The translations under genes were made by a program, and so were the position numbers. The notes beneath the pieces are model-generated. The model worked only from the letters and a program-made list of their open reading frames with translations, ran no database searches and had not been told where the DNA came from. Source: Kiritimatiellia bacterium (GTDB lineage: Bacteria > Verrucomicrobiota > Kiritimatiellia > PWTM01). From it: DNA of 64,000 nucleotides. The stretch lies in contig JAOACR010000007.1 of the NCBI GenBank assembly GCA_026417735.1, positions 1 to 64,000 on the forward strand. The letters run 5' to 3'. Below are positions 1 through 64,000 of this stretch, piece by piece; positions within the stretch are counted from its first letter, which is position 1; every line of letters starts with the position of its first letter.

Positions 1-1
1 C

Positions 2-25
2 CGCCACGAGGAGATGCGCGCGTGA
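2..25 (+). CDS. Possible 3' end of an upstream gene (partial)
   Basis: Reading from base 2 the frame is open and stops at TGA 23-25. That stop shares bases with the GTG start at 22, a GTGA overlap typical of translationally coupled genes. Partners of NtrC-type regulators are often sensor histidine kinases, so this could be the end of one, but seven codons cannot show it. Confidence 0.25.
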   Translation, partial: RHEEMRA

Positions 26-1491
26 AGCGGCTGCGGTCGGTGTTGATCGTGGACGACGAGCGGCCGACCCGCGAGGGGCTCGCCCGCGCGCTGGCGGGGG
101 ACTACCGGGTGCGTCTGGCCGAAAGCGGGGAGCAGGCGCTCGCGATGCTCGCGGAGGAGCCCGCGGACGTCGTACTGACGGACCTCCGGATGCCGGGGAT
201 GGACGGTCTGACACTGCTGCGGCGCATTCTCGCGCGACAGCCCCAGCCCGTCGTGATTTTGCTGACCGCCTACGGTAGCATCGAGACGGCGGTCGAGGCG
301 GTGAAGGCCGGCGCGTACGACTTTCTGCAGAAGCCGGTCAGCCTCGACCGGCTCGAGGTGCTGCTGAAGCGGGCGATCGAGACGCGCGACATGCGCACCG
401 AGAACCGCCGGCTGAAAGAGCAGCTCGACGTCCGCTTCGGCATCGAGCACATCGTGGGCCAGTCGGCGGCGATGTTGGAGGTGCTGCAGACGGTGCGGCA
501 GGTGGCGCCGACCCGCACGACCGTGCTGATTCAGGGCGAAAGCGGCACCGGCAAGGAGATGATCGCGCACGCGATTCATGGTCTCTCACCGCGGCGCGAC
601 GGGCCGTTCGTCGCAGTTCACTGTGCCGCGCTGGCGCCGACGCTGCTGGAAAGTGAGCTGTTCGGGCACGAGCGGGGTGCGTTCACCGGTGCGACCGAGC
701 GGCGGATCGGCCGGTTTGAGATCGCGGATGGCGGCACGCTGTTTCTCGACGAAATCGGCGAAATCTCACCGGCGATCCAGGTGAAAATCTTGCGCGTGAT
801 CGAGGAGCATCGCTTCGAGCGTGTGGGCGGCAGCATGCCCATTGACGTCGATGTGCGGTTGGTCACCGCGACCAACCGTGACCTGAAACGGATGGTGGAC
901 CAGGGGGCGTTTCGGGAGGACCTCTTCTTCCGGTTGAATGTGGTGTCGATCCGGCTGCCACCGCTGCGCGAGCGCCGCGAGGACATCCCGTTGCTGGCGG
1001 CGCACTTCGTCGAGGAGCTCGCCGCGCAGAACGGCCGTTCGCCGCCGAAGCTCTCCCCTGCGGTTTTGGACGTCTTCAACGTCTATTCCTGGCCCGGGAA
1101 TGTGCGCGAGCTGCGAAATGTGCTCGAGCGAATGATCGTGCTGGCGAGAGGTGAGGTGCTGGACCTCGGCGATCTGCCGCCGGAGCTGCGCGCGGTGGCA
1201 CCGGTCGCGATGGCGTCGTCGCCGGCGGCCCCGCGGTTGGAAGGGCTGACACTCGCGGAGGCGGAGCGCCGGCTGATCGAACAAGCGCTCACCGCAACCG
1301 GCGGCAATCGCGCGGAGGCGGCACGACGGCTGGGCATCAGTCGGCGGACGATTCACCGGAAGATCGAGGAGTATGGTCTGAACATTCCCCCGGGGCGCGG
1401 TGAACCGCTGCCGGCGGAGGAACGCTTGGCCCCTGCGCGCCGAGCGGACAGTTCGGACGCCGGCAGCCGGAGCGCGCCAAAGGGCGACTGA
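22..1491 (+). CDS. Sigma-54-dependent response regulator, NtrC/AtoC type
   Basis: This 489-residue protein has the three-part NtrC layout. The receiver domain (about 1-120) has the acidic pair D11/D12 and a phospho-acceptor Asp near residue 54 in a T-D-L-R-M-P motif. The AAA+ domain (about 145-370) has Walker A GESGTGKE from about 172, the sigma-54 contact loop GAFTGA near 219-224 and Walker B L-D-E-I-G-E. The Fis-type helix-turn-helix is at about 440-465 (GNRAEAARRLGISRRT). After phosphorylation by a partner kinase it should activate sigma-54 promoters. All catalytic motifs are intact. The GTG start has GAGGAG just upstream and overlaps the stop of a gene running in from the left edge. The last 30 residues are low complexity. 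Target genes cannot be told from the window. Confidence 0.96.
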   Translation: MKRLRSVLIVDDERPTREGLARALAGDYRVRLAESGEQALAMLAEEPADVVLTDLRMPGMDGLTLLRRILARQPQPVVILLTAYGSIETAVEAVKAGAYDFLQKPVSLDRLEVLLKRAIETRDMRTENRRLKEQLDVRFGIEHIVGQSAAMLEVLQTVRQVAPTRTTVLIQGESGTGKEMIAHAIHGLSPRRDGPFVAVHCAALAPTLLESELFGHERGAFTGATERRIGRFEIADGGTLFLDEIGEISPAIQVKILRVIEEHRFERVGGSMPIDVDVRLVTATNRDLKRMVDQGAFREDLFFRLNVVSIRLPPLRERREDIPLLAAHFVEELAAQNGRSPPKLSPAVLDVFNVYSWPGNVRELRNVLERMIVLARGEVLDLGDLPPELRAVAPVAMASSPAAPRLEGLTLAEAERRLIEQALTATGGNRAEAARRLGISRRTIHRKIEEYGLNIPPGRGEPLPAEERLAPARRADSSDAGSRSAPKGD

Positions 1492-1554
1492 CGGGCTGAC
1501 GCGGCGCTCGAGGATGCCGCGCGCGGCGCCGTATCCGGGCGCGGCAAAGAGAAG

Positions 1555-1611
1555 TTCCAAGGCTTGGAAGACAGCCCTACGGTAGCCTCCAATCGTTGGA
1601 CCGCCGCGCCC
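1555..1611. repeat. Double-palindrome intergenic repeat, copy 1
   Basis: Two short palindromes of the form TCCAA-N3-TTGGA lie at 1556-1568 and 1588-1600, exactly 32 bp start to start. A conserved CGCGCCCG tail follows. The same arrangement recurs at 14764-14820 with the same 32-bp spacing and many identical bases between and after the arms. This copy sits between two convergent genes, so it could act on termination or mRNA ends. No mobile-element function is visible. Confidence 0.75.
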
Positions 1612-1619
1612 GGAGCGGA

Positions 1620-3617
1620 TCAGCGGGCCAGCGGTTCGGCTTTCGTACGAGCGGCGTCGGGCGCGTCCGAGGCGGCGAGCACCTGGCGCGCCAGTTGCCG
1701 CGCCAGCTCACGGTCCCGCTTGCCGATGGTTTCCGCAAGAGTGGCCATCGCGAGCAGAATTTCTTTCCGGGCGGCGGGGTCTTGGTCGAGCTGCTCGCGC
1801 AGCGCGGTGGCGGCGCGCGGATCCGGTACGGTCGCGAGCGCGGCGATCAGCGCAAGCCGGTCCTCCCGCTCGCGGGCCGCGCGCAGCGCGGCGAGCGCGG
1901 CATCGCAGCGCAGTTCGGCCGGCGCGTTCGTGGAGGCCAGCACCAGGCGGGCAATGCCCCGTGCTGCGAGCCGGCGGTCGGTCTCGTTCGCGTCCTCTTT
2001 TGCGACCAGCTCGCGGAGCAACGGCAGCGCCTCCGGGCCGGACCACTCCGACAGCGCGCGCGTGGCGGCGGTTCGCAGGCGCGGCTCCGGCGCCTCGAGC
2101 TGCTCGCGCAGCCACGTGAGTGCGTTGGTTCCTCCCACCACACCAATCACCGCTGCGACCGCGGCGCGCTCAGCGGTGCCACTCTTCTGCGCCAGCGCAA
2201 TCAGTCGCGCGCCGGCCGCCGCGTCATTGCGCAACCGTGTGAGCATAGCGCGAAGGTCGTTCAACGCGTCCGGCTCTTGCTGAGCGGCGAACCGCAACAG
2301 CGGCTCGAGCTGGTCGGCTCCGCCAACGACGCGCAGACCTTCCCGAGCCGCACGAGTGATGGCCGGCTCCGGATCGGTGAGCGCCTGCGCCAGTACCGTC
2401 GCGGCGCCGGCTTCCCGCCGGCGCGCAAGTGCGATCAGCGCGGCCGCCCGCCGCGGTGGCGCACCCGTGACGGCGGCGCGCAGAAGGTCGTCGCGCACGC
2501 TGTCGCCGGTGAGCGTTTCGATCGCGCGCATCGCGGTCCGCCGTAGCGGCGTTTCGGCTGACGCCCACTCCAACAGCGCCGACAGCGCCGCACCGCCCGC
2601 CAAACGCGCGTAGGCCTCGATTGCCCGGCCGGCGAGCGCGGGATCGTCGGACCGGCACTGTGCGGCGACAAAATCTTTCGCGGACTCGTCCAACAGGTCG
2701 ATCGCCCCGGCACGTGCGTCCGGGGGTAATTCGTTCCATGCGCGGACCAGAGCGGCGGAGAGCGCAGGGCCGCGCCGGGATGCGGCGGCGGCCAGCGCGG
2801 CCGTTCGGATCTGCACGCTGGCATCGGTGAGCGCAGTGGTCATGCGCCGGAGGGCCTCATCGGGGTCCGCCTCGCGTTCGATCAGCGTGGCGATCGCGGC
2901 GGCACGCAGCGCCGGAGGTGCGGTGGCGTCCGCCGACAGCCTCAGCAGCGCCGCGCGGCCGGCACCGCCGGAGCGGGCAGCGCCTTCCACCAGCGCTGCC
3001 GCGATGGCGGCGTCACCGGTGGTGGCGACGCGCTGCAATGCGGCAAGGGACGGTGCACCACCGAGGCGCCCCAGTGCGGCGGCGGCGGCCGCGCGGGTGG
3101 CGGGGTCCTCCAGCGCGCGCACCAGCAGCGGCATCGCGGCCGGATCGCGGCGGATGCCGAGTGAATGGACCAGCCCCAGCCGCAGCAGGGGGTCGGTTGT
3201 CGTCTCGAGCGCCGCACGCAACGCCGCGCCCGCTTCGGCGGAGGGGTTCACTTCCAGTGCTCGTCGTGCCGCGTCGCGCAGTTCGCGCTCGGGCTCCGTC
3301 AGGGCGGCTGCGAGCACCGGCACGCAGTTCGATCCGCCAACGGTCTCAAGTTGTGCCATCAGCTCGATGCGCACCGCAGCGGGCAGGGTCCGGTCCCCGG
3401 CCCGCGCGGCCAGTGCGCGTTCGAGTTCCGCGCGCTCGTTGCCGCGCTCGGGGGCCGACGCGCGGGCGGTGATACCGCGCAGCAGCTGGCGGGCGTCGCC
3501 GCGCGTCGCGGGATTGGCGTCGGCCAGCTGGGGCAGCAGTCGGGCGAGATCCTCTTCGACACTGGCCAGCGCGGTCGTCGCGCTGAGCGCCCACAGCAGC
3601 AATGGAACGAGAAGCAC
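1620..3617 (-). CDS. Exported HEAT-repeat protein
   Basis: This 665-residue protein has an N-terminal signal peptide (hydrophobic residues 2-14, cleavage probably after A-L-A near 18). The rest is repeated pairs of Ala/Leu/Arg-rich helices of about 30 residues, the PBS-lyase HEAT type (for example L-V-R-A-L-E-D-P-A-T-R-A-A-A-A-A-A-L-G). No catalytic domain is visible, so it is probably a periplasmic scaffold. The GTG start at 3617 is set by a near-perfect Shine-Dalgarno, AGGAGGT, 7 bases upstream. The gene lies 22 bases downstream of the oxidoreductase on the same strand and may be co-transcribed with it. The function is unknown. Confidence 0.85.
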   Translation of the reverse strand: MLLVPLLLWALSATTALASVEEDLARLLPQLADANPATRGDARQLLRGITARASAPERGNERAELERALAARAGDRTLPAAVRIELMAQLETVGGSNCVPVLAAALTEPERELRDAARRALEVNPSAEAGAALRAALETTTDPLLRLGLVHSLGIRRDPAAMPLLVRALEDPATRAAAAAALGRLGGAPSLAALQRVATTGDAAIAAALVEGAARSGGAGRAALLRLSADATAPPALRAAAIATLIEREADPDEALRRMTTALTDASVQIRTAALAAAASRRGPALSAALVRAWNELPPDARAGAIDLLDESAKDFVAAQCRSDDPALAGRAIEAYARLAGGAALSALLEWASAETPLRRTAMRAIETLTGDSVRDDLLRAAVTGAPPRRAAALIALARRREAGAATVLAQALTDPEPAITRAAREGLRVVGGADQLEPLLRFAAQQEPDALNDLRAMLTRLRNDAAAGARLIALAQKSGTAERAAVAAVIGVVGGTNALTWLREQLEAPEPRLRTAATRALSEWSGPEALPLLRELVAKEDANETDRRLAARGIARLVLASTNAPAELRCDAALAALRAAREREDRLALIAALATVPDPRAATALREQLDQDPAARKEILLAMATLAETIGKRDRELARQLARQVLAASDAPDAARTKAEPLAR

Positions 3618-3639
3618 GGCGTGACCTCCTCGATGAGGG

Positions 3640-4920
3640 TTACAACATCAGATAAGGCGCCCGTCGTGGCCGGTCGAGCCAACGGCGAGCAGCCTCATCT
3701 CCGACAATGTCTTCGCGGACCGGATCCCAGCGGATCGGCCGGCCGAGACGCTCCGCGATCCCGGCGAGGATGCAGATCGTCGCGCTGCGATGGCCGACCT
3801 CCGGGGGGCAGATCGTGGGGCGGCGCGTGCGGATGCATTCGATCCAGTTGTCGTGGTGGTTCGCTGACTCGTAGAGGCGGATCTCGTTCGGCCCCGGCGT
3901 GCGTTCCGCGAGCGCGGCCGGGATGGTGTCCAGCCGGTTGCCCCGGCTCACGCAGACCTCTCCCTCGGTGCCGATGAACTGGATCATGTGTCCGTCGCGG
4001 GTTGGATGGTCTCGCAGCACGCGTACTCCGTTCGCGTACACATGAGTTTGAAACTCGGTGCCTTCCCATCCCTTGGGGATGAATTCGATCGGGCCCGAGT
4101 CATCCATGCCCAGCGCCCATTGAATGATGTCGAAATGATGGGCGCCCCAGTCGCCGTTTTTGCGCGAACCGTACTCCCAGAAGCGGCGCCAGCCACCGCC
4201 GTAATCGCCCTTCACCCGCTCGGCGTTGTAGGGGCGCCAGGGCGTCGGCCCGAGCCAGCGATCGTAGTCGAAGCCATCGGGGATCGGCTCCTCCGGCAGC
4301 TCGACGGGCGGCGGGAATTCACCTAGTCGCGCGTAGATGGTGTGGACCCGGCCGATCCAGCCGTTGCGGACGATTTCGCAGGCTCTCCGGAACGCGTTCT
4401 CCGACCGCTGTTGGGTGCCGACCTGGACGATTGCGCCGCACTGTCGCGCCAGCTGGCTGAGCACACGGCCCTCGCGCTGAGTGAGCGTCATCGGTTTTTC
4501 GACGTAGACGTCCTTGCCGGCGCGGATCGCGGCACAGGCGATGGGGGCGTGCCAGTGGTCGGGAGTGGCGATCAGCACGGCTTGGATGTCGTCGCGCGCG
4601 AGGATCCGTTCGAATTCGTTCACTGCTTCGCAACCGTGCCAGCTGCCCGACGCGCGCTGCGCGCCGTAGGCCGCCTCGACGGCCTGACGCGCGCTCTCCC
4701 GGCGGCCGCGGTCCACGTCGCAGACGGCCAGCACCTGGACGTCTGGCCGACCGCACATCGCGCGCAGGTGGCCTTTCATCATCAGCCCCATGCCGATCAG
4801 ACCCATGGTGATGCGGTTTGACGGCGCGGCGTGGCCGCGCAGCGGATGGGCGATCATCAACGGTGCGACGCCGCTCTCCAGACACTTTTTGAGCCATGCG
4901 CGTCGTGTGAGTGAGCTCAT
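3640..4920 (-). CDS. Tat-exported Gfo/Idh/MocA family oxidoreductase
   Basis: This 426-residue protein has a twin-arginine-type leader (S-L-T-R-R-A-W-L-K-K, residues 3-12). An NAD(P)-binding Rossmann fold follows, starting with G-L-I-G-M-G near residue 40 and carrying the family E-K-P motif (V-Y-V-E-K-P-M). The C-terminal Gfo/Idh/MocA domain includes G-D-W-G-A-H-H-F-D, whose His is the usual catalytic candidate. The family oxidises or epimerises sugars and inositols with a bound nicotinamide; this exported subgroup is common in Verrucomicrobiota and Planctomycetota. The start at 4920 has GGGAGGT upstream. A paralogue lies at 6127-7494. The substrate cannot be deduced. Confidence 0.92.
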   Translation of the reverse strand: MSSLTRRAWLKKCLESGVAPLMIAHPLRGHAAPSNRITMGLIGMGLMMKGHLRAMCGRPDVQVLAVCDVDRGRRESARQAVEAAYGAQRASGSWHGCEAVNEFERILARDDIQAVLIATPDHWHAPIACAAIRAGKDVYVEKPMTLTQREGRVLSQLARQCGAIVQVGTQQRSENAFRRACEIVRNGWIGRVHTIYARLGEFPPPVELPEEPIPDGFDYDRWLGPTPWRPYNAERVKGDYGGGWRRFWEYGSRKNGDWGAHHFDIIQWALGMDDSGPIEFIPKGWEGTEFQTHVYANGVRVLRDHPTRDGHMIQFIGTEGEVCVSRGNRLDTIPAALAERTPGPNEIRLYESANHHDNWIECIRTRRPTICPPEVGHRSATICILAGIAERLGRPIRWDPVREDIVGDEAARRWLDRPRRAPYLML

Positions 4921-4965
4921 ACGATGGTACCTCCCGAATCGCGACCGGTTGCGAACGCCGGCGGG

Positions 4966-5760
4966 CTACTTCGGAATGCGGTCGGGGAACAGACGGCGCT
5001 TGACGATCTCCGGCGTGAAGTACTCCTTGATATCCCGGGGGTGGATGCGCTCTACGTGTCCGTCGGCGAATGCGACGTTCGCGTAGCCCTCCCGCAGGTT
5101 GCCCCCCGGGGCATCATGAAAGGCCGCGAGCCCATCGCGACGGGTACCGGTTTTCGCGTCCTTGCCGTCATACTCCGGCACGCCCAGACAGAGGTTGTTG
5201 ATCACGCTGTTGTTGTAAGGGGTGGCGATCGGCGTTTCCTCGCCGAAGATCGCCTCCCGGGCAGGAAAGAGGATCTGCTGGCGGCGCATTCGCGGCTGGC
5301 TGTTCCAGCCACTTGAGCGGTAGTACTCATTCATGACATAGCTCACATAGCAGGGCGCGTCAGGCGGGAAGTTGGGATTCAGCGGATATGTCTTCAAAAA
5401 CTTTTCGCAGTAATAGACGCGCGGCTCGCGCGCGAGGAACGGCCACAGAAACCCATTCGTGACCGTTTCAAAGAAGGCCCAGTCCATCCAGACGCCGCCG
5501 TAGGAGAGGCTCCGGCTGTACACCCACCGCCACGAGTCGGGATAGTCGCGGTCCGGCGACTGCGACGCGTACTGGATCGCCGCCTGCATGATGCTGCCGA
5601 GGTTTTGCTTGCAGCGCACCATGATCGCACGCTCGCGCATCGAGGTGATCGATGGCAGCAGCATCGCCATCAGCACGGCGATCACGCCAATGACGACGAG
5701 TAGCTCCACGAGCGTGAAGCCACGCCTTCGCGAGCACCGGTCAACGTGCCACGGCTTCAT
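4966..5760 (-). CDS. Type II secretion-type pseudopilin with H-X9-DG domain
   Basis: This 264-residue protein begins with a short basic leader and a class III signal: R-R-G-F-T-L-V-E-L-L-V-V-I at about 13-25. Prepilin peptidase would cut before Phe, and Glu5 of the mature protein is present. A single hydrophobic helix follows. Near the C-terminus the segment V-A-F-A-D-G-H-V matches the H-X9-DG processing-associated motif of the many pseudopilins found in planctomycetes and verrucomicrobia. The mature part is a small globular head. It overlaps the upstream small gene by 20 bases, which suggests coupling. It probably belongs to a pseudopilus, but no assembly ATPase or peptidase is nearby. Confidence 0.92.
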   Translation of the reverse strand: MKPWHVDRCSRRRGFTLVELLVVIGVIAVLMAMLLPSITSMRERAIMVRCKQNLGSIMQAAIQYASQSPDRDYPDSWRWVYSRSLSYGGVWMDWAFFETVTNGFLWPFLAREPRVYYCEKFLKTYPLNPNFPPDAPCYVSYVMNEYYRSSGWNSQPRMRRQQILFPAREAIFGEETPIATPYNNSVINNLCLGVPEYDGKDAKTGTRRDGLAAFHDAPGGNLREGYANVAFADGHVERIHPRDIKEYFTPEIVKRRLFPDRIPK

Positions 5761-6076
5761 GGCTCACCGCCTTGACCTGACCGCATCGCGGGCACGGGAA
5801 CCGACGGTACTGCCCGGGCGGGCTTTCGGTCTTGCCCTCGCGGATCAGTGTCCATGCTTGCTGATAGGTCATCTGAAACTTGTGCTGGCAGGCTTCGCAG
5901 ACGTAGTCCACCGGGAACTGATCGTCCGTTCGCTCCAGCACCGCGGAGGGTGTCTGGCGGCGGCCCCACCAGATCGAGAACCCGATCAGACCAGCTGCCA
6001 CCACCAGCATCGCGATCGTTTGCACGGTGGCCGCTGCGTGCCGCCATCTCCGCACAGCCGGATCGTGTGGGCTCAT
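5741..6076 (-). CDS. Small membrane protein with C-terminal zinc ribbon
   Basis: This 111-residue protein has one transmembrane helix (about 18-38). A soluble tail follows with two Cys pairs, C-E-A-C near 60 and C-P-R-C near 96, spaced like a zinc ribbon. No named family is recognised. Its 3' end overlaps the pseudopilin start by 20 bases, so the two are probably translated from one mRNA and may share a role. No clear Shine-Dalgarno is seen before the ATG at 6076. Confidence 0.75.
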   Translation of the reverse strand: MSPHDPAVRRWRHAAATVQTIAMLVVAAGLIGFSIWWGRRQTPSAVLERTDDQFPVDYVCEACQHKFQMTYQQAWTLIREGKTESPPGQYRRFPCPRCGQVKAVSHEAVAR

Positions 6077-6126
6077 ACGCCGAGTCTACGCCGCCGCCGC
6101 CGGGACGCAAGCGGGCGGCGGCACGA

Positions 6127-7494
6127 TCAGACGACCGGATAGACCCACGGTGCGCGATAGGGGCGCCGCAACAGCGCCTGCGCCTCGTCGTCGCCCACGA
6201 CCTGCTCGCGCGCGCCATCCCAGCGCAGACTCCGGCGCAGTCTCATCGAGATCATCGCAAGCAGGCACATGTTGGTCGCCAGATGGATTTCGCCGACGTC
6301 AGACACCGGCCGCCGCCGTTCCCGGATTGCGGCCAGAAAATCCGCCCACAGTTCTCGGATGTTTTGGTGGTCTGGCGCGTTCAGCCGGGCCTCCTCCCGG
6401 ATCTCCGGTTTTTTCGGATCGCTCGGGTAGAAGGTCCACCCGGATCGCCAGCCCAGGTGCAGCGTCCCCTCGGTGCCGTAGAAATAGCATCCCACGCTCT
6501 CGCCTTTTTCGGCGTTGTTGCCCGCGAACAGACGATGTTCCCAGCTGACCGTGAACCCATCGAACTCGAAAATCGCGCACTGGTGGTCCGGCGCGTCGGA
6601 GGTCTGCTCGGTGTCGGTGAGCACGGGAGGGCCTTTCACTGGCCTACCGCCGATCGACATCACGGTGCGGGGGGCGCGCTCGCCGGTGATCCAGAGAATC
6701 TGGTCGAGCCAGTGGACGCCCCAGTCGCCCAGAGTACCGTTCGCGTAGTCGAGGTACTGACGAAATCCACGCGGGTGAATGCCGCCGCCCGCAGAACCGT
6801 CGGGTTCGCCGTTGTAAGGCCGAAGCGGTGCCGGCCCGCACCAGAGATTCCAGTCCAGCCATGCTGGTGGCTCGATGTTCCGGCGCGGCCGCTCCGGTCC
6901 GCCGGAATACAGCACGAAGGCGCGGACCATGCCCAGCCGCCCCAGCCGGCCGCTGCGGATGAACTCCCGCGCGGAAATGTTGTGTGGCGAGATCCGGCGG
7001 TGTGTGCCGACCTGCACCACGCGGTCGGCCGCGCGCGCGGCGCGGACCATCGCCTGGCCCTCGCCGATCGTGTGGCCGATCGGCTTTTCGACGTAGACGT
7101 GAGCGCCCACTTCGATCGCGGCGAGAGTCGGGAGCGCATGCCAGTGGTCGGGCGTCGCGACGATCGCGATATCCGGGCGGGTCAACTGCAGAAGCTCCCG
7201 GTAATCGACGAGGCACCGCGGTTCATCGCCGCAGGACTCGCGGACCCGGCCGGCGGTCGCCTCCATCGCGCGCCGGTCAACGTCGCACAAGCCCACAATG
7301 CGGCATTCGCGGGAGGCGATCGCCTCCCGGAGGATGTTGTTACCCCACCAGCCGCAGCCGATCAGCACCGTGCGGAAGGGGCGGTCGCCCGACTGGGCGA
7401 GCGCCAGGTGCGGCGCGGCGACGCTGGCCGCCACCGCGCTCGTGTGGCGCAGAAATGCGCGGCGTCGAATCCCGGGAACCGGCGTTGGGCTCAT
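6127..7494 (-). CDS. Tat-exported Gfo/Idh/MocA family oxidoreductase (second copy)
   Basis: This 455-residue protein has a Tat-like leader (G-I-R-R-R-A-F-L-R, residues 8-16). The Rossmann segment starts V-L-I-G-C-G-W-W-G, the family motif V-Y-V-E-K-P-I is present, and so is G-D-W-G-V-H-W-L-D in the C-terminal domain. It is a paralogue of the protein at 3640-4920 but clearly diverged, so it probably has a different sugar substrate. GAGGAG precedes the ATG at 7494. It lies about 50 bases upstream of the zinc-ribbon/pseudopilin pair on the same strand. Confidence 0.92.
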   Translation of the reverse strand: MSPTPVPGIRRRAFLRHTSAVAASVAAPHLALAQSGDRPFRTVLIGCGWWGNNILREAIASRECRIVGLCDVDRRAMEATAGRVRESCGDEPRCLVDYRELLQLTRPDIAIVATPDHWHALPTLAAIEVGAHVYVEKPIGHTIGEGQAMVRAARAADRVVQVGTHRRISPHNISAREFIRSGRLGRLGMVRAFVLYSGGPERPRRNIEPPAWLDWNLWCGPAPLRPYNGEPDGSAGGGIHPRGFRQYLDYANGTLGDWGVHWLDQILWITGERAPRTVMSIGGRPVKGPPVLTDTEQTSDAPDHQCAIFEFDGFTVSWEHRLFAGNNAEKGESVGCYFYGTEGTLHLGWRSGWTFYPSDPKKPEIREEARLNAPDHQNIRELWADFLAAIRERRRPVSDVGEIHLATNMCLLAMISMRLRRSLRWDGAREQVVGDDEAQALLRRPYRAPWVYPVV

Positions 7495-7666
7495 GCGATA
7501 CTCCTCTGCGGGGCGGCGCAGACCTCCTGACCGCCCCTGCTCCGACTAGCATGGCCGCCGACGGGCCGCAAGCCATGCCGCCCCACGTCCATGGGCTGCG
7601 GGCATTGACCCCGGCGTCGAATTGGCCTAATGTGCGAGACGGAAGCACAGCAGCGAGGCCAGCAAC

Positions 7667-8833
7667 ATGATTGACGAGGCCAGGGACACGTCGCCGCAGG
7701 AGCCGTCACCCTCCGAGTTGCCGCCCAAGTTGCGGTTGCCGGGGTCGGGAAAACCGAACGGGCTCAAGCCGGAGACGAAACGCATTGATCTTTCCGCGGC
7801 AGAGCCGCCCGACTCGGCGCCCACGGGGGACGAGCCGTTGCGCGTTGCGGATGTGCTGAAGTCGGTCTCTCCGCGCACCGAAGTGCGCATGCCCTCTGCG
7901 GTCCCGCCGAAATCGCAGACGACACGGCTAAGTGTTTCGGATTCGCAGCCCGTGCAGCCGGGCGAGTCGGTCCCGGTCGCGAAGGCGGCCACCTCGCGCA
8001 TTCCGCTGAGCGAGTCCCAGCGGCTTGCGGCGGAGAAAGCGGGGGAAGTGCCGAAGGCGATCCCGACGAAGCGAGCGACCTCGCCGATCGCGACCGAGGG
8101 CGTGCAGGCACCCGCCGCTGCGGCCGCGGCCGCGGCTCAGGGAGCGCTCGGCCGCACCGCGCGCATCATTATTGACGAGGAGGAGTCGCTGCCGACGGGC
8201 GGTTCGCTCGGTGACACCGGCAAGATGACGATTCCGCCCGCCGCGGTGCCGCCCGCGCCCGGCACGCCCCCGAAGACCGTCCGACTGCAGCGGCCGGCCG
8301 CCGGGCCGGCGCCGAAGACCATCGTGCTGAAGCGTCCGGAGGGCGCGCCCGGTGCTGCGCCGAAAACGGTCGTGCTCAAACCGCCATCGCCGTCGGCGCC
8401 CGCGGAACCGGCGGTGTCACCGCCCTCAGCGGGCCCGGCGACGGTGGAGACTCCGTCGCCGGCCGCGACGTTGGAGGCGAAGGGCGCCACCGCCCGCATT
8501 TCCATTCCCGCCTCTGCGTTGGACGCTGCTGCGCCGACCACGCAACGCAAGACGATCCGGATCAAACGGAGCGAGGCGCCCGTCTCCAGTGCGCGCACCG
8601 TTGTGCTCGCGCGACCACCGGTGACGGCGGCACCGAAGACCGAAGGTGCACCGGTGCCGACGATCGAGCCGAAGGCCGAACTGGAGGCGGCGTTGGGCGT
8701 GCCCACTGCCGAGCCGGGTTTGGGCTACGCGATCGTCGCGATCCTGACGTTCCTGGTAATGGGCGCGCTGCTGTACGTGCTGTTGGCGCAGACCTATTTT
8801 CCGCAGTGGGCGTTGCCCGGCCGCCTGAGTTGA
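7667..8833 (+). CDS. Tail-anchored low-complexity protein with repeated Thr-centred motifs
   Basis: No family is recognised for this 388-residue protein. Residues 1-350 are Pro/Ala-rich and probably disordered. One hydrophobic helix at about 352-374 leaves only 14 residues behind it, as in a tail-anchored inner-membrane protein with its bulk in the cytoplasm. A short degenerate motif, T-x-[RVK]-[ILM]-x-x-[P/S/D], recurs about ten times: near 85, 109, 164, 184, 204 (TVRLQRP), 218 (TIVLKRP), 234 (TVVLKPP), 275, 296 and 311. Basic residues flank many copies. Such arrays can be phosphorylation sites for Ser/Thr kinases or docking sites, but that is inference. It stands alone, divergent from the oxidoreductase cluster. 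Confidence 0.8.
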   Translation: MIDEARDTSPQEPSPSELPPKLRLPGSGKPNGLKPETKRIDLSAAEPPDSAPTGDEPLRVADVLKSVSPRTEVRMPSAVPPKSQTTRLSVSDSQPVQPGESVPVAKAATSRIPLSESQRLAAEKAGEVPKAIPTKRATSPIATEGVQAPAAAAAAAAQGALGRTARIIIDEEESLPTGGSLGDTGKMTIPPAAVPPAPGTPPKTVRLQRPAAGPAPKTIVLKRPEGAPGAAPKTVVLKPPSPSAPAEPAVSPPSAGPATVETPSPAATLEAKGATARISIPASALDAAAPTTQRKTIRIKRSEAPVSSARTVVLARPPVTAAPKTEGAPVPTIEPKAELEAALGVPTAEPGLGYAIVAILTFLVMGALLYVLLAQTYFPQWALPGRLS

Positions 8834-8953
8834 GGTGGTCTCCCCCCCCGCCGGTCGGGGTCGCGGCGGCGGTGGTCCAGTTCCGCGACCGAACGAACAC
8901 GTTGAGCTGATCGGTGAGGTGCTGCTCGGTGGTGGGGTCAGCAATCCACCGGC

Positions 8954-9895
8954 TCAGCGGAAAGTCGCCTCCCGCTCCAAGTAGCCGAGCGATTCAAGAA
9001 ACTCCTCTGTCCTCTGCAGCGTTTCCGCGTAGCCGCCGCCGGCACGGCCGTAGTTGAAAAAACCGTGGCCCGCCCCTTCGAAGGGTACGAGCTGGCACCG
9101 GTTGCCGTGCCGGCGCATCAGGTCCGCAAAGATTTCGGCGGTCCGGTAGGGAACGGTGGTGTCCGCGGTTCCATGAAAGATGATGCACGGCGGCTGGTTG
9201 CTGGTGACGTGGTGTGCCGGCGAGAGAGCGGCGGGCTCGGCGCCCAATTGTTCACGCAGCTCATTCGTTCGTGTTTCCGAACAGTCAGTGAGACCGACGA
9301 GCGGCGCCAACACCAGCACAGGGTTGAACAGCACCATCGCGTTCGGTACCGACGGTACCGCCCGGTCCTCGCCCTCCGTCTCGAAGCCCGGCACCACGCC
9401 GGCGCAGGCCGCAAGATGCCCGCCCGCGGAACCGCCGGCGGCGGCGATTCGGTTCGGGTCCACGCCGAGGCGACCGGCGTTCGCGCGGACCCACCGGATC
9501 GCGGATTTTGCATCCTCGACGCAGTCCTTGGCGGTGACCCCGTGGCGGGAGGACACTCGATAGTCCGCGCACATCGCGACCATCCCCCGCGCCGCGAGCC
9601 GCTCGGCCTGGGGCCGGAACTGGGCGGGAGTGCCGCCCCTCCATCCGCCGCCGAAGAAAAAGACGATCGCCGGCCGGGGGCGGTTGGTCGAATGTGCCGG
9701 CGGCTCGAAGATGTACATATTGAGCGCAACGCCGCGGATACGTTTGTAGACTTCGACGCGAGCGGTCCCCATGTTCGGCCCCGCGTTGCGCGAGCTGTTG
9801 GCAGGAGGCGGGACGGTGACTCCACCGGCCGCAGTAAGGCCGATCGCCACCGCAACAAGGCCCACAGGTCCCCGCGACTGAAGATTCGCGATCAT
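8954..9895 (-). CDS. Secreted alpha/beta-hydrolase (esterase/lipase, BD-FAE/HSL-like)
   Basis: This 313-residue alpha/beta-hydrolase has an N-terminal signal peptide. The oxyanion region reads F-F-F-G-G-G-W instead of the usual HGGG. The nucleophile elbow is G-G-S-A-G-G-H, the acid lies in H-G-T-A-D-T-T-V-P and the catalytic His in G-A-G-H-G-F-F. It should hydrolyse short ester bonds, perhaps acetyl or acyl groups on polysaccharides, given the glycan enzymes elsewhere in the window. The ATG at 9895 is chosen because GAAAGGGG lies just upstream; the open frame runs on to 10021 without a better start. It is divergent from the DUF2157 gene. Confidence 0.9.
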   Translation of the reverse strand: MIANLQSRGPVGLVAVAIGLTAAGGVTVPPPANSSRNAGPNMGTARVEVYKRIRGVALNMYIFEPPAHSTNRPRPAIVFFFGGGWRGGTPAQFRPQAERLAARGMVAMCADYRVSSRHGVTAKDCVEDAKSAIRWVRANAGRLGVDPNRIAAAGGSAGGHLAACAGVVPGFETEGEDRAVPSVPNAMVLFNPVLVLAPLVGLTDCSETRTNELREQLGAEPAALSPAHHVTSNQPPCIIFHGTADTTVPYRTAEIFADLMRRHGNRCQLVPFEGAGHGFFNYGRAGGGYAETLQRTEEFLESLGYLEREATFR

Positions 9896-10050
9896 CGGAT
9901 CCCCTTTCGTTCGCGCGGCGAGGTTCGAACACGCTGGCACCCGCAAGCATACCACGGAGGCGACCGTGCGGGCGACGGGTCCGCGCGCGACGCCCGATTG
10001 GCCCGCTCGGCCGGTTGACAAGGGTGGTGGGCAGGGATTGAATCGCGCCC

Positions 10051-11385
10051 ATGCCGAATGGTGGGGAGCACACGCCGCTGCCGAGGCGCCCCTATGCTCG
10101 GCGGTGGCTGGAGGACGACCTTCCGGAGCTGGTGCGGCGTGGTGTCATCTCCGACGACATCGCGCTGCGCATCCGTGCCGGCTATGTGCCCACGGATGGT
10201 GGCGCGGCGCGGCGGTGGGGAGCGGCGCTGCTGGCGGTGCTGGCGGCGGTGCTCATCGGCGGGGGACTGATGCTTCTGCTCGCCCACAACTGGGACGGAC
10301 TCTCGCGGCCGGCGCGTGCGGCGATCGCGATCGCGCCGCTGGTCATCTCAGCGGGGTTGGGGGCACAGACGCTGGCGGCCGGTCGCGGTGCGGCATGGCG
10401 GGAAGGAGTGGGGGCGTTTCAGTCGCTGGCGGTGGGGCTTGCGCTCGCACTGATTGGCCAGACCTACCATCTGGGCAGCACGGTCGACGACCTGATGCGC
10501 GCGTGGGCACTGTTGGTGCTGCCGCTGGTCTACTCGCTGGACGCAGCGGTTCCGGTGCTCGTGTACCTCGGCACGTTGCTCGGGTGGGCCGGCGCGCTGG
10601 AGTCCAACGACCCGCAGCGACTGGCGGCGCTCGGCGGCTTGTTGCTGCTGGTGCCCTATCTGGCGGGGGAACTTCGCCGCCGGCGCGCGCATCCGCGGAC
10701 GCTGCTGCTGATGTGGGCGAGCGCGATCGCTTTGCCGGTGGCGTACCTGATCGCGATCCGACCGTTCGACGAGGCGGCGCGGGAGTGGCGTTTGTGGGTG
10801 CCAGCGCTCTTGGTTGCGATGCACCTGATTGGCGCGCGGTTGTGGCCGGCGGAGGCCGGCGTGCGGGCGGCGCCGTGGCGGGTGGTGGGGGCCGTCGGGG
10901 CGGTGGTGGTGACGTTGCTGATGAGTTTCCGGGCGACCTGGGTTGAGGTCGAGCCGTGTCGGGGGTTTGAACACGGCGTGGGCGTGTTCCTTTTGGCGGC
11001 GCCGCTGAGCATCGCGCTGGCGCTGGCGTGGGATGCGGTCCGACGGCGCGAGTGGGGCGGCGCATGGACGGGACCGCTGGTGATCGGCGTGGCCGGCGCG
11101 CGGGTGCTGGCAGGGGCGGGCGGCGGGTTGGTGCCCGCACTGATCCTGACCGCCGTGCTGGTGCTGATCGGGGTGTTGCGTCTCGTGCAGGGTCTGCGAG
11201 GCCGTCGGCTGGGGGCGGTGAACGCGGGCATGGCGCTGCTGGGCGCGGTGATGCTGGCGAGGTTTTTTGACACGGAGCTGTCGTACCTCTGGCGGGGTGT
11301 CGCGTTCATCGTCGCCGGTGCGGTGATGCTCGGGGTGAACCTCGCGTGGGGCCGACGCGCGGCACGCGGAGAGCCGCAACGATGA
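10051..11385 (+). CDS. DUF2157 multi-pass membrane protein
   Basis: This 444-residue protein has a short soluble N-terminus (about 1-52) with the DUF2157 start (L-V-R-R-G-V-I-S). About 10-12 hydrophobic helices follow, including L-L-A-H-N-W-D just after the first helix, a family hallmark. The function of DUF2157 proteins is not established. The stop overlaps the next start as ATGA (11382-11385). The partner is a GDYXXLXY protein, the combination usually found with this family, so the two are probably a membrane complex. Confidence 0.88.
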   Translation: MPNGGEHTPLPRRPYARRWLEDDLPELVRRGVISDDIALRIRAGYVPTDGGAARRWGAALLAVLAAVLIGGGLMLLLAHNWDGLSRPARAAIAIAPLVISAGLGAQTLAAGRGAAWREGVGAFQSLAVGLALALIGQTYHLGSTVDDLMRAWALLVLPLVYSLDAAVPVLVYLGTLLGWAGALESNDPQRLAALGGLLLLVPYLAGELRRRRAHPRTLLLMWASAIALPVAYLIAIRPFDEAAREWRLWVPALLVAMHLIGARLWPAEAGVRAAPWRVVGAVGAVVVTLLMSFRATWVEVEPCRGFEHGVGVFLLAAPLSIALALAWDAVRRREWGGAWTGPLVIGVAGARVLAGAGGGLVPALILTAVLVLIGVLRLVQGLRGRRLGAVNAGMALLGAVMLARFFDTELSYLWRGVAFIVAGAVMLGVNLAWGRRAARGEPQR

Positions 11386-11966
11386 GCGCGCGGTGGCGTC
11401 GGGGGGTGTTTCTGGCCGCCAGCGCGCTGCAGATTGCGGTGCCGCTGGTACAAATCGTCCGGTACGAGCAGGTGCTGAGGCACGGACACGTGTACCGGTT
11501 TCGTTGCGAGCCGGTGGATCCCGCCGACGTGTTTCGGGGCCGCTACGTGCGCATCCAGATCCCGGCGGCCACGGTGACGCAGTCGTGGGATCGCGCGCCA
11601 ACGCCGCGCGGCTGGGTCGCCGCATCGCTCGAAATCGGCCCGGATGGCTTGGCGCACTTCGGCCGGCTCGGTCGGTGGCCGCCGGCGACCGGCGACTGGC
11701 TGAAGGTGCGCTGGTCGCCGGGCCCGGACCACACCGGCCGGGTCATACCCCCGTTCGATCGTTTGTATCTTCCCGAGCGGGTCGCGCCCGAGGTGGAGGC
11801 GGAATATGCTCGCACCGCCCTCAGTGCAACGAACCGGCCCCCCGTGGTGGTGGTGCGGGTGCGCGGGGGGCGAGGGGTGATCGAGGACCTCGAACTGGGC
11901 GGGGTGCCGGTCCGGGCGTGGCTGCGCTCTCGCGGCATGGGCGGCGGGGCAGGCCGCGCACGCTGA
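11382..11966 (+). CDS. GDYXXLXY-domain membrane protein
   Basis: This 194-residue protein has an N-terminal hydrophobic helix (about 6-24). An extracytoplasmic domain follows with the family signature in altered form: D-V-F-R-G-R-Y-V-R-I, where most members have R-G-D-Y-x-x-L. The function of the family is unknown; it nearly always follows DUF2157/DUF4401 proteins, as here. The ATG at 11382 is chosen because it overlaps the upstream stop by 4 bases; the frame is open to 11346. The Asp-to-Arg change in the signature is unusual. Confidence 0.85.
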   Translation: MSARWRRGVFLAASALQIAVPLVQIVRYEQVLRHGHVYRFRCEPVDPADVFRGRYVRIQIPAATVTQSWDRAPTPRGWVAASLEIGPDGLAHFGRLGRWPPATGDWLKVRWSPGPDHTGRVIPPFDRLYLPERVAPEVEAEYARTALSATNRPPVVVVRVRGGRGVIEDLELGGVPVRAWLRSRGMGGGAGRAR

Positions 11967-12024
11967 ATTTGCACCTCCTGGCTGCATCGCCTATGCTCGC
12001 CGTTCTCTGGGCAGGACGCCCCTG

Positions 12025-14700
12025 ATGGACGACTTTCCGACCAAATACGACCCGCGCGAGGTCGAGCCGCGCTGGGAGGCCGAGTGGACTCGGCGCCGGC
12101 TCTGGCACGTGGAACCGGACGGTCCCGGTGAGCCCTACGTGATTGTGATCCCGCCGCCGAACGTCACCGGCGTGCTGCACATGGGCCATGCGCTGAACAA
12201 CACGATCCAGGACGTACTGATCCGCTGGCAGCGGATGCGCGGCCGGCGCGCCCTCTGGGTGCCCGGCACCGACCATGCGGGCATCGCGACGCAGAACGTT
12301 GTCGAGCGCGAGCTCCGACGCGAGCACCTGCGTCGGGAGGACCTCGGGCGCGAGGAGTTTCTGCGCCGCGTGTGGCGCTGGCGCGAGGAAAAGGGCGGCA
12401 CGATTATCCGACAGCTTCACCGTCTCGGGGCTTCGTGCGACTGGGATCGCGAGCGGTTCACCATGGACGAGGGGCTCAGCCGCGCGGTCGAGGAGGTGTT
12501 CATCCGCCTGTACGAGAAAGGGCTGATCTACCGCGGCCATTACATCGTGAACTGGTGCCCTCGCTGCACCACCGCGTTGTCCGACGAGGAGAGCGAACAT
12601 CGCGAGATCCGCGGCCACCTCTATCACATCCGCTATCCGGTCGTCGGTGGCGGGCCGCCCTCGCACATCGTCGTGGCGACGACGCGGCCGGAGACGCTGC
12701 TGGGCGATACCGCGGTCGCGATGAACCCGGCCGACGAACGTCACCGCCCCCTGCTGGGCCGGCGCGCAGTGCTACCGGTGCTCGGGCGCGAGATCCCGTT
12801 CGTCGCCGACGAGACGGTGGACCCCGCCTTCGGCACCGGACTGGTGAAGGTGACGCCCGCGCACGACCCAAACGACTTCGCGATCGCGCAGCGGCACGGT
12901 CTGCCCGCGCTGAACGTGATGGACGATCACGGCCGGATGAACGAAAACGCCGGCCCGTACGCGGGTCTCGACCGCTTTGAGTGCCGCCGGCGCATCCTCG
13001 CGGATCTCGAGCGCGACGGGCTGCTCGAGCGCGTCGAGGATCACGTGCACGCGGTCGGACACTGCTACCGGTGCCACACGGTCGTTGAGCCGCGCCTCTC
13101 CCGGCAGTGGTTTGTGCGAATGAAACCTCTCGCGGAGCCGGCGGCCGAGGCGGTGCGGCGCGGTGAGGTGCGATTCGTGCCGGAGCGCTGGACCGGCGTG
13201 TATCTGCAGTGGATGGACAACATCCGGGACTGGTGCATCTCGCGTCAGATCTGGTGGGGGCACCGGATCCCCGTCTTCAGCTGCGCCGCCTGTGGCGACA
13301 CCTGGGCGGCGCGCGGCCGGCCCGGCACCTGCCGCGCCTGCGGCGCGCCGGAGCCGGCGCAGGACCCCGACGTGCTCGACACCTGGTTTTCGTCGTGGCT
13401 GTGGCCGTTCAGCGTGTTCGGCTGGCCGGAGCGCACGCCCGAGCTGGCCGCGTTCTACCCCACCACCACGCTCGTCACCGCGTCGGAGATCATCTTCTTC
13501 TGGGTCGCGCGGATGATCATGGCCGGCATTGAGTTCATGGGGCGGCCGCCCTTTTCCACCGTGGTGATCCACGGCACCGTGCGCGACGACGTCGGCCGCA
13601 AGATGTCGAAGAGTCTCGGCAATGCGATCGATCCGCTGCAGGTGATCGAGGCCACCAGCGCCGACGCGCTGCGCTCCAGCCTGATGATGCTCACCGCGCT
13701 CGGGCAGGATGTGCAGCTGTCCGACGCGAAGTTCGAGGTCGGCCGCAACTTTGCGACGAAGGTCTGGAACGCGGCGAGGTTTCTGCACCTGCAGCGGGGC
13801 GACGGCGCACCGCGCGCTCCTCTGGAGTCGCTGGCGGGCCGACTGGCGCCGGACGACCAGCACGTGCTGGACCGGCTCGACGCCGCGATCCGCGCCTGCG
13901 ATGACGCGCTGGAGAAGTTTCGGTTCAACGACTATGCGTTGGCGGCCTATGACTTTGTCTGGCACGAGTTCTGCGACTGGTACGTCGAGTACGCGAAGCT
14001 TCCGTTGCAGGGCGCCGACCCGGCGCGGCGCGCGGTGACGCTGGCCGTGCTCCACCATGTGCTGGAGACCTCGCTGCGGCTGTTGCAGCCACTCATGCCG
14101 TTCCTCACCGAGGAACTGTGGCACCGGATGGGCTACGGCGGCCCGCAGCAGCACCTGGCGCTGGCCCCCTGGCCGCGGCCGGTCGAGCCGGAGCTGCGCG
14201 CCGCGCTGATTCCGGATCCTTCCGTACCCGCCCACGTCGCCGACCGCCAGGCGCTGATCCGTGCCGTGCGGAACCTGCGCGCCGACCTGGGGCTGGCGCC
14301 GCAGGAAACTGCCGCGCTGGTGGTGCGGCCTGCCGATGCCGTCGCGGCGGCGCGGCTGGAGGCGGACCGGCCGGTGCTGCAGCTGTTTTGCCGGGCACCG
14401 GAGGTGCGCGTCGCGCCGGACTTCATGCCCGCGCGGCCGATGCCCAGCGCGGTCAGTCGGATCGCGACGGTGTTTCTCGACGTGCACCACATCGGAGACC
14501 TCGCCGGCCACGCGGCGAAGGTGCGCGCGCGGTTGCAGCAGGCGGAGGCGGATCTTGCGCGCATCGAGGCGAAGCTGGCGAACGAGGCGTTCCTTGCGCG
14601 CGCGAAACCCGAGGCGATTGCGCAGCAGCAAGCCCGCCGCGAGGAGCTGCGGGCCCAGCTCGAAAAGCTGCGCGAGCTGGTCGCGGTGTTCGAGGGCTGA
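12025..14700 (+). CDS. valS: Valine--tRNA ligase
   Basis: This 891-residue class Ia synthetase charges tRNA-Val. The HIGH motif appears as H-M-G-H at 52-55. The CP1 editing domain (about 190-340) has the V-A-T-T-R-P-E-T-L-L-G-D-T-A-V signature that clears mischarged threonine. KMSKS is at 526-530 in the exact form K-M-S-K-S. Zinc-type Cys clusters lie near 345-355 (C-Y-R-C) and 417-440 (C-A-A-C...C-R-A-C). The anticodon-binding domain follows. The last 60 residues form the Arg/Glu-rich coiled coil typical of ValRS. The length is normal and no key motif is lost. The next gene starts 22 bases after the stop. Confidence 0.98.
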   Translation: MDDFPTKYDPREVEPRWEAEWTRRRLWHVEPDGPGEPYVIVIPPPNVTGVLHMGHALNNTIQDVLIRWQRMRGRRALWVPGTDHAGIATQNVVERELRREHLRREDLGREEFLRRVWRWREEKGGTIIRQLHRLGASCDWDRERFTMDEGLSRAVEEVFIRLYEKGLIYRGHYIVNWCPRCTTALSDEESEHREIRGHLYHIRYPVVGGGPPSHIVVATTRPETLLGDTAVAMNPADERHRPLLGRRAVLPVLGREIPFVADETVDPAFGTGLVKVTPAHDPNDFAIAQRHGLPALNVMDDHGRMNENAGPYAGLDRFECRRRILADLERDGLLERVEDHVHAVGHCYRCHTVVEPRLSRQWFVRMKPLAEPAAEAVRRGEVRFVPERWTGVYLQWMDNIRDWCISRQIWWGHRIPVFSCAACGDTWAARGRPGTCRACGAPEPAQDPDVLDTWFSSWLWPFSVFGWPERTPELAAFYPTTTLVTASEIIFFWVARMIMAGIEFMGRPPFSTVVIHGTVRDDVGRKMSKSLGNAIDPLQVIEATSADALRSSLMMLTALGQDVQLSDAKFEVGRNFATKVWNAARFLHLQRGDGAPRAPLESLAGRLAPDDQHVLDRLDAAIRACDDALEKFRFNDYALAAYDFVWHEFCDWYVEYAKLPLQGADPARRAVTLAVLHHVLETSLRLLQPLMPFLTEELWHRMGYGGPQQHLALAPWPRPVEPELRAALIPDPSVPAHVADRQALIRAVRNLRADLGLAPQETAALVVRPADAVAAARLEADRPVLQLFCRAPEVRVAPDFMPARPMPSAVSRIATVFLDVHHIGDLAGHAAKVRARLQQAEADLARIEAKLANEAFLARAKPEAIAQQQARREELRAQLEKLRELVAVFEG

Positions 14701-14722
14701 GATGCGCCCCGGAGGTCCCGCG

Positions 14723-15268
14723 GTGACCACCCGAACCGATCCCGGCACCGGCCGCGTGGCGTCGTCCAAGGATTGGACGGCCGCCACGCGGGTGCCTCCA
14801 ACCCTTGGACGTCGCGCCCGATGGGCCGGCACCGGCGCACTGCTGGCCGCGGCCACGGCGCTGGCTGTCGGTTGCGGCGACTTCGGCCGGCGCTACTGGA
14901 CGCCCACGCCGGAGCAGCGTTCTGCGGCCGAACGTATTGCGAAGTTTCACGTGTTCACGAACCTTTCCGATCAGGCCGGCCCGGGGGCGCTGACCAAGGT
15001 GACGCTGGGTCCGGACGGCCTGCCGCGCGATTACCCCATCGCGTTCACGATCGGCGGCACGCCGTATGCGCGTTACCGGACCAGGTTCTGGGGCGGAATC
15101 GTCAGGGGGCGGCGACTGGTCCACGTGGAGTACTTCGACCCGGCCGCGATCCCGGATTGGGAGCGGCGCGACGAGCCGGCGGCGGAGTTTCCCGCGTTCT
15201 TCCGCGTGTCGGTGGATGTCGCGGCCGCCCGCACGGTGGCCGACTCACGGTCCGGCGGCGCGCGGTGA
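14723..15268 (+). CDS. Small lipoprotein of unknown function
   Basis: From GTG 14723 this gives 181 residues. A long basic N-region precedes a hydrophobic core and the lipobox L-A-V-G-C, then a soluble domain of about 130 residues with no recognised family. GTG 14723 is chosen because GGAGGT ends 6 bases upstream. ATG 14702 (GAGGG before it) and GTG 14792 are alternatives. The N-region, up to the Arg-rich stretch before the core, is encoded by the double-palindrome repeat at 14764-14820. The repeat has therefore either inserted into the gene or been recruited as leader sequence. The stop overlaps the cupin start (GTGA, 15265-15268). Confidence 0.7.
   Translation: MTTRTDPGTGRVASSKDWTAATRVPPTLGRRARWAGTGALLAAATALAVGCGDFGRRYWTPTPEQRSAAERIAKFHVFTNLSDQAGPGALTKVTLGPDGLPRDYPIAFTIGGTPYARYRTRFWGGIVRGRRLVHVEYFDPAAIPDWERRDEPAAEFPAFFRVSVDVAAARTVADSRSGGAR
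14764..14820. repeat. Double-palindrome repeat, copy 2, inside a coding region
   Basis: The arms TCCAA-N3-TTGGA lie at 14765-14777 and 14797-14809, again 32 bp start to start, and are followed by CGCGCCCG. Compared with copy 1 (1555-1611) the bases around and between the arms are largely conserved, with one single-base length difference near the end. This copy lies in frame in the leader-encoding part of the lipoprotein gene. Confidence 0.75.
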
Positions 15269-15606
15269 AACGGGTGCGTTTTCGTCGTGTGCGGGGCGAG
15301 GCGGTTTCGCACGATCCGGCATTGGTCAAACGCGTGCTGCTGCGCGCGGGCGAGGTGGAGGGTGTGCTGCAGCTGGCACATTGCCGACTGCCGCCCGGTC
15401 GCTCGACCTCCGCGCATGTGCATCGAGACATGACGGAGGTTTTCCTCGCAGTCGCGGGGCGGGGATGGGCCGCGTGCGGCCGACGGCGGGTGCGGCTGGA
15501 ACCCTTCGACTGTGTGGTGATCCATCCCGGAGCAACGCATCGGCTGGGCGCCGCGCGCGACTCGGCGCTGGAACTGATCTACTTCGGGGTGCGGACGCGG
15601 CGCTGA
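15265..15606 (+). CDS. Single-domain cupin protein
   Basis: This 113-residue protein has both cupin motifs. Motif 1 has A-H-V-H and a Glu in T-E-V-F; motif 2 contains P-G-A-T-H. These could bind one metal ion. The substrate is unknown; small cupins act as isomerases, dioxygenases or sugar/metabolite binders. The GTG start overlaps the lipoprotein stop as GTGA, indicating coupled translation. It converges on mutL with about 50 bases between the stops. Confidence 0.85.
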   Translation: MKRVRFRRVRGEAVSHDPALVKRVLLRAGEVEGVLQLAHCRLPPGRSTSAHVHRDMTEVFLAVAGRGWAACGRRRVRLEPFDCVVIHPGATHRLGAARDSALELIYFGVRTRR

Positions 15607-15655
15607 GTTCCGCGGGGCTTGAGACGGCCATCTGACGGCGCGAGGATCGCCGGCG

Positions 15656-17425
15656 CTACTCGCGGCCGAACTTCCGGCGAAGTTCCGCGAAGTCGAAATG
15701 AATCAGCGTGGGTCGGCCGTGCGGACAGGTGTACGGCATGTCGGTGCCGGCCAGTTCCACGACCAGCCGCTCGATCTCTTCGAGTTTCAGAATGTCGCGC
15801 GCCTTCACCGCCGCGCGGCAGGCGGCCGTGGCGATGCGGTCTTGGATCCACCGTTCGGTGCCGCCGCGCGATCCGCCGCGCTCGAGCGTTGCGGCGATTT
15901 CCGGCAGCAGGCCCGCGGGGACCACGTCGCCGAGCACTGCCGGCACCGCGTCGACCACGAACGCGTCGCCGCCGAACTCCGCGACACCAAATCCCATCTC
16001 TCGCAGCGCCGGCAGAACACCCCGCACCAGTTCGGCGTCATGGGCGCCGAGCTCGACGGTTTCCGGCACGAGCAGGGGTTGCGAACGAACCTGTCCGCGG
16101 GTCGCTTCGCGCATCAGCCGGTCGTAGAGCACCCGCTCGTGCGCGGCGTGCGGGTCCATCACGACGAGCCCGTCTTCCGTTTCGAGCACGACGAACAGTC
16201 CGCCGACCTGCCCGACGACCCGGCACCAGCTCCAGGGCGTTCCGACCGCCTCGGAGGAGGGCGTTGGCGGTGGGCTCGGGGCGGTGGCGGCGGGCGCGGG
16301 CGGCGTCCAGCGCGGATACACAAACGCGCGCGCGGGGGGCAGGTCGGGAATGGACAGACGTGGATGGGTCCAGCTCTCCGGCATTGCCGGCGCCGCCGCA
16401 GCGGAGGGGGCGGCGGGCGCACCGGCTGCTGGCCGGCCGAGCGCGGCGCGGACCGACTCGATCAGCGCATCGCGCACGTCGCCCGGCCGCCGGAAGCGAA
16501 CCTCGCGTTTGGTCGGATGCACGTTCACATCCACCTCTTCCGGCGGCAGTTCGATGAAGAGCACCACCATCGGATAGCGCCCGCGGGGCAGCAGCGTCTG
16601 ATACGCCTCGTTCAGCGCATGCTGCAGCACCGGCGCGCCGGCAGGTCGCCGATTTACAAAGAGGTGAACCTCGGCGCGGTCGGCGCGGCTGGTCTGGGGA
16701 AGGCCGGCCCAACCCTCGATGTGGACGGAGCCGCGCTCTCCCTTCACCGGCCGCAGCGCGGCGGCGACCGGCTCGCCGTACAGCGCGGCGAGACGCTCGA
16801 ACAGCGACTCTCCGGCCGCCAGTCGCCACACCTCTCGGCCGTCGGCGACGAACCGGAACCCGACATCGGGGCGCGAGAGGGCATAGGGCAGCAGCGTCTG
16901 ACGGACCTGCGCGAGCTCGGTCGCTTCGGTGCGCAAAAAGCGGCGGCGGGCGGGTACGTTGAAGAAGAGGTTGCGCGCGACGACGCGCGTGCCGGCCGGC
17001 GCGCCGATGCCGCGCACGTCCATCAGCCGGCCGCCATGTACAGTCAGTTCCGTGCCTTCCGGATCGCCGCGCCGTGCGGTCTGCAGCGTGAGGCGGGTCA
17101 CCGCGGCGATGGCGGCGAGCGCCTCGCCGCGAAATCCGAGCGTCGCGATGTGCTCGATGTCGGCGACGTCGCGGATCTTGCTGGTCGCGTGCCGTTCGAT
17201 CGAGAGCAGCGCGTCGTCGCGGGACATCCCCTCGCCGTCGTCCGTCACCGCGATCAGCGTGCGGCCACCGCCGACGACCTCCACCTCGATGTGCGTGGCG
17301 CCCGCATCGAGTGAGTTCTCGACCAGCTCCTTCACGACCGACGCCGGGCGATCCACCACTTCGCCGGCGGCAATCTTGTTGATCACCGCGTCGCCGAGCA
17401 CGCGAATGCGCGTTTCGCCGGACAT
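15656..17425 (-). CDS. mutL: DNA mismatch repair protein MutL
   Basis: This 589-residue protein has an N-terminal GHKL ATPase domain with E-L-V-E-N-S-L-D-A-G-A, D-D-G-E-G-M and G-F-R-G-E-A-L. A Pro/Ala-rich linker (about 330-390) leads to the C-terminal dimerisation/endonuclease domain. The metal motif, DQHA-X2-E-X4-E in endonuclease-type MutL, reads D-P-H-A-A-H-E-R-V-L-Y-D at about 424-435, so Gln is Pro and the last Glu is Asp. The partner motifs A-C-R-A-A-V-K and C-P-H-G-R-P are intact, so nicking activity is likely but should be tested. ATG 17425 starts the conserved N-terminus; the open frame extends further without homology. MutS is not in the window. Confidence 0.96.
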   Translation of the reverse strand: MSGETRIRVLGDAVINKIAAGEVVDRPASVVKELVENSLDAGATHIEVEVVGGGRTLIAVTDDGEGMSRDDALLSIERHATSKIRDVADIEHIATLGFRGEALAAIAAVTRLTLQTARRGDPEGTELTVHGGRLMDVRGIGAPAGTRVVARNLFFNVPARRRFLRTEATELAQVRQTLLPYALSRPDVGFRFVADGREVWRLAAGESLFERLAALYGEPVAAALRPVKGERGSVHIEGWAGLPQTSRADRAEVHLFVNRRPAGAPVLQHALNEAYQTLLPRGRYPMVVLFIELPPEEVDVNVHPTKREVRFRRPGDVRDALIESVRAALGRPAAGAPAAPSAAAAPAMPESWTHPRLSIPDLPPARAFVYPRWTPPAPAATAPSPPPTPSSEAVGTPWSWCRVVGQVGGLFVVLETEDGLVVMDPHAAHERVLYDRLMREATRGQVRSQPLLVPETVELGAHDAELVRGVLPALREMGFGVAEFGGDAFVVDAVPAVLGDVVPAGLLPEIAATLERGGSRGGTERWIQDRIATAACRAAVKARDILKLEEIERLVVELAGTDMPYTCPHGRPTLIHFDFAELRRKFGRE

Positions 17426-17469
17426 GGCACCAACGTAGCGGGTCGAGCGGGCTGGCGCGAACCGCCGGT

Positions 17470-18558
17470 TCAGCCGGTCGGGCCGAGGACCGGTGCCAGG
17501 TGCGCCCAGAGCTCCGCGGCGGGGTCGCGGCGGCGCACCTCCGCCAGCCGCCGGCGCTGCCGCATCAGAATGCCTTCGCGCAGCACGGGATCGCGGAAGA
17601 TGCGCCCGAGCAGTTCTGCGATCAGGTCGAACCGCTTTGCGCGCAGCAGCACGCCGGCGCCGCCGAGCGTTTCCTCCACCGCGCCGGCCGCGTACGCGAC
17701 AACGGGCACGTCGTGTGCGATCGCCTCGATCAGCGGGGCGCAATACCCCTCGTGTTCACTCATGCACACGAACGCGCCCGCGGCCGCATAGGCGGCGGAG
17801 AGCTGTGCCTGCGGCAGCGCGCCGGTGAACAGCACGTCGCGCAGTCCCCACTCGCGCACCTTCGCGCGCAGACAGTTCAGGTACAGTTCGGTGCCGGCCC
17901 AGGAGCCGACGTGGATCAGACGGGCGGTCGGCTCCACGTATCGCTGCAGGTAGTAGAAGACGGCCAGCAGATCCTCGAGGCGCTTGTTCGGCGCTCCGCG
18001 ACCGACGAACAACACGACGGGCCGCCCGTCCGCCCACTCCGCCAGCCGCCGCGAGTCCGGGGGCGTGAGGATCTGCTCGAAGTCGAGCGCCAGCGGGAAC
18101 ACCTCGGCGCGCGCGTAGCCCATGGCCCGCAGCTCGGCGGCGTTGAAGGCGCTGTCAGCGAGCACGACGTGGGCGGCGCCGGCCAGCGCGCGCGCCTGTT
18201 CGCGGCCGAGCGCCAGCTGGCGCGCGATCGAGTCGCGCAGTCCTCGGAACCACTCCGGGGGGGTGATGTTGTGGTAGAGGATCGCGCGGCGAACGGGCAG
18301 GGTCGCGAACAGTTCGTTCGCGGGCGAACCGATGGAGAGGTGCAGCAGCACTGCGTCGTCGGGGCCAAGCTCCGCGCGCGCACGGGCGAGGTCGCGAATG
18401 TCGCCGCGCCACTCGGGCGGCACGCGGGCCGGGTCGCACCAGATCTCCGAGACCAGTCCCCGCGCGCGCGCGAACCGGCGGATCAACAGCGCCTCGTGGC
18501 TGATCGCGTCGCCGAGATTGAATCCGGCGAGGAATTGATGGAGCGAGCGGGCGGTCAT
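17470..18558 (-). CDS. Glycosyltransferase, GT4 family
   Basis: This 362-residue GT-B fold enzyme has an N-terminal acceptor domain with A-G-F-N-L-G-D-A-I-S near the start. The C-terminal donor domain has V-G-R-G-A-P-N-K-R and the E-x7-E region S-E-H-E-G-Y-C-A-P-L-I-E. GT4 enzymes transfer sugars from nucleotide donors, retaining the anomeric configuration, in cell-surface glycan synthesis. The ATG at 18558 opens the conserved domain; upstream codons in the same frame overlap the next gene and look non-coding. It lies 22 bases after another GT4 gene on the same strand, so the two probably work on one glycan. Confidence 0.93.
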   Translation of the reverse strand: MTARSLHQFLAGFNLGDAISHEALLIRRFARARGLVSEIWCDPARVPPEWRGDIRDLARARAELGPDDAVLLHLSIGSPANELFATLPVRRAILYHNITPPEWFRGLRDSIARQLALGREQARALAGAAHVVLADSAFNAAELRAMGYARAEVFPLALDFEQILTPPDSRRLAEWADGRPVVLFVGRGAPNKRLEDLLAVFYYLQRYVEPTARLIHVGSWAGTELYLNCLRAKVREWGLRDVLFTGALPQAQLSAAYAAAGAFVCMSEHEGYCAPLIEAIAHDVPVVAYAAGAVEETLGGAGVLLRAKRFDLIAELLGRIFRDPVLREGILMRQRRRLAEVRRRDPAAELWAHLAPVLGPTG

Positions 18559-18580
18559 CCGGGTTGAGGGCTCGAGCTGT

Positions 18581-19747
18581 TCACAGCTCCTCCAGCGCGC
18601 GCCATAGCCGCCTCTCCACTGCGCTCCAGGAATACTCCCGCTCGACGAAACGTCGTCCCTGCTCGCCGAGCCGCCGCCGCAGCGGTTCGTCTGCGAGCAG
18701 TTGCTGCAGCGCCACCTCGAAATCCGGATAGTGGCGGTACCAGAGGCCCGCATTGGCGCGCGCGCACTGCCAGCGCAGCACCTCGCTGCCGGCGGGCACC
18801 AGCGCCGGCACCCGGGCGAGAAACGCCTCGAGCAGCACGATCCCGAAACTCTCCAGTCGGGAGGAGTGCACGAAGACGTGCGCTCCGGCGATCGCCTCGC
18901 GCTTCTGGGGCTCCGGGAGCACGCCCGCGTCCACCACAAACGGCGCCGGCTCGACCGCGCCGCTGCCGGTGAGCACCAGCCGCACGTCGCGGCCGGTACG
19001 CTCCCGGAACGTGCGCACGTATTCGATCAGTGCGGGAGTGCCCTTCGCCGCCTCGCGCCGGCCGCTGTAAATGAGGTAAGGGACCGAGAGCCCGCGCGCG
19101 GCGGCGAACGCGGCCGGGTCGGCGTCGAACAGCTCCAGGCCCATGCCCACCACGCGGCCGCGGGCCGGGTCCAGTCCCACCAGGCGCCGGGCGAGCGCCA
19201 TTTCGGGCTCGCTGTTGAACAAGCAGCCGCGCGCGCGCGCGAACATCGCGCGGATCGTTCGCAGACGCGCAAACGGCTCGTCGTGCAGGCAGGGCACCAG
19301 CAGCGCGCGGTCGGGCAGTGCGCGGACCACCTCCTCGGTGAGCCCGAAGAGGTAGGGGCCCACGATCACCCGTTCGTAGTCGGCGGCACGGAGGTGCTCC
19401 AGCAGCGCGCGGCTGCGGACACCGTTCGCGAGCCATTCGGCCTCTTCGGCGGCCGACAGCTCCGCGCCCTGGCCGATCGCCCGCTGCAGCGCGAGATACC
19501 GCGCCGGCTCGCGCGGGTCGACGGGGAAGCATTCGACCTCCAGCTCCCCATCCTGCACGACGCCCGCCGGCCGCTCGTTCGCCCAGCTGAAGTGGTCCAC
19601 CGCACAGGTGGTCAGCAGTCGGGCGCGCACGCCCTGGCGGACCAGCCGGCGGGCGAGTGCGGCCAGCAAAGTTTCGGCACCGCCAACTGCCGCGCCGTCG
19701 GCGACGTAGCGCGGCGCGACCACCGCGATGGAACGCAGCGCGGGCAT
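18581..19747 (-). CDS. Glycosyltransferase, GT4 family
   Basis: This 388-residue GT-B enzyme has V-G-G-A-E-T-L-L-A near residue 20, the usual GT4 glycine loop. The donor side has Y-S-G-R-R-E-A-A-K-G-T and the E-x7-E motif S-R-L-E-S-F-G-I-V-L-L-E. It starts at ATG 19747, one base away from the stop of the coiled-coil gene upstream, so these genes form one operon. It probably adds a sugar to a surface polysaccharide or lipid-linked glycan. Donor and acceptor are unknown. Confidence 0.93.
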   Translation of the reverse strand: MPALRSIAVVAPRYVADGAAVGGAETLLAALARRLVRQGVRARLLTTCAVDHFSWANERPAGVVQDGELEVECFPVDPREPARYLALQRAIGQGAELSAAEEAEWLANGVRSRALLEHLRAADYERVIVGPYLFGLTEEVVRALPDRALLVPCLHDEPFARLRTIRAMFARARGCLFNSEPEMALARRLVGLDPARGRVVGMGLELFDADPAAFAAARGLSVPYLIYSGRREAAKGTPALIEYVRTFRERTGRDVRLVLTGSGAVEPAPFVVDAGVLPEPQKREAIAGAHVFVHSSRLESFGIVLLEAFLARVPALVPAGSEVLRWQCARANAGLWYRHYPDFEVALQQLLADEPLRRRLGEQGRRFVEREYSWSAVERRLWRALEEL

Positions 19748-19748
19748 T

Positions 19749-20219
19749 TCAGCGCGGGTCACCGTCGGCGTGGAGACGCCGCTCGAGCTTCTCCACGCGC
19801 TCCTCCAGCCGCCGCAGCCGTTCTGCGACCTGCTCGTCGAGCCCCTCCAGCCCCGCGGCGAGCGCACTGTTGATCTGATTCTGCTGTGACCAGAGCCGGT
19901 AGGTATAGAACTTCAGCAGCGTCCAGATGAGCCGCTTTAGACGCACCAGCAGCGGCGCCCAGCGCGCGCGCCGCTCGCGGATCTCGAAATCGCCGATGTC
20001 CACCTCAACCGCATCACGCAGACCGCGCAGATAGTGCGAGACGCTCGCGCCCTCGCGAGGAAGTTGAGCCAGCGTGAGCCGTTCCGCGCGCGCCACGCGG
20101 GCGTCGTCAAACTCGCCCGCGGCGATGCGGGCGTCCACCGCGCGCTGCAGCTCGGCCACCACCGACGCAACGTCCACGCCCTCGGCGCGAATCTCGATAG
20201 GGAATTTGGGGTCGTTCAT
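19749..20219 (-). CDS. Membrane-anchored coiled-coil protein next to glycosyltransferases
   Basis: This protein has 156 residues from ATG 20219. Residues 1-60 are acidic and soluble. A weakly hydrophobic, aromatic/basic segment at about 95-120 (L-L-K-F-Y-T-Y-R-L-W) looks like an interfacial or re-entrant helix. The C-terminal 40 residues form a Leu/Glu/Arg coiled coil. Similar segments occur as N-terminal parts of sugar methyltransferases in LPS and exopolysaccharide clusters; the catalytic domain is absent here. The start is chosen for GGAGGG about 12 bases upstream; ATG 20270 is possible but has no Shine-Dalgarno. It heads the two-glycosyltransferase operon. Confidence 0.7.
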   Translation of the reverse strand: MNDPKFPIEIRAEGVDVASVVAELQRAVDARIAAGEFDDARVARAERLTLAQLPREGASVSHYLRGLRDAVEVDIGDFEIRERRARWAPLLVRLKRLIWTLLKFYTYRLWSQQNQINSALAAGLEGLDEQVAERLRRLEERVEKLERRLHADGDPR

Positions 20220-20297
20220 GTGTTGCCGCAGGCCCTCCGGCCGGTCGGTATGATGGGTGGGGGCGGACATGGCGTCAAACGGCCGCGGCACAACACG

Positions 20298-20353
20298 AAG
20301 AAAAGAAAAGGGCGGGCCGTTGGAGGGAGGAGGAGGGGACTGACGGCCCGCCC
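20298..20353 (-). terminator. Rho-independent terminator after the PDZ gene
   Basis: On the minus strand an 11-bp perfect GC-rich stem (bases 20310-20320 pairing with 20343-20353) closes a loop of about 22 bases. It is followed by a T-rich run, TTTTCTTTTCTT. It lies some 20 bases after the stop of the PDZ gene and separates it from the glycosyltransferase operon. Confidence 0.8.
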
Positions 20354-20375
20354 CGTGGAAACTTGTCGCGCTATA

Positions 20376-21215
20376 CTATAGGACGTTCCCCCGTCGAAGT
20401 CCAGTCCCTCCGCGAGACTTTTTTTCGGGGGCCGGCGCATCGCCCGAACTGCGGACCTCGACGCGCACGCGCTTCAACATGTCGGCCACCCGCTCGCGGT
20501 ATTCTTCCGGGACCTTGCCGATCTCCGCGTCGTCGTTCACCGGACCGTCGAAGACGACCTGACCGTCTTTCACGATCTTTGCGGAGCGGCGGCCGTCCTG
20601 CATGGTGACGGTCACCGTGACGCCGTCGCGGCTCTCGGAGATCACCGCGGAGCTGTGCGTCTGGATACGGACATCGGCGCGGGGAGAGGTGCGCGGCTCG
20701 GTGGACTCCTCGTCCTCTTCCGGCGCCATCCATCGCCGGCCGAAGGGGCGCCAGGCGCGGGCCTGCAGCTCCTCCATCCAGCGCTGGAACGCTTCCGGCG
20801 TCCAGCCAAACGGCCGATCGGGCGCTGCCCCCCATCCGCCGCGGGGCACTGGCGCCAGCCGTTCTTCATCCACCTTGCCCAGCTTCACCTCGGCGGTCCG
20901 GCGCTGACCCTCCCGCCAATACGTGAGCTTGACGGTGTCACCGGGTTTCTGTCGCCGGACCAGAACCGCGAGCTGCTCGTGGTTGACGAGGATCTGGTCG
21001 TTGAATTGAACAAGAATGTCACCTTCTTCCAAGATCCCTCGCACGGCGCCCTCTCGATCCACGTGGACGACCTCAACGCCGACGCCCTCCCCGAACCCCA
21101 GGTGCCGGCCGATCGCCGGGCTCACGGGTTCGGTCGCCACGCCAAGGTAAGCCACCTCCCGCGCAGAGGCGGCCAGCGCGAAGACAGCGATCAGAAGAAT
21201 GATTGCGTTCCGCAT
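20376..21215 (-). CDS. Exported PDZ-domain protein
   Basis: This 279-residue protein has a signal peptide (about 1-18, ending A-A-S-A). A single PDZ domain follows (about 20-110) with Y-L-G-V-A, I-L-E-E-G-D-I-L-V-Q-F-N and G-D-T-V-K-L-T-Y. The C-terminal half has a Trp/Pro-rich linker and a strand-rich domain with repeated V-T-V-T-V. No protease triad is visible, so it is a HtrA-type PDZ module without the peptidase, probably a periplasmic adaptor. ATG 21215 is chosen because GAGGTG lies 6 bases upstream; the in-frame GTG 21224 overlaps that site. A strong terminator follows. Confidence 0.88.
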   Translation of the reverse strand: MRNAIILLIAVFALAASAREVAYLGVATEPVSPAIGRHLGFGEGVGVEVVHVDREGAVRGILEEGDILVQFNDQILVNHEQLAVLVRRQKPGDTVKLTYWREGQRRTAEVKLGKVDEERLAPVPRGGWGAAPDRPFGWTPEAFQRWMEELQARAWRPFGRRWMAPEEDEESTEPRTSPRADVRIQTHSSAVISESRDGVTVTVTMQDGRRSAKIVKDGQVVFDGPVNDDAEIGKVPEEYRERVADMLKRVRVEVRSSGDAPAPEKKSRGGTGLRRGNVL

Positions 21216-21482
21216 ACTGCTCACCTCTTCAAGCCCTGACGGCGGGTCGCCGAACGCCCACGGCGACCGCGCGGCCTTACTCTCACGCCGGCCGACCCAC
21301 CCGGTCCGCCGGCGGGGCGTTCCGAGGGCTTAGACGCCCGAGAGTGTAGGAACGTTCAACATGCTCTCGCGACTTTTCGGCGTCGCGATCGAGGGCGGCC
21401 GCGCCTGGCGCAGCATGCCGTCACCGCGCCGGTCCGAGTTGGGAGACGTGCCGATGGTGACCGCCCCCCGTCCGGCGGCAAC

Positions 21483-22748
21483 TCAACGGTCGGCCAGCAG
21501 CACGATGCCCTCCCCGGGGCGTAATTCGTACTCAAACGGCTCCGGCAGAAACTCCAGTGGGTTTTCCGGTGAGACACACCGCAGGGGGGCGCCCGACTGT
21601 ACCCAGTGCCGCAACGCCGGCGTCCGGAACCACTGACGCGCGTGAACGTCCTTGTTGAGGATCAGGATTCCCTCCTGTCGGCTGCGCAGCGATCCCTTCC
21701 AGATCACCAGCACCGCCGGATTTTCAGTAGGGATGATTTGCAGGGGGCCGTCTTCCTGGAAGACCGGCGCGCTTCGCTTCACGGCGTTGGTGCGGCGGAT
21801 GAAGTCGCGCAGGTCTGTGGCGGGCTGCTCCCAGTCGGAGGGGCGGGTGTGGACCACGTGCAATCGGCGTCGGAATCCAAACTCGTAGCCGATCGGCATC
21901 AGCACGCCGGTGGAGAAGAGCGCGGCGAACAGGTAGCGCTGCCGCTGCGCGGCCACGGAACCACCGGTTTCTTCGAAGAGCCGCGCGGTGTCGTGGCTTT
22001 CGGGGAAACCAATCGAGCCGCAGACATGCCGAACAAGATCGTATTGCGCGATCAGCCAGGCGGAGGAGAAGTCCCACCACTTGCCGCTGTTCACGACGAG
22101 GTCAAAGCCGGCGCGGGCGGTTTCAAGCGTTTGGTCGACGGTGCAACCCAGCGTTTCGGCGACGAAGAGCAGGTCGGGCCGGCGCGCGCGGCCGTGCGCG
22201 ATGAGGTCGGCCCAAATATCGCGGGGCACCTGGTAGGCGGCATCGCACCGGAGACCATCGAAGCCCACGTCCACGAGCCAGTCCACCATCCGGCGCAGGT
22301 GTGCGACGAGGCCGGCGCGGTCGGCGGTGCCGGCGAAGTCGAACCGGGCGAGGTCGTGCCAGACGACGGTACGGCCGTTGTCCACACAGGAGGGGTGTTC
22401 GACTTCACCAGGCGCGGTCCAGCGAAACCAGGCGGGATGCGCGCGCACAATCGGCGAATCCGCCGCGCAGTGGTTCGCGACCAGGTCCGCCATCCAACGC
22501 AGTCCCAGCCGGCGGCCCTCCGCCAGCAGCGCGCGCAGCTGCGCCACCGGCGGTCCGCCGTCCGGCGCCGCGAAGTCGGCCGCGACCGCGAAGGGATCGG
22601 CGACCGCGTAGAGGCTATCCGACGCGCCGCGCGGATGGATGGGGTTCACGTAGATCCAGTCGAAGCCAAGCTCGGCGGCGCGTTCGAGGTGGGGGCGCCA
22701 CTGATCGAACCGGCCGGCCAGTCGAGGAAACAAGTTGTAGATTCTCAT
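21483..22748 (-). CDS. GH13 alpha-amylase family enzyme, GlgE-like
   Basis: This 421-residue enzyme has a (beta/alpha)8 domain with Y-N-L-F-P-R-L-A-G and W-I-Y-V-N-P-I-H at the start. The nucleophile lies in G-L-R-C-D-A-A-Y, the acid/base in V-A-E-T-L-G-C and the third acid in F-P-E-S-H-D-T. These strings match GlgE-type maltosyltransferases (GH13_3) better than ordinary amylases, but the protein lacks the N-terminal domain of the classical, roughly 650-700-residue GlgE. It may act on alpha-1,4-glucans or maltose-1-phosphate. No signal peptide is seen, so it is probably cytoplasmic. The ATG at 22748 opens the homology; the Shine-Dalgarno is weak. Confidence 0.85.
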   Translation of the reverse strand: MRIYNLFPRLAGRFDQWRPHLERAAELGFDWIYVNPIHPRGASDSLYAVADPFAVAADFAAPDGGPPVAQLRALLAEGRRLGLRWMADLVANHCAADSPIVRAHPAWFRWTAPGEVEHPSCVDNGRTVVWHDLARFDFAGTADRAGLVAHLRRMVDWLVDVGFDGLRCDAAYQVPRDIWADLIAHGRARRPDLLFVAETLGCTVDQTLETARAGFDLVVNSGKWWDFSSAWLIAQYDLVRHVCGSIGFPESHDTARLFEETGGSVAAQRQRYLFAALFSTGVLMPIGYEFGFRRRLHVVHTRPSDWEQPATDLRDFIRRTNAVKRSAPVFQEDGPLQIIPTENPAVLVIWKGSLRSRQEGILILNKDVHARQWFRTPALRHWVQSGAPLRCVSPENPLEFLPEPFEYELRPGEGIVLLADR

Positions 22749-22856
22749 CGGAGATTCGCTGTGCCACGAAGGTGGCGGCCGGACACTAAAGCCTGTTCCG
22801 CCGCGGCGTGCAACCCGCCTCCAGCGTGTCGGCGGGGGATCGAAGTTCCGCGCGCA

Positions 22857-22890
22857 TTGCAAAGCCCGCGCAAACCGGTCATGATGACCG
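22857..22890 (+). promoter_or_regulatory. Putative promoter with palindromic operator for the pilus-like operon
   Basis: TTGCAA (22857-22862) and CATGAT (22880-22885) are 17 bases apart, as in a sigma-70 promoter. The -10 region lies inside a perfect 15-bp palindrome, CGGTCATGATGACCG (22876-22890), a candidate repressor site. The element is 41 bases before the first gene of the operon. Confidence 0.4.
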
Positions 22891-22931
22891 ATGGACGGCG
22901 TGCGCCGGCACTTCGGGAAGGAGATCTGGCG

Positions 22932-23519
22932 ATGACGGGAACCATGCGGCGGTGGGCGATCAGCGTCGCGGCGGTCGCGCTGGGGCTGGCGGTGTCTCGT
23001 GGCGTTGCGCAGGCACCGGCGGGGTTGAACCCGCTGGGCCGGGTGCGGGTGACGGGGAACCTTGTGCGGTCGCCGCGGATCCAGGCGCAGAATTACAACT
23101 CGCTCAATCCCAACCGCGTGGACTGGTACCAGATCGAAGTGTTGTACGAGACGATGCCCGAGTGGACCGATGAACTGAAGATCACCTTCTACGTGCTGAT
23201 GAAGACGAACGATCCGCGCGAGCCGTTCGTACTGCTGAAGGGTGAGGACACGTTCATTCACATCAGCCGCGGCACGCATCGCGCGCACGCGTTTGTTCAC
23301 CCTTCGATGTTGCGCCGGTATGGCAAGGTGGAGGGGTACGCGGTGGAGTTCAGCATGCAGGGGCGGCCGCTGGGCGCGGAGGCATCGGACAAAAACTATC
23401 GCCGTTGGATCGAGCAATTGGCACCCAAGGAGGGATACGTGTTGATGCCGCGGGAGACGCCGTTCGCGCATCTCGACTACGAGGCGTTCGAGATGTCGAA
23501 GCCCCGCTCGGGCCAGTGA
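22932..23519 (+). CDS. Amuc_1102-family pilus-like protein
   Basis: This 195-residue protein has a signal peptide (about 1-30, ending G-V-A-Q-A). A strand-rich domain follows with Y-N-S-L-N-P-N-R-V-D-W-Y-Q-I-E-V. Position and length match the Akkermansia Amuc_1102 family, which opens the same gene order seen here (1102, PilM-like, 1100, 1099, secretin). The product is expected outside the inner membrane as part of a type IV pilus-like machine; its exact role is not known. ATG 22932 is chosen for GGAAGGAGA about 8 bases upstream. Confidence 0.82.
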   Translation: MTGTMRRWAISVAAVALGLAVSRGVAQAPAGLNPLGRVRVTGNLVRSPRIQAQNYNSLNPNRVDWYQIEVLYETMPEWTDELKITFYVLMKTNDPREPFVLLKGEDTFIHISRGTHRAHAFVHPSMLRRYGKVEGYAVEFSMQGRPLGAEASDKNYRRWIEQLAPKEGYVLMPRETPFAHLDYEAFEMSKPRSGQ

Positions 23520-23535
23520 TGCGGAGGGGCGCGCG

Positions 23536-25257
23536 ATGCGAGCGGACACGATTCTGGCGATGGATATCGGTGCCAGCAGCGTGAAGCTGGGCCTGTTCGC
23601 GCCGCGGAAGGGAGGCACGCTGGAGCTGGTCGGCTACGCGGTGCGGGAGATGGATCCGGATCCCGCGAACGAGGAGCACCGGATGACCGACGTCCAGCTG
23701 GTGCTGCAGGAGGCGAGGGCCCAGCTCGGCATTCCGACCGGCTTTCCGGTGCTGATCAGCGTGCCGGGCCAGCAGGTGTTTTCCAGGTTTGTGAAGCTAC
23801 CGCCGGTGTCGCGCGACAAGGTGCTGCAGATGGTGCAGTACGAGGCGCAGCAGAACGTGCCATTCCCGATCAGCGAGGTGGTTTGGGACTATCAGTTTCT
23901 GGGATCGGGTGTCGGCGCGATTGACGTGATGCTCGCCGCGATGAAGGCGGAGCTGGTCGAGCAGGTGGTGGACGTCGCGATGAAGGCGGGGCTGCGCCCG
24001 CAGCTGGTGGACGTCGCGCCGTTGGCACTCTACAACGCGGTGCGCTATAGCTACTCCGAGCTGCCGCCCTGCACGCTGGTGATCGATATCGGCGCTCGCT
24101 CCACCGACCTGATCTTCATCGAGGAGAACCGGGTGTTCAACCGCAGCATCCCGGTGGGCGGCAATGCAATCACCCAGCAGATCGCGCGGGAGTTCGACCT
24201 GCCGTTCGCGGAGGCGGAGCAGCTAAAGAAAACCCATGCGTTTGTCGGGCTCGGGGGCGCATATGAAGCGCCAGCCAGCCAGGTGGCGGACAAGGTGTCC
24301 AAAACGGTGCGGTCGGTAATGACCCGGCTGCACAGCGAAATCACCCGCTCGATCAACTTCTATCGGACGCAGCAGTCCGGTGGCGAGCCGAAGCTGGCGC
24401 TGCTGACGGGCGGCTCTTCGATCATCACATACGCGGACGAGTTTCTGAAAGAAAAGCTGCAGATCGAGGTCGACTACTTCAACCCGTTCCAGAGCGTCGC
24501 GGTCGCCTCGACGATCGACGCGGAGGAGATTGGCCGGCGGGCCCATCTGTTGGGTGAGGTCGTCGGGTTGGCGCTCCGGCGCATGATGACCTGCCCGATC
24601 GAGATCAATCTGCTGCCGCCGCGGTACGTGAGGGAGGAGACGTTCCGGCGGCGCCAACCGTACCTGGTGGCGGGGATGGTGACGCTGCTGGCGACGCTGG
24701 GTGTGTGGGGGGTGGGCGTCCGACAGCTGACCTCGCTGAACTCCGGTCGGCTCGGCGAGCTGCGCGGACGTCTGCGAGAGCTGCAGGCGGTCGAGGCGCA
24801 GCTGAAGGAAAAGGAAGACGTGATTGCGCGACACCGGGGCTGGCTGGACCGGCTGCTGGCACTCCCGGAGCGGGCGACGCTCTGGCCGCAAATCCTTGCG
24901 GACATCCGTTCCCGGCTGTTGGAGGGGATGTGGATTGTGCAGTTTGCGACGCTGACCGGTGCGGAGGCCGCCAGCGGCGCAGCGCGCAGTGGGGGCGGCG
25001 AGCTGGCGCCGGCGCCAGCCGGCCCGCCCTCGCCCACGGAGGAATCGGCCCAGCAGATCAAGGCGATCGAGATCACAGGGTACGCGTACATGGACAAAGT
25101 GCAGCAGCCGGACATCCTGAAGTTCCGCGACCGGTTGCGGGAGTCGCCGTGGTTTGACGAAACGACCGACATCGCCGCGATGCCGCAGGAGGGGCGCGAC
25201 GACTTCATCCGGGAATTCACGATTCGGCTGGTGTTGAAGACACCGATCCAGCTATGA
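23536..25257 (+). CDS. PilM-PilN fusion (Amuc_1101-family)
   Basis: This 573-residue protein has an actin-like PilM ATPase domain at 1-350: I-L-A-M-D-I-G-A-S-S-V-K (phosphate 1), L-V-I-D-I-G-A-R-S-T-D (phosphate 2) and L-L-T-G-G-S-S (adenosine). From about 357 it has the PilN hallmark I-N-L-L-P-P-R-Y, then a transmembrane helix at about 375-395, a coiled coil and a periplasmic ferredoxin-like domain. PilM (cytoplasmic ring) and PilN (inner membrane) normally bind through the I-N-L-L-P peptide; here they are one chain. The platform would link an assembly ATPase to the periplasmic proteins. The stop overlaps the next start by ATGA. Confidence 0.9.
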   Translation: MRADTILAMDIGASSVKLGLFAPRKGGTLELVGYAVREMDPDPANEEHRMTDVQLVLQEARAQLGIPTGFPVLISVPGQQVFSRFVKLPPVSRDKVLQMVQYEAQQNVPFPISEVVWDYQFLGSGVGAIDVMLAAMKAELVEQVVDVAMKAGLRPQLVDVAPLALYNAVRYSYSELPPCTLVIDIGARSTDLIFIEENRVFNRSIPVGGNAITQQIAREFDLPFAEAEQLKKTHAFVGLGGAYEAPASQVADKVSKTVRSVMTRLHSEITRSINFYRTQQSGGEPKLALLTGGSSIITYADEFLKEKLQIEVDYFNPFQSVAVASTIDAEEIGRRAHLLGEVVGLALRRMMTCPIEINLLPPRYVREETFRRRQPYLVAGMVTLLATLGVWGVGVRQLTSLNSGRLGELRGRLRELQAVEAQLKEKEDVIARHRGWLDRLLALPERATLWPQILADIRSRLLEGMWIVQFATLTGAEAASGAARSGGGELAPAPAGPPSPTEESAQQIKAIEITGYAYMDKVQQPDILKFRDRLRESPWFDETTDIAAMPQEGRDDFIREFTIRLVLKTPIQL

Positions 25258-26336
25258 AGATTCGCTCTTTTCTTCCGCTGATCGTCGCCGGTGGGGTGTC
25301 CGCGGTGCTGGCCGTCGGACTGGTGGTCTGGGTGGCAGGGGCGGTGGTGCGGCACCGGCAGGTCGCGCACGAGCTGGAGACGGCGCGGGCGGAGCTCCGC
25401 CGGCTCGCCTCACGCGTTCCATTCCCCAGCCCCGAAAATGTCGAGCGGGCCGCGACCAACCAGGCGAGAATCGAGGCGTTCTTTGACGCCGCGATCGCAG
25501 AATTTCTGAAGCGCACGCACACGCCACCGGCGATCGAGCCCGCACGATTCCCGATCTTGCTGCAGCGCGCGATCGCCGCGATGAACCTGGCGGCGGTGTC
25601 GAACAATGTCAGCGTGCCGGACCGTTTCATGTACGGGTTCGACCGGTATGCGCGCGGACAGCTTCCGAACAAGGAGGACATCCCTCGTCTCGCGCGGCAG
25701 ATTCACGCGGTCGAGACGATTACTCGTGCGATTTTTTCCGCGAAGATCCGGGAGATTGTTTCGATCGAGCGGCACGTGTTTGAGGAAGAGGTCCGCGCGG
25801 CCGAAGGGGTGGTGTCGCGGACGGAGGAACCGATTGAGGCCCGCGGTCGTCTGGCGGGGGCCGCAGCCGGCTACGCGGAGGATCCCGAAGGGCTCTTCGT
25901 GCGCGAGCGGCTGATTTACGAGTTTCGGGCGAAGGAGAACACGCTTTGGGCGGTACTGGACCTGCTGCCGACGCTGCCGGTATTCTGCGTGATTTCGGAC
26001 GTGGACGTATGGAACGACGCGCCCCGACCGGTGCCCTACAACCCTGCGGATGGCACCCGGCGCGTTGCGGAGGGCGTGACCGGGGCCGGCGTGGGTGAGC
26101 TGCCCGCGGACGAGGCGGCGCTGCTGGGCGGTGTGCCGGGCCGCGGGCCGCCCCGCCCGCCGGTGCCGGCCGCCCCCACCACCGTGCCTGCACCGGCGGT
26201 CGGTGCGCTGAGGCGGCCGCTCAAGCACGAGGAGCGGACTGTCGCCGGCATGACGGAGACGCTGCGCGTGCGGATGCAGGTGGACTTCTACAGTTTCCGG
26301 CGGCCGGGCGCCTCGGCCGGGGAGGCGAAGCCGTGA
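25254..26336 (+). CDS. Amuc_1100-family pilus-like protein (PilO position)
   Basis: This 360-residue protein has a single N-terminal transmembrane helix (about 7-30), then a coiled coil (35-55) and a large extracytoplasmic region. A Pro/Ala linker lies near 270-320 before a final strand-rich segment. By order and topology it corresponds to PilO and to Akkermansia Amuc_1100, a protein reported to signal through host TLR2; that property cannot be assumed here. The ATG overlaps the PilM-PilN stop, and its own stop overlaps the next GTG. Confidence 0.83.
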   Translation: MKIRSFLPLIVAGGVSAVLAVGLVVWVAGAVVRHRQVAHELETARAELRRLASRVPFPSPENVERAATNQARIEAFFDAAIAEFLKRTHTPPAIEPARFPILLQRAIAAMNLAAVSNNVSVPDRFMYGFDRYARGQLPNKEDIPRLARQIHAVETITRAIFSAKIREIVSIERHVFEEEVRAAEGVVSRTEEPIEARGRLAGAAAGYAEDPEGLFVRERLIYEFRAKENTLWAVLDLLPTLPVFCVISDVDVWNDAPRPVPYNPADGTRRVAEGVTGAGVGELPADEAALLGGVPGRGPPRPPVPAAPTTVPAPAVGALRRPLKHEERTVAGMTETLRVRMQVDFYSFRRPGASAGEAKP

Positions 26337-27439
26337 AGTGGCCGACGCGATTGCAGTGGGTGGGCCAGCACTATGAGCTGGTGACGTTGGCGGTCGCGCT
26401 GCTGGCGCTGGCCGCCTCGAGCGCGTTTCTCGCCTTCCAGCTGGATGGGGCCGAGGCCCGCCTTCGCACGATGGATCAGACCATTCGGCCGCGCGCGGAG
26501 CAGGCGTTTCAGGACCTGGACTTTGGCGCCTATTCCAATGCGCTCGCGCGACTCGTGCAGCCGGCGCGCATCGGCGAGTCGAGCAACCGGTTTTTTGTGA
26601 GCGAAATCCGGGTGTTCTGCGTCCAGTGCGGGAAGTGGATCGAGTACGCGGCGCGCAAGTGTCCGTTTTGCGAGGCCGAGCAACCGCCACCGCCGGGCAA
26701 GGATGTGGACTCCGATCTCGACGGGATTCCCGATACGTGGGAGGAGTCTCACGGGCTGGATCCATACAACCCCGATGACGCCCGCCTCGACCACGACGGT
26801 GACGGATTCTCGACGCTCGAGGAATATCGCGCCGGCACCGAGCCACGGAATGCGGACAGCGCGCCGTCCATCCTTGGGAAGCTCCGACTGCGCCGGGTGT
26901 GGACGACTCCGTTCAAGCTGCGATTTGTCGCGGTACAGCATCTCACCGCGACCGAGGAGAGGTATCAGCTGAACGCGCGCACGCTGGAGCGGACCTATTT
27001 CCCGAAGATCGGTGACGAGGTCGAGGGCTATCGCGTCGAGCAGTACGATCGCGCCACCGACACCCTCGTGTTGCGGCGCGGCGATGTGGTGCGTCGTCTG
27101 CAGCGCGGGCGCGTGATTGACGACGACCAGCTGAATCTGCAGCTGGTGTTCCTGTTGGATGGCACAAACCTGCAGTGCCGCGTGGGCGACACGTTCACGA
27201 TTCGGGGCCTGACCGCGCGGGTGGTGGAGGTCTCGCGGGATCGCCAGTCGGCCCGCATCGTTCGCGAGGGGACGTCGGAGGAACACGTGGTGACGATGCC
27301 GACCCCACAGGAAGAAGCGGAGATGCGGCTGCGGCTGAGCGCACCGTTGGGCACGCCGGAGGGGCCGGCGGCGCCGCCCGCCCCAGTGGGGCCGGCACCG
27401 CCGGCGTTGATGCCGGCGCGGCCCGGTGCATTGCAATAG
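26333..27439 (+). CDS. Amuc_1099-family pilus-like protein with zinc knuckle and calcium-loop motifs
   Basis: This 368-residue protein has one transmembrane helix (about 15-37). A four-Cys knuckle follows (C96, C99, C110, C113: C-V-Q-C ... C-P-F-C). Then comes an acidic segment (about 124-170) with D-S-D-L-D-G-I-P-D and D-H-D-G-D-G-F-S, like thrombospondin type-3 or dockerin calcium loops. The second half is strand-rich and ends in a Pro/Ala tail. In position it matches PilP, which joins the inner-membrane platform to the secretin. The GTG start overlaps the upstream stop (GTGA). Confidence 0.82.
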   Translation: MKWPTRLQWVGQHYELVTLAVALLALAASSAFLAFQLDGAEARLRTMDQTIRPRAEQAFQDLDFGAYSNALARLVQPARIGESSNRFFVSEIRVFCVQCGKWIEYAARKCPFCEAEQPPPPGKDVDSDLDGIPDTWEESHGLDPYNPDDARLDHDGDGFSTLEEYRAGTEPRNADSAPSILGKLRLRRVWTTPFKLRFVAVQHLTATEERYQLNARTLERTYFPKIGDEVEGYRVEQYDRATDTLVLRRGDVVRRLQRGRVIDDDQLNLQLVFLLDGTNLQCRVGDTFTIRGLTARVVEVSRDRQSARIVREGTSEEHVVTMPTPQEEAEMRLRLSAPLGTPEGPAAPPAPVGPAPPALMPARPGALQ

Positions 27440-27464
27440 TCCGTTGGGCTGCGGGGTGGGCGCG

Positions 27465-27493
27465 TTGACAGAAGCGGCGAGTTCGGAGACGAT
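27465..27493 (+). promoter_or_regulatory. Possible internal promoter before the secretin gene
   Basis: A consensus -35 TTGACA (27465-27470) is followed after 17 bases by GACGAT (27488-27493). It lies in the only sizeable gap (139 bases) of the pilus-like locus, 86 bases before the secretin ATG. The -10 is weak. Confidence 0.4.
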
Positions 27494-27578
27494 GCGCGCA
27501 ATCATGTGTGATTTCGCGAAGCGCGGCGGCGGTGGGTACGCAAGCAGCCGGTTCGGGGTTCGGAGGTAAAGGAACGCT

Positions 27579-30500
27579 ATGAAACGGTATGGATGGTGGG
27601 TGTCGGCGATGGCCGCCGCGGCGATCGCGGCATGGCGGATCCTCGGCGCCATGGCCGAGGACGGATCCAGCCTGCAGCGTTTGCTGGAATCATTGGACGC
27701 TGCGGCGAGAGCCGCTCGGCCGATTCGGCTGGCGCAGGCGGAAACCCCCGCCGTGTCCGCGCCTGAGTCCCCCGCGGCCCCCGCAGCACCGCCCGCGCCG
27801 TCGCCGTCAGAGACCCCCGCCCCCGCGGCTCCGGCGATGCCCCCTGCGGATTCGCCGGCCGCTCCGAGCGCGCCGGCTGCCCCGCAGCCACCGCCGTCTG
27901 CGCAGCCCCCCGCGGAAGCTCCCGCGCCCGCGATGCCGGCTCCAGCAGCCCCGGCCGCTCCTGCGCCCGAAACCCCAGCTGCTCCCACGCCGCCGCCGGC
28001 AGAGACCCCGGCTCCTGCGGCCCCCGAAATGCCCGCCGCCCCCGCTCCCGCGGCGCCGCCGTCCGATCTTGAGCGGCTGCTGCGCGAAACAGCTCCGGCG
28101 GCCCCCGCCCCGATGCCTGCGGAAGCGGTGCCCGCCGAGTCAGTGCCCGCGGTTCCGGTGCGGGCGGCACCGCAGAAGCCGCAAATCAGCCCGAAAGAAA
28201 TCGAAGAGCAGGAACGGGTGCGGCGTCAGGCGGAGGAGCGGGAGGGGCTGAACGCGCTGGCCGCTGCCCAGGAGGCGATGCGCCTGGGTGAGTACCAGAA
28301 GGCGTTCGATCAGTTCCAGGTGGCGCTGTCCAAAATACCCGATCGCGCTGAGCGGACCGCCGATCTGCAGCGCGCGCGAGAGGGCAAGAACGAGGCGGCA
28401 CTGAAGCTGGCGGAGGCCGCCTACGAAAATGCGCGGGAGGCACGCCGCAAAGAGCAGTGGGAGACGGCGACAAAGGCGCTGACAGAGGCGCGCAACCGGC
28501 TGGGCACGCTCGACCGTCCGGATGCCAATCAGCTGGCGGCGCAGAAGCGCTGGATGGAACGGATTGCCGATCTCGAGGCGGTGATCCGCGGGGACGTCGC
28601 GCGCCCGGTGCCGATCCGGCGCGGCGAAACGGTTCGATTGAAGGCAACAACGGTCGCTGATTTCGTCCGGCAGGGCCGCGAGTACTTCGATTTGGAAGAG
28701 TACGACGAAGCGGAGCGGATGTTCTCCCAGGCGCTGAGACTCGACCCCTACAACAGCGATGCGATGCGATACCTTCGCCGCATTGAGGAACGGCGGCTGA
28801 AGCTGAGCGAGCTGCACCGCACCGCGACGCGGATGGATCTGATCCAGGACATCGCGGACCGCTGGAATCCGCCGCTGCGGGCGGCCGCGGTGATGCCGCA
28901 GGAGCCGAAAAAGGAGGGCGTGGTCAGCACCAGCCAGGCGACGCGGCTGCTTCAGGAGAAAATGCAGGCGATCGTCATTCCGGCGATCGAGTTTCGCCAG
29001 GCGAACATCGTGGATGTGATCAATTTCCTGCGCGATGCGAGCGAGGCGGCGGACCCGACGGGCCAGGGCGGGGTGAACATCATTTTGAAACTGGACGTCG
29101 CGGGCGCTGCCCCCGAGGCCGCCGCTGCGCCCGCGATGCCGGCCGATCCGTTCGCGGCGCAGCCGCAGCCGGCTGGCGATGCGGCCGGCTTCCCCGCTGC
29201 GGCGCAGCCGGCAGAGCCCGCCGCGGCGCCGGCGCAGGAGTTTGGGGGTGCGGCCAGCGTCCCGCTGATCACGCTGAACCTGCGGCGGGTCACGCTGCTG
29301 GACGCGATCCGCTACGTCACCGAAGTCGCGAACCTGAAGTACCGCATCGAGGAGAACGCGGTCATCATCACGCCGCGCACGGCGGTGGAAGGCACGATCA
29401 TGACGCGCCTGTACCCCGTGATGCCCTCGATCATTGAAATTGTGACGACGAAGACCGAGACGGATCGCCAGGCCTCCCGCGGCGAGTTTGTTACGATGGG
29501 CGGCACTGCCGGCGTCGAAATCAGCCAGCAGCGAGACATGAAAAAGTTCTTCTCCGACATGGGCGTGCCGTTCCCGCCGGGCACCTCGATCTCGTACAAC
29601 CCTGCGATCAGTCAGCTGATCGTGCGCAACACGCCAGAGAACCTGGAAATCTTTGAGCGCATTCTTGCGGCTCTGGACGTGGTGCCGAAGCAGGTGGAAA
29701 TCGAGGCGCGCTTCGTGGAGGTTGCGCAGAAGGACCTCAACGAACTCGGGTTTGAGTGGCTGCTCACCGACGCGTGGGAGATCGCCAACAAGAAGGGACC
29801 CGGCCCGATTGAGGCGAAGGAGCGCGTGCAGGTCAATGCGAACTTGGGCTCGGGCGGGTTCACGCACGGCCTTCGGTACTTCATTGACAACAGCGACACG
29901 ATGACGCCAGCGGCCCGCTCCACGCAAAACGCCGGCCAGATGGCGGGCAACATCTTGAGCCTGTCGAGCATCCTGACAAATCCCGAGCTGACGGTGATCC
30001 TTCATGCGCTCGAGCAGAAGGGCGGTGTGGACCTGCTCTCGTCTCCGCGCGTGACGACCCGTAGCGGCGTGAATGCGCAAATCAAGGTGGTCGAGGAAAT
30101 CATCTATCCGACCGAGTACGAACAACAGTCGGTCGGTGACCTGGGCACCGGCTTCGGGTCGATCATCAACCCCATCACCGGGACGCAGATCTCGCCGTAT
30201 GCGTATCGCCCGCCCATTCCCGGTTCGTTCGAGACCAGAGAAATCGGCGTGATCCTGAACGTGACTCCCACCGTCGGTCCTGACGGCTACACCATTGATC
30301 TGACGCTCGTGCCGGAGGTCGCGGAGTTCGTACGGTGGATCGACTACGGACCGGCCGGTCTCTATCCGATCCTCCAGCCGGTGTTCGCGAGCCGGAATGT
30401 GACCACCAGCATCGTGCTGTGGGATGGCCAGACCGTGGTGATGGGCGGTCTGATCCGCGACCAAGCCACTCATCTGGATGACAAGATCCCGGTGCTGGGC

Positions 30501-30680
30501 CATATCCCGGTGCTCGGCGCGCTGTTTCGCAACAAGGGGCAATTCAGCCAAAAGCAGAACCTCGTGATTTTTGTCACCGCGCGACTGGTGGACCCCGCGG
30601 GCGCCGTCGTCCGCCCGCCGAAGACCGGCCTGCAGGAAATCGAATCCCGCCGGGCGGCCACGCAGGCGACCCAACCATAG
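27579..30680 (+). CDS. Type IV pilus-like secretin (Amuc_1098-family)
   Basis: This 1033-residue protein has an N-terminal signal region (about 1-26). A Pro/Ala-rich linker follows (about 48-160), then two TPR-like helical regions (about 220-310 and 360-410), N-domains, and the C-terminal secretin barrel (about 690-1000). The barrel carries the signature V-L-G-H-I-P-V-L-G-A-L-F near 970-982. Secretins form the outer-membrane ring through which pili or substrates pass. The TPR part may replace a separate pilotin or PilF-like protein. GGAGG lies upstream of the ATG. A second low-complexity Ala/Pro insert is at about 505-555. It is much longer than most PilQ proteins because of the linker and TPR regions. 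Confidence 0.92.
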   Translation: MKRYGWWVSAMAAAAIAAWRILGAMAEDGSSLQRLLESLDAAARAARPIRLAQAETPAVSAPESPAAPAAPPAPSPSETPAPAAPAMPPADSPAAPSAPAAPQPPPSAQPPAEAPAPAMPAPAAPAAPAPETPAAPTPPPAETPAPAAPEMPAAPAPAAPPSDLERLLRETAPAAPAPMPAEAVPAESVPAVPVRAAPQKPQISPKEIEEQERVRRQAEEREGLNALAAAQEAMRLGEYQKAFDQFQVALSKIPDRAERTADLQRAREGKNEAALKLAEAAYENAREARRKEQWETATKALTEARNRLGTLDRPDANQLAAQKRWMERIADLEAVIRGDVARPVPIRRGETVRLKATTVADFVRQGREYFDLEEYDEAERMFSQALRLDPYNSDAMRYLRRIEERRLKLSELHRTATRMDLIQDIADRWNPPLRAAAVMPQEPKKEGVVSTSQATRLLQEKMQAIVIPAIEFRQANIVDVINFLRDASEAADPTGQGGVNIILKLDVAGAAPEAAAAPAMPADPFAAQPQPAGDAAGFPAAAQPAEPAAAPAQEFGGAASVPLITLNLRRVTLLDAIRYVTEVANLKYRIEENAVIITPRTAVEGTIMTRLYPVMPSIIEIVTTKTETDRQASRGEFVTMGGTAGVEISQQRDMKKFFSDMGVPFPPGTSISYNPAISQLIVRNTPENLEIFERILAALDVVPKQVEIEARFVEVAQKDLNELGFEWLLTDAWEIANKKGPGPIEAKERVQVNANLGSGGFTHGLRYFIDNSDTMTPAARSTQNAGQMAGNILSLSSILTNPELTVILHALEQKGGVDLLSSPRVTTRSGVNAQIKVVEEIIYPTEYEQQSVGDLGTGFGSIINPITGTQISPYAYRPPIPGSFETREIGVILNVTPTVGPDGYTIDLTLVPEVAEFVRWIDYGPAGLYPILQPVFASRNVTTSIVLWDGQTVVMGGLIRDQATHLDDKIPVLGHIPVLGALFRNKGQFSQKQNLVIFVTARLVDPAGAVVRPPKTGLQEIESRRAATQATQP

Positions 30681-30687
30681 GCGTCGG

Positions 30688-30721
30688 GGCGCGCCGCGGG
30701 CGGGACCCGCGGCGTCGCGCC
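30688..30721 (+). terminator. GC-rich hairpin after the secretin gene
   Basis: A 13-base arm (30688-30700) pairs with 30706-30721, with a three-base bulge and a five-base loop. No T-tract follows, so it may slow polymerase or protect the 3' end rather than terminate alone. Confidence 0.45.
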
Positions 30722-30760
30722 AAAGGGGCGGGCGGCCGAATCGCGGAGAGGCGGTTGTAC

Positions 30761-31648
30761 ATGGCCGTCGGGAGTTTGGCCCACGCTCAGCTCTTGCTTG
30801 TCGACGGCCATCACTTCGCCTATCGCAGCTTCCATGCGCTGCCAGCCTCGCTGAGCGCACCGGATGGTACGCCGACCGGCGCGCTCCTCGGATTTGTGCG
30901 TTCCCTTCAAGCGCTGCGGGCGCAGTGGCGGCCCACGCATCTGGCGGTGGTGTTCGATGGTGGGGTGCCGGCCTCGCGCGTCGCGGTGCTGCCGGAGTAC
31001 AAGGCGCAGCGTCCGCCTATGCCGGAGTCGCTGAGTCGGCAACTGGCGCTGATCGAGGAATATCTGACGCTCGCCGGTATCCCGGCGGTGCGGCGCGAGG
31101 GGGAGGAGTCCGATGACGTGCTGGCAACGCTCGCCGAGAAAGCCGCCGCGGACGGGGCCAGCGTGCTGATCGCCACCGGTGATAAGGACCTCATGCAGTT
31201 GGTCAACGAGCGCATCCGCGTCATTCGGCCGGACGCGCCCGACGCCGCGATGGGTCGGGAGGAGGTGGCCCAACTGTTCGGTGTGCCGGCCGAGCGGCTG
31301 CCGGAACTGCTGGCGCTCACGGGCGATGCGGTGGACAACGTGCCGGGCGTGGGCGGCGTGGGTCCGAAGACCGCGCAGCGGCTGCTCTCGGCTGCGCGCT
31401 CGCTGGACGAGTTGTGGACGAAACTCGACGAGGTCGCGCCGCCGGCGCTGCGAGAACGGCTGCGGGCGGCCCGGCCGATCGTGGAGCGGAACCTCGCGAT
31501 CGTCCGGCTGCGTCGCGACGTGCCGGGGCTACCGGTGTGGGCCGCGCTCACGCCGGGGCCCGCTCGTACGGAGAAGCTGCGCGAATTTCTGATGCGGTAC
31601 GGACTGCGGTCGCTCGTTCCGCAGGCTGAACAGAGGGAGCTGTTTTAG
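30761..31648 (+). CDS. Stand-alone 5'-3' exonuclease (Pol I N-domain type)
   Basis: This 295-residue protein matches the 5' nuclease domain of DNA polymerase I without the polymerase. The PIN-like part has L-L-L-V-D-G-H-H-F-A-Y-R, the metal-binding acids E-E-S-D-D and T-G-D-K-D-L. The helix-3-turn-helix DNA-binding motif is G-V-G-G-V-G-P-K-T-A. It should remove RNA primers or flaps. ATG 30761 is chosen because GGAGAGG lies 10 bases upstream; TTG 30755 in the same frame is too close to that site. The GT-C gene begins two bases after its stop. Confidence 0.92.
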   Translation: MAVGSLAHAQLLLVDGHHFAYRSFHALPASLSAPDGTPTGALLGFVRSLQALRAQWRPTHLAVVFDGGVPASRVAVLPEYKAQRPPMPESLSRQLALIEEYLTLAGIPAVRREGEESDDVLATLAEKAAADGASVLIATGDKDLMQLVNERIRVIRPDAPDAAMGREEVAQLFGVPAERLPELLALTGDAVDNVPGVGGVGPKTAQRLLSAARSLDELWTKLDEVAPPALRERLRAARPIVERNLAIVRLRRDVPGLPVWAALTPGPARTEKLREFLMRYGLRSLVPQAEQRELF

Positions 31649-31650
31649 GG

Positions 31651-33714
31651 GTGCCCAACCAGCCGACCGGTGTCAGCCGCGCGATGGCGGAGGTGTGGGG
31701 GCGTCGTTTGCGACGTGCGGCGATTGGCGCGGGCATGGTGGCGCTGTGGGCTGGGGGGCTCGCAGTGCGTCGGCATGTCGTCGAATTTCAGCTGCCCGAC
31801 CGGGGACGCCCGTTACCGTTCACGCTGGAGAGCGCGCTGAGTTACCGTGCGATCCGCATGATTTACGCCGGTCAGGGGCTGCCAGTGATCGATCGCGATC
31901 TGCTGGTTCCGGTGGGCGTTCGGACCTTTGCGGAGGACACGGTGGGGGCCGAGTATGTCTACGCGGCGCTCTGCCGTGTGCTTCCGGCCGACATCACACT
32001 GACCGACCGCATCCGATGGGTGAGCGTGGGATGGTTTTGCCTCACGTCTCCGCTGGTGGTGGTGTGGGTCCGCCGGATGACTGGTTCCTGGGCCGCCGGC
32101 TTCGTTGCGGGGGGGCTGCATGCGGTGTCGCTGGCGTCCGTGATTCGCTCGACGGGCCAGGAAATTTCGCACGAAAACTTCGCGCTGCCCTGGGTGCTCG
32201 CGCACCTGGCGTTCTGCGCGGGGCCGCTGGGCGCCGGCGGCCGGACCTTCGCGCGGTGGGCGGGCGCCGCATTGATGCTTGCGGTCGCGCTCGCGAGCTG
32301 GGACCTCGTGCAGTATGTGGTCGCAGTGCAGGGGCTGGTGATGTTCGCCGGTTGGTGGCGGCAGCCGTTCGTGCTGCGGGAGCCGCGCGCACGGCCGCTG
32401 CTGGCGGTTGCGGCCGGCGTGGCGCTGGCGGCGGTGGCCAGTCCGTATCACCGCGTGCACGGCCTGATCGCATCGCCAGCGGTCTGGCCGGTCTGGGCGA
32501 CGCTCGCTTCAGCGGCGGTGTTCGGTCGGTTTGGCCGGACGCAGCGATGGCTCGCGGTGCTGCTGGCGGCCGCAGTTGTGGCCACCGTGGCCGCCGCGGG
32601 CGCGCTGCGATGGGCCGGAGCCTATGGCCATTTCGGTTCGCTCGCCGTCGCGAAGCTGCGGCACGCGAACCGGAAACCCGCGGATCCCTCGCGGCTGACC
32701 TTCGAACAGCGGATTCTCTGGACGCCCGCGTTGCATTCGGCGGACGTGCGTTTGTTCACCACACTCTTCCCGGCCGCGCTGCCGTTGACCGCGATCGGCG
32801 CGCTGGTGATGGTGCGGCGCCGCGAGAACCTATCCGGCTGGTTTCCCAGCCCCGCGGGTCTGCTGTTGGCGCACGGTGTCGGCGTGGTGATGTTCATCTT
32901 GTTTGTGAGGTTCTGTGTGTTTGCGGCGTTGAGCACCTGCGCGGTGGCCGGCGCATGGTTCGCGGCGGCGGAGCGGTGGCGGCCTCGCGCACGGGCGGGC
33001 GTCGCGGCTGCGCTCGCGCTGGCGGGACTGGGGGAGGCCGGTGTGACGCTCGGCGGCGCGGCGGAATGGGGACGCACGCGGGAGATGTACCCGCAGCTCG
33101 AGGAACTCGGGGAGTGGCTGCGTCGGAACGCCGCGCCGGATCCTGTGCTGGCAAACTTTCAGACGAGTCCGACGGTGCTCGCGTACGGTCGCTGTCCCAT
33201 CCTGCTACATCCGAAGTTTGAGTCGGCCGAGGTCCGCCGGCGCGTGGAAACCTTTGCACGGCTGTTGTTCCTCGGCACGGAACGGGAGCTGCGGGACTGG
33301 GCCGAGGGGCTCGGTGCGCGGTGGTTCGTGTATTCGCTCGGTGAGTTTACGCCGCACCATCCCGAACTGACGCTGCGCTACATGGTCAATGCGCTGGATC
33401 CGCCCTCCTCGGCGCCGGCTCGTGTGTTTGAGTTTGATCCCCTGCGCGCGACCCGCTTTCGGCTGGAGTGGCAAAACGCGAAGTACCGCGTGTTCCGCCT
33501 CGTGACTGCAGCGGAGGAGGCTGCTGCGGACGCGTGGGCGGAGCGTGCGCATGCCGCGATGGAGCGGGGTGATCTGGTTGCGGCGGAGGCGGCCGCCGCC
33601 GAGGTCTTCCGGCGCATGCCGAATCACCCGCAGTGCCGCCAGCTGTTTTCGCGTATCGAGGCGCAGCGCGCCGGCGGCCAGGAGCGCCGGTCCACCCCGC
33701 CGGAAGACCCATGA
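31651..33714 (+). CDS. Polytopic GT-C-type glycosyltransferase (STT3-like), with C-terminal TPR-like tail
   Basis: This 687-residue membrane protein has about 11-12 hydrophobic helices in residues 20-470. The first loop contains L-E-S-A-L-S-Y-R and acidic residues typical of GT-C enzymes that use lipid-linked sugars. A second conserved loop has E-I-S-H-E-N-F-A. The soluble C-terminal domain ends in a Glu/Ala helix pair (about 615-665) resembling a TPR. It may transfer glycans to proteins or lipids, but no WWD-type STT3 signature is seen, so the assignment is by topology. GTG 31651 follows the nuclease stop by two bases; ATG 31684 is an alternative. It overlaps coaE by ATGA. Confidence 0.72.
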   Translation: MPNQPTGVSRAMAEVWGRRLRRAAIGAGMVALWAGGLAVRRHVVEFQLPDRGRPLPFTLESALSYRAIRMIYAGQGLPVIDRDLLVPVGVRTFAEDTVGAEYVYAALCRVLPADITLTDRIRWVSVGWFCLTSPLVVVWVRRMTGSWAAGFVAGGLHAVSLASVIRSTGQEISHENFALPWVLAHLAFCAGPLGAGGRTFARWAGAALMLAVALASWDLVQYVVAVQGLVMFAGWWRQPFVLREPRARPLLAVAAGVALAAVASPYHRVHGLIASPAVWPVWATLASAAVFGRFGRTQRWLAVLLAAAVVATVAAAGALRWAGAYGHFGSLAVAKLRHANRKPADPSRLTFEQRILWTPALHSADVRLFTTLFPAALPLTAIGALVMVRRRENLSGWFPSPAGLLLAHGVGVVMFILFVRFCVFAALSTCAVAGAWFAAAERWRPRARAGVAAALALAGLGEAGVTLGGAAEWGRTREMYPQLEELGEWLRRNAAPDPVLANFQTSPTVLAYGRCPILLHPKFESAEVRRRVETFARLLFLGTERELRDWAEGLGARWFVYSLGEFTPHHPELTLRYMVNALDPPSSAPARVFEFDPLRATRFRLEWQNAKYRVFRLVTAAEEAAADAWAERAHAAMERGDLVAAEAAAAEVFRRMPNHPQCRQLFSRIEAQRAGGQERRSTPPEDP

Positions 33715-34319
33715 ACCGGCCCCGTTTGATTGGCATTACCGGCGGCCTCGCCTGCGGCAAAAGCGAAGTCGGCCGCATTCTGCGCCGTCTGGGTGTGCCG
33801 GTCTGGGAGGCGGACGAAGCGGTGCACGCGCGTCTGCGGCCGCGCACGCGGGAAACGCGCGCGATTGCGCGCCGTTTCGGCACCTCGGTGCTGCGTGCCG
33901 ATGGTGCAGTGGCGCGGGACCGGCTCGCCGCGATCGTCTTCCGCGATGCGGCGCGGCGACGCGAACTGGAAGCGATCCTGCATCCGCCCGTGTTGCGCGA
34001 CCTTCGGGCATGGGTCCGCCGCATGTCGCGCCGCCGCTGCCCCGCCTTGGCCGCGATCGTGCCGCTATTGTTTGAAATCGGAATTCAGGGTACATTTGAC
34101 ACGGTCCTGTGTGTCGCCGCGAACCGGGCCACCGTGCTGGAACGGTTGCGGCGCCGGGGAATTGGCCCGGCGGAGGCCCGGCGGCGCCTGGCCGCGCAGT
34201 GGCCGGTGCGGCGCAAATGTCGCGCGGCTGACTACGTCATCTGGAACAACGGCACTCGCGCGGAACTGGCACGAGCGGTCCGTCGCTGGTGGATGGAATG
34301 GCACCAGGAAGGAGACTGA
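33711..34319 (+). CDS. coaE: Dephospho-CoA kinase
   Basis: This 202-residue P-loop kinase catalyses the last step of coenzyme A synthesis, phosphorylating the 3'-OH of dephospho-CoA. Walker A is [11 protein letters not shown] (about 9-19). A substrate-binding W-E-A-D-E-A follows at about 34-39. The lid region has I-L-H-P-P-V, and V-P-L-L-F-E-I-G matches the family's V-P-L-L-F-E. The ATG overlaps the upstream stop. The Shine-Dalgarno of rho lies within its last codons, so the genes are coupled. Confidence 0.95.
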
Positions 34320-34323
34320 CCTC

Positions 34324-35829
34324 ATGTCCGATCAACCGACGATTCCACATCATCGGCGTCGCGGGCGTCCGCCGCGCCCTGCGCGGCCGGCGGAGACGAT
34401 GACTGCGCCGGAGGCGGACTTCACGCCCGCGCCGACACCTCCTGCGGAGGTCCCGGCACCGGCCGCCGCGGTGGCCGAGCCCTCCACCGCGACGCCCGCG
34501 CCCCCGCCGCCCGCCTCCGAAGCGCCGCCGGCGGAGCCCTCATCGCCCCCAAAAACCCCGAGCGTATCGCTCGGCACGGTGATTCGACTGTACGAACTGC
34601 AGAGTTGGAGCGTCCCGGAGCTGCATTCGCTCGCGTACGAGTGCGGACTGCAGGATTTTGCGGCGCTGCAAAAGCACGAGCTCATTTTCGAGATCCTGAA
34701 GGCTTGCGGGCGGCGCAACGCGACGATGCTCGGCCGAGGCGTGATCGAAATTCTGCCGGATGGCTTCGGGTTTCTGCGCTCGCCGCTGTCCAACTATCTG
34801 CCGTGTCCGGAGGACATTTACGTTTCCCCCTCCCAGATTCGGCGTTTTGGCTTGCGAACCGGCGACTTTGTGGAGGGGGAAATCCGGCCGCCGAAAGAGA
34901 AGGAGCGGTTTTTTGCGCTGTTGCGCGTGGAGCGCATCAACGGGGACTCGCCAGAAAAGGCGCGGTCGAAGGTGCCGTTCGAGAACCTCACGCCGCTGTT
35001 CCCGAACGAGCGGCTGGTGCTGGAACGGCCGGGCGGCAGCATTTCGATGCGTGTGATGGACCTGCTGACGCCGATCGGCAAAGGTCAGCGGGGGCTTATC
35101 GTTGCCCCGCCGCGCACCGGCAAGACCGTGCTGCTTCAGGAGATCGCGAACAGCATTTCGGCGAACAATCCGGACGTGAAACTGATCATTCTGCTGATCG
35201 ACGAGCGGCCGGAGGAGGTCACCGACATGCAGCGGAACACGAAGGCGGAGGTGCTGAGTTCCACCTTCGATGAGCCGCCCGAGCGGCATGTGCAGCTGGC
35301 GGAGATCGTGATCGAGATGGCGAAGCGGATGGTCGAGTGCAACCGCGACGTCGTGATTCTACTGGACAGCATCACGCGGTTGGCTCGTGCCTACAACACG
35401 TTGCAACCGCACAGCGGGAAGATCCTATCCGGCGGAGTGGACGCGAACGCTCTCCACAAACCGAAGCGATTCTTCGGCGCCGCCCGCAACATCGAGGGTG
35501 GGGGTAGTCTCACGATCATCGCGACCGCACTGATCGACACGGGCAGCCGCATGGACGAGGTGATTTTCGAAGAGTTCAAGGGGACGGGCAACATGGAGCT
35601 GGGGCTGGACCGCAACCTCGTGGACAAGCGCATCTTTCCGGCGATCAACATCGAGAAGTCCGGCACCCGAAAAGAGGAACTGCTGCTGCATCCCGAAGAG
35701 CTGCAGAAGATCTGGATTCTGCGCAAGGCGCTGAACGGTGTGCCGCCGGTGGAGGCGATGGAGCTGCTGATCAATCGGCTGAAGAAGACCCGCAACAACA
35801 TCGAGTTCCTGTTGTCGCTGCAGGGTTGA
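34324..35829 (+). CDS. rho: Transcription termination factor Rho
   Basis: This 501-residue hexameric RNA helicase has a Rho-N segment (about 100-145, L-Q-S-W-S-V-P-E-L), a cold-shock-like RNA-binding domain (about 150-225) and a RecA-type ATPase. Walker A is A-P-P-R-T-G-K-T (261-268), Walker B lies in V-I-L-L-D-S-I-T-R, and the Q/R-loop regions are conserved. It is some 80 residues longer than E. coli Rho because of a Pro/Ala-rich, basic-started N-terminal extension (about 1-85), a variable feature also seen in other phyla. AAGGAG precedes the ATG. It follows coaE by four bases. Confidence 0.97.
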
Positions 35830-35848
35830 GTTGCGGGGGAGGCGCGCG

Positions 35849-37675
35849 ATGGCGTCCGCAATCGCCGGCAACGAATGGCTGCTGCAGCCGCCGAAACGGG
35901 CGGCCCGGCAGGCGCTGGCGTGGGCGGCGGTCGCGGTATCGCTCGCTCTGCACTGGCTGGCCGCGGTCGAGATGCCACCCATTCCGGTGGCCTCGCCCGT
36001 CTGGACGCCGCCCTCAATAGCGCGCCTGGTGCGGGTCGAGTCGGTTCGGCCGGAGGCGGCGCCCAATCTGTTCGACGCTCCGCCGTTCGAACCTGAACGG
36101 GTGGGGTTGACCAGTGTGCCGCCACCGCCCGCAACGCTGGCCGATCCGTCGAGGATCGCGCCGGAGCTTCCCGCCGCGATGCCGGGCGACGAACCCCCGC
36201 GGCGCGCGCCCTCCGCGGAGGATTTGCGCGCGTGGATGCCGCGCCCTGAGCGCCTCGAAATCCCCGCGGGTTGGATTCCGGACGAGGTCGCGGCGCTACC
36301 GCGCCGGATCGCGCCTCTGGTGGAACGGTCGGTGCGCGCGCCGGATGTGGTTCCCGCCGCGATGCTCGATCCCGCGGTGGCCGCACCGCCGCGGCCAGCG
36401 GTGGTGAGAGCGGGGGACGGAGGGGTGGGCCCGGCGGGACCGCCGGCGCCGGAGGCGGTGCCCACGCCGATGGCGTCGCCACCTCCTCCGCCGGTCCCTA
36501 CGCCGCCGGCGGAACCCGCGCCCGCGGAGCCGGGGCGTGCGCCAATGTTGCCGACGGTGGCGCCGGCCGCCGAGGTCGCGGTCGCCGTCCGTGAGCGCGG
36601 GCCGGATGTGACCGGCGTGCCGCCGGTCGAGCACCTGCTGCGTCTGGATCTTTTTTCGTGGGCACCGCCCGATGAGCCCGGTTGGCGGTACCTTCAGGTG
36701 GATATCCGACGAGCGGCAGAACAGGTACTGCCGCCGCTGCCGCGGGATATTCTCTTCGTGCAGGACTGTTCGGCGAGCATGACCGCCGCCAAGGTTCGCG
36801 CCTGCCGCGAAGGACTCCACGCGTCACTCCGACTGCTGCAGCCCGCCGACCGCTTCAATCTGCTCACCTTCCGTGAGGCGATCGCGCGCTGCTTTGACGA
36901 CTGGGCGCCAGTCCGCCCCACCGAGCTGGCTCAGGGGGGATGGTTCATCGAGCAGATGGAATCTCGCGGTATGACCGACATCTACGCCGCACTGGAGGCG
37001 GTCAAATCCATGCCGACCGATCCGGCGCGGCCGGCGATCGTAATTGTGATTTCGGACGGCCGCCCCACGCGTGGCTTGCAGGACAACTTCGAGATCATTC
37101 AGAGGTTTTCGGATTCGAACCGCGGCCGGGTCTCGGTCTTCTCTTTTGGTGCAGGTCAGAACGTGAACCGGTTCCTGCTGGACTTTCTCAGCCAGAAGAA
37201 CCGCGGGGCGTCCAAAATCGTCCGCGATCTCGCCGCCATTCCCTCGGAGCTTGCGGCGCTGGTGCGCGAGGTCGGCCGGCCGGTGCTGACCGATCTTGTG
37301 CACCGGTGGTCCGGCGTCGATGAGACCGATATCTATCCGAAGTTGCTGACCCATCTGTACCTCGACCGCCCGCTCACCGTTGTCGGCCGGGTCCCGGCGG
37401 ACATGGGCGAGGCGGGCGTGCGGATTTTGGGGCGATCGGGCACCAACGCCTACGACATGGTTTTCGGCCTGGACCCGCGGACGGCTAGAGCGGGCGGTCC
37501 AGAAATCCGCGACCTGTGGGTGCGGCAGAAGCTCGCGTGGCTGATCGGCGAGCATATTCGAACCCGTGACCCGACCTTCAGGGATGCGGCGATTGCGCTC
37601 GCACGTCGGCTCGGCCCGGCGATGCCCTACGCGGCCGAGCTCGGGCTGCCCGAAGCGCCCGTCCGTGCGGATTGA
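35849..37675 (+). CDS. Membrane-anchored von Willebrand factor A (VWA) protein
   Basis: This 608-residue protein has one transmembrane helix near the N-terminus (about 22-42). A long Pro/Ala-rich stretch follows (to about 270), then a VWA domain (about 295-480). The MIDAS metal site is intact: D306-C-S308-A-S310, a Thr in G-M-T-D-I-Y and an Asp in I-S-D-G-R-P. A C-terminal domain of about 130 residues follows, as in VIT/VWA proteins. VWA domains bind protein ligands through a divalent metal. The N-terminal anchor plus Pro-rich region resembles a TonB-like periplasm-spanning layout. ATG 35849 has GGGGGAGG upstream. Confidence 0.85.
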
Positions 37676-37707
37676 GGCCGGGCCTGGCGACCGGGAGGCT
37701 ACACGTC

Positions 37708-38127
37708 GTGGAACGGAAAAAAATCTATCTGTGCGGTCCCATCATGGACGAGGTGGACGGTCACGCGCGTGCGTGGCGCGAGCGGGCCTTTGAGCTGCTC
37801 GGCCGCGAGTTCTCGCTCCTAGACCCGATGCGGCGGAACTTCAAGGATCGCGAGGTGGACAGCGCCAACGAGATCGTCGAGTTTGACCTCCAGGACGTGC
37901 GCGACGCCGACATCATCCTGGTGAACTACAGCAAACCGTCCATCGGCACCGCGATGGAGGTCTTCTACGCCTCCCACGTGCTGCACAAGTTTGTGATCGC
38001 GTTCTCTCCGTTTCCCTTCAAGGACTGCAGCCCGTGGATGGTGAAGTACTGCACGAAAATTTTGCCTTCGCTGGAGGAGGCCGCCCGCTACATCCGCGAG
38101 CACTTTCTGATGCTTCAGCCGCGGTGA
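37708..38127 (+). CDS. Nucleoside 2-deoxyribosyltransferase-like protein
   Basis: This 139-residue protein starts with K-K-I-Y-L-C-G-P-I-M, the glycine-rich start of the family. It continues with D-L-Q-D-V-R-D-A-D-I-I-L-V-N and S-I-G-T-A-M-E-V, in which the Asp and Glu are the usual substrate and nucleophile residues. It may cleave or exchange nucleoside N-glycosidic bonds. GTG 37708 is chosen for GGGAGG nine bases upstream; an upstream TTG (37672) overlaps the VWA stop. Its 3' end overlaps the convergent pseudouridine synthase by 110 bases. Confidence 0.85.
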   Translation: MERKKIYLCGPIMDEVDGHARAWRERAFELLGREFSLLDPMRRNFKDREVDSANEIVEFDLQDVRDADIILVNYSKPSIGTAMEVFYASHVLHKFVIAFSPFPFKDCSPWMVKYCTKILPSLEEAARYIREHFLMLQPR

Positions 38128-38878
38128 GGCCGGCCGCACGCCGCAGCGCTCTGAGCTCTTCCGCCGTCAGCCGGCGCCACCGGCCTGGGGCCAGCCGGCC
38201 GAGCGTGAGCGGGCCGATGCGAATGCGCAACAGCCGTGCGACACGCCGTCCCGCCCGTTGCACCATCCGGCGGATCTGGCGGTTCCGGCCCTCGATCAGC
38301 TCGATCTCGTATTCTGCGCCGCGAGGGGTGGTTCGGATCGCCCGCACCCGCGTGGCCCGCAGAATCTCCCCTTCCGATTCGATGCCGGTGCGAAATCGAT
38401 GCAGCCACGGCGGTGCCAGCGGCCGGTCAGTCCACACGCGATACACCTTCGCCACGTGGTGGCGAGGATGGATGAGCCGTGCCGCCAGATCTCCGTCATT
38501 GGTCAGCAGCAGCAACCCTTCGCTGTCCCAGTCCAACCGGCCCACCGTATAGAGCCGCACACCGATGTTTCGGGGCAGGAGGTCAAGGACCGTCGGGCGT
38601 CCTTGGGGATCACGGCAGGTGCACAGCACGCCCCGTGGCTTGTTCAGCAGAAGGTGACAGTGGGGTTCGGGGCGCAGGCGACGGCCATCCAACCGCACCT
38701 CGTCACGGTCGGGATCCATACGCACACCTGGCTCGGTGACGATCTGCCCATTCAGCGTGACCCGGCCTTGCCGGATCCACTCAACGGCGCCGCGTCGTGA
38801 CGCGACGCCGCATGCCGCCAGAAATCGCTGGAGCCGGACCTCAGATGGTCGGCTTGGTCTTGGGCAGTCCGAGGGCAC
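38018..38878 (-). CDS. rRNA pseudouridine synthase, RsuA/RluB/RluE/RluF family
   Basis: This 286-residue protein has an N-terminal S4 RNA-binding domain (about 14-60, L-Q-R-F-L-A-A-C-G-V-A-S-R-R). The catalytic domain has G-R-L-D-W-D-S-E-G-L-L-L-L-T-N-D-G, whose first Asp is the catalytic residue. N-K-P-R-G-V and G-R-N-R-Q-I-R-R-M are also present. It isomerises uridine in rRNA; length and motifs fit RluB best, but the exact target is not deducible. The GTG start at 38878 lies within the 3' end of the small basic protein gene. The last 30 residues are an unconserved tail antisense to the convergent gene. Confidence 0.92.
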   Translation of the reverse strand: MPSDCPRPSRPSEVRLQRFLAACGVASRRGAVEWIRQGRVTLNGQIVTEPGVRMDPDRDEVRLDGRRLRPEPHCHLLLNKPRGVLCTCRDPQGRPTVLDLLPRNIGVRLYTVGRLDWDSEGLLLLTNDGDLAARLIHPRHHVAKVYRVWTDRPLAPPWLHRFRTGIESEGEILRATRVRAIRTTPRGAEYEIELIEGRNRQIRRMVQRAGRRVARLLRIRIGPLTLGRLAPGRWRRLTAEELRALRRAAGLTAAEASESARGCSGRPPPAKAKFSCSTSPSTGCSP

Positions 38879-38996
38879 GGTCGCCGGGCTTCCACTTGCC
38901 GGCGCGCATCAGCGCGTCAATGCGCTCGAACCGCTTCAGCACGTTCCGCTTGGCTGCGGTCTTTCCGCCGATTTTTAGGCTCGAATGTGCAGACAT
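38841..38996 (-). CDS. Small basic protein, Chlamydiae/Verrucomicrobia type (51 aa)
   Basis: Translation from ATG 38996 gives 51 residues, strongly basic: M-S-A-H-S-S-L-K-I-G-G-K-T at the start, R-N-V-L-K-R-F-E-R-I in the middle and L-G-L-P-K-T-K-P at the end. This matches the 'small basic protein' family restricted to Chlamydiae/Verrucomicrobia relatives; its role is not established and a ribosome link has been suggested. Its last 38 bases overlap the start of the pseudouridine synthase on the same strand, hinting at coupled expression with an rRNA-modifying enzyme. No strong Shine-Dalgarno is seen. It is a useful taxonomic marker for the window. Confidence 0.88.
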   Translation of the reverse strand: MSAHSSLKIGGKTAAKRNVLKRFERIDALMRAGKWKPGDRALGLPKTKPTI

Positions 38997-39147
38997 CGCT
39001 TGAGTTCCCAGGCGTCTTTGAATGTGCAGCCGCGTAGTTCAGCACGGGGCGATCGAAACGTCAACCTCTGCGCCGTCGGCACCGTTGGCGCTTGTTCGCC
39101 GTCCGCGGCAAGGATAGTGTGACCGCGGCGATTCCCCAAGGAGTCCG

Positions 39148-42100
39148 ATGCCGATGAACCGCGTGTCCGTTTTCGTGATTTCGCTGATTGTAGCTGGGCG
39201 GATGGTCCCCCCTTGCGCCGCAGCAGGCGAGGGGCTCCGTCTGGGAGAACAGGGGCCGCTTTATACCGTCTCCTCGCCGGAGTTGGATCTGACCGACGAG
39301 GTGACGTTGGAGGCTTGGATCCGCGCGGATCCGATGGATGCGGCCGGCGGTCGGATTCTCGACAAATCGGTTCCGGGGACATCGCAGGGCTACATGTTGG
39401 ACACACACCCCGGCAATTCGCTCCGGCTGCTGAACTTGAAGGGTATGTGCCGCTATCCGGCACGGCTGAGCGCGGACCGTTGGATCCATGTCGCCGGCGT
39501 CTACAGCGTTTCCCAGCGCCTCATGCGGTTGTACGTGGACGGTCGTGACGTGGCGCGGTACGAGAGCGGTGAGTTCCCCCGGATGAGCCGCAGCGCCGTG
39601 CCACTGTGCGTGGGCGCCGATCCCGGCGGTGGCCACCGTTTCCGCGGCGCGATTCTTCGCGCCGCTGTGTATCGCCGGGCGCTCACCGCCGAGGAGCTTT
39701 CGGCCCGCGCCGCGTCCGCCGATGCGCCGCCAGTGGCCGGGGCTCTGGGCGATTGGTCGTTTCCGCCCGATTCGCCGCCCGAGATCCGACCGCGCGCCGG
39801 CACGCTGGTTCTTCGCCGTGACGCCCTCTCGGCGAGGCCCTTTTCCGGTGAGTTCCGCGGAGAGGCGCCGCCGCCGCCCTTTTCGCTGTGCTTGTGGTAT
39901 CGGCGCCCCGCGGTGGTGTGGACGGAGGCGCTACCCATCGGTGGCGGCCATCTCGGGGGCATGGTGTTTGGGGATCCGGCGGTCGAGCGAGTTCAGTTCA
40001 ACGAGCACACCGTTTGGACCGGTCAACCGCGGCTGTACGCTCGCACCAACGCGGTGCAGGTGTTGCCGGAACTCCGCCGGCTGCTGCAGGAGGGGCGGGC
40101 GAGCGAGCGGCAGGGGCTGGAGAAGATCGCCGCGGCAGAGAGGCTGGCCGCCGCCGGGCGCGCGGAGGAGGCGCGGTCGCTGAACGCGGACGCGGAATCG
40201 CTGCTGAAGGCCGCGCGCGCGAAACAAGCCCAGGCGGAAGAACTCGCGATGCGCGGCTTCATGAGCGATCCGCTTCGCCAGATGGCCTATCAGCCCTGTG
40301 GCGACCTGTGGCTCGAGCAACCCGTTCCCGCCGAAGTGGCTGACTACCGGCGCTGGCTCGATCTTGATGGTGCGATCTGCGCGACCGAGTTTGCGGCCGG
40401 CGGCGTCCGGTTCCTCCGCGAGGTGTTCGCGTCGTATCCCGCCCGGGCGATTGTGGTCCGCTGGCGATCGGAGCCGCCGGGTCGGGTGGCGTGTCGCGTG
40501 CGGCTCTCCTCACCGCACCCTCGAGCAACGGTGGTCGTCGAGGACGCCCATCGTGTGGTGCTGCGTGGCGAGGTGGCCGAGGGCGGCGTTCGATTTGAGG
40601 CCCATGCCCACGTGGACGCTCGTGGCGGGAAGGTTCGCGCCACGGAAGATGCGGTGTGCGTGGAGGAGGCCGATGAGCTGGTAGTGCGCCTGGTGGCCGC
40701 CACCAATGTTCGCAACTGGAAGGACATTTCCGGCGATCCCACGCAGCTCTGTCGGCAGCGGCTGGAGGCGGTGGCGGGCAAGTCGTGGGATGCGCTGCTC
40801 GCCGAGCACCAGGCGGACCATCGGGCGCTGTTCCGGCGCGTCGCTCTCGACCTCGGGCCGCCCGCGGTGCCCGGCCGGCCCACGGATGAGCGTCTGGCTG
40901 CGTTCCGACAACAGTTCGATCCCGAGCTGCTTGCGCTGCTGTTCCAGTACGGGCGGTATTTGCTGATCGCCTGCAGTCGTCCGGGCGGTCAGCCGGCAAA
41001 CCTGCAGGGGATGTGGAACGAACTGCGCAACCCGCCGTGGGGCAGCAAATACACCTGCAACATCAATACCGAAATGAACTACTGGCCCGCACTGCCGGCA
41101 AACCTGGCGGAGTGCCAGCAGCCGCTGTTCGATGCGCTCAGTGAGCTGGCCGAGTCGGGGCGTGTCACCGCGCGGGAACACTACGGCGCGCGAGGATGGG
41201 TGCTGCACCACAACTTCGACCTCTGGCGGGGCACCGCGCCGATCAACCACGCCAACCATGGCATCTGGCTCACCGGCGGCGCATGGCTCGCGCTGCACAT
41301 GTGGGACCACGTGCTGTTCACCGGGGATCTCACGTTTCTTCGCGAGCGCGCCTGGCCGGTGCTGCGGGAGGCGGCGCTCTTCTTCGTGGATACGCTGGTG
41401 GATGATCCGTTCACCGGCTGGCTCATCAGTGGCCCGTCGAATTCGCCGGAACAGGGGGGGCTCGTCATGGGTCCCACCATGGATCACCAGATCATCCGGC
41501 GGTTGTTCCATGCGGTTCTCGAGGCGGATGCGGCGCTCGGCGGTGTCGATCCCGGCCTCACCGCTCGGCTTCGCAGTCTGCTGCCCCGCATCGCACCGAA
41601 TCAGATTGGTCGGCATGGCCAGCTCCAGGAATGGCTCGAGGACAAGGACGATCCGCGCAACCAGCACCGCCACGTATCGCATCTTTGGGGTCTTCACCCT
41701 GGCGATGACATCACGTGGGTCGAGTCCAATCTGTGGGCGGCAGCCCGGCAATCGCTGATCTTCCGCGGCGATGCCGCCACCGGCTGGTCGATGGGATGGA
41801 AGATCAATCTCTGGGCGCGCCTGCTGAACGGCGACCGCGCGATGGTGATCATCCGAAACCTGGTCGAACCGGTGCGGCCCGGAAAGGGCGGGCTGTACCC
41901 CAATCTGTTCGACGCGCATCCGCCGTTCCAGATTGACGGCAACTTCGGCTACACCGCGGGCGTGGTGGAAATGTTGCTGCAGAGCCATGTGCGCGCCTCT
42001 CGGGCCGGCCTGACGGCGGCCGGCTCCGCGGAGGACGGGTTTCTGGTGCATTTGCTGCCCGCACTGCCCTCCGAATGGCGAGATGGCACCGTGCGCGGAT

Positions 42101-42288
42101 TGCGCGCGCGTGGCGGCGTCGAAGTGGACATTCGTTGGGCCGAAGGGCGGCTGCGCGGGGCCACGCTGCGCCGCCCTTCCGGCCGCTCCACCTGGGTGCG
42201 CCATGGCGAACGAATTCGCCGAGTGCCCGCTGAAGCTGGTCCGCTCGTTGCGCTGGATGGCGAGCTGAATGTGGCGCCGACTCGCTAG
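39148..42288 (+). CDS. Secreted GH95 alpha-fucosidase-like glycosidase with LamG domain
   Basis: This 1046-residue protein has a signal peptide (about 1-26). A LamG/concanavalin-type domain follows (about 30-190, with W-I-H-V-A-G-V-Y and L-Y-V-D-G-R), then GH95 (about 245-1040). The GH95 part has [12 protein letters not shown] near its start and the N-I-N-T-E-M-N-Y-W motif, whose Asn pair positions the catalytic water. The conserved I-D-G-N-F-G region supplies the Asp base. GH95 enzymes cut alpha-1,2-fucosyl or related galactosyl bonds by inversion. An unusual charged Ala/Glu coiled coil (about 312-369) is inserted in the N-terminal GH95 domain. ATG 39154 is an alternative start; AAGGAG lies upstream. 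It overlaps the next gene by 20 bases. Confidence 0.93.
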
Positions 42289-43483
42289 CCTTCTGCTCGG
42301 CGCGGCGCCGGCCGCGTTTGCCGGTGACGGGCTTCGTTCCTACCCCTTCCTTTTCGCAGAGGGGACGGAGCTGCCTCTGACGATGCGGCAGGTCAATGAG
42401 AATTTTCTGTCAGTGCACCGCCTCGCACTGCGGTCCCTCGGCGACGCGTACGACGCGCCCGCTCTGCGCCTTGTTCACCTTGGTGTGGACGCGCTGCTGT
42501 TGCTACCACTCACCCATGAGGAAGCGCACCGGTCGGTGTTGAGCTCGAAGCACATCGGCTCGGTTTCGCAGCCGTGGTTTGGACCGGATGGCACGGCTCG
42601 CGTGGTCGGCGTGCGGGATGAGACGTTGCGCGACCTGCGGGACCGCGATCTGCCGACGTTCATCCGGCTGCACACGGCCGGGCTAGAGTCCGACGCGCGG
42701 ATCTGTCTGGCTGCCGAAACGCTCGCCGCGTGGGGTGAGGAACGTACGGAACTGCTATGGACCGACCACGCGGTTCGCCGCCTTTCACTGATGGGCTATC
42801 TGGCGAGCGGCCTGCTGCGGTGGAATCCAGACATCGCGGAGGAAAAGGACGAGCTGGACCGCGACATCGTGGGGCACGACGTGTACGGTGCCGCCCGCCA
42901 TCTGCATCGGCCCTCGATGCCGTTCCGCCGTTACACGGAATGGTCGGACCTCACGGAGGAGGAGCGACGTTTCGTGCGGCGGGTCGGCTGGCGATCGCTG
43001 GCGAATCTCGGCTCGCCGCTCTTGTGGGGGAAAGCGGCGTGGGAATGGACGGAGGGGCGGCCGGTGGCCGCGTCAGTCGCGCACGGGCTGACGCCGTTTG
43101 GAGACGCCCTGGAGCTCAGCGTGTGGGGCGCGCGAGTCGGCGCGTGGGGACTGCATGCGTACGGCCGGGCGATGCAGAACCGACGCGCGTGGTTCCCAGC
43201 CGCCGGGCTGCGGTGGGCGGATCTTTCCCAGACCCGCATCGCGCTCGCTGACGTGGCCGTTCACCTCTGGCGCCAGCCCGACAACCTTCTGTTCAACACG
43301 AGGAGGGGAGAGTGGGGTGGGGCGCTGGAGGCGACCGTCCGGCTTCGGGTGGCCCGACCAACCGATCGCACGGTCCTCCGCCTGGATCTGGGGGTCCTGG
43401 CGAAGACGCGGGGCTATCTGCCAGAAGCGACCGGACTCAGATCTGCGGTTCTGCCCCGCTTGGGGTGTTCCCTCGTCTTCTGA
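42269..43483 (+). CDS. Exported protein with HExxH motif and barrel-like C-terminus, family unknown
   Basis: This 404-residue protein has a signal peptide (about 1-18, A-A-F-A). H83-E84-E85-A86-H87 forms an HExxH string after a hydrophobic helix (A-L-L-L-L-P-L-T), the layout of zinc metallopeptidases. No third ligand can be assigned with confidence. The C-terminal 120 residues alternate hydrophobic and polar residues and the protein ends in Phe, as outer-membrane barrel proteins do. I recognise no family. It overlaps the GH95 gene by 20 bases, so the two are co-translated and may act together at the envelope. Confidence 0.75.
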
Positions 43484-43534
43484 CTGCGCGGCCGGCACTG
43501 CGTTATCCCGCAGGACGCCGTCGCATGGAGGGCC

Positions 43535-44256
43535 GACGGGTTGGAAACGCCGAGGACGGCACCGTGATCAGGCCGCCTTTCTCGCGTGCTTCGCCTGGCT
43601 CCAGTGCGGATCGCTTCCGCCGCTTCGCCCGATCGCCGCCTGCATGTCGAGAGGGCCCTCACATCGGCGAGGGGGTATCGCGGCTGCCCAGCGCGAACGC
43701 GATGCCGAACCGTTGAGCCGGTCGTCGCCCGCGCGGGTTTGGACCGGCCATCACCACGGATCGTCGTTGCGGGCCGCGCGATCGCGGCGGCCTTCGCGCC
43801 GACAGAACCGGCACCCGTGATCCCCACGTCTTCGCCTGGCAGTGGCCATGGTGGCGCGGTGCGCGCCGCTTGGCCCAACGGGCCGAAAACGGCCAACGAG
43901 TCGGTTGGTACCCGCAAGTCTGTCGGTCAGATGTGGCGCGGCAGCGGACTGGCCTCATCGGAGAAAGATTGGGGCCGACTCCCTCCAATCCCACTGCGAG
44001 CGTGACTGTGGAAACGGGAACGAGCCGCAAGGCGGTTCCAGCGGTGAGCGCCTACGAGATGCCCCTTCCCCGCGGACCATTTTGGCGGGACGGAGGTCGC
44101 GTACGCTCACCCTCACCTTCTCCGCCACAGCGACCAACTGGTCGCCGATGATCAGCGGAGCAGGAAGGGGCGCCACCGCCTCAGCATTCCACACGTGCAT
44201 AGGTCCATGGCGCAGATGGCCGTCTTCAGACCATAGATGAGGACCTCCTTCCGAAG
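43535..44256 (-). pseudogene. Decayed L-threonine 3-dehydrogenase / zinc alcohol dehydrogenase
   Basis: Pieces of an MDR-type dehydrogenase, closest to threonine dehydrogenase, follow each other in order on the minus strand but in different frames. G-P-H-L-W-S-E-D and M-H-V-W-N-A-E (44250-44190) lead into P-A-P-L-I-I-G and V-R-G-E-G (to about 44065). After a frameshift come G-H-L-V-G-A-H-R-W-N-R-L (about 44070-44030) and, in another frame, V-G-L-E-G-V-G (about 43990). A further frame gives G-P-L-G-Q-A-A-R-T-A and G-E-D-V-G-I-T-G-A-G-S-V-G (about 43890-43790), fading out by 43540. The catalytic Cys and structural zinc Cys positions are lost. There are at least three frameshifts and an internal deletion near the N-terminus. 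It cannot make a working enzyme. The rest of the gap (43484-43534, 44257-44409) shows nothing. Confidence 0.8.
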
Positions 44257-44409
44257 GGGTGGAGCGCACTGTTGTTTGGCATTCCGTTTGGTGCCATGCC
44301 GGGCGGGTTGGCGAACTGACGAGAAGCGCCAGATGCGCCGACCGGCCCCGCGGAGCGGCGAGAGTCTGCAAAGTGGGGGCGCTGGCGAGACGGGCGGCTG
44401 AGCGGAGTA

Positions 44410-45312
44410 CTAGGCGCTGGCGAGCCAACGTTTCAGGACCGCCAGATCGCTACGGATCGCCTCGGCGAGCGCCTCGCGGGTTCTTGCGGCACCACGAGCC
44501 CAGTCGTATTCGATGTGCAGCGAAAGCGGCGCTTCCAGCGCGAGCTGTTTCAGGCAGGTGAACCAATGGGTACGGCCGAGCTCGCCTTGCCCGAGCGGTA
44601 CCATTTCGCGGGGCAGACGCGTGTCTTTCACGTAGGCGACACGCACGTGTGAGACGAGCCGTTGAAAACGTGGCGCCCAGCCGTCGCCGTGCGTGATCAG
44701 GGCGTGACACAGGTCGAAGGCAAAGCCAACTTCATCCGGGTTCAGCCCCTGAAGCACCCTGGCCATCTCGTCAAGATCCCCACCAACGAACCCGCCAGAG
44801 TGGTTCTGAATGACCGCCGTCACACCGAGGCGGCGGTTCAGGTCCGCGAGTTCACGCAAACCGGCGCGGATCGCCTCGATATCGGGGGGCGCCGCATCTT
44901 TGGGCACGCGCCAGTAGCCGGTGCGGTACCATCGGATGCCCAGCTCTTTCGCGGTTCGAAGCACGGTTTCCGCGTGTGGCGAGTCCGGGCGAACGATGTG
45001 CGTGGTCAGCAGCCCGATTCGGCGGCCGCGCCGGCGAAGCGCCTCCGCGTAGCGCGGCAATTCGTCCGCGGCCCGTTCGGGCTCGATTTCGCCACCCGGT
45101 CGCACCGGGCAGTCCACACCATCGAGGCCAGTTTGAGCGGTGAGCTCGGCCGCTGTCTCAAAGTCGAGCTTCAGCTCCTGAAAGACCTTGCTGAAGAGTA
45201 CGACCGCAGGCGGCCAGACGGGTCTGACCGGGGCCCCCGCGACGGTTGCGGTCGACGCGATGGCAGCTCTTGCCAGAAAGGCTCGACGACCCATCCGCAG
45301 CTCGTCCCGCAT
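44410..45312 (-). CDS. Tat-exported sugar phosphate isomerase/epimerase-like TIM barrel
   Basis: This 300-residue protein has a Tat-like leader (M-G-R-R-A-F-L-A-R) followed by a xylose-isomerase-like TIM barrel (AP endonuclease family 2 fold). Candidate metal ligands are in V-I-Q-N-H-S-G-G, F-D-L-C-H-A-L, H-V-R-V-A-Y-V-K-D and H-I-E-Y-D-W. Exported members are frequent beside Gfo/Idh oxidoreductases in this phylum and probably rearrange sugars. Start choice: ATG 45312, with ATG 45294 (at the Tat motif) and GTG 45342 as alternatives; none has a clear Shine-Dalgarno. Confidence 0.85.
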   Translation of the reverse strand: MRDELRMGRRAFLARAAIASTATVAGAPVRPVWPPAVVLFSKVFQELKLDFETAAELTAQTGLDGVDCPVRPGGEIEPERAADELPRYAEALRRRGRRIGLLTTHIVRPDSPHAETVLRTAKELGIRWYRTGYWRVPKDAAPPDIEAIRAGLRELADLNRRLGVTAVIQNHSGGFVGGDLDEMARVLQGLNPDEVGFAFDLCHALITHGDGWAPRFQRLVSHVRVAYVKDTRLPREMVPLGQGELGRTHWFTCLKQLALEAPLSLHIEYDWARGAARTREALAEAIRSDLAVLKRWLASA

Positions 45313-45359
45313 GGCGCCAGCATAGCGCCCCTGTGTGGCCACTCAAGCTGCGGCGCCGG

Positions 45360-45941
45360 TCAGACCAGATCGCAGGCCTCGGGCGGCATCCACTTGAACG
45401 GTTTGCCCGCCCACTTGATGTTGCAGCCGATCGGGTTCGTCAGCGGCACCCGCACGGGCCGGCCGTTTACGACGTCGTCAAGGGCGTTCGCAAGATCGTT
45501 CACGGTCATCCGCGAGGGGTCGCGAGGCTGGTCCACGCCGCGACCGCAGTAGACGAGCCGACGATCGCGATCGAACACATAAAAATGGGGGGTGCGCAGC
45601 GCCCCGTAGGCGCGAGCGACCTCCTGACTTTCGTCGCGCAGATACACCCAGGGGAACTTGTATCGCGCCATGCGTTCCACCATGTGGGGAAAGTCGTCTT
45701 CGGGCACGGTTTGCGCGCTGTTCGAGTTGATGCCCACAAAACGCACGCCCCAGGATGCAAACCGCTCCGCCGTTGCGCGCGTGATCTCATCCGACCCGAT
45801 CACGTACGGACAGTGGTTGCAAGTGAAGAACACCACCAGCACCGGCGCATCAGAAAAATCGTCCAGCGACCAGATGCGCCCGTCGGTGCCGGGCAGACGA
45901 AACGGCGGCGCTTTCGCGCCTAAGGGCAGTGTGAACGGCAT
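45360..45941 (-). CDS. Thioredoxin-family redoxin (AhpC/TSA-like)
   Basis: This 193-residue protein has a thioredoxin fold with a C41-N-H-C44 active site (F-F-T-C-N-H-C-P-Y). The pattern [10 protein letters not shown] ... W-S-L-D-D-F fits the TlpA/peroxiredoxin-like family, and T-P-H-F-Y-V-F holds the cis-Pro. No signal peptide is seen, so it is probably a cytoplasmic thiol reductant or peroxide-related protein. ATG 45941 is chosen for GGAG nine bases upstream; TTG 45956 would overlap that site. Confidence 0.9.
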
Positions 45942-46027
45942 CGCTGACAGCTCCAAAAGATCCCGATCAACATACGCAGTGCACCTCCGGGTGCAAGTCG
46001 AGAGCGGAGCGCAACACCTGAGAGGCG

Positions 46028-47686
46028 TTACTGGCCGCCGGCGCGGGCGAATTCCTCCTCGCTGAGGATGCCGTCGTGGTTTGAGTCGAAGGCCGAAAAA
46101 CGGCGGCGGCCCTCCACCGGATCCGGAAAGCGGTCGAGGTATTCGTCGAGGGTCAGGCGCCCGTCGGAGTCCCTGTCCTTTTTGCGGAAGATCTCCCGGC
46201 GAGCCTCGGCCTGAGGGGTAGGAGGCCGCCGGGCGGATGCCGTAGCGTCAAACGGAGTTCGCGTTTCGGCGGCTTTGCGGCGCGCCTCGCTCGGCGGCAG
46301 CGAATCCGCCCAGGCGAGAAGGCGATTGACCAGATTGCTCACGATGACGGGCTCGTGAGCGGCGAGATTGCGGGTTTCACCGGGATCGTCGGGGATACGG
46401 TAGAGCTCGACGCCCGACCCGTCATGGTAGGCGAACAGCTTCCACGGACCGGACCGGATCGCGAGCATGGGGGGAAGGTACTCATCGCCCCACACGCGGA
46501 ACAACCACTCCCAGTGCAGGTCCGTCCGACGCGGGCGGGTGGCGCCGAACCAGATGTCGCTGACGTCCTCGCCGACTCCCCGCTGGTCGGGCGGAATCTC
46601 GACGCCGGCAAGCCGGCAGACGGTGGGCATCCAGTCGAGTGCACTGAGCACCGACTCGCGATCCACGCGGCCGGCGGGCACGCGGCCGGGCCAGCGTAGG
46701 AGGCCGGGGGTCCGGATGCCGCCCTCGTACAGGCTCCGTTTCCGCGCGCGCAGCGGCCCGGTGGAGCCCACACCGGCGTTCGCGGCATTGCTGATCCGGT
46801 AGTCTTCCGGGCCATTATCGCTGCTGAAAAACAGCACGGTGTTCGAAGAGAGGCCGAGCTCGTCCATCGCGTCGAGCAGCCGGCCGAGCTGAGTATCGAG
46901 ATCGGTGATGGAGGCGGCGTAAACTCGCATTTGGTTGGTCAAGTCCGCCGCCGCAGCGAGGTAGCGCTGCATCCAGGGGCCGAACGCAGGATCATCCGCA
47001 CGCGGGCAAAGGTTGGAGTACCCCGCGAGCTGTTCCGGGGTCGGCCGCAACGGCGCGTGAGGCAGCAGCGTCCAAACATGGACGTAGAACGGCCGTTCGC
47101 GGTTCGCCCGCATGAACGCGATGGTCTCATCCACGATCATCGCGGTGGACTTCGCTCGGAAGAAGGGATCTCGCCGGGCACCCTCGCCACCGAGTTCCGG
47201 GCCGTTGGCGTTTACACAGAGATGGACGTCAAAACCGTAGGCGGAGGGTTCGGGCGCTCCCGGCCCGCTGCCCAGATGCCATTTGCCGAAATGAGCGGTC
47301 GCATAACCGGCGGCCCGGAGCAGCCGGGCGACGCTGGGTGCAGCGGGATCGAGCCAGTGGGGCATGTGCCGCTGCGTGTTCAGTTCTGGGTCCGAGAAAT
47401 GACCGTGGATGTGATAGCGGGCCGGTTCGCGACCGGAGAGGATTGCGGCGCGGCTGGGCGAGCAGACGGTGGAGGCGACATAGAACTGCTGGAACCACGT
47501 GCCCTCCCGCGCAAGGCGATCCAGCGCGGGGGTTTTTAAATAGGGGTGACCGGCGAAGGCGGCGTCGGCCCAGCCCTGATCATCGGTGAAGACCAGCACG
47601 AAGCTGGGCCGGTCGGTCGCTGCAGCGGTCAGGCCGCTCAACATCAACGATTGGAATAACATACAACACGACCAAAGTGTTCGCAT
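46028..47686 (-). CDS. Secreted sulfatase with C-terminal EF-hand pair
   Basis: This 552-residue protein has a signal peptide (about 1-23). The sulfatase core has D35/D36 as calcium ligands and the formylglycine motif T-V-C75-S-P-S-R. A second metal region reads F-S-S-D-N-G-P-E. Type I sulfatases remove sulfate esters, here probably from sulfated glycans such as fucoidan or mucin. After the core, two canonical EF-hand loops lie at about 504-515 (D-R-D-S-D-G) and 534-545 (D-S-N-H-D-G). Cys75 must be matured by a formylglycine-generating enzyme not found in the window. ATG 47686 is chosen for GAGGAG six bases upstream. Confidence 0.94.
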
Positions 47687-47727
47687 TGGTAACTCCTCTG
47701 GTCCCATGCTAGGGGCTAACGTTGGCG

Positions 47728-47757
47728 AGAATAGCGTGAGTGTGTCTTGGTTTGCAA
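47728..47757 (-). promoter_or_regulatory. Putative sigma-70 promoter of the sulfatase gene
   Basis: On the minus strand TTGCAA (47752-47757) is followed after 18 bases by TATTCT (47728-47733). This is about 42 bases before the sulfatase ATG, in an intergenic space divergent from the MEMO-AMMECR1 gene. Confidence 0.45.
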
Positions 47758-47846
47758 TGGTGTGATTGTCGGGGCGACGGCTCTGGAGTAGGGTGGAGGA
47801 GAGGCCGGCCGGCGATGCCGCGCGGTAGCTGGTCGGCGGAGGCGGC

Positions 47847-49415
47847 ATGAGAGGACGGTATCGCACCACGGTGGCGGTTGCGCTGACGTGCCTCGGCGCG
47901 GCGGTGCGGCCGCCCGGAGGTCGGGCGATGAACACTAACGCAGCGCCGTTCACGTACACATCCACTCTGGCGGGCTCCTGGTACACGGCGGACGAGCGGG
48001 AGCTCCGCCGCGAACTGCGCGCCAAAAGGGCGGCCTCGGGTCAGACTCCGGACTCTGCGGTCTTTGCCCTGATTCTCCCCCACGCGGGCTACCAGTACTC
48101 CGGTGCGGTCGCCGCGCACGGGGCGCGGATGGTGGAGGGGAGATCGTTTTCGCGCGTGATCGTGATGGGCCCGACGCACCGCGTGCCGATGCGCAATGCG
48201 ATCGCTACGCCGGACGCAGACGCATACGCCACAATTCTGGGCTCGATTCCGATCGACGTTGAGTTCGTCGGCCGACTTCGCCGCTATCCGCTGTTTCGGA
48301 CGGTGCGCGGTGCTATGCCGGGTGAGCACAGCATCGAGATCGAGTTCCCTCTGCTGCAGGATGCGCTGGGGGAGTTCCGGCTGGTCCCGCTGGTGGTCGG
48401 CCAGCTCGACGATGCGGCGGTCACCGAGGCAGCGGCCTGTCTTCGCGCGGAGATGGACTCCAACACCTTGGTGGTGGCCAGCACCGACTTCACACACTAT
48501 GGGCCGAGGTTCGATTACGTGCCCTTCACCGGCGCGATCGAAACGAAGCTGCGGGAGCTGGACCTGGGCGCCTTCGAGTTTATCCGGCGGCGGGATGCGG
48601 TCGGTTTTCGGCGCTACATTGACCGGACAGGTGCGACCATCTGTGGCCGCGACCCTGTGGCCGTGCTCACCGCGATGTTGCCGGAGGATGCGGAGGTCCG
48701 GCTCCTCGCCTACGACACCTCCGGACGGATCACCGGCGACTGGCTGAACTCGGTGAGCTATCTCAGTGCGGCGATTCGGTGCCGCTGGACGCCAAGGCCA
48801 CTTGAGCGGCCGGCAGAGCCGGCGCCGAAATCCTCGGCGACAGAGGAGGGCCCGCTGCAGATTCCCGAGCCCGATCGCGCGGCGCTGCTGTCGCTGGCCC
48901 GGTCCACGATCCGGTTCTACTTTGCCCACCAGCGCCGTGCGACCCCCGCCGAGCTCGGGGTGCAGATCACCCCCGCGATGCGACAAGTGGCGGGTGCGTT
49001 TGTGACGCTACACAAACACGGTGAGCTGCGCGGTTGCATCGGTGAGATTCTGCCGACCCGCGCGTTGTATGCGGCGGTGATGGACCAGGCGCTGAATGCC
49101 GCGTTCCGTGACCCACGGTTTCCGCCGCTTCAGGAGCTGGAGCTGCCGCTATGCCGGATTGAGATCTCCGCGTTGTCCGAGCCGAAGCCAGTCTCGTCGT
49201 GGTCCGAGATCGTGTTGGGTCGGCACGGCATCATCCTCCGGAAGGAAGGCCACACTGCGCTCTTCCTGCCGCAGGTGGCGCCTCAGCAGGGATGGGACCT
49301 GCCGACGACGCTCCGCCATCTCGCGCTCAAGGCGGGGCTCGCCCCCGACGACTGGCGAAGCGGGGCGGACTTTGAGGTGTTTGAGGCGGTAGTGTTTGGC
49401 GAGTCGGATGCCTGA
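47847..49415 (+). CDS. MEMO1-AMMECR1 fusion (AmmeMemoRadiSam system proteins B and A)
   Basis: In this 522-residue protein residues about 36-315 form a MEMO1-like domain, with L-I-L-P-H-A-G-Y-Q-Y-S-G, M-G-P-T-H and P-G-E-H-S-I-E-I-E-F-P giving His residues of the putative non-haem metal site, and S-T-D-F-T-H-Y-G. Residues about 345-518 form AMMECR1, with G-E-L-R-G-C-I-G-E. The two usually occur with a radical SAM protein in the AmmeMemoRadiSam system, whose reaction is unknown. That partner is not in the window. The first 27 residues are hydrophobic/basic and may be a signal peptide, odd for this system; ATG 47928 after it is an alternative start. Confidence 0.93.
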   Translation: MRGRYRTTVAVALTCLGAAVRPPGGRAMNTNAAPFTYTSTLAGSWYTADERELRRELRAKRAASGQTPDSAVFALILPHAGYQYSGAVAAHGARMVEGRSFSRVIVMGPTHRVPMRNAIATPDADAYATILGSIPIDVEFVGRLRRYPLFRTVRGAMPGEHSIEIEFPLLQDALGEFRLVPLVVGQLDDAAVTEAAACLRAEMDSNTLVVASTDFTHYGPRFDYVPFTGAIETKLRELDLGAFEFIRRRDAVGFRRYIDRTGATICGRDPVAVLTAMLPEDAEVRLLAYDTSGRITGDWLNSVSYLSAAIRCRWTPRPLERPAEPAPKSSATEEGPLQIPEPDRAALLSLARSTIRFYFAHQRRATPAELGVQITPAMRQVAGAFVTLHKHGELRGCIGEILPTRALYAAVMDQALNAAFRDPRFPPLQELELPLCRIEISALSEPKPVSSWSEIVLGRHGIILRKEGHTALFLPQVAPQQGWDLPTTLRHLALKAGLAPDDWRSGADFEVFEAVVFGESDA

Positions 49416-50086
49416 GGACCGGGAATCTAGCCAGCCGTCGCGGAACGCTCAGGGGCGGCGGCTCCCCAACGCCTGTTCCCTGTGAGAGCGGCCGTTCGGC
49501 AACACCAACGGGAGGAGACAGACCGTCAAGGCGGCTGCACTTACCGCAACCACGGTGAGAAATGCGGCGATCCGCGTTTCTTGCTCGCGGCAGGAAAAGG
49601 CTTGCGCTGATGCTTCCCTCTCGCGCGGTGAACCATCGGGGGGGCGATCTGACGGTCGCCAACACGCGCGTCAGAGCCCCCGATGCAAGACCGCCGTGGG
49701 CGGCGATGGCGGTGCGAGGACGGCCGGATCGGGGCAATCGACGCAAAGCGGCCAGCTGGGTCATCGACCGGAAGCGCCTCCATGGAGGCCAGGCTCTGGA
49801 AGCGCAGCGGCTGAGGTTCTCCCAGGCGATTGACCCAGGGCGCCGGTTCGAAGTTCGCCATTAAGATCGAACTCGACCGCGAGGCGGAGCCGACCTGGTT
49901 TACCGGAGCGGAGGCGGTGGTATATTGAGGCGAGCGGCCGAGTTCCGGCGGGGGGGTGGCCGGTCTCTCGTCGGGGCAATAAGCTGGAGCGCGAACGACG
50001 TGGCGCGCATCGTCGGACGGTATAAGTGTGGGGCCGGATGCAGCCATCGGACCATTGTGGCTTTGCGCAGAATGGGAGGTCTGCCG
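49416..50086 (+). other. 671-base stretch without an intact gene
   Basis: I find no intact gene, RNA or repeat here. Open frames exist on both strands but carry no recognisable domain and shift composition. A hydrophobic, possibly coding remnant lies on the minus strand at the left end (entered separately). Bases near 50072-50086 carry the GGAGGT Shine-Dalgarno of the next gene. Confidence 0.5.
49449..49616 (-). pseudogene. Possible remnant of a membrane protein C-terminus
   Basis: One minus-strand frame ending at TGA 49449-49451 reads a run with R-E-Q-E-T-R-I-A-A-F-L-T-V-V, then about 20 hydrophobic residues ending C-L-L-P-L-V-L-P and a basic tail. This looks like a last transmembrane helix. 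No start codon or longer homologous frame is visible upstream, so if real it is a broken gene. Confidence 0.25.
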
Positions 50087-51148
50087 ATGACTGCAATAAT
50101 CAGCGAGAAACGGCTTTCAGCTCCTCACCGCAGAGCGTGTCCGGGGGCCCCGTCGACTTTGCGGTGTGCACCTTGCGCGGCGACGTCGATCGGCGCGCGG
50201 TTGCGGGCGGCTGGTACGGTGGTTTTCTTCCTCGCGGTGCTGTCCCGCGCGACGCTGCCACCCCACTGGCCGGAAGCCATCGTCGGCACCAACTTGCTGC
50301 CTCCGATGTCCAGCGCGTTCGATGTCTGGTTGCCGAATGAGGTCGTGCGCTATGAGGGCACGTTCAAGTACCTCGGGACCAACCACGTGTTTTGTTTCGA
50401 TCTGCGGCGGGTTCGTATGATGGGATTCACGAACATCGTGCGGACTCAGGTTCAAGCGGACCTGCGCATCAACTTTGATTTCGACTTCGCGTACGAGGTG
50501 ACCATCGTCCGCTTCGATGAGGATTCTTACCCTCCGTATCCGATGCAAGTGAAAAATGCGCACATGCAACTCCTCGCGCTCGGCGGGGCGACCCAGTCCG
50601 TCGGCCGGATTCCAGTCCGGGCGGAGTCGCTTTTGGCAGAAGTTTGGCTTGCAGATGAGGACGGAGAGCCTCACCTATTCGCTCGCATTCGCAATTGCGT
50701 CTCGCCCGTGTCACAGGGATGGATCGACGTATCGCCTCTCGCGGACGGTCGGTTCAGGATGCAGAGCGAGATCTGGATGCACACGGAAGGACAGCTCAGC
50801 ATGTGGATGACCAACCATGTGCCCGCCCGCACTGGGCCGTGGCGGGTCGCGCTGCGCGGGGAGGGACGGGACACTCGTGTTCTCGCCGTGGTGAACGAGG
50901 TGCTGGAGACGCCCTCCCTGCTGCGGCCGCTGCAGCGGACCTCATTGTTCAGCCAGTTCGCGGGCACGAACTTGCTCTATGGCATCGAATTCACCACCAA
51001 CTTTGGTCGCACATGGCAGCCGTATGTTCGGTATGACGCCGCCGGAGGGACTCTCTGGTTCCAGCGGGCCGAGCTGGAAAACTGGACGGAGGCGATTCCG
51101 GTGAGGACGAATCGCTGGATCCGCTTCAGATCGCGGCCGGCACCGTGA
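50087..51148 (+). CDS. Exported protein of unknown function
   Basis: This 353-residue protein has an unusually long basic N-region (about 40 residues) before a hydrophobic segment (about 41-55). A strand-rich body follows, with repeated Trp/Tyr/Phe (F-D-V-W-L-P-N-E, F-D-F-D-F-A-Y-E). No family is recognised. The composition suggests an extracytoplasmic beta-sandwich. ATG 50087 is chosen because GGAGGT lies six bases upstream; frames are open further left but without Shine-Dalgarno. The next gene starts about 200 bases on. Confidence 0.7.
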   Translation: MTAIISEKRLSAPHRRACPGAPSTLRCAPCAATSIGARLRAAGTVVFFLAVLSRATLPPHWPEAIVGTNLLPPMSSAFDVWLPNEVVRYEGTFKYLGTNHVFCFDLRRVRMMGFTNIVRTQVQADLRINFDFDFAYEVTIVRFDEDSYPPYPMQVKNAHMQLLALGGATQSVGRIPVRAESLLAEVWLADEDGEPHLFARIRNCVSPVSQGWIDVSPLADGRFRMQSEIWMHTEGQLSMWMTNHVPARTGPWRVALRGEGRDTRVLAVVNEVLETPSLLRPLQRTSLFSQFAGTNLLYGIEFTTNFGRTWQPYVRYDAAGGTLWFQRAELENWTEAIPVRTNRWIRFRSRPAP

Positions 51149-51346
51149 CCATCGGTGAGCCGGCAGAACCCCGCCGGGAGACGCTGGAGGTGAAGGCGTT
51201 CGGGCGTGACGTCTCGCGTTCGATGGACGAAGCATCTTGTTGCCCCTCGGAAAGGGCCGGTGGACCGACTGGTGCGGAGGAAGGGCGGCGCCCCCATGTT
51301 GCAGGAGGCAGGCGGTGTTTGCGTTGACGAAAGGTACGGCGCCCCA

Positions 51347-52465
51347 ATGGTGACCTGGCTTCGGCGGATGTGGAGGGTGATTCTTGTTTTTGCCGCGGTT
51401 GTCGGTGGCGCGGCCGAACGCAGGGTGCAGAGCGAAGCCGAACTGCGTGACGCGGTCCGTGCTCTACAAGCCGGAGATGTGCTCAAGTTGGCGCCAGGCG
51501 CATATGCCGGCCGGCTGTATGTCCGGGGCGTGTCGAACCTGACCGTCTGCGCTGCGGATTCGAGTCGTCCGCCAATCATTCAGGGTGGCGAGACGGGATG
51601 GCAGTTTTCGATGTGTCCCGGCCTCGTCGTGCGCGCGCTGGAGTTTCGCGGCCAGAAGATCAACGGTCTGAACATTGACGATGGCGGGCCGGCCAATCCG
51701 CCGGTCTCGGATGTCCTGCTCGAAGGCGTGCGTGTTCGTGAGGTTCGTCCCGGTGGCAACTATGACGGCATCAAACTTTCCGGTTTGCAGCACGTAATGA
51801 TCCGTGAGTGCGTCATCGAAGGCTGGGGAGGTCAGGCGATCGACCTCGTCGGCTGTGACGACGTGCTGATCCGCGACTGTGACATCATTGGCCGGCCAAG
51901 CAACGGCGCGGCCGCCGGGATCCAGATCAAGGGAGGAAGCCGTCGGGTGGTGGTCGAACGCTGTCGGCTGGTGGAGGCGGGCCAGCGGCCGTTGAACATT
52001 GGTGGCTCGACGGGGCGGGAATTTTTCCGGCCGGCCAGTGCGACGTGGGAGGCGCGGGAAGTGGTGGTGCGGGACTGCCGCATCGAAGGTGGGCTGTGCG
52101 CCGTCGCGTTTGTTGGCGCGGACAGTGCACGGTTCGAAAACAACATCGTGCTGTTTCCGCGGCGATGGGTGTTCCGCATCCTACAGGAGACTCGCGATCC
52201 ACAATTTCTTCGGTGCGGCAACGTTCGAATTGCGGATAATCGGATTGTGTTTCGTCGTGCCGATCTCCGCGAGGAGGTGAACATCGGACCGGGCACCGCG
52301 CCGGAGACGTTCCGATTTGAACGAAACTGGTGGTTTGCGGAGGACCGGCCGGAGGACTCACTGCCTCGGCTGCCTGTACCGGAGCATGACGGGGTGTATG
52401 GGCGGGATCCCCGGCGTGAGGTTCCGGCCGCGCAGGAGCGCGGGCGAGATGAGGTAAAGGAGTGA
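51347..52465 (+). CDS. Secreted right-handed beta-helix protein
   Basis: This 372-residue protein has a signal peptide (about 1-23). Repeated rungs of about 22 residues follow, with V-x-I-x-x-[CN]-x-I patterns (for example V-L-I-R-D-C-D-I-I-G, V-V-V-E-R-C-R-L-V, V-V-V-R-D-C-R-I). These are typical of parallel beta-helix (pectate-lyase/NosD-like) folds that bind or cut polysaccharides. No lyase catalytic set could be assigned. The stop overlaps the next start (GTGA, 52462-52465). The Shine-Dalgarno before ATG 51347 is weak. Confidence 0.85.
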   Translation: MVTWLRRMWRVILVFAAVVGGAAERRVQSEAELRDAVRALQAGDVLKLAPGAYAGRLYVRGVSNLTVCAADSSRPPIIQGGETGWQFSMCPGLVVRALEFRGQKINGLNIDDGGPANPPVSDVLLEGVRVREVRPGGNYDGIKLSGLQHVMIRECVIEGWGGQAIDLVGCDDVLIRDCDIIGRPSNGAAAGIQIKGGSRRVVVERCRLVEAGQRPLNIGGSTGREFFRPASATWEAREVVVRDCRIEGGLCAVAFVGADSARFENNIVLFPRRWVFRILQETRDPQFLRCGNVRIADNRIVFRRADLREEVNIGPGTAPETFRFERNWWFAEDRPEDSLPRLPVPEHDGVYGRDPRREVPAAQERGRDEVKE

Positions 52466-53454
52466 AAACGGTGTCGACAAGGGGATTGACGAGGCGGGAG
52501 TTTCTGGCCGCCGCGGCAGTGGGCGCAGCCGGACCCGAGGGGGATCGCGGCGAGCATGCGGCGCGATCGGAGTCGCGCATCTCCTACTACTGCGACGGCG
52601 AACTGCGTATCGGTGTGCCGGGCCGAAGCGCCGAACGGGTGGTCACGTCCGGGCACTGGGACTTCAAGCCGTCCTGGTCGCCGACGGGCGGACTGCTGGT
52701 CGGCTTTCGGCGTTTGAGGGACGACCGTGTGGTGGCAAACTGGAAGACTGCGATTCTGGTGGTGAAGGTCGACGGGACCGGCCTTCATTTTCTGAGCGAT
52801 GGAACCCATACCGACTTCAATCCCACCTGGACGCGGGACGGGACAAGCACGCCGGTCTGGAACCGAAAGAATGAAGCCACTGGCGGGTACATCGTGATGC
52901 GCAGTCGGGTGGGGGGCCGCGCTGGCGAGGAGCAGGCGATCACGGACCGACGTGTGACCACCTGGGTACATTCGGCACTGCGGGATGGCCGACTGCTGGT
53001 CGCTGCCACCCCTCCTCGTCTGGGCCGCGGGTACTAACTTCTTGAATACACAGATCGAACAGAACCCGTGTATGAACCCATTGAGTGCGCACTGGCGAAG
53101 GACGGGCTGCTGGATCGAATCAGCGTTTCGCCTGACGAGCGATTGATCTGTTTCGAGTACCAGTCCTTTTCCCGGGGGCGGTCAATGGCGGGTCGGACGC
53201 TGTACATTGCGGAGTTCGACGCGCCGCGGCGTCGGGTCGACCACCCGAAACCGTTTGCGAACGAGGATGGCCGGCCCTTGTGGTTTGCGTATCCGCGGTG
53301 GCTCCCTGATCAAAGCGCAATTGTCTATCACGCCGGCCCGTTCGGCCGTTGTCAGCTGTATTTGTATCGCCTGCGGTACGGTTCGACGGAACGGATTTCC
53401 GAGCACGCGACCGCCGACTACCGCTATCCCCACGGCGAAGCGGCTCCCTGCTGA
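52462..53454 (+). pseudogene. Tat-exported beta-propeller (TolB-like) protein split by an in-frame stop
   Basis: The GTG at 52462 (AAGGA before it, GTGA overlap with the beta-helix gene) starts a Tat leader, L-T-R-R-E-F-L-A-A-A. Propeller-like repeats follow, with H-W-D-F-K-P-S-W-S-P-T-G and D-F-N-P-T-W-T-R-D-G. TAA at 53035-53037 interrupts the frame. The same frame stays open downstream and continues the fold: P-V-Y-E-P-I-E, I-S-V-S-P-D-E-R-L-I-C-F-E and A-Y-P-R-W-L-P-D-Q, to TGA 53452-53454. Without the stop it would be about 330 residues. A single nonsense change explains the split; readthrough or a sequencing error are alternatives. It was probably a periplasmic binding partner of the beta-helix protein. 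Confidence 0.75.
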
Positions 53455-54202
53455 TCCCCGCGGAGCGTTTTCCGGAAGCGTCCCGCTTGGACGGGAGAGG
53501 GATTTCGCCGGATGCGGCGCGGAACGCGCAGTGAGGGGGCGGCCACGCGAGGGTGGTGGAGCGTCCCCCTGCAAAGGTGCACGACGTTGGCCCGGCGGGA
53601 CCTGCCGCGGGGTGGACAAGAAAAGGGGTGTGTGTTTGGGCAGCCTCCCACGTGCCGACCTCCACGTTGACCCACCAGCGGAACCGCATCTTGAGGAAGT
53701 CACGCGCTGGCGCGTTGCCGGCGGAACGAACCCAGCGGAAACGAGTTTTTCTCTGCTTTGCGGGCAGCAGGGTTGCCGCGATGACCGGCGCATCGGGAGG
53801 GTCGATTGAGGGTGCGGCCGCAGGAACAGGAGCGGGACAAGGAGACGTTGGACCCGTGGGCGCCGGCGGATCGAAGCACTCCATGTGGGTTGTCATTCGC
53901 GGCGCTGCACGCAAGGCGGGCGTCGGAGGAGCGATTTTCAGGCCGGCGGACCATCGTCATCAGGGCGGCGGCGCGGAGGGCGGGGATCTTCTGTGCACTG
54001 TTCCAATTGAGGCTCAAGGCGCTTGCCACGTACGCGGCTCTGCTGAAACAGACTGCGGTTGAGATTCTTCCCGATGTGCGCCGTGGGACGGCGGGGACGG
54101 AAGAATCCACAGCTCCCGTTCCTGCGGCGGGGAGGCGACGCGTCCGGCGAACGCAATGGGCCGGCGGCGTGTTGCCTTCCGGCATGTCGTTGCTGATGTT
54201 GT
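53455..54202 (+). other. 748-base stretch without a recognisable gene
   Basis: Both strands carry open frames typical of GC-rich DNA, but none has a credible start, domain or conserved motif. No repeat, RNA or mobile-element end is visible. It lies between the split propeller gene and the convergent DUF2784 gene and may be decayed coding sequence. Confidence 0.5.
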
Positions 54203-54616
54203 TCAGGGGGGCGGGGCCGCCGGGATTGATTTCTTGTTTGGTGGGATGAGCCGCCAACTTGCGACGATGATCAGCCCGAACAGTGTGTAGGCGATCGCAA
54301 AAGTAATGGGCGACGCGTCGAAATAGATGAAACGGCCGATCCAGTCGTACAAAAAAGAACGTTGGTATCCCGGCTGCCCTGCGACGCGGCGCAAGCGGTC
54401 TTCCCAGACGGTGAGAGGGCAGGGCAGTCCGAGCCAAGCCTCGAGCGTGACGAAAGCGATCGCGCCCAGGTGGAGGAGCCGGAAGCCCCGGTGACGGACC
54501 CACCGCCATCTCCACCAGCCGCCGATCAGGATCAAAAGCTGGCCGCCGACGATAAAGGCGATGTAGCCGAAGTGCAACACCAGTATGAGATCTGCGAGGA
54601 TCGCGGCCGCCTTCAT
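54203..54616 (-). CDS. DUF2784 membrane protein
   Basis: This 137-residue protein has four hydrophobic helices. It matches DUF2784 throughout: L-I-L-V-L-H-F-G-Y-I-A-F-I-V at the start, L-H-L-G-A-I-A-F-V-T-L-E-A-W-L-G in the middle, C-P-L-T-V-W-E, and A-Y-T-L-F-G-L in the last helix. The function is unknown. ATG 54616 begins the conserved part; upstream codons in the same frame look non-coding. It lies just downstream of tRNA-Ser on the same strand. Confidence 0.88.
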   Translation of the reverse strand: MKAAAILADLILVLHFGYIAFIVGGQLLILIGGWWRWRWVRHRGFRLLHLGAIAFVTLEAWLGLPCPLTVWEDRLRRVAGQPGYQRSFLYDWIGRFIYFDASPITFAIAYTLFGLIIVASWRLIPPNKKSIPAAPPP

Positions 54617-54745
54617 CGGGAAGCCGCAAGGGGTTCGGTCGGGTTCGCGCCCGGCTCGCCAGCCAATCGCGCCTGAGCCCGACCGGCGTGCCGCCACCGG
54701 CGGTCGGAGGCCAGGCGGAACACCTCATGGTGGCAAGGAAGGAGA

Positions 54746-54836
<91 letters not shown>

Positions 54837-54968
54837 GCGTGACGGATCCGAAGCAAGCTCACGAGTGCCGCACCTCGCCCCGCGGGGGGGCAGGTCCGCA
54901 CAGGCTGGCATGCGGCACAGGGCATGGCCCAACGCCGCACCGGACGCTATCAAAGCCGTACCAGTCGG

Positions 54969-55802
54969 TCAAATGAGCGATCGTCTCTGTCGTTTCTGCG
55001 AGGTGTTTGCGAGCCACGCCAGCGCGAACATCGCGGCCTGAACCAGCACAATCGCGGGGCCGGCGGGAACGTCGAGGAGAAGGCCCACCGCTAGACCTCC
55101 GAACACGCCGGCGACGCCGAGTGCACCGGAGGAAAGGATGGCCCCTGTAAAGCTTCGCGCTCGCAGTAACGCTGTTGCTGCCGGAAAGATCAACAAACTG
55201 GTCATCAGCAAGCTGCCGACGATTCGCAGTCCGATGACGACGGCGCCGGCGGTGAGGATCGCAAGTCCTCGTTCGTATCGGTGAACCGGCAGTCCGCAAA
55301 CGCGCGCGTGATCCGCGTCGAACGTGATCGAGAGCCAGTGCCGGCGCAATGGCAGGACGGCGACCGTGACGGCCACGGCCAGCGCCGAGGCAACGATCAC
55401 GTCCCGCGGTGTCACCGCCAGCACATCGCCGAACAGATATGCGAACAGGTCGGCGCGGAATCCGCCGCCACGGGCGGCCAGTGCACTGCCCACTGCCAGG
55501 CCGGTGGCGGCGACCATGCCGATTGCAGTGTCGCCAAACATCGTGCCGCGTTCCGGCAGCCGCGCCATCAGCAGTGCGGCGGCAGCGGCCAGTGGCAGCG
55601 CCAACGACAGTGGCGCCCACCCCAGCCACAGTGCGATCCCGACAGCGCCCAACGTGAAATGCGAGAGCCCTTCACCCACCAGCGCCGAGCGGCGCAGCAG
55701 CAGAATTACGCCGAGGAAACCGCTCGCCAGTCCCACGAGCAGCCCGGCCACGACCGCGCGCTGAACAAAGGCGTACCGCAGAAGCTCAGCCGGTGGCAGC
55801 AT
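54969..55802 (-). CDS. Zinc/manganese ABC transporter, permease subunit (ZnuB/MntB type)
   Basis: This 277-residue ABC-3 family permease has about eight hydrophobic helices. It has R-R-S-A-L-V-G-E-G-L-S-H, the helix that contacts the ATPase, and A-R-V-C-G-L-P-V in the cytoplasmic loop. It forms the channel for metal import. ATG 55802 lies 17 bases inside the ATPase gene, so translation is coupled. It is the last gene of the four-gene operon running from 57751. Confidence 0.94.
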   Translation of the reverse strand: MLPPAELLRYAFVQRAVVAGLLVGLASGFLGVILLLRRSALVGEGLSHFTLGAVGIALWLGWAPLSLALPLAAAAALLMARLPERGTMFGDTAIGMVAATGLAVGSALAARGGGFRADLFAYLFGDVLAVTPRDVIVASALAVAVTVAVLPLRRHWLSITFDADHARVCGLPVHRYERGLAILTAGAVVIGLRIVGSLLMTSLLIFPAATALLRARSFTGAILSSGALGVAGVFGGLAVGLLLDVPAGPAIVLVQAAMFALAWLANTSQKRQRRSLI

Positions 55803-56586
55803 GGGAGCTGTCCTCCGTATCAGGGCCGTGCCGGTGGCAGATGAGATGCTGGTGCGGTGCGCCAAAGCGACGGCACATATCCGCGGAGGCGCAAAACTGC
55901 TCGAACGTCCCGTAGAACACGACACTTCGGTCAAGGTACAAAAGCCGCTGGGCATGGGCGCCAATTGTTGCGGTGTCGTGGGTGACCAACAGAATCGTGG
56001 TCCGGCGTTCGCGATTCCACTTCTCGAGCAGGCGGTAAAACGCTTCCCGAAAGGCGGGGTCCAGTGCGGTGGTGGGCTCATCGAGCATCAGCAGCTGCGG
56101 CTCCGCGGCAAGCGCTCGAGCCAGCAGCAGACGTTGTCGCTCGCCGCCGGACAAACTGCCGACCGCTCGCCGCCGCAGCGCGCTCAGGCCGACGGCCTCC
56201 AGCGCCGCCTGAACCACGTCGCCGCGTCGCCTGCGGCCATCTCCCGACTCGCGCGCTCCGGCTACGCATCCGGTTTCGACGATTTCCTCGACGCAGGCCG
56301 GGAACCGCGGCAGGGGCAGCGAAAAACTCTGCGGCAGGTAACCAATTCGCGGCTGTGCGGGGTGGCCGTCTGGTGAGTAAAACTCCACGACGCCCGATTC
56401 CCGGGCAATCAGGTTCAGCATCGCTCTGAGCAGCGTGGTCTTGCCGGCGCCATTCGGGCCGACCACACCGACGTAAGCGCCGGCGGGCACCTCGAACGTC
56501 ACGTGGTCCAGTACGACGAGCTCGCCCAGCCGGACCGTGAGGTCCCGAACCCGCAGAATCGGAACGTCACCAACGCAGCTGCTCAT
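55786..56586 (-). CDS. Zinc/manganese ABC transporter, ATP-binding subunit (ZnuC/MntA type)
   Basis: This 266-residue ABC ATPase has Walker A G-P-N-G-A-G-K-T-T, Q-loop Y-L-P-Q-S, signature L-S-G-G-E-R-Q-R, Walker B L-L-M-L-D-E-P and switch His V-T-H-D. An insertion rich in Arg/Gly (about 140-152) precedes the signature. It powers the permease at 54969. ATG 56586 overlaps the binding-protein stop by ATGA, and its own stop lies inside the permease gene. Confidence 0.95.
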   Translation of the reverse strand: MSSCVGDVPILRVRDLTVRLGELVVLDHVTFEVPAGAYVGVVGPNGAGKTTLLRAMLNLIARESGVVEFYSPDGHPAQPRIGYLPQSFSLPLPRFPACVEEIVETGCVAGARESGDGRRRRGDVVQAALEAVGLSALRRRAVGSLSGGERQRLLLARALAAEPQLLMLDEPTTALDPAFREAFYRLLEKWNRERRTTILLVTHDTATIGAHAQRLLYLDRSVVFYGTFEQFCASADMCRRFGAPHQHLICHRHGPDTEDSSHAATG

Positions 56587-57452
56587 GGAGCATCGAGGCC
56601 TTCCCTCAGCACTTCGAGGTTCCGCCGGTACAGCGACAGCCACGTTTCACCGCGGAGCGCCTCTTCTGGCGTGCGATTATGGAGTGCGTGGAGCCGGCGC
56701 AATTGTGCGCCGGACTCGGCGGCGATGACGCTGGCGATTTTGGGCTCGAGGATTTCCTCGTGGTAGACCACGCGCGCGTGAGTGTCGCGAACCGCTCGCA
56801 CCAGGCCTGCAACTGCGTGGGGCGACGGGGGCGCATCGGGCGAAAAGGCCTCGATGGGAGTGAGGAACGTCAGACCATAGCGGCGGGCGAAGGCGTCGAA
56901 CGCACGATGTCCGGCGAAGATGATGGTTCGCCGTCGAGCCCGACGGACGAGTTCGCGGATGTCCCGGTCGAGCCCCGTGACCTGCTCGAGGTAGGTGCGG
57001 CATCGCGCGCGGTATTCTTCGGCGCGGGGTGGGTCCAACCGGACCAGCGCCTCGCTCAGCGCTGCGACCACGCTGGTCACCGCGAGAGGATCTGTCCAAA
57101 AATGCGGGTCCGCGTTGGGGGGGATGTCTGCGGGCAAATGCCGACTGGCAACGAACACCGCCGGTGTGGTGCCGACCGACTGAAGCAGGCGTTCGGCCCA
57201 CGGCTCGAGCTGGGCATCGGCGTAGAGAAAGAGATCGGCGGAGTGGAGGGCGGCGACGTCGGAGGGGGTGGGAGCCCACGAGTGGACCTCCGCGCCGGGC
57301 GGAAGAAGCTGGCGGACCTGGGCGGCGGGGCCGGCGATCGCTCGGGCCCAGTCGTACAGCGGGAAGATCGTTGCGAGGACCCGCGGCGGTGCGGCGGCGC
57401 CGCTGAGGGTGGCGGCAGCCCACAGCGCCAGCGTCGGGATCGTGCGGCTCAT
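56583..57452 (-). CDS. Metal-binding periplasmic protein of the ABC transporter (ZnuA/MntC type)
   Basis: This 289-residue cluster A-I binding protein has a signal peptide (about 1-21). Metal-ligand regions are V-H-S-W (about 62), D-P-H-F-W-T-D (about 118) and F-A-G-H-R-A-F-D (about 175). The fourth ligand is normally an acidic residue near the C-terminal L-D-P; here that region reads R-L-H-A-L-H-N, so His may replace it. The His-rich loop of ZnuA is missing. The metal is Zn or Mn and cannot be settled from sequence. The ATG overlaps the regulator stop by ATGA. Confidence 0.92.
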   Translation of the reverse strand: MSRTIPTLALWAAATLSGAAAPPRVLATIFPLYDWARAIAGPAAQVRQLLPPGAEVHSWAPTPSDVAALHSADLFLYADAQLEPWAERLLQSVGTTPAVFVASRHLPADIPPNADPHFWTDPLAVTSVVAALSEALVRLDPPRAEEYRARCRTYLEQVTGLDRDIRELVRRARRRTIIFAGHRAFDAFARRYGLTFLTPIEAFSPDAPPSPHAVAGLVRAVRDTHARVVYHEEILEPKIASVIAAESGAQLRRLHALHNRTPEEALRGETWLSLYRRNLEVLREGLDAP

Positions 57453-57751
57453 GTTGTCGCGCAATGCCTTCGGGCGGGGCGGGCGGCGCCGGCGCGGCAG
57501 ACGACGTGGACCGCATGGCAGTCTCGGCAGCGTCGGACCGCGTGGGAGGCCTCGAAGTGGCGCCAGTGCCGGCGCTGGTCGGGCGTGAAGACGCCGCTGC
57601 CGCCGCAGAGGGGGCAAATGTGATCGAGCGCGTGCAGCAGCGCGGCGCGGATGAAACTGGAGCGGTTCGGCAACACTTGCAGCGCCTGCGCCAGCTTCTG
57701 TTCTGCCTTGAACGTGATCACCCGGAGCGACGAACGCGATGTCGAGCCCAT
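57449..57751 (-). CDS. Ribbon-helix-helix regulator with zinc-ribbon C-terminus, heading the metal-uptake operon
   Basis: In this 100-residue protein residues about 6-45 fit a CopG-type ribbon-helix-helix (S-L-R-V-I-T-F-K, then P-N-R-S-S-F-I-R-A-A-L). The C-terminus has C-P-L-C-G-G-S-G, two His (H-W-R-H-F-E-A-S-H) and C-R-D-C-H-A-V-H-V-V-C, enough for one or two metal sites. It is probably the metal-sensing repressor of its own operon. Tandem GGTA-N-TAC sites fill the promoter spacer just upstream. The ATG at 57751 is only six bases after the -10 box, so the mRNA is probably leaderless; no Shine-Dalgarno exists. Confidence 0.82.
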   Translation of the reverse strand: MGSTSRSSLRVITFKAEQKLAQALQVLPNRSSFIRAALLHALDHICPLCGGSGVFTPDQRRHWRHFEASHAVRRCRDCHAVHVVCRAGAARPARRHCATT

Positions 57752-57757
57752 AGAAAA

Positions 57758-57786
57758 ATTGTAGTACCAGGTAATACCAATCTCAA
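57758..57786 (-). promoter_or_regulatory. Promoter and tandem operator of the metal-uptake operon
   Basis: On the minus strand TTGAGA (57781-57786) and TACAAT (57758-57763) are exactly 17 bases apart. The spacer and -10 contain two adjacent palindromic sites, GGTATTACC (57770-57778) and GGTACTACA (57760-57768), 10 bp apart, so they lie on one face of the helix. A bound regulator would block RNA polymerase. Transcription should begin at or next to the ATG (57751). Confidence 0.7.
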
Positions 57787-57878
57787 CCGGCGGGGTTGCC
57801 GGCAACAGTGCGCCGGCGGGCTGGCCGCTGGCGTGCGCGGCGGTGATCCGGTAGACTCTGGCTGCGGAGCTTCGAACG

Positions 57879-58712
57879 ATGAACGGATGGATGCGGCGGG
57901 TGGCGGCCGCGGTGACGCTGGCGGCGGCGATGGTCCGGGCGGCACCGCAGATTGAGCACACGCCGGTGACCGTCGGCGTGAAGGGCGAACCGCTGATGAT
58001 CCGGGCGAAGGTGGACGGGCGGGGCCGCGCGGTTCGGGCCGTTCAGCTGCACTACAGCACCTCCCGCGATGCGGCGCCATTCGCGGTGCCGATGCAGTCC
58101 ACCGGCGCGGGCGTGTGGGTGGGGACGATTCCGGCGGGGGTGCTGGCGGTGCTCGACCGAGTGAGCTACTACATCTCCGCGGAGGACGACCGGGGCGCGA
58201 CCGCGGAGACGCCGTGGGTGGCGGTGCGATTGCAGGCGCCCAGCGGGGAGGCGGCGCGCGAACGGCCGGGGTGGGTGACGCCGGCGCTGATCGGTGGGGG
58301 GGTTGCGCTGGCCGCTGGCGGGGTGGCGGTGTGGGCGGCGAACAGCGGGGACGGGGATGGAGGCGGGGACGTGCCGGGCGGTGCGCCCGGCACTTATGTG
58401 GGTACCGCAACCCGCTGCCAGACGCTCACGGGCGCCGCACCGACGTGTGAAACGCGGCCGGCGACGATCCGAATTGCGGACGATGGAACCGTCTCCAGCA
58501 GCGATCTGCATCCCGGCGTGGCGATGCAAACCCGCCTGTCCGGAACCGGCTTTGTCCTGACCGCGCCGGTGAGGGTGCCGGGCACGGACGGAGAGGTCCG
58601 CTACATCGGCACGCTCGTGGGGGGGCGGATCGTCGGCAGCATCGAGGGCTCCGCCGGTAGCGGCACAAATACAGTGCTCTACTCGGGGACGTTTTCTGCC
58701 GCGAAACAGTGA
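57879..58712 (+). CDS. Exported protein with single transmembrane helix, unknown function
   Basis: This 277-residue protein has a signal peptide (about 1-22). A strand-rich, Ig-like domain follows (about 25-120, with V-S-Y-Y-I-S-A-E-D-D as in FN3-type folds), then a glycine-rich transmembrane helix (about 132-154), an Asp/Gly linker and a second small beta domain with C-Q-T and C-E-T (possible disulfide). No family is assigned. It is divergent from the metal-uptake operon, with 127 bases between starts. uvrA follows 73 bases after the stop. Confidence 0.7.
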   Translation: MNGWMRRVAAAVTLAAAMVRAAPQIEHTPVTVGVKGEPLMIRAKVDGRGRAVRAVQLHYSTSRDAAPFAVPMQSTGAGVWVGTIPAGVLAVLDRVSYYISAEDDRGATAETPWVAVRLQAPSGEAARERPGWVTPALIGGGVALAAGGVAVWAANSGDGDGGGDVPGGAPGTYVGTATRCQTLTGAAPTCETRPATIRIADDGTVSSSDLHPGVAMQTRLSGTGFVLTAPVRVPGTDGEVRYIGTLVGGRIVGSIEGSAGSGTNTVLYSGTFSAAKQ

Positions 58713-58785
58713 GGGGCGGCCTGCACGACCGGCGCCGACGCCGGCGCGGAGTCCGCCGAAGTGCGGGCGGCAGAGGAGTCACGCG

Positions 58786-61644
58786 GTGACCGCAGCCGAC
58801 GGCGACATCCACGTTCGCGGCGCGCGGGAGCACAACCTCAAGAACATCGAGGTTCGAATTCCGCGCGGACGATTGACGGTAATCACGGGCCTGAGCGGCT
58901 CGGGCAAGTCGTCCCTCGCGTTCGATACGCTGTATGCGGAGGGGCAGCGGCGGTATGTGGAGAGCCTCTCGGCATATGCGCGGCAGTTCCTCGGACAGAT
59001 GCAGAAGCCGGATGTGGATCACATTGAGGGGCTGCCGCCCGCGATCGCGATCGAACAGCGGACCGCCGGAGCAAATCCGCGTTCGATTGTTGCGACGACG
59101 ACGGAGATCCACGACTATCTGCGATTGCTGTTTGCGCACGCGGGCCAGCCGCACTGCTGGAAGTGCGGCCGCCCGATCACGCCCCAAAGTGCAGAACAGA
59201 TCGTGGAGCGGTTGCTGGAACGGCCGCGCGGCACCGCGCTGACGTTGCTGGCACCGCTGGTGATCGGGCGCAAGGGCCGTCACGAGGCGGTGCTGCGGCA
59301 GGCAATGAAGGACGGGTTTGTGCGAGCGCGGATTGACGGCTCGGTGGTGGAGATCGAGTCGGCGCCGGCGCTGGACCCCCGGCGCAAACACACGATCGAG
59401 GCGGTGGTGGATCGATTGACGCTCGCGCCCGAGGTGCGGTCCCGCCTCAACGACTCGGTGGAGACCGCACTGCGCGCGGGCGGGGGGCGGCTGGTCGCGC
59501 TGACCAGCGAAGGGGGAGCGACCCTTGAGACGCTTTACTCCGAGACGAACGCCTGTCTGCACTGCGGGCTGAGTTTCGAAACGTTGCAGCCGCGCCACTT
59601 TTCGTTCAACAGCCCGTACGGCGCCTGCCCGGCCTGCCATGGCCTCGGATCGGTCGAGGTCTTCGACGAGGATCTGATCGTGCCCAATCCGGAGCTCTCG
59701 CTGGAGGAGGGGGCGGTTCAGGCCTGGCGGCGTGGCGGGCGGCGCCTGTTGATCTACTACAAGATGGTGCTGCGAGCGGTGGCGCGGCACTATGGCGTGG
59801 ACATGACCACGCCCTATCGCGAGCTTCCCCCGGAGTTCCGGCAGCGGTTGATGTACGGGTCCGGGGAGGAGCTGGTCGAGTTTGGCTACTGGCGCGGTGG
59901 CGCATGGCGGCGGCTGCGGCGGCCGTTTGAGGGCGTGATTCCGAATCTGCGCCGCCGAATGGAGCAGACGCAAAGTGACGAGGTGCGCGAGCGGCTGCGC
60001 CAGTACCTCTCCCGGCGGCCCTGCCCGGACTGCCGCGGGGCCCGCTTGCGGCGGGAAAGCCTGGCGTGCACCGTTGGCGGCGTCTCGATCGCGGACGTGT
60101 TGCGCATGTCGGTGCGACAGACCGCGGAGTGGCTGGAGCGAGCGACCGCGGGGCTGGATCCGACGCGTGCGCGTGTGGTCGCGGAGGTCGTTCGGGAGAT
60201 CCGGGCGAGGCTGCAGTTTTTGTGGGATGTCGGGCTCGACTATCTGACGCTCGATCGCGAGAGCGGCACGCTCTCCGGCGGCGAGGCGCAGCGCATCCGG
60301 CTGGCGACGCAGATCGGGTCGGGTCTCGTCGGTGTGCTGTACGTGCTGGACGAGCCGAGCATCGGGCTGCATGCCCGCGACAACGGCCGACTGATTGAAA
60401 CGCTGCGGCGGCTGCGCGATCGCGGCAACACGGTGGTGGTCGTGGAACACGACGAGGCGACGATTCGCGCGGCGGACTGGGTGATCGATCTGGGGCCCGG
60501 TGCCGGCCGTGAGGGCGGCCACGTGGTGTTCCAGGGACCGGTCGCGGAGCTGGAGCGTGCGCCGACGCTGACCGGCGCGTACCTGCGGGGCGAACGTGCG
60601 ATCGCGGTCCCCGCGCAACGGCGTCAGCCCGACGGCCGGTGGATCGAAATCGTCGGCGCGCGGGAGAACAACCTCAAGGGGGAGCGGATCCGACTGCCGG
60701 TCGGACTGCTGACCTGCGTGACGGGCGTGTCGGGTAGCGGCAAGAGCACGTTGGTGGACGTGGTGCTGCGCCGGGCAATCGCGCGGCAGTTCTATGGTGC
60801 GCGCGAGACGCCCGGCCGGCACGAGCGGATCGAGGGGTTAGAGCATATCGACAAGATGGTGGTCGTGGACCAGTCGCCGATCGGGCGGACACCGCGCAGC
60901 AACCCGGCGACCTACACCGGTGCGTTCGACCCGATCCGCGATTTATTCGCGTCAACACCGGCGGCTGCGCAGCGGGGTTACCGGCCGGGCCGCTTCAGCT
61001 TCAACGTGAAGGGCGGGCGCTGCGAGACCTGTCGCGGGGATGGCATTTTGAAGGTGGAGATGCAGTTTCTGCCCGACGTGTACGTCCCCTGCGAACAATG
61101 TGGTGGCCGGCGGTTCAACCGCGAAACGCTCGAGGTGAAATGGCGTGGGCGATCCATCGCGGACGTGCTGGACATGACGATCGCGGAGGCCTTGGATCTG
61201 TTCGCTCCGGTGCCGGCGGTCGCACGGCGGCTGCGGACGCTGGTCGAGGTGGGATTGGGGTATCTGCAGCTCGGGCAACCGGCGACCACGCTTTCCGGCG
61301 GCGAGGCGCAGCGCGTGAAGCTGGCCGCCGAGCTCAGCCGCCGGGAGACCGGTCGCACGCTGTACCTGCTGGACGAGCCGACCACGGGGCTGCACTTCGC
61401 GGACGTCGAACGGCTGATGTCGGTGCTGGAACGTTTGCGCGATGCGGGGAACACCGTTGTGGTGATCGAGCACAATCTGGACGTGATCAAACGGGCGGAC
61501 TGGGTGGTGGATCTTGGTCCGGAGGGAGGTGATGCCGGGGGCTGGCTGGTCGCGGCGGGTCCGCCCGAGCGCATCGCTGCAGAGCCACGCTCCCACACCG
61601 GCGCGGCGCTGCGGCCGCTGCTGAGTAGGGCCCAGACACCATGA
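58786..61644 (+). CDS. uvrA: Excinuclease ABC subunit A
   Basis: This 952-residue protein has two ABC modules. Walker A sites are G-L-S-G-S-G-K-S at 35-42 and G-V-S-G-S-G-K-S at about 647-654; both signatures read L-S-G-G-E-A-Q-R. Zinc modules include C-L-H-C ... C-P-A-C in the first insertion and C-E-T-C ... C-E-Q-C in the second; an extra C-W-K-C pair lies near 125. UvrA scans DNA for bulky lesions and loads UvrB. It is of normal length with all motifs intact. GTG 58786 has GAGGAG seven bases upstream. The stop overlaps the next ATG (61641-61644). Confidence 0.98.
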
Positions 61645-64000
61645 GACCATCTCGGCTCTACCAGCTGGTGCTGGCGCTGGGCGCGTCGGTGGTCGCAGCA
61701 CAGCGCCCGGACGAGCTGCTGCGGCGCGCGCGAGAGGCGATGCGTGACCAGATCTGGACAGTCGCGGCACGCTGGTTTGAACAGGCGTGGTCGAACGCGC
61801 CCTCGGACGAGATCCGCGTGGAGGCGGCGTTGGGTCTGGCCGATGCGCAGATGGAGCTGAATGCGGCGGCTGCCGCGGCGCAGCTGGAGGAAAAGGTGCC
61901 GACGGCTTGGCGCGACGCGGCGGCGGTGTGGCTGCGGCGAGCGGCGCTTCGTCAGCGGGGCGGAGATGAGGCGGGTGCGCGGGAGGCGATCGGGCGGATT
62001 CGATGGGACGATCTTTCCGCGTCCGACCGACCGCGCGCGGTGATGATTTGGTCGGATTTGCTGTGGGCGCGCGGTGAGACGGACGAGGCGCTGGCCGCGC
62101 TGGAATTTGCGCTGCCCGTGCTGGGGCCGTGCGCGGTGACGGTGGCGCGCCGGCTGGCGCTGCGCTGGCGTGAGGCGGGAGTTCCGCAGCGCGCGGTCGA
62201 GCTGCTGGAAGGACAGTTGGCGGCGGCATCCCCGCCGGAGGGATGGCTCATCCGGCTGGATCTGGGCGGTGCGTACCTCGACGTGGGGCGCACCGCGGAC
62301 GCCGCGGAGGTGATGCGCCCGCTCATCGAAAGCGAGGAAGGCCCTCGGTCGATGCGGGCCAGCGCCTGGCTGCTCCGGGCGAAGGCGGAGGCATCGGCGG
62401 GTCGTGCAAATTCCGCGGACGCCGCCTTTGAGGAGGCGCGTCGGCTCGCGGAGGGCTCCGGCACGGAGGGGGACATCCTGTTCGAGCTGGCCGCGTACCG
62501 TTTGCACATGGACCAGCTCGATTCGGCGCGCGAACTCATTCGGCGGGGGCTTCAGCGGCATCCACGACACCGCTGGGGGGTGGAGCTGCAGCTGGATCTG
62601 GCGCGGCGGCTTCGGGCGCGCGGTGAGGCGGCGGCGGCGCTGGAGGCCTTCCAGGCCTATCTGGAGATGTCGGAGGATCCCGCCGGCCAGGCGGAGGCAC
62701 TGATGGGAAAGGGCGAGTGCCTGGTGGCACTCTCACGGCCGCTGGAGGCGGCCGCCGCGTTTGAGCGGGCGGCGGTGACGTTGCGCGAGCCGTCGGCCAG
62801 GATGGCGGCCGAGCTCAAACGCGCGGAGGCGCTCGCGCAAGCGGGGCGCTGGGCGGAGGCGCTGAACGTCTGTGAAGCGTTCCTGCGGGCGAACCCGGAG
62901 CATCCGGCGGTCGGCGGCACCGCGGTGCTGGCGGCGGAATGCCTGGCGCAGCTCGGGCGAGAGGACGAGGCGCTGCAGCGGCTGAGCGCCGCCACCACGG
63001 GGCCGTTCGCGGCGGCGGCCCGGCTTCGGCGCGCTCGTCTTCACGAGCGCCGGCGCGACTGGGACGCGGCGGAGCGCGCCTATGCGGAGTTGCTGGAGCT
63101 GCATCCCTCCGCACCGGAGGCGCGGTGGGCGCGGCTGGGCCTGGCGCTGCTGCACTACCGCCGCGCAGATGGCGAGGCGGCACTTCGCGTGTTGGAACCG
63201 CTCGGGGGGCGGGATGCGGCGGACGAGGTGGCCGAGCGGGCTGAGGTCTTGCGCGTGTGGTGTCATCACCTCCTTGGCGATGAGGCGGCCGCGGTTGGCG
63301 TGGCGCAGCAGTTCCTGCAGCGTTGGCCCCGTTCGCCACGGGCGACGGAGGTTCGGTTGTGGTTGGCGGATCTGAACTGGCATCGTGGACGGTTTGAAGC
63401 GGCGGAACGCGAGTACGTGGAGGTTGCGGATCTGACCCGAGGAAGGCCGCCGGGCGACATTGCACGGTATCGGGCGGCCCGTGCCGCGGCGGCGGCGGGC
63501 GAGCTATCGAGGGCTCTTCAGCACTTCCAGCGCCTGGCGGAGGAACATCCGGGTAGCCCGGTGCTCCTGGAAGCACGGTTCGCCCAGGGGGATGTGCTGG
63601 CGGAGATGGGCCGGTTCGATGCCGCGGTACTTTCGTTCGACGAGGTGATCCGGGCTGCGCCCGACTCGACGTTGGCGACGCTGGCCTGGGGGCGGAAGGG
63701 CGACTGCCATTTCACGCTCGGCGCCCAGGCACCGGCGCGCTACGAACAGGCGCTGACAGCCTATCGGGTGGTGGCCGACCGTGAGCGGGAAGCCGTGGAC
63801 GTGCGGCTGCAGGCGGTGTACAAGGCGGGTCGCTGCGAAGAACTGCTGGGACGCTCCGCGGCGGCGATCGAGCGCTACCTCGCGGTGGTGTATCGCCACC
63901 TCGAAGAGCGGGCAGCTGGTCGGCCAGGAGCACCGGTGTGGTTTGCGCGCGCGGCGTTCGCGGCGGCCGCGCTGCAGGAACGGGCGGAACTGTGGCAGGA
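61641..64000 (+). CDS. Very large exported TPR-repeat protein (5' part, runs off the window)
   Basis: From ATG 61641 (ATGA overlap with uvrA) the frame is open to the window end, giving 786 complete codons. A short hydrophobic N-terminus (about 5-20, ending V-V-A-A-Q) looks like a signal peptide. The rest is a chain of tetratricopeptide-like helix pairs (A-L-L-H-Y-R-R-A-D-G-E-A-A-L, G-R-F-E-A-A-E-R-E-Y, G-R-F-D-A-A-V-L-S-F-D). It is probably a periplasmic scaffold or a partner of an envelope transport system. The C-terminus is unseen, so any catalytic domain would be missed. Confidence 0.88.
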   Translation, partial: MRPSRLYQLVLALGASVVAAQRPDELLRRAREAMRDQIWTVAARWFEQAWSNAPSDEIRVEAALGLADAQMELNAAAAAAQLEEKVPTAWRDAAAVWLRRAALRQRGGDEAGAREAIGRIRWDDLSASDRPRAVMIWSDLLWARGETDEALAALEFALPVLGPCAVTVARRLALRWREAGVPQRAVELLEGQLAAASPPEGWLIRLDLGGAYLDVGRTADAAEVMRPLIESEEGPRSMRASAWLLRAKAEASAGRANSADAAFEEARRLAEGSGTEGDILFELAAYRLHMDQLDSARELIRRGLQRHPRHRWGVELQLDLARRLRARGEAAAALEAFQAYLEMSEDPAGQAEALMGKGECLVALSRPLEAAAAFERAAVTLREPSARMAAELKRAEALAQAGRWAEALNVCEAFLRANPEHPAVGGTAVLAAECLAQLGREDEALQRLSAATTGPFAAAARLRRARLHERRRDWDAAERAYAELLELHPSAPEARWARLGLALLHYRRADGEAALRVLEPLGGRDAADEVAERAEVLRVWCHHLLGDEAAAVGVAQQFLQRWPRSPRATEVRLWLADLNWHRGRFEAAEREYVEVADLTRGRPPGDIARYRAARAAAAAGELSRALQHFQRLAEEHPGSPVLLEARFAQGDVLAEMGRFDAAVLSFDEVIRAAPDSTLATLAWGRKGDCHFTLGAQAPARYEQALTAYRVVADREREAVDVRLQAVYKAGRCEELLGRSAAAIERYLAVVYRHLEERAAGRPGAPVWFARAAFAAAALQERAELWQ

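Follow-up and report, generated by a model that had tools for sequence, protein, structure and literature searches.

The window, that is, the whole 64,000-nucleotide stretch of DNA that was analysed, contains two copies of a paired palindrome. Copy 1 consists of palindrome 1A (TCCAAGGCTTGGA, positions 1556 - 1568), a 19 bp spacer (1569 - 1587) and palindrome 1B (TCCAATCGTTGGA, 1588 - 1600). Copy 2 consists of palindrome 2A (TCCAAGGATTGGA, 14765 - 14777), a 19 bp spacer (14778 - 14796) and palindrome 2B (TCCAACCCTTGGA, 14797 - 14809). None of these parts has a strand. All four palindromes match TCCAA-N3-TTGGA exactly and the members of each pair lie 32 bp apart, start to start, as an earlier note on this DNA had described. 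Four matches in the window compare with 0.59 expected when up to one mismatch is allowed, and four were reached by no shuffled sequence. The note had placed the copies at 1555 - 1611 and 14764 - 14820. The pairs are real, but their precise extents are 1556 - 1600 and 14765 - 14809. The longer extents took in a shared tail, CGCGCCCG, that is one base out of register between the copies (1605 - 1612 compared to 14813 - 14820) and is absent after the genome's other copies. The tail lies outside the repeat family, and its GC-rich match most likely arose by chance. Nor are there conserved bases between the palindromes, as had been claimed. The spacer of copy 1 differs from that of copy 2, and the spacers of this genome (G000) resemble each other no better than after shuffling of their columns (likeness 7.73 versus 7.47 +/- 0.27).

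Copy 1 is situated in a convergent gap, between two gene ends. The stop codon of a sigma-54 response regulator gene (22 - 1491, plus strand; domains Response_reg, Sigma54_activat and HTH_8) is 64 bp before the copy, and that of a HEAT-repeat protein gene (1620 - 3617, minus strand) is 19 bp after it. The gene order around copy 1 differs in related genomes. Copy 2 follows the stop codon of valS, the valyl-tRNA synthetase gene (12025 - 14700, plus strand), and falls within a downstream gene for a putative lipoprotein that belongs to no Pfam family (14702 - 15268, plus strand). The start codon of this gene is uncertain. Its likely position is upstream of copy 2, so that the copy is probably translated as part of a poorly constrained N-terminal stretch that precedes the signal peptide.

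The two copies belong to a large family. The genome from which the window comes (3.09 Mb in 24 contigs) contains 102 exact palindromes and 28 pairs, mostly intergenic, compared to 2 palindromes and no pairs for a control in which the palindrome pattern is read backwards; the further copies that the earlier note called for thus exist. The richest genomes, of 5.3 and 6.7 Mb, contain 507 and 1,536 pairs, respectively; the larger has one pair per about 4.4 kb, and the control finds none in either. Pairs occur in 41 of 388 genomes sampled from the phylum, 40 of them in the class Kiritimatiellia. Among the matches listed, the named records that carry pairs are labeled mostly as Kiritimatiellae, Lentisphaerae or Verrucomicrobia. 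Within the class the repeat is patchily distributed, being present in all nine genomes of the window's family and absent from several other families. Even sister species of one genus can differ greatly in copy number, with 0 in G030 and 81 in G041. A literature search largely confined to sources other than subscription papers and preprints returned no description of the motif. The sole carrier outside the class (G100) has one four-unit array (L308, G100:C52:13636-13743), the units of which are unevenly spaced at 33, 29 and 33 bp. A phage origin was considered and rejected, as only 10 stretches in a viral collection hold a pair and the genes around them are a mixture of phage and bacterial ones.

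Alignment of more than 200 pairs, in which the arms are fixed by the search, gives the unit consensus TTTCCAA-nSn-TTGGAAA. The bases adjoining the arms are T or A in 87 - 98% of cases, the central base is almost always G or C, and the remaining positions between the arms are free. The unit is symmetric throughout. Units are assembled into arrays of 2 to 7, with spacings of 22, 31/32 or 42 bp, corresponding to 2, 3 or 4 helical turns. When up to two mismatches are permitted, nearly all partners within 60 bp are found at 21 - 22, 30 - 33 or 50 - 53 bp, and more distant partners are at 62 - 64, 82 - 84, 93 - 95 and 103 - 105 bp. One genome (G056) uses only spacings of 22, 30 - 32 and 40/42 bp, again 2, 3 and 4 turns. 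Solitary copies in the window's genome often retain a decayed partner at 32 bp. The units thus lie on one face of the double helix, as would sites for cooperating dimers, and the protein-binding constraint with helical spacing that was proposed from the window alone gains support from this phasing.

Most clusters are located between genes as called by a simple codon-model gene finder, whereas only 13% of random positions are outside genes; about a fifth of the copies are inside predicted genes. Elements show no preference for gap orientation and occur in tandem, divergent and convergent gaps alike. For example, among gaps of at least 60 bp in G058, the genome with the highest density, an element is present in 36 of 74 tandem (49%), 13 of 17 divergent (76%) and 8 of 11 convergent ones (73%). 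Within tandem gaps, the distance from a site to the stop of the preceding gene tends to be shorter than that to the start of the next. A gene family, function or regulon common to the flanking genes was sought and not found. Along the chromosome, the clusters of G058 are spaced too evenly for chance (mean 3.2 kb, coefficient of variation 0.40 compared to 0.64 - 0.67 for random intergenic placement, P < 0.001), and those of G059 are likewise more even than random intergenic placement (P = 0.004). Clusters in the window's genome lack close neighbors (minimum distance 12.8 kb; tenth-percentile gap, P = 5e-5). Even spacing was seen in these three of the five genomes tested and is absent in G061 and G046. 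On one 1.4-Mb contig of a draft genome, in which the origin was not located, no departure from a uniform distribution was seen (Kolmogorov-Smirnov P = 0.49).

The places of the elements are conserved between species, as judged from one 20-kb stretch compared between G059 and its congener G040 and from the valS locus compared between the window's genome and its congener G002. All five elements in the G059 stretch have a match at the corresponding place in G040, with altered numbers of units and diverged spacers. One of the five is inside a coding region. Among the G040 counterparts, one is mismatched in both of its units, or in every unit that it has, and another lacks a nucleotide match on one side. 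Copy 2 recurs beside valS in G002, where its spacer has diverged, and is decayed at that place in G001. When the six orthologous comparisons are pooled, 91 of 100 arm positions (91%) are identical compared to 15 of 30 in the loops and 19 of 51 in the spacer cores (37%). On these alignments, the arms appear to be under purifying selection, with the places conserved and the spacers free to change. Copying of a mobile unit was rejected as the source of the family, since the spacers of the window's genome have no similarity to each other; likeness slightly above chance was found in G058 and, for G059, among spacers of the 31-bp class.

Within a genome, the half-sites of a palindrome vary independently of each other. 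At the variable positions, no covariation was detected within G000, G058 or G059, and the apparent covariation in the pooled set is due to the mixing of genomes with different preferences. Compensatory changes within genomes are also absent between the two loops of a pair and in the outer flanks. A third, central palindrome with a compensatory change, suspected from the copies in the window, failed the spacer test.

The invariant palindromic arms, the independent half-sites, the whole-turn spacing and the conservation of place with free spacers lead us to infer that the family is a set of double-stranded DNA sites for a homodimer that occupies one face of the DNA. We consider it probable, from sequence patterns, that this homodimer is cooperative and plays an architectural part, as a nucleoid-associated or insulator-like protein, at the borders of transcription units. 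Each TTTCCAA-nSn-TTGGAAA would be read by one dimer, one subunit per half-site. Adjacent dimers, 2, 3 or 4 turns apart and on the same face, would cooperate in binding, each array comprising 2 to 7 units. Set at intergenic borders all along the chromosome whatever the orientation of the genes, the arrays would serve as assembly points for a protein that shapes or separates chromosome segments. Cooperativity need not be universal, because some genomes hold solitary palindromes: G023 and G046 have 70 - 90 solitary TTCCAA-N3-TTGGAA palindromes each, but only 3 and 1 pairs, respectively, whereas 595 palindromes and 98 pairs occur in their congener G056. An architectural or boundary role is favored over promoter control because the placement at gene borders is independent of orientation and is even at short range. 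The sites are genome-wide and indifferent to gene function, as is expected of a chromosome organizer, and of the three identities offered in the earlier note a chromosome-organizing site is the best-fitting, if unproven, candidate; a REP-like element, in the sense of one spread by a RAYT, and a cleavage or termination signal are both disfavored. A bolder proposal, which we put forward only tentatively, is that part of the Kiritimatiellia possesses an undescribed bacterial chromatin system: a single protein specific to the lineage would assemble helically phased arrays, regularly spaced, at a large fraction of the borders between transcription units, and make them boundary elements.

Palindromic arms and helical phasing would suit any cooperative dimer, and the repeats could instead serve a global transcription factor as operators; bound to tandem palindromes along one face of the helix, it would regulate hundreds of genes and have no architectural role. 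Factors of the IclR family typically bind palindromes placed in tandem at about 2 turns, and separations of 3 and 4 turns are also overrepresented (PMC8222616), so the likeness extends to all three spacings. Nevertheless, the repeats differ from such operators in their number (hundreds to more than 1,000 loci per genome), their independence of gene orientation and their longer arrays, and no coherent regulon was seen. Convergent gaps, which hold no promoter for either neighbor, are filled as often as divergent ones; the flanking genes share neither family nor function; the sites in tandem gaps lean away from the downstream start; and a count of up to 1,536 pairs in one genome would be large for a regulon. 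We regard this explanation as rather unlikely.

An RNA-level signal, such as a terminator, a processing site or a hairpin at mRNA ends, is improbable. The arms could fold as RNA, the sites are slightly nearer to gene ends, and copy 2 folds unusually well in comparison to shuffled sequences (z -4.1 and -5.3). This fold, however, is due to a loop GGA that faces CCC, together with the flanks, and is not general to the family; copy 1 folds no better than its shuffles. Neither copy has a terminator-like site (a G+C-rich stem followed by a T run), and an Rfam search of the window matched only a tRNA and neither copy. Furthermore, spacing by 2, 3 or 4 turns is a property of DNA, and divergent gaps are occupied as much as others. 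The half-sites do not covary, which speaks against the RNA-structure constraint suggested earlier and, along with the missing terminator, against a cleavage or termination signal.

Mobile repeats of the REP/BIME kind, spread by a RAYT (an IS200/IS605-type Y1 transposase), are a most improbable source. REPs are short extragenic palindromes present in hundreds of copies and often clustered; they also act as protein sites, and chromosome-organizing roles have been proposed for them (PMC2817692). The present repeats are likewise short, dispersed, clustered, abundant and mostly extragenic, and patchy across species. In contrast to REPs, they are fully symmetric and helically spaced, with free spacers, and they keep their positions between species while the spacers diverge. 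Their consensus has neither an asymmetric unit nor the GTAG-type 5' head that is typical of REPs (Table 1 of PMC2817692). RAYT-driven spread is contradicted by the lack of PF01797, the family of the RAYT-type Y1 transposase, in seven carriers, the window's genome included (G000 - G003, G005, G022 and G035), and many non-carriers have it; presence of PF01797 does not correlate with the repeats. As a separate observation, G036 has 62 Y1_Tnp matches, far more than its relatives. A self-recognition tag, for instance a DNA-uptake or recombination signal, would account for a dense, genome-wide element, but such tags are single short words and not paired, phased palindromes lying mostly between genes, and this origin is hardly credible.

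The sites of Noc, SlmA and MatP are genome-wide palindromes bound by DNA-binding organizer proteins, and the architectural reading likens the repeats to these, with a binder that we infer. The sequences are different, the present units form phased arrays of 2 to 7, and no uneven distribution was seen along the 1.4-Mb contig. NrdR boxes are two palindromes about three turns apart, as in the window, but are found only at ribonucleotide reductase genes; the repeats differ from them in sequence and are not confined to such genes. A dense, helix-phased element conserved in place between species would clearly mark a hitherto unknown protein, either a chromosome organizer or a global regulator, in a class that has received little study. 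No candidate gene for the binder was found beside the largest arrays. Since the number of copies varies from 0 to hundreds among relatives, a comparison of their genes should point straight to the binder.

The flanks of the unit differ between lineages. In G061 they are extended, to GACTTCCAA-nSn-TTGGAAGTC, and the binder may have coevolved with this lineage-specific extension. In G056, the spacers of pairs at 42 bp (e.g. G056:C18:10489-10543) often contain a further short inverted repeat (GCAGGCTGAGCCTGC, CCTATGCAATAGG or GCCACAGCGTGGC) that may belong to another small family of repeats.
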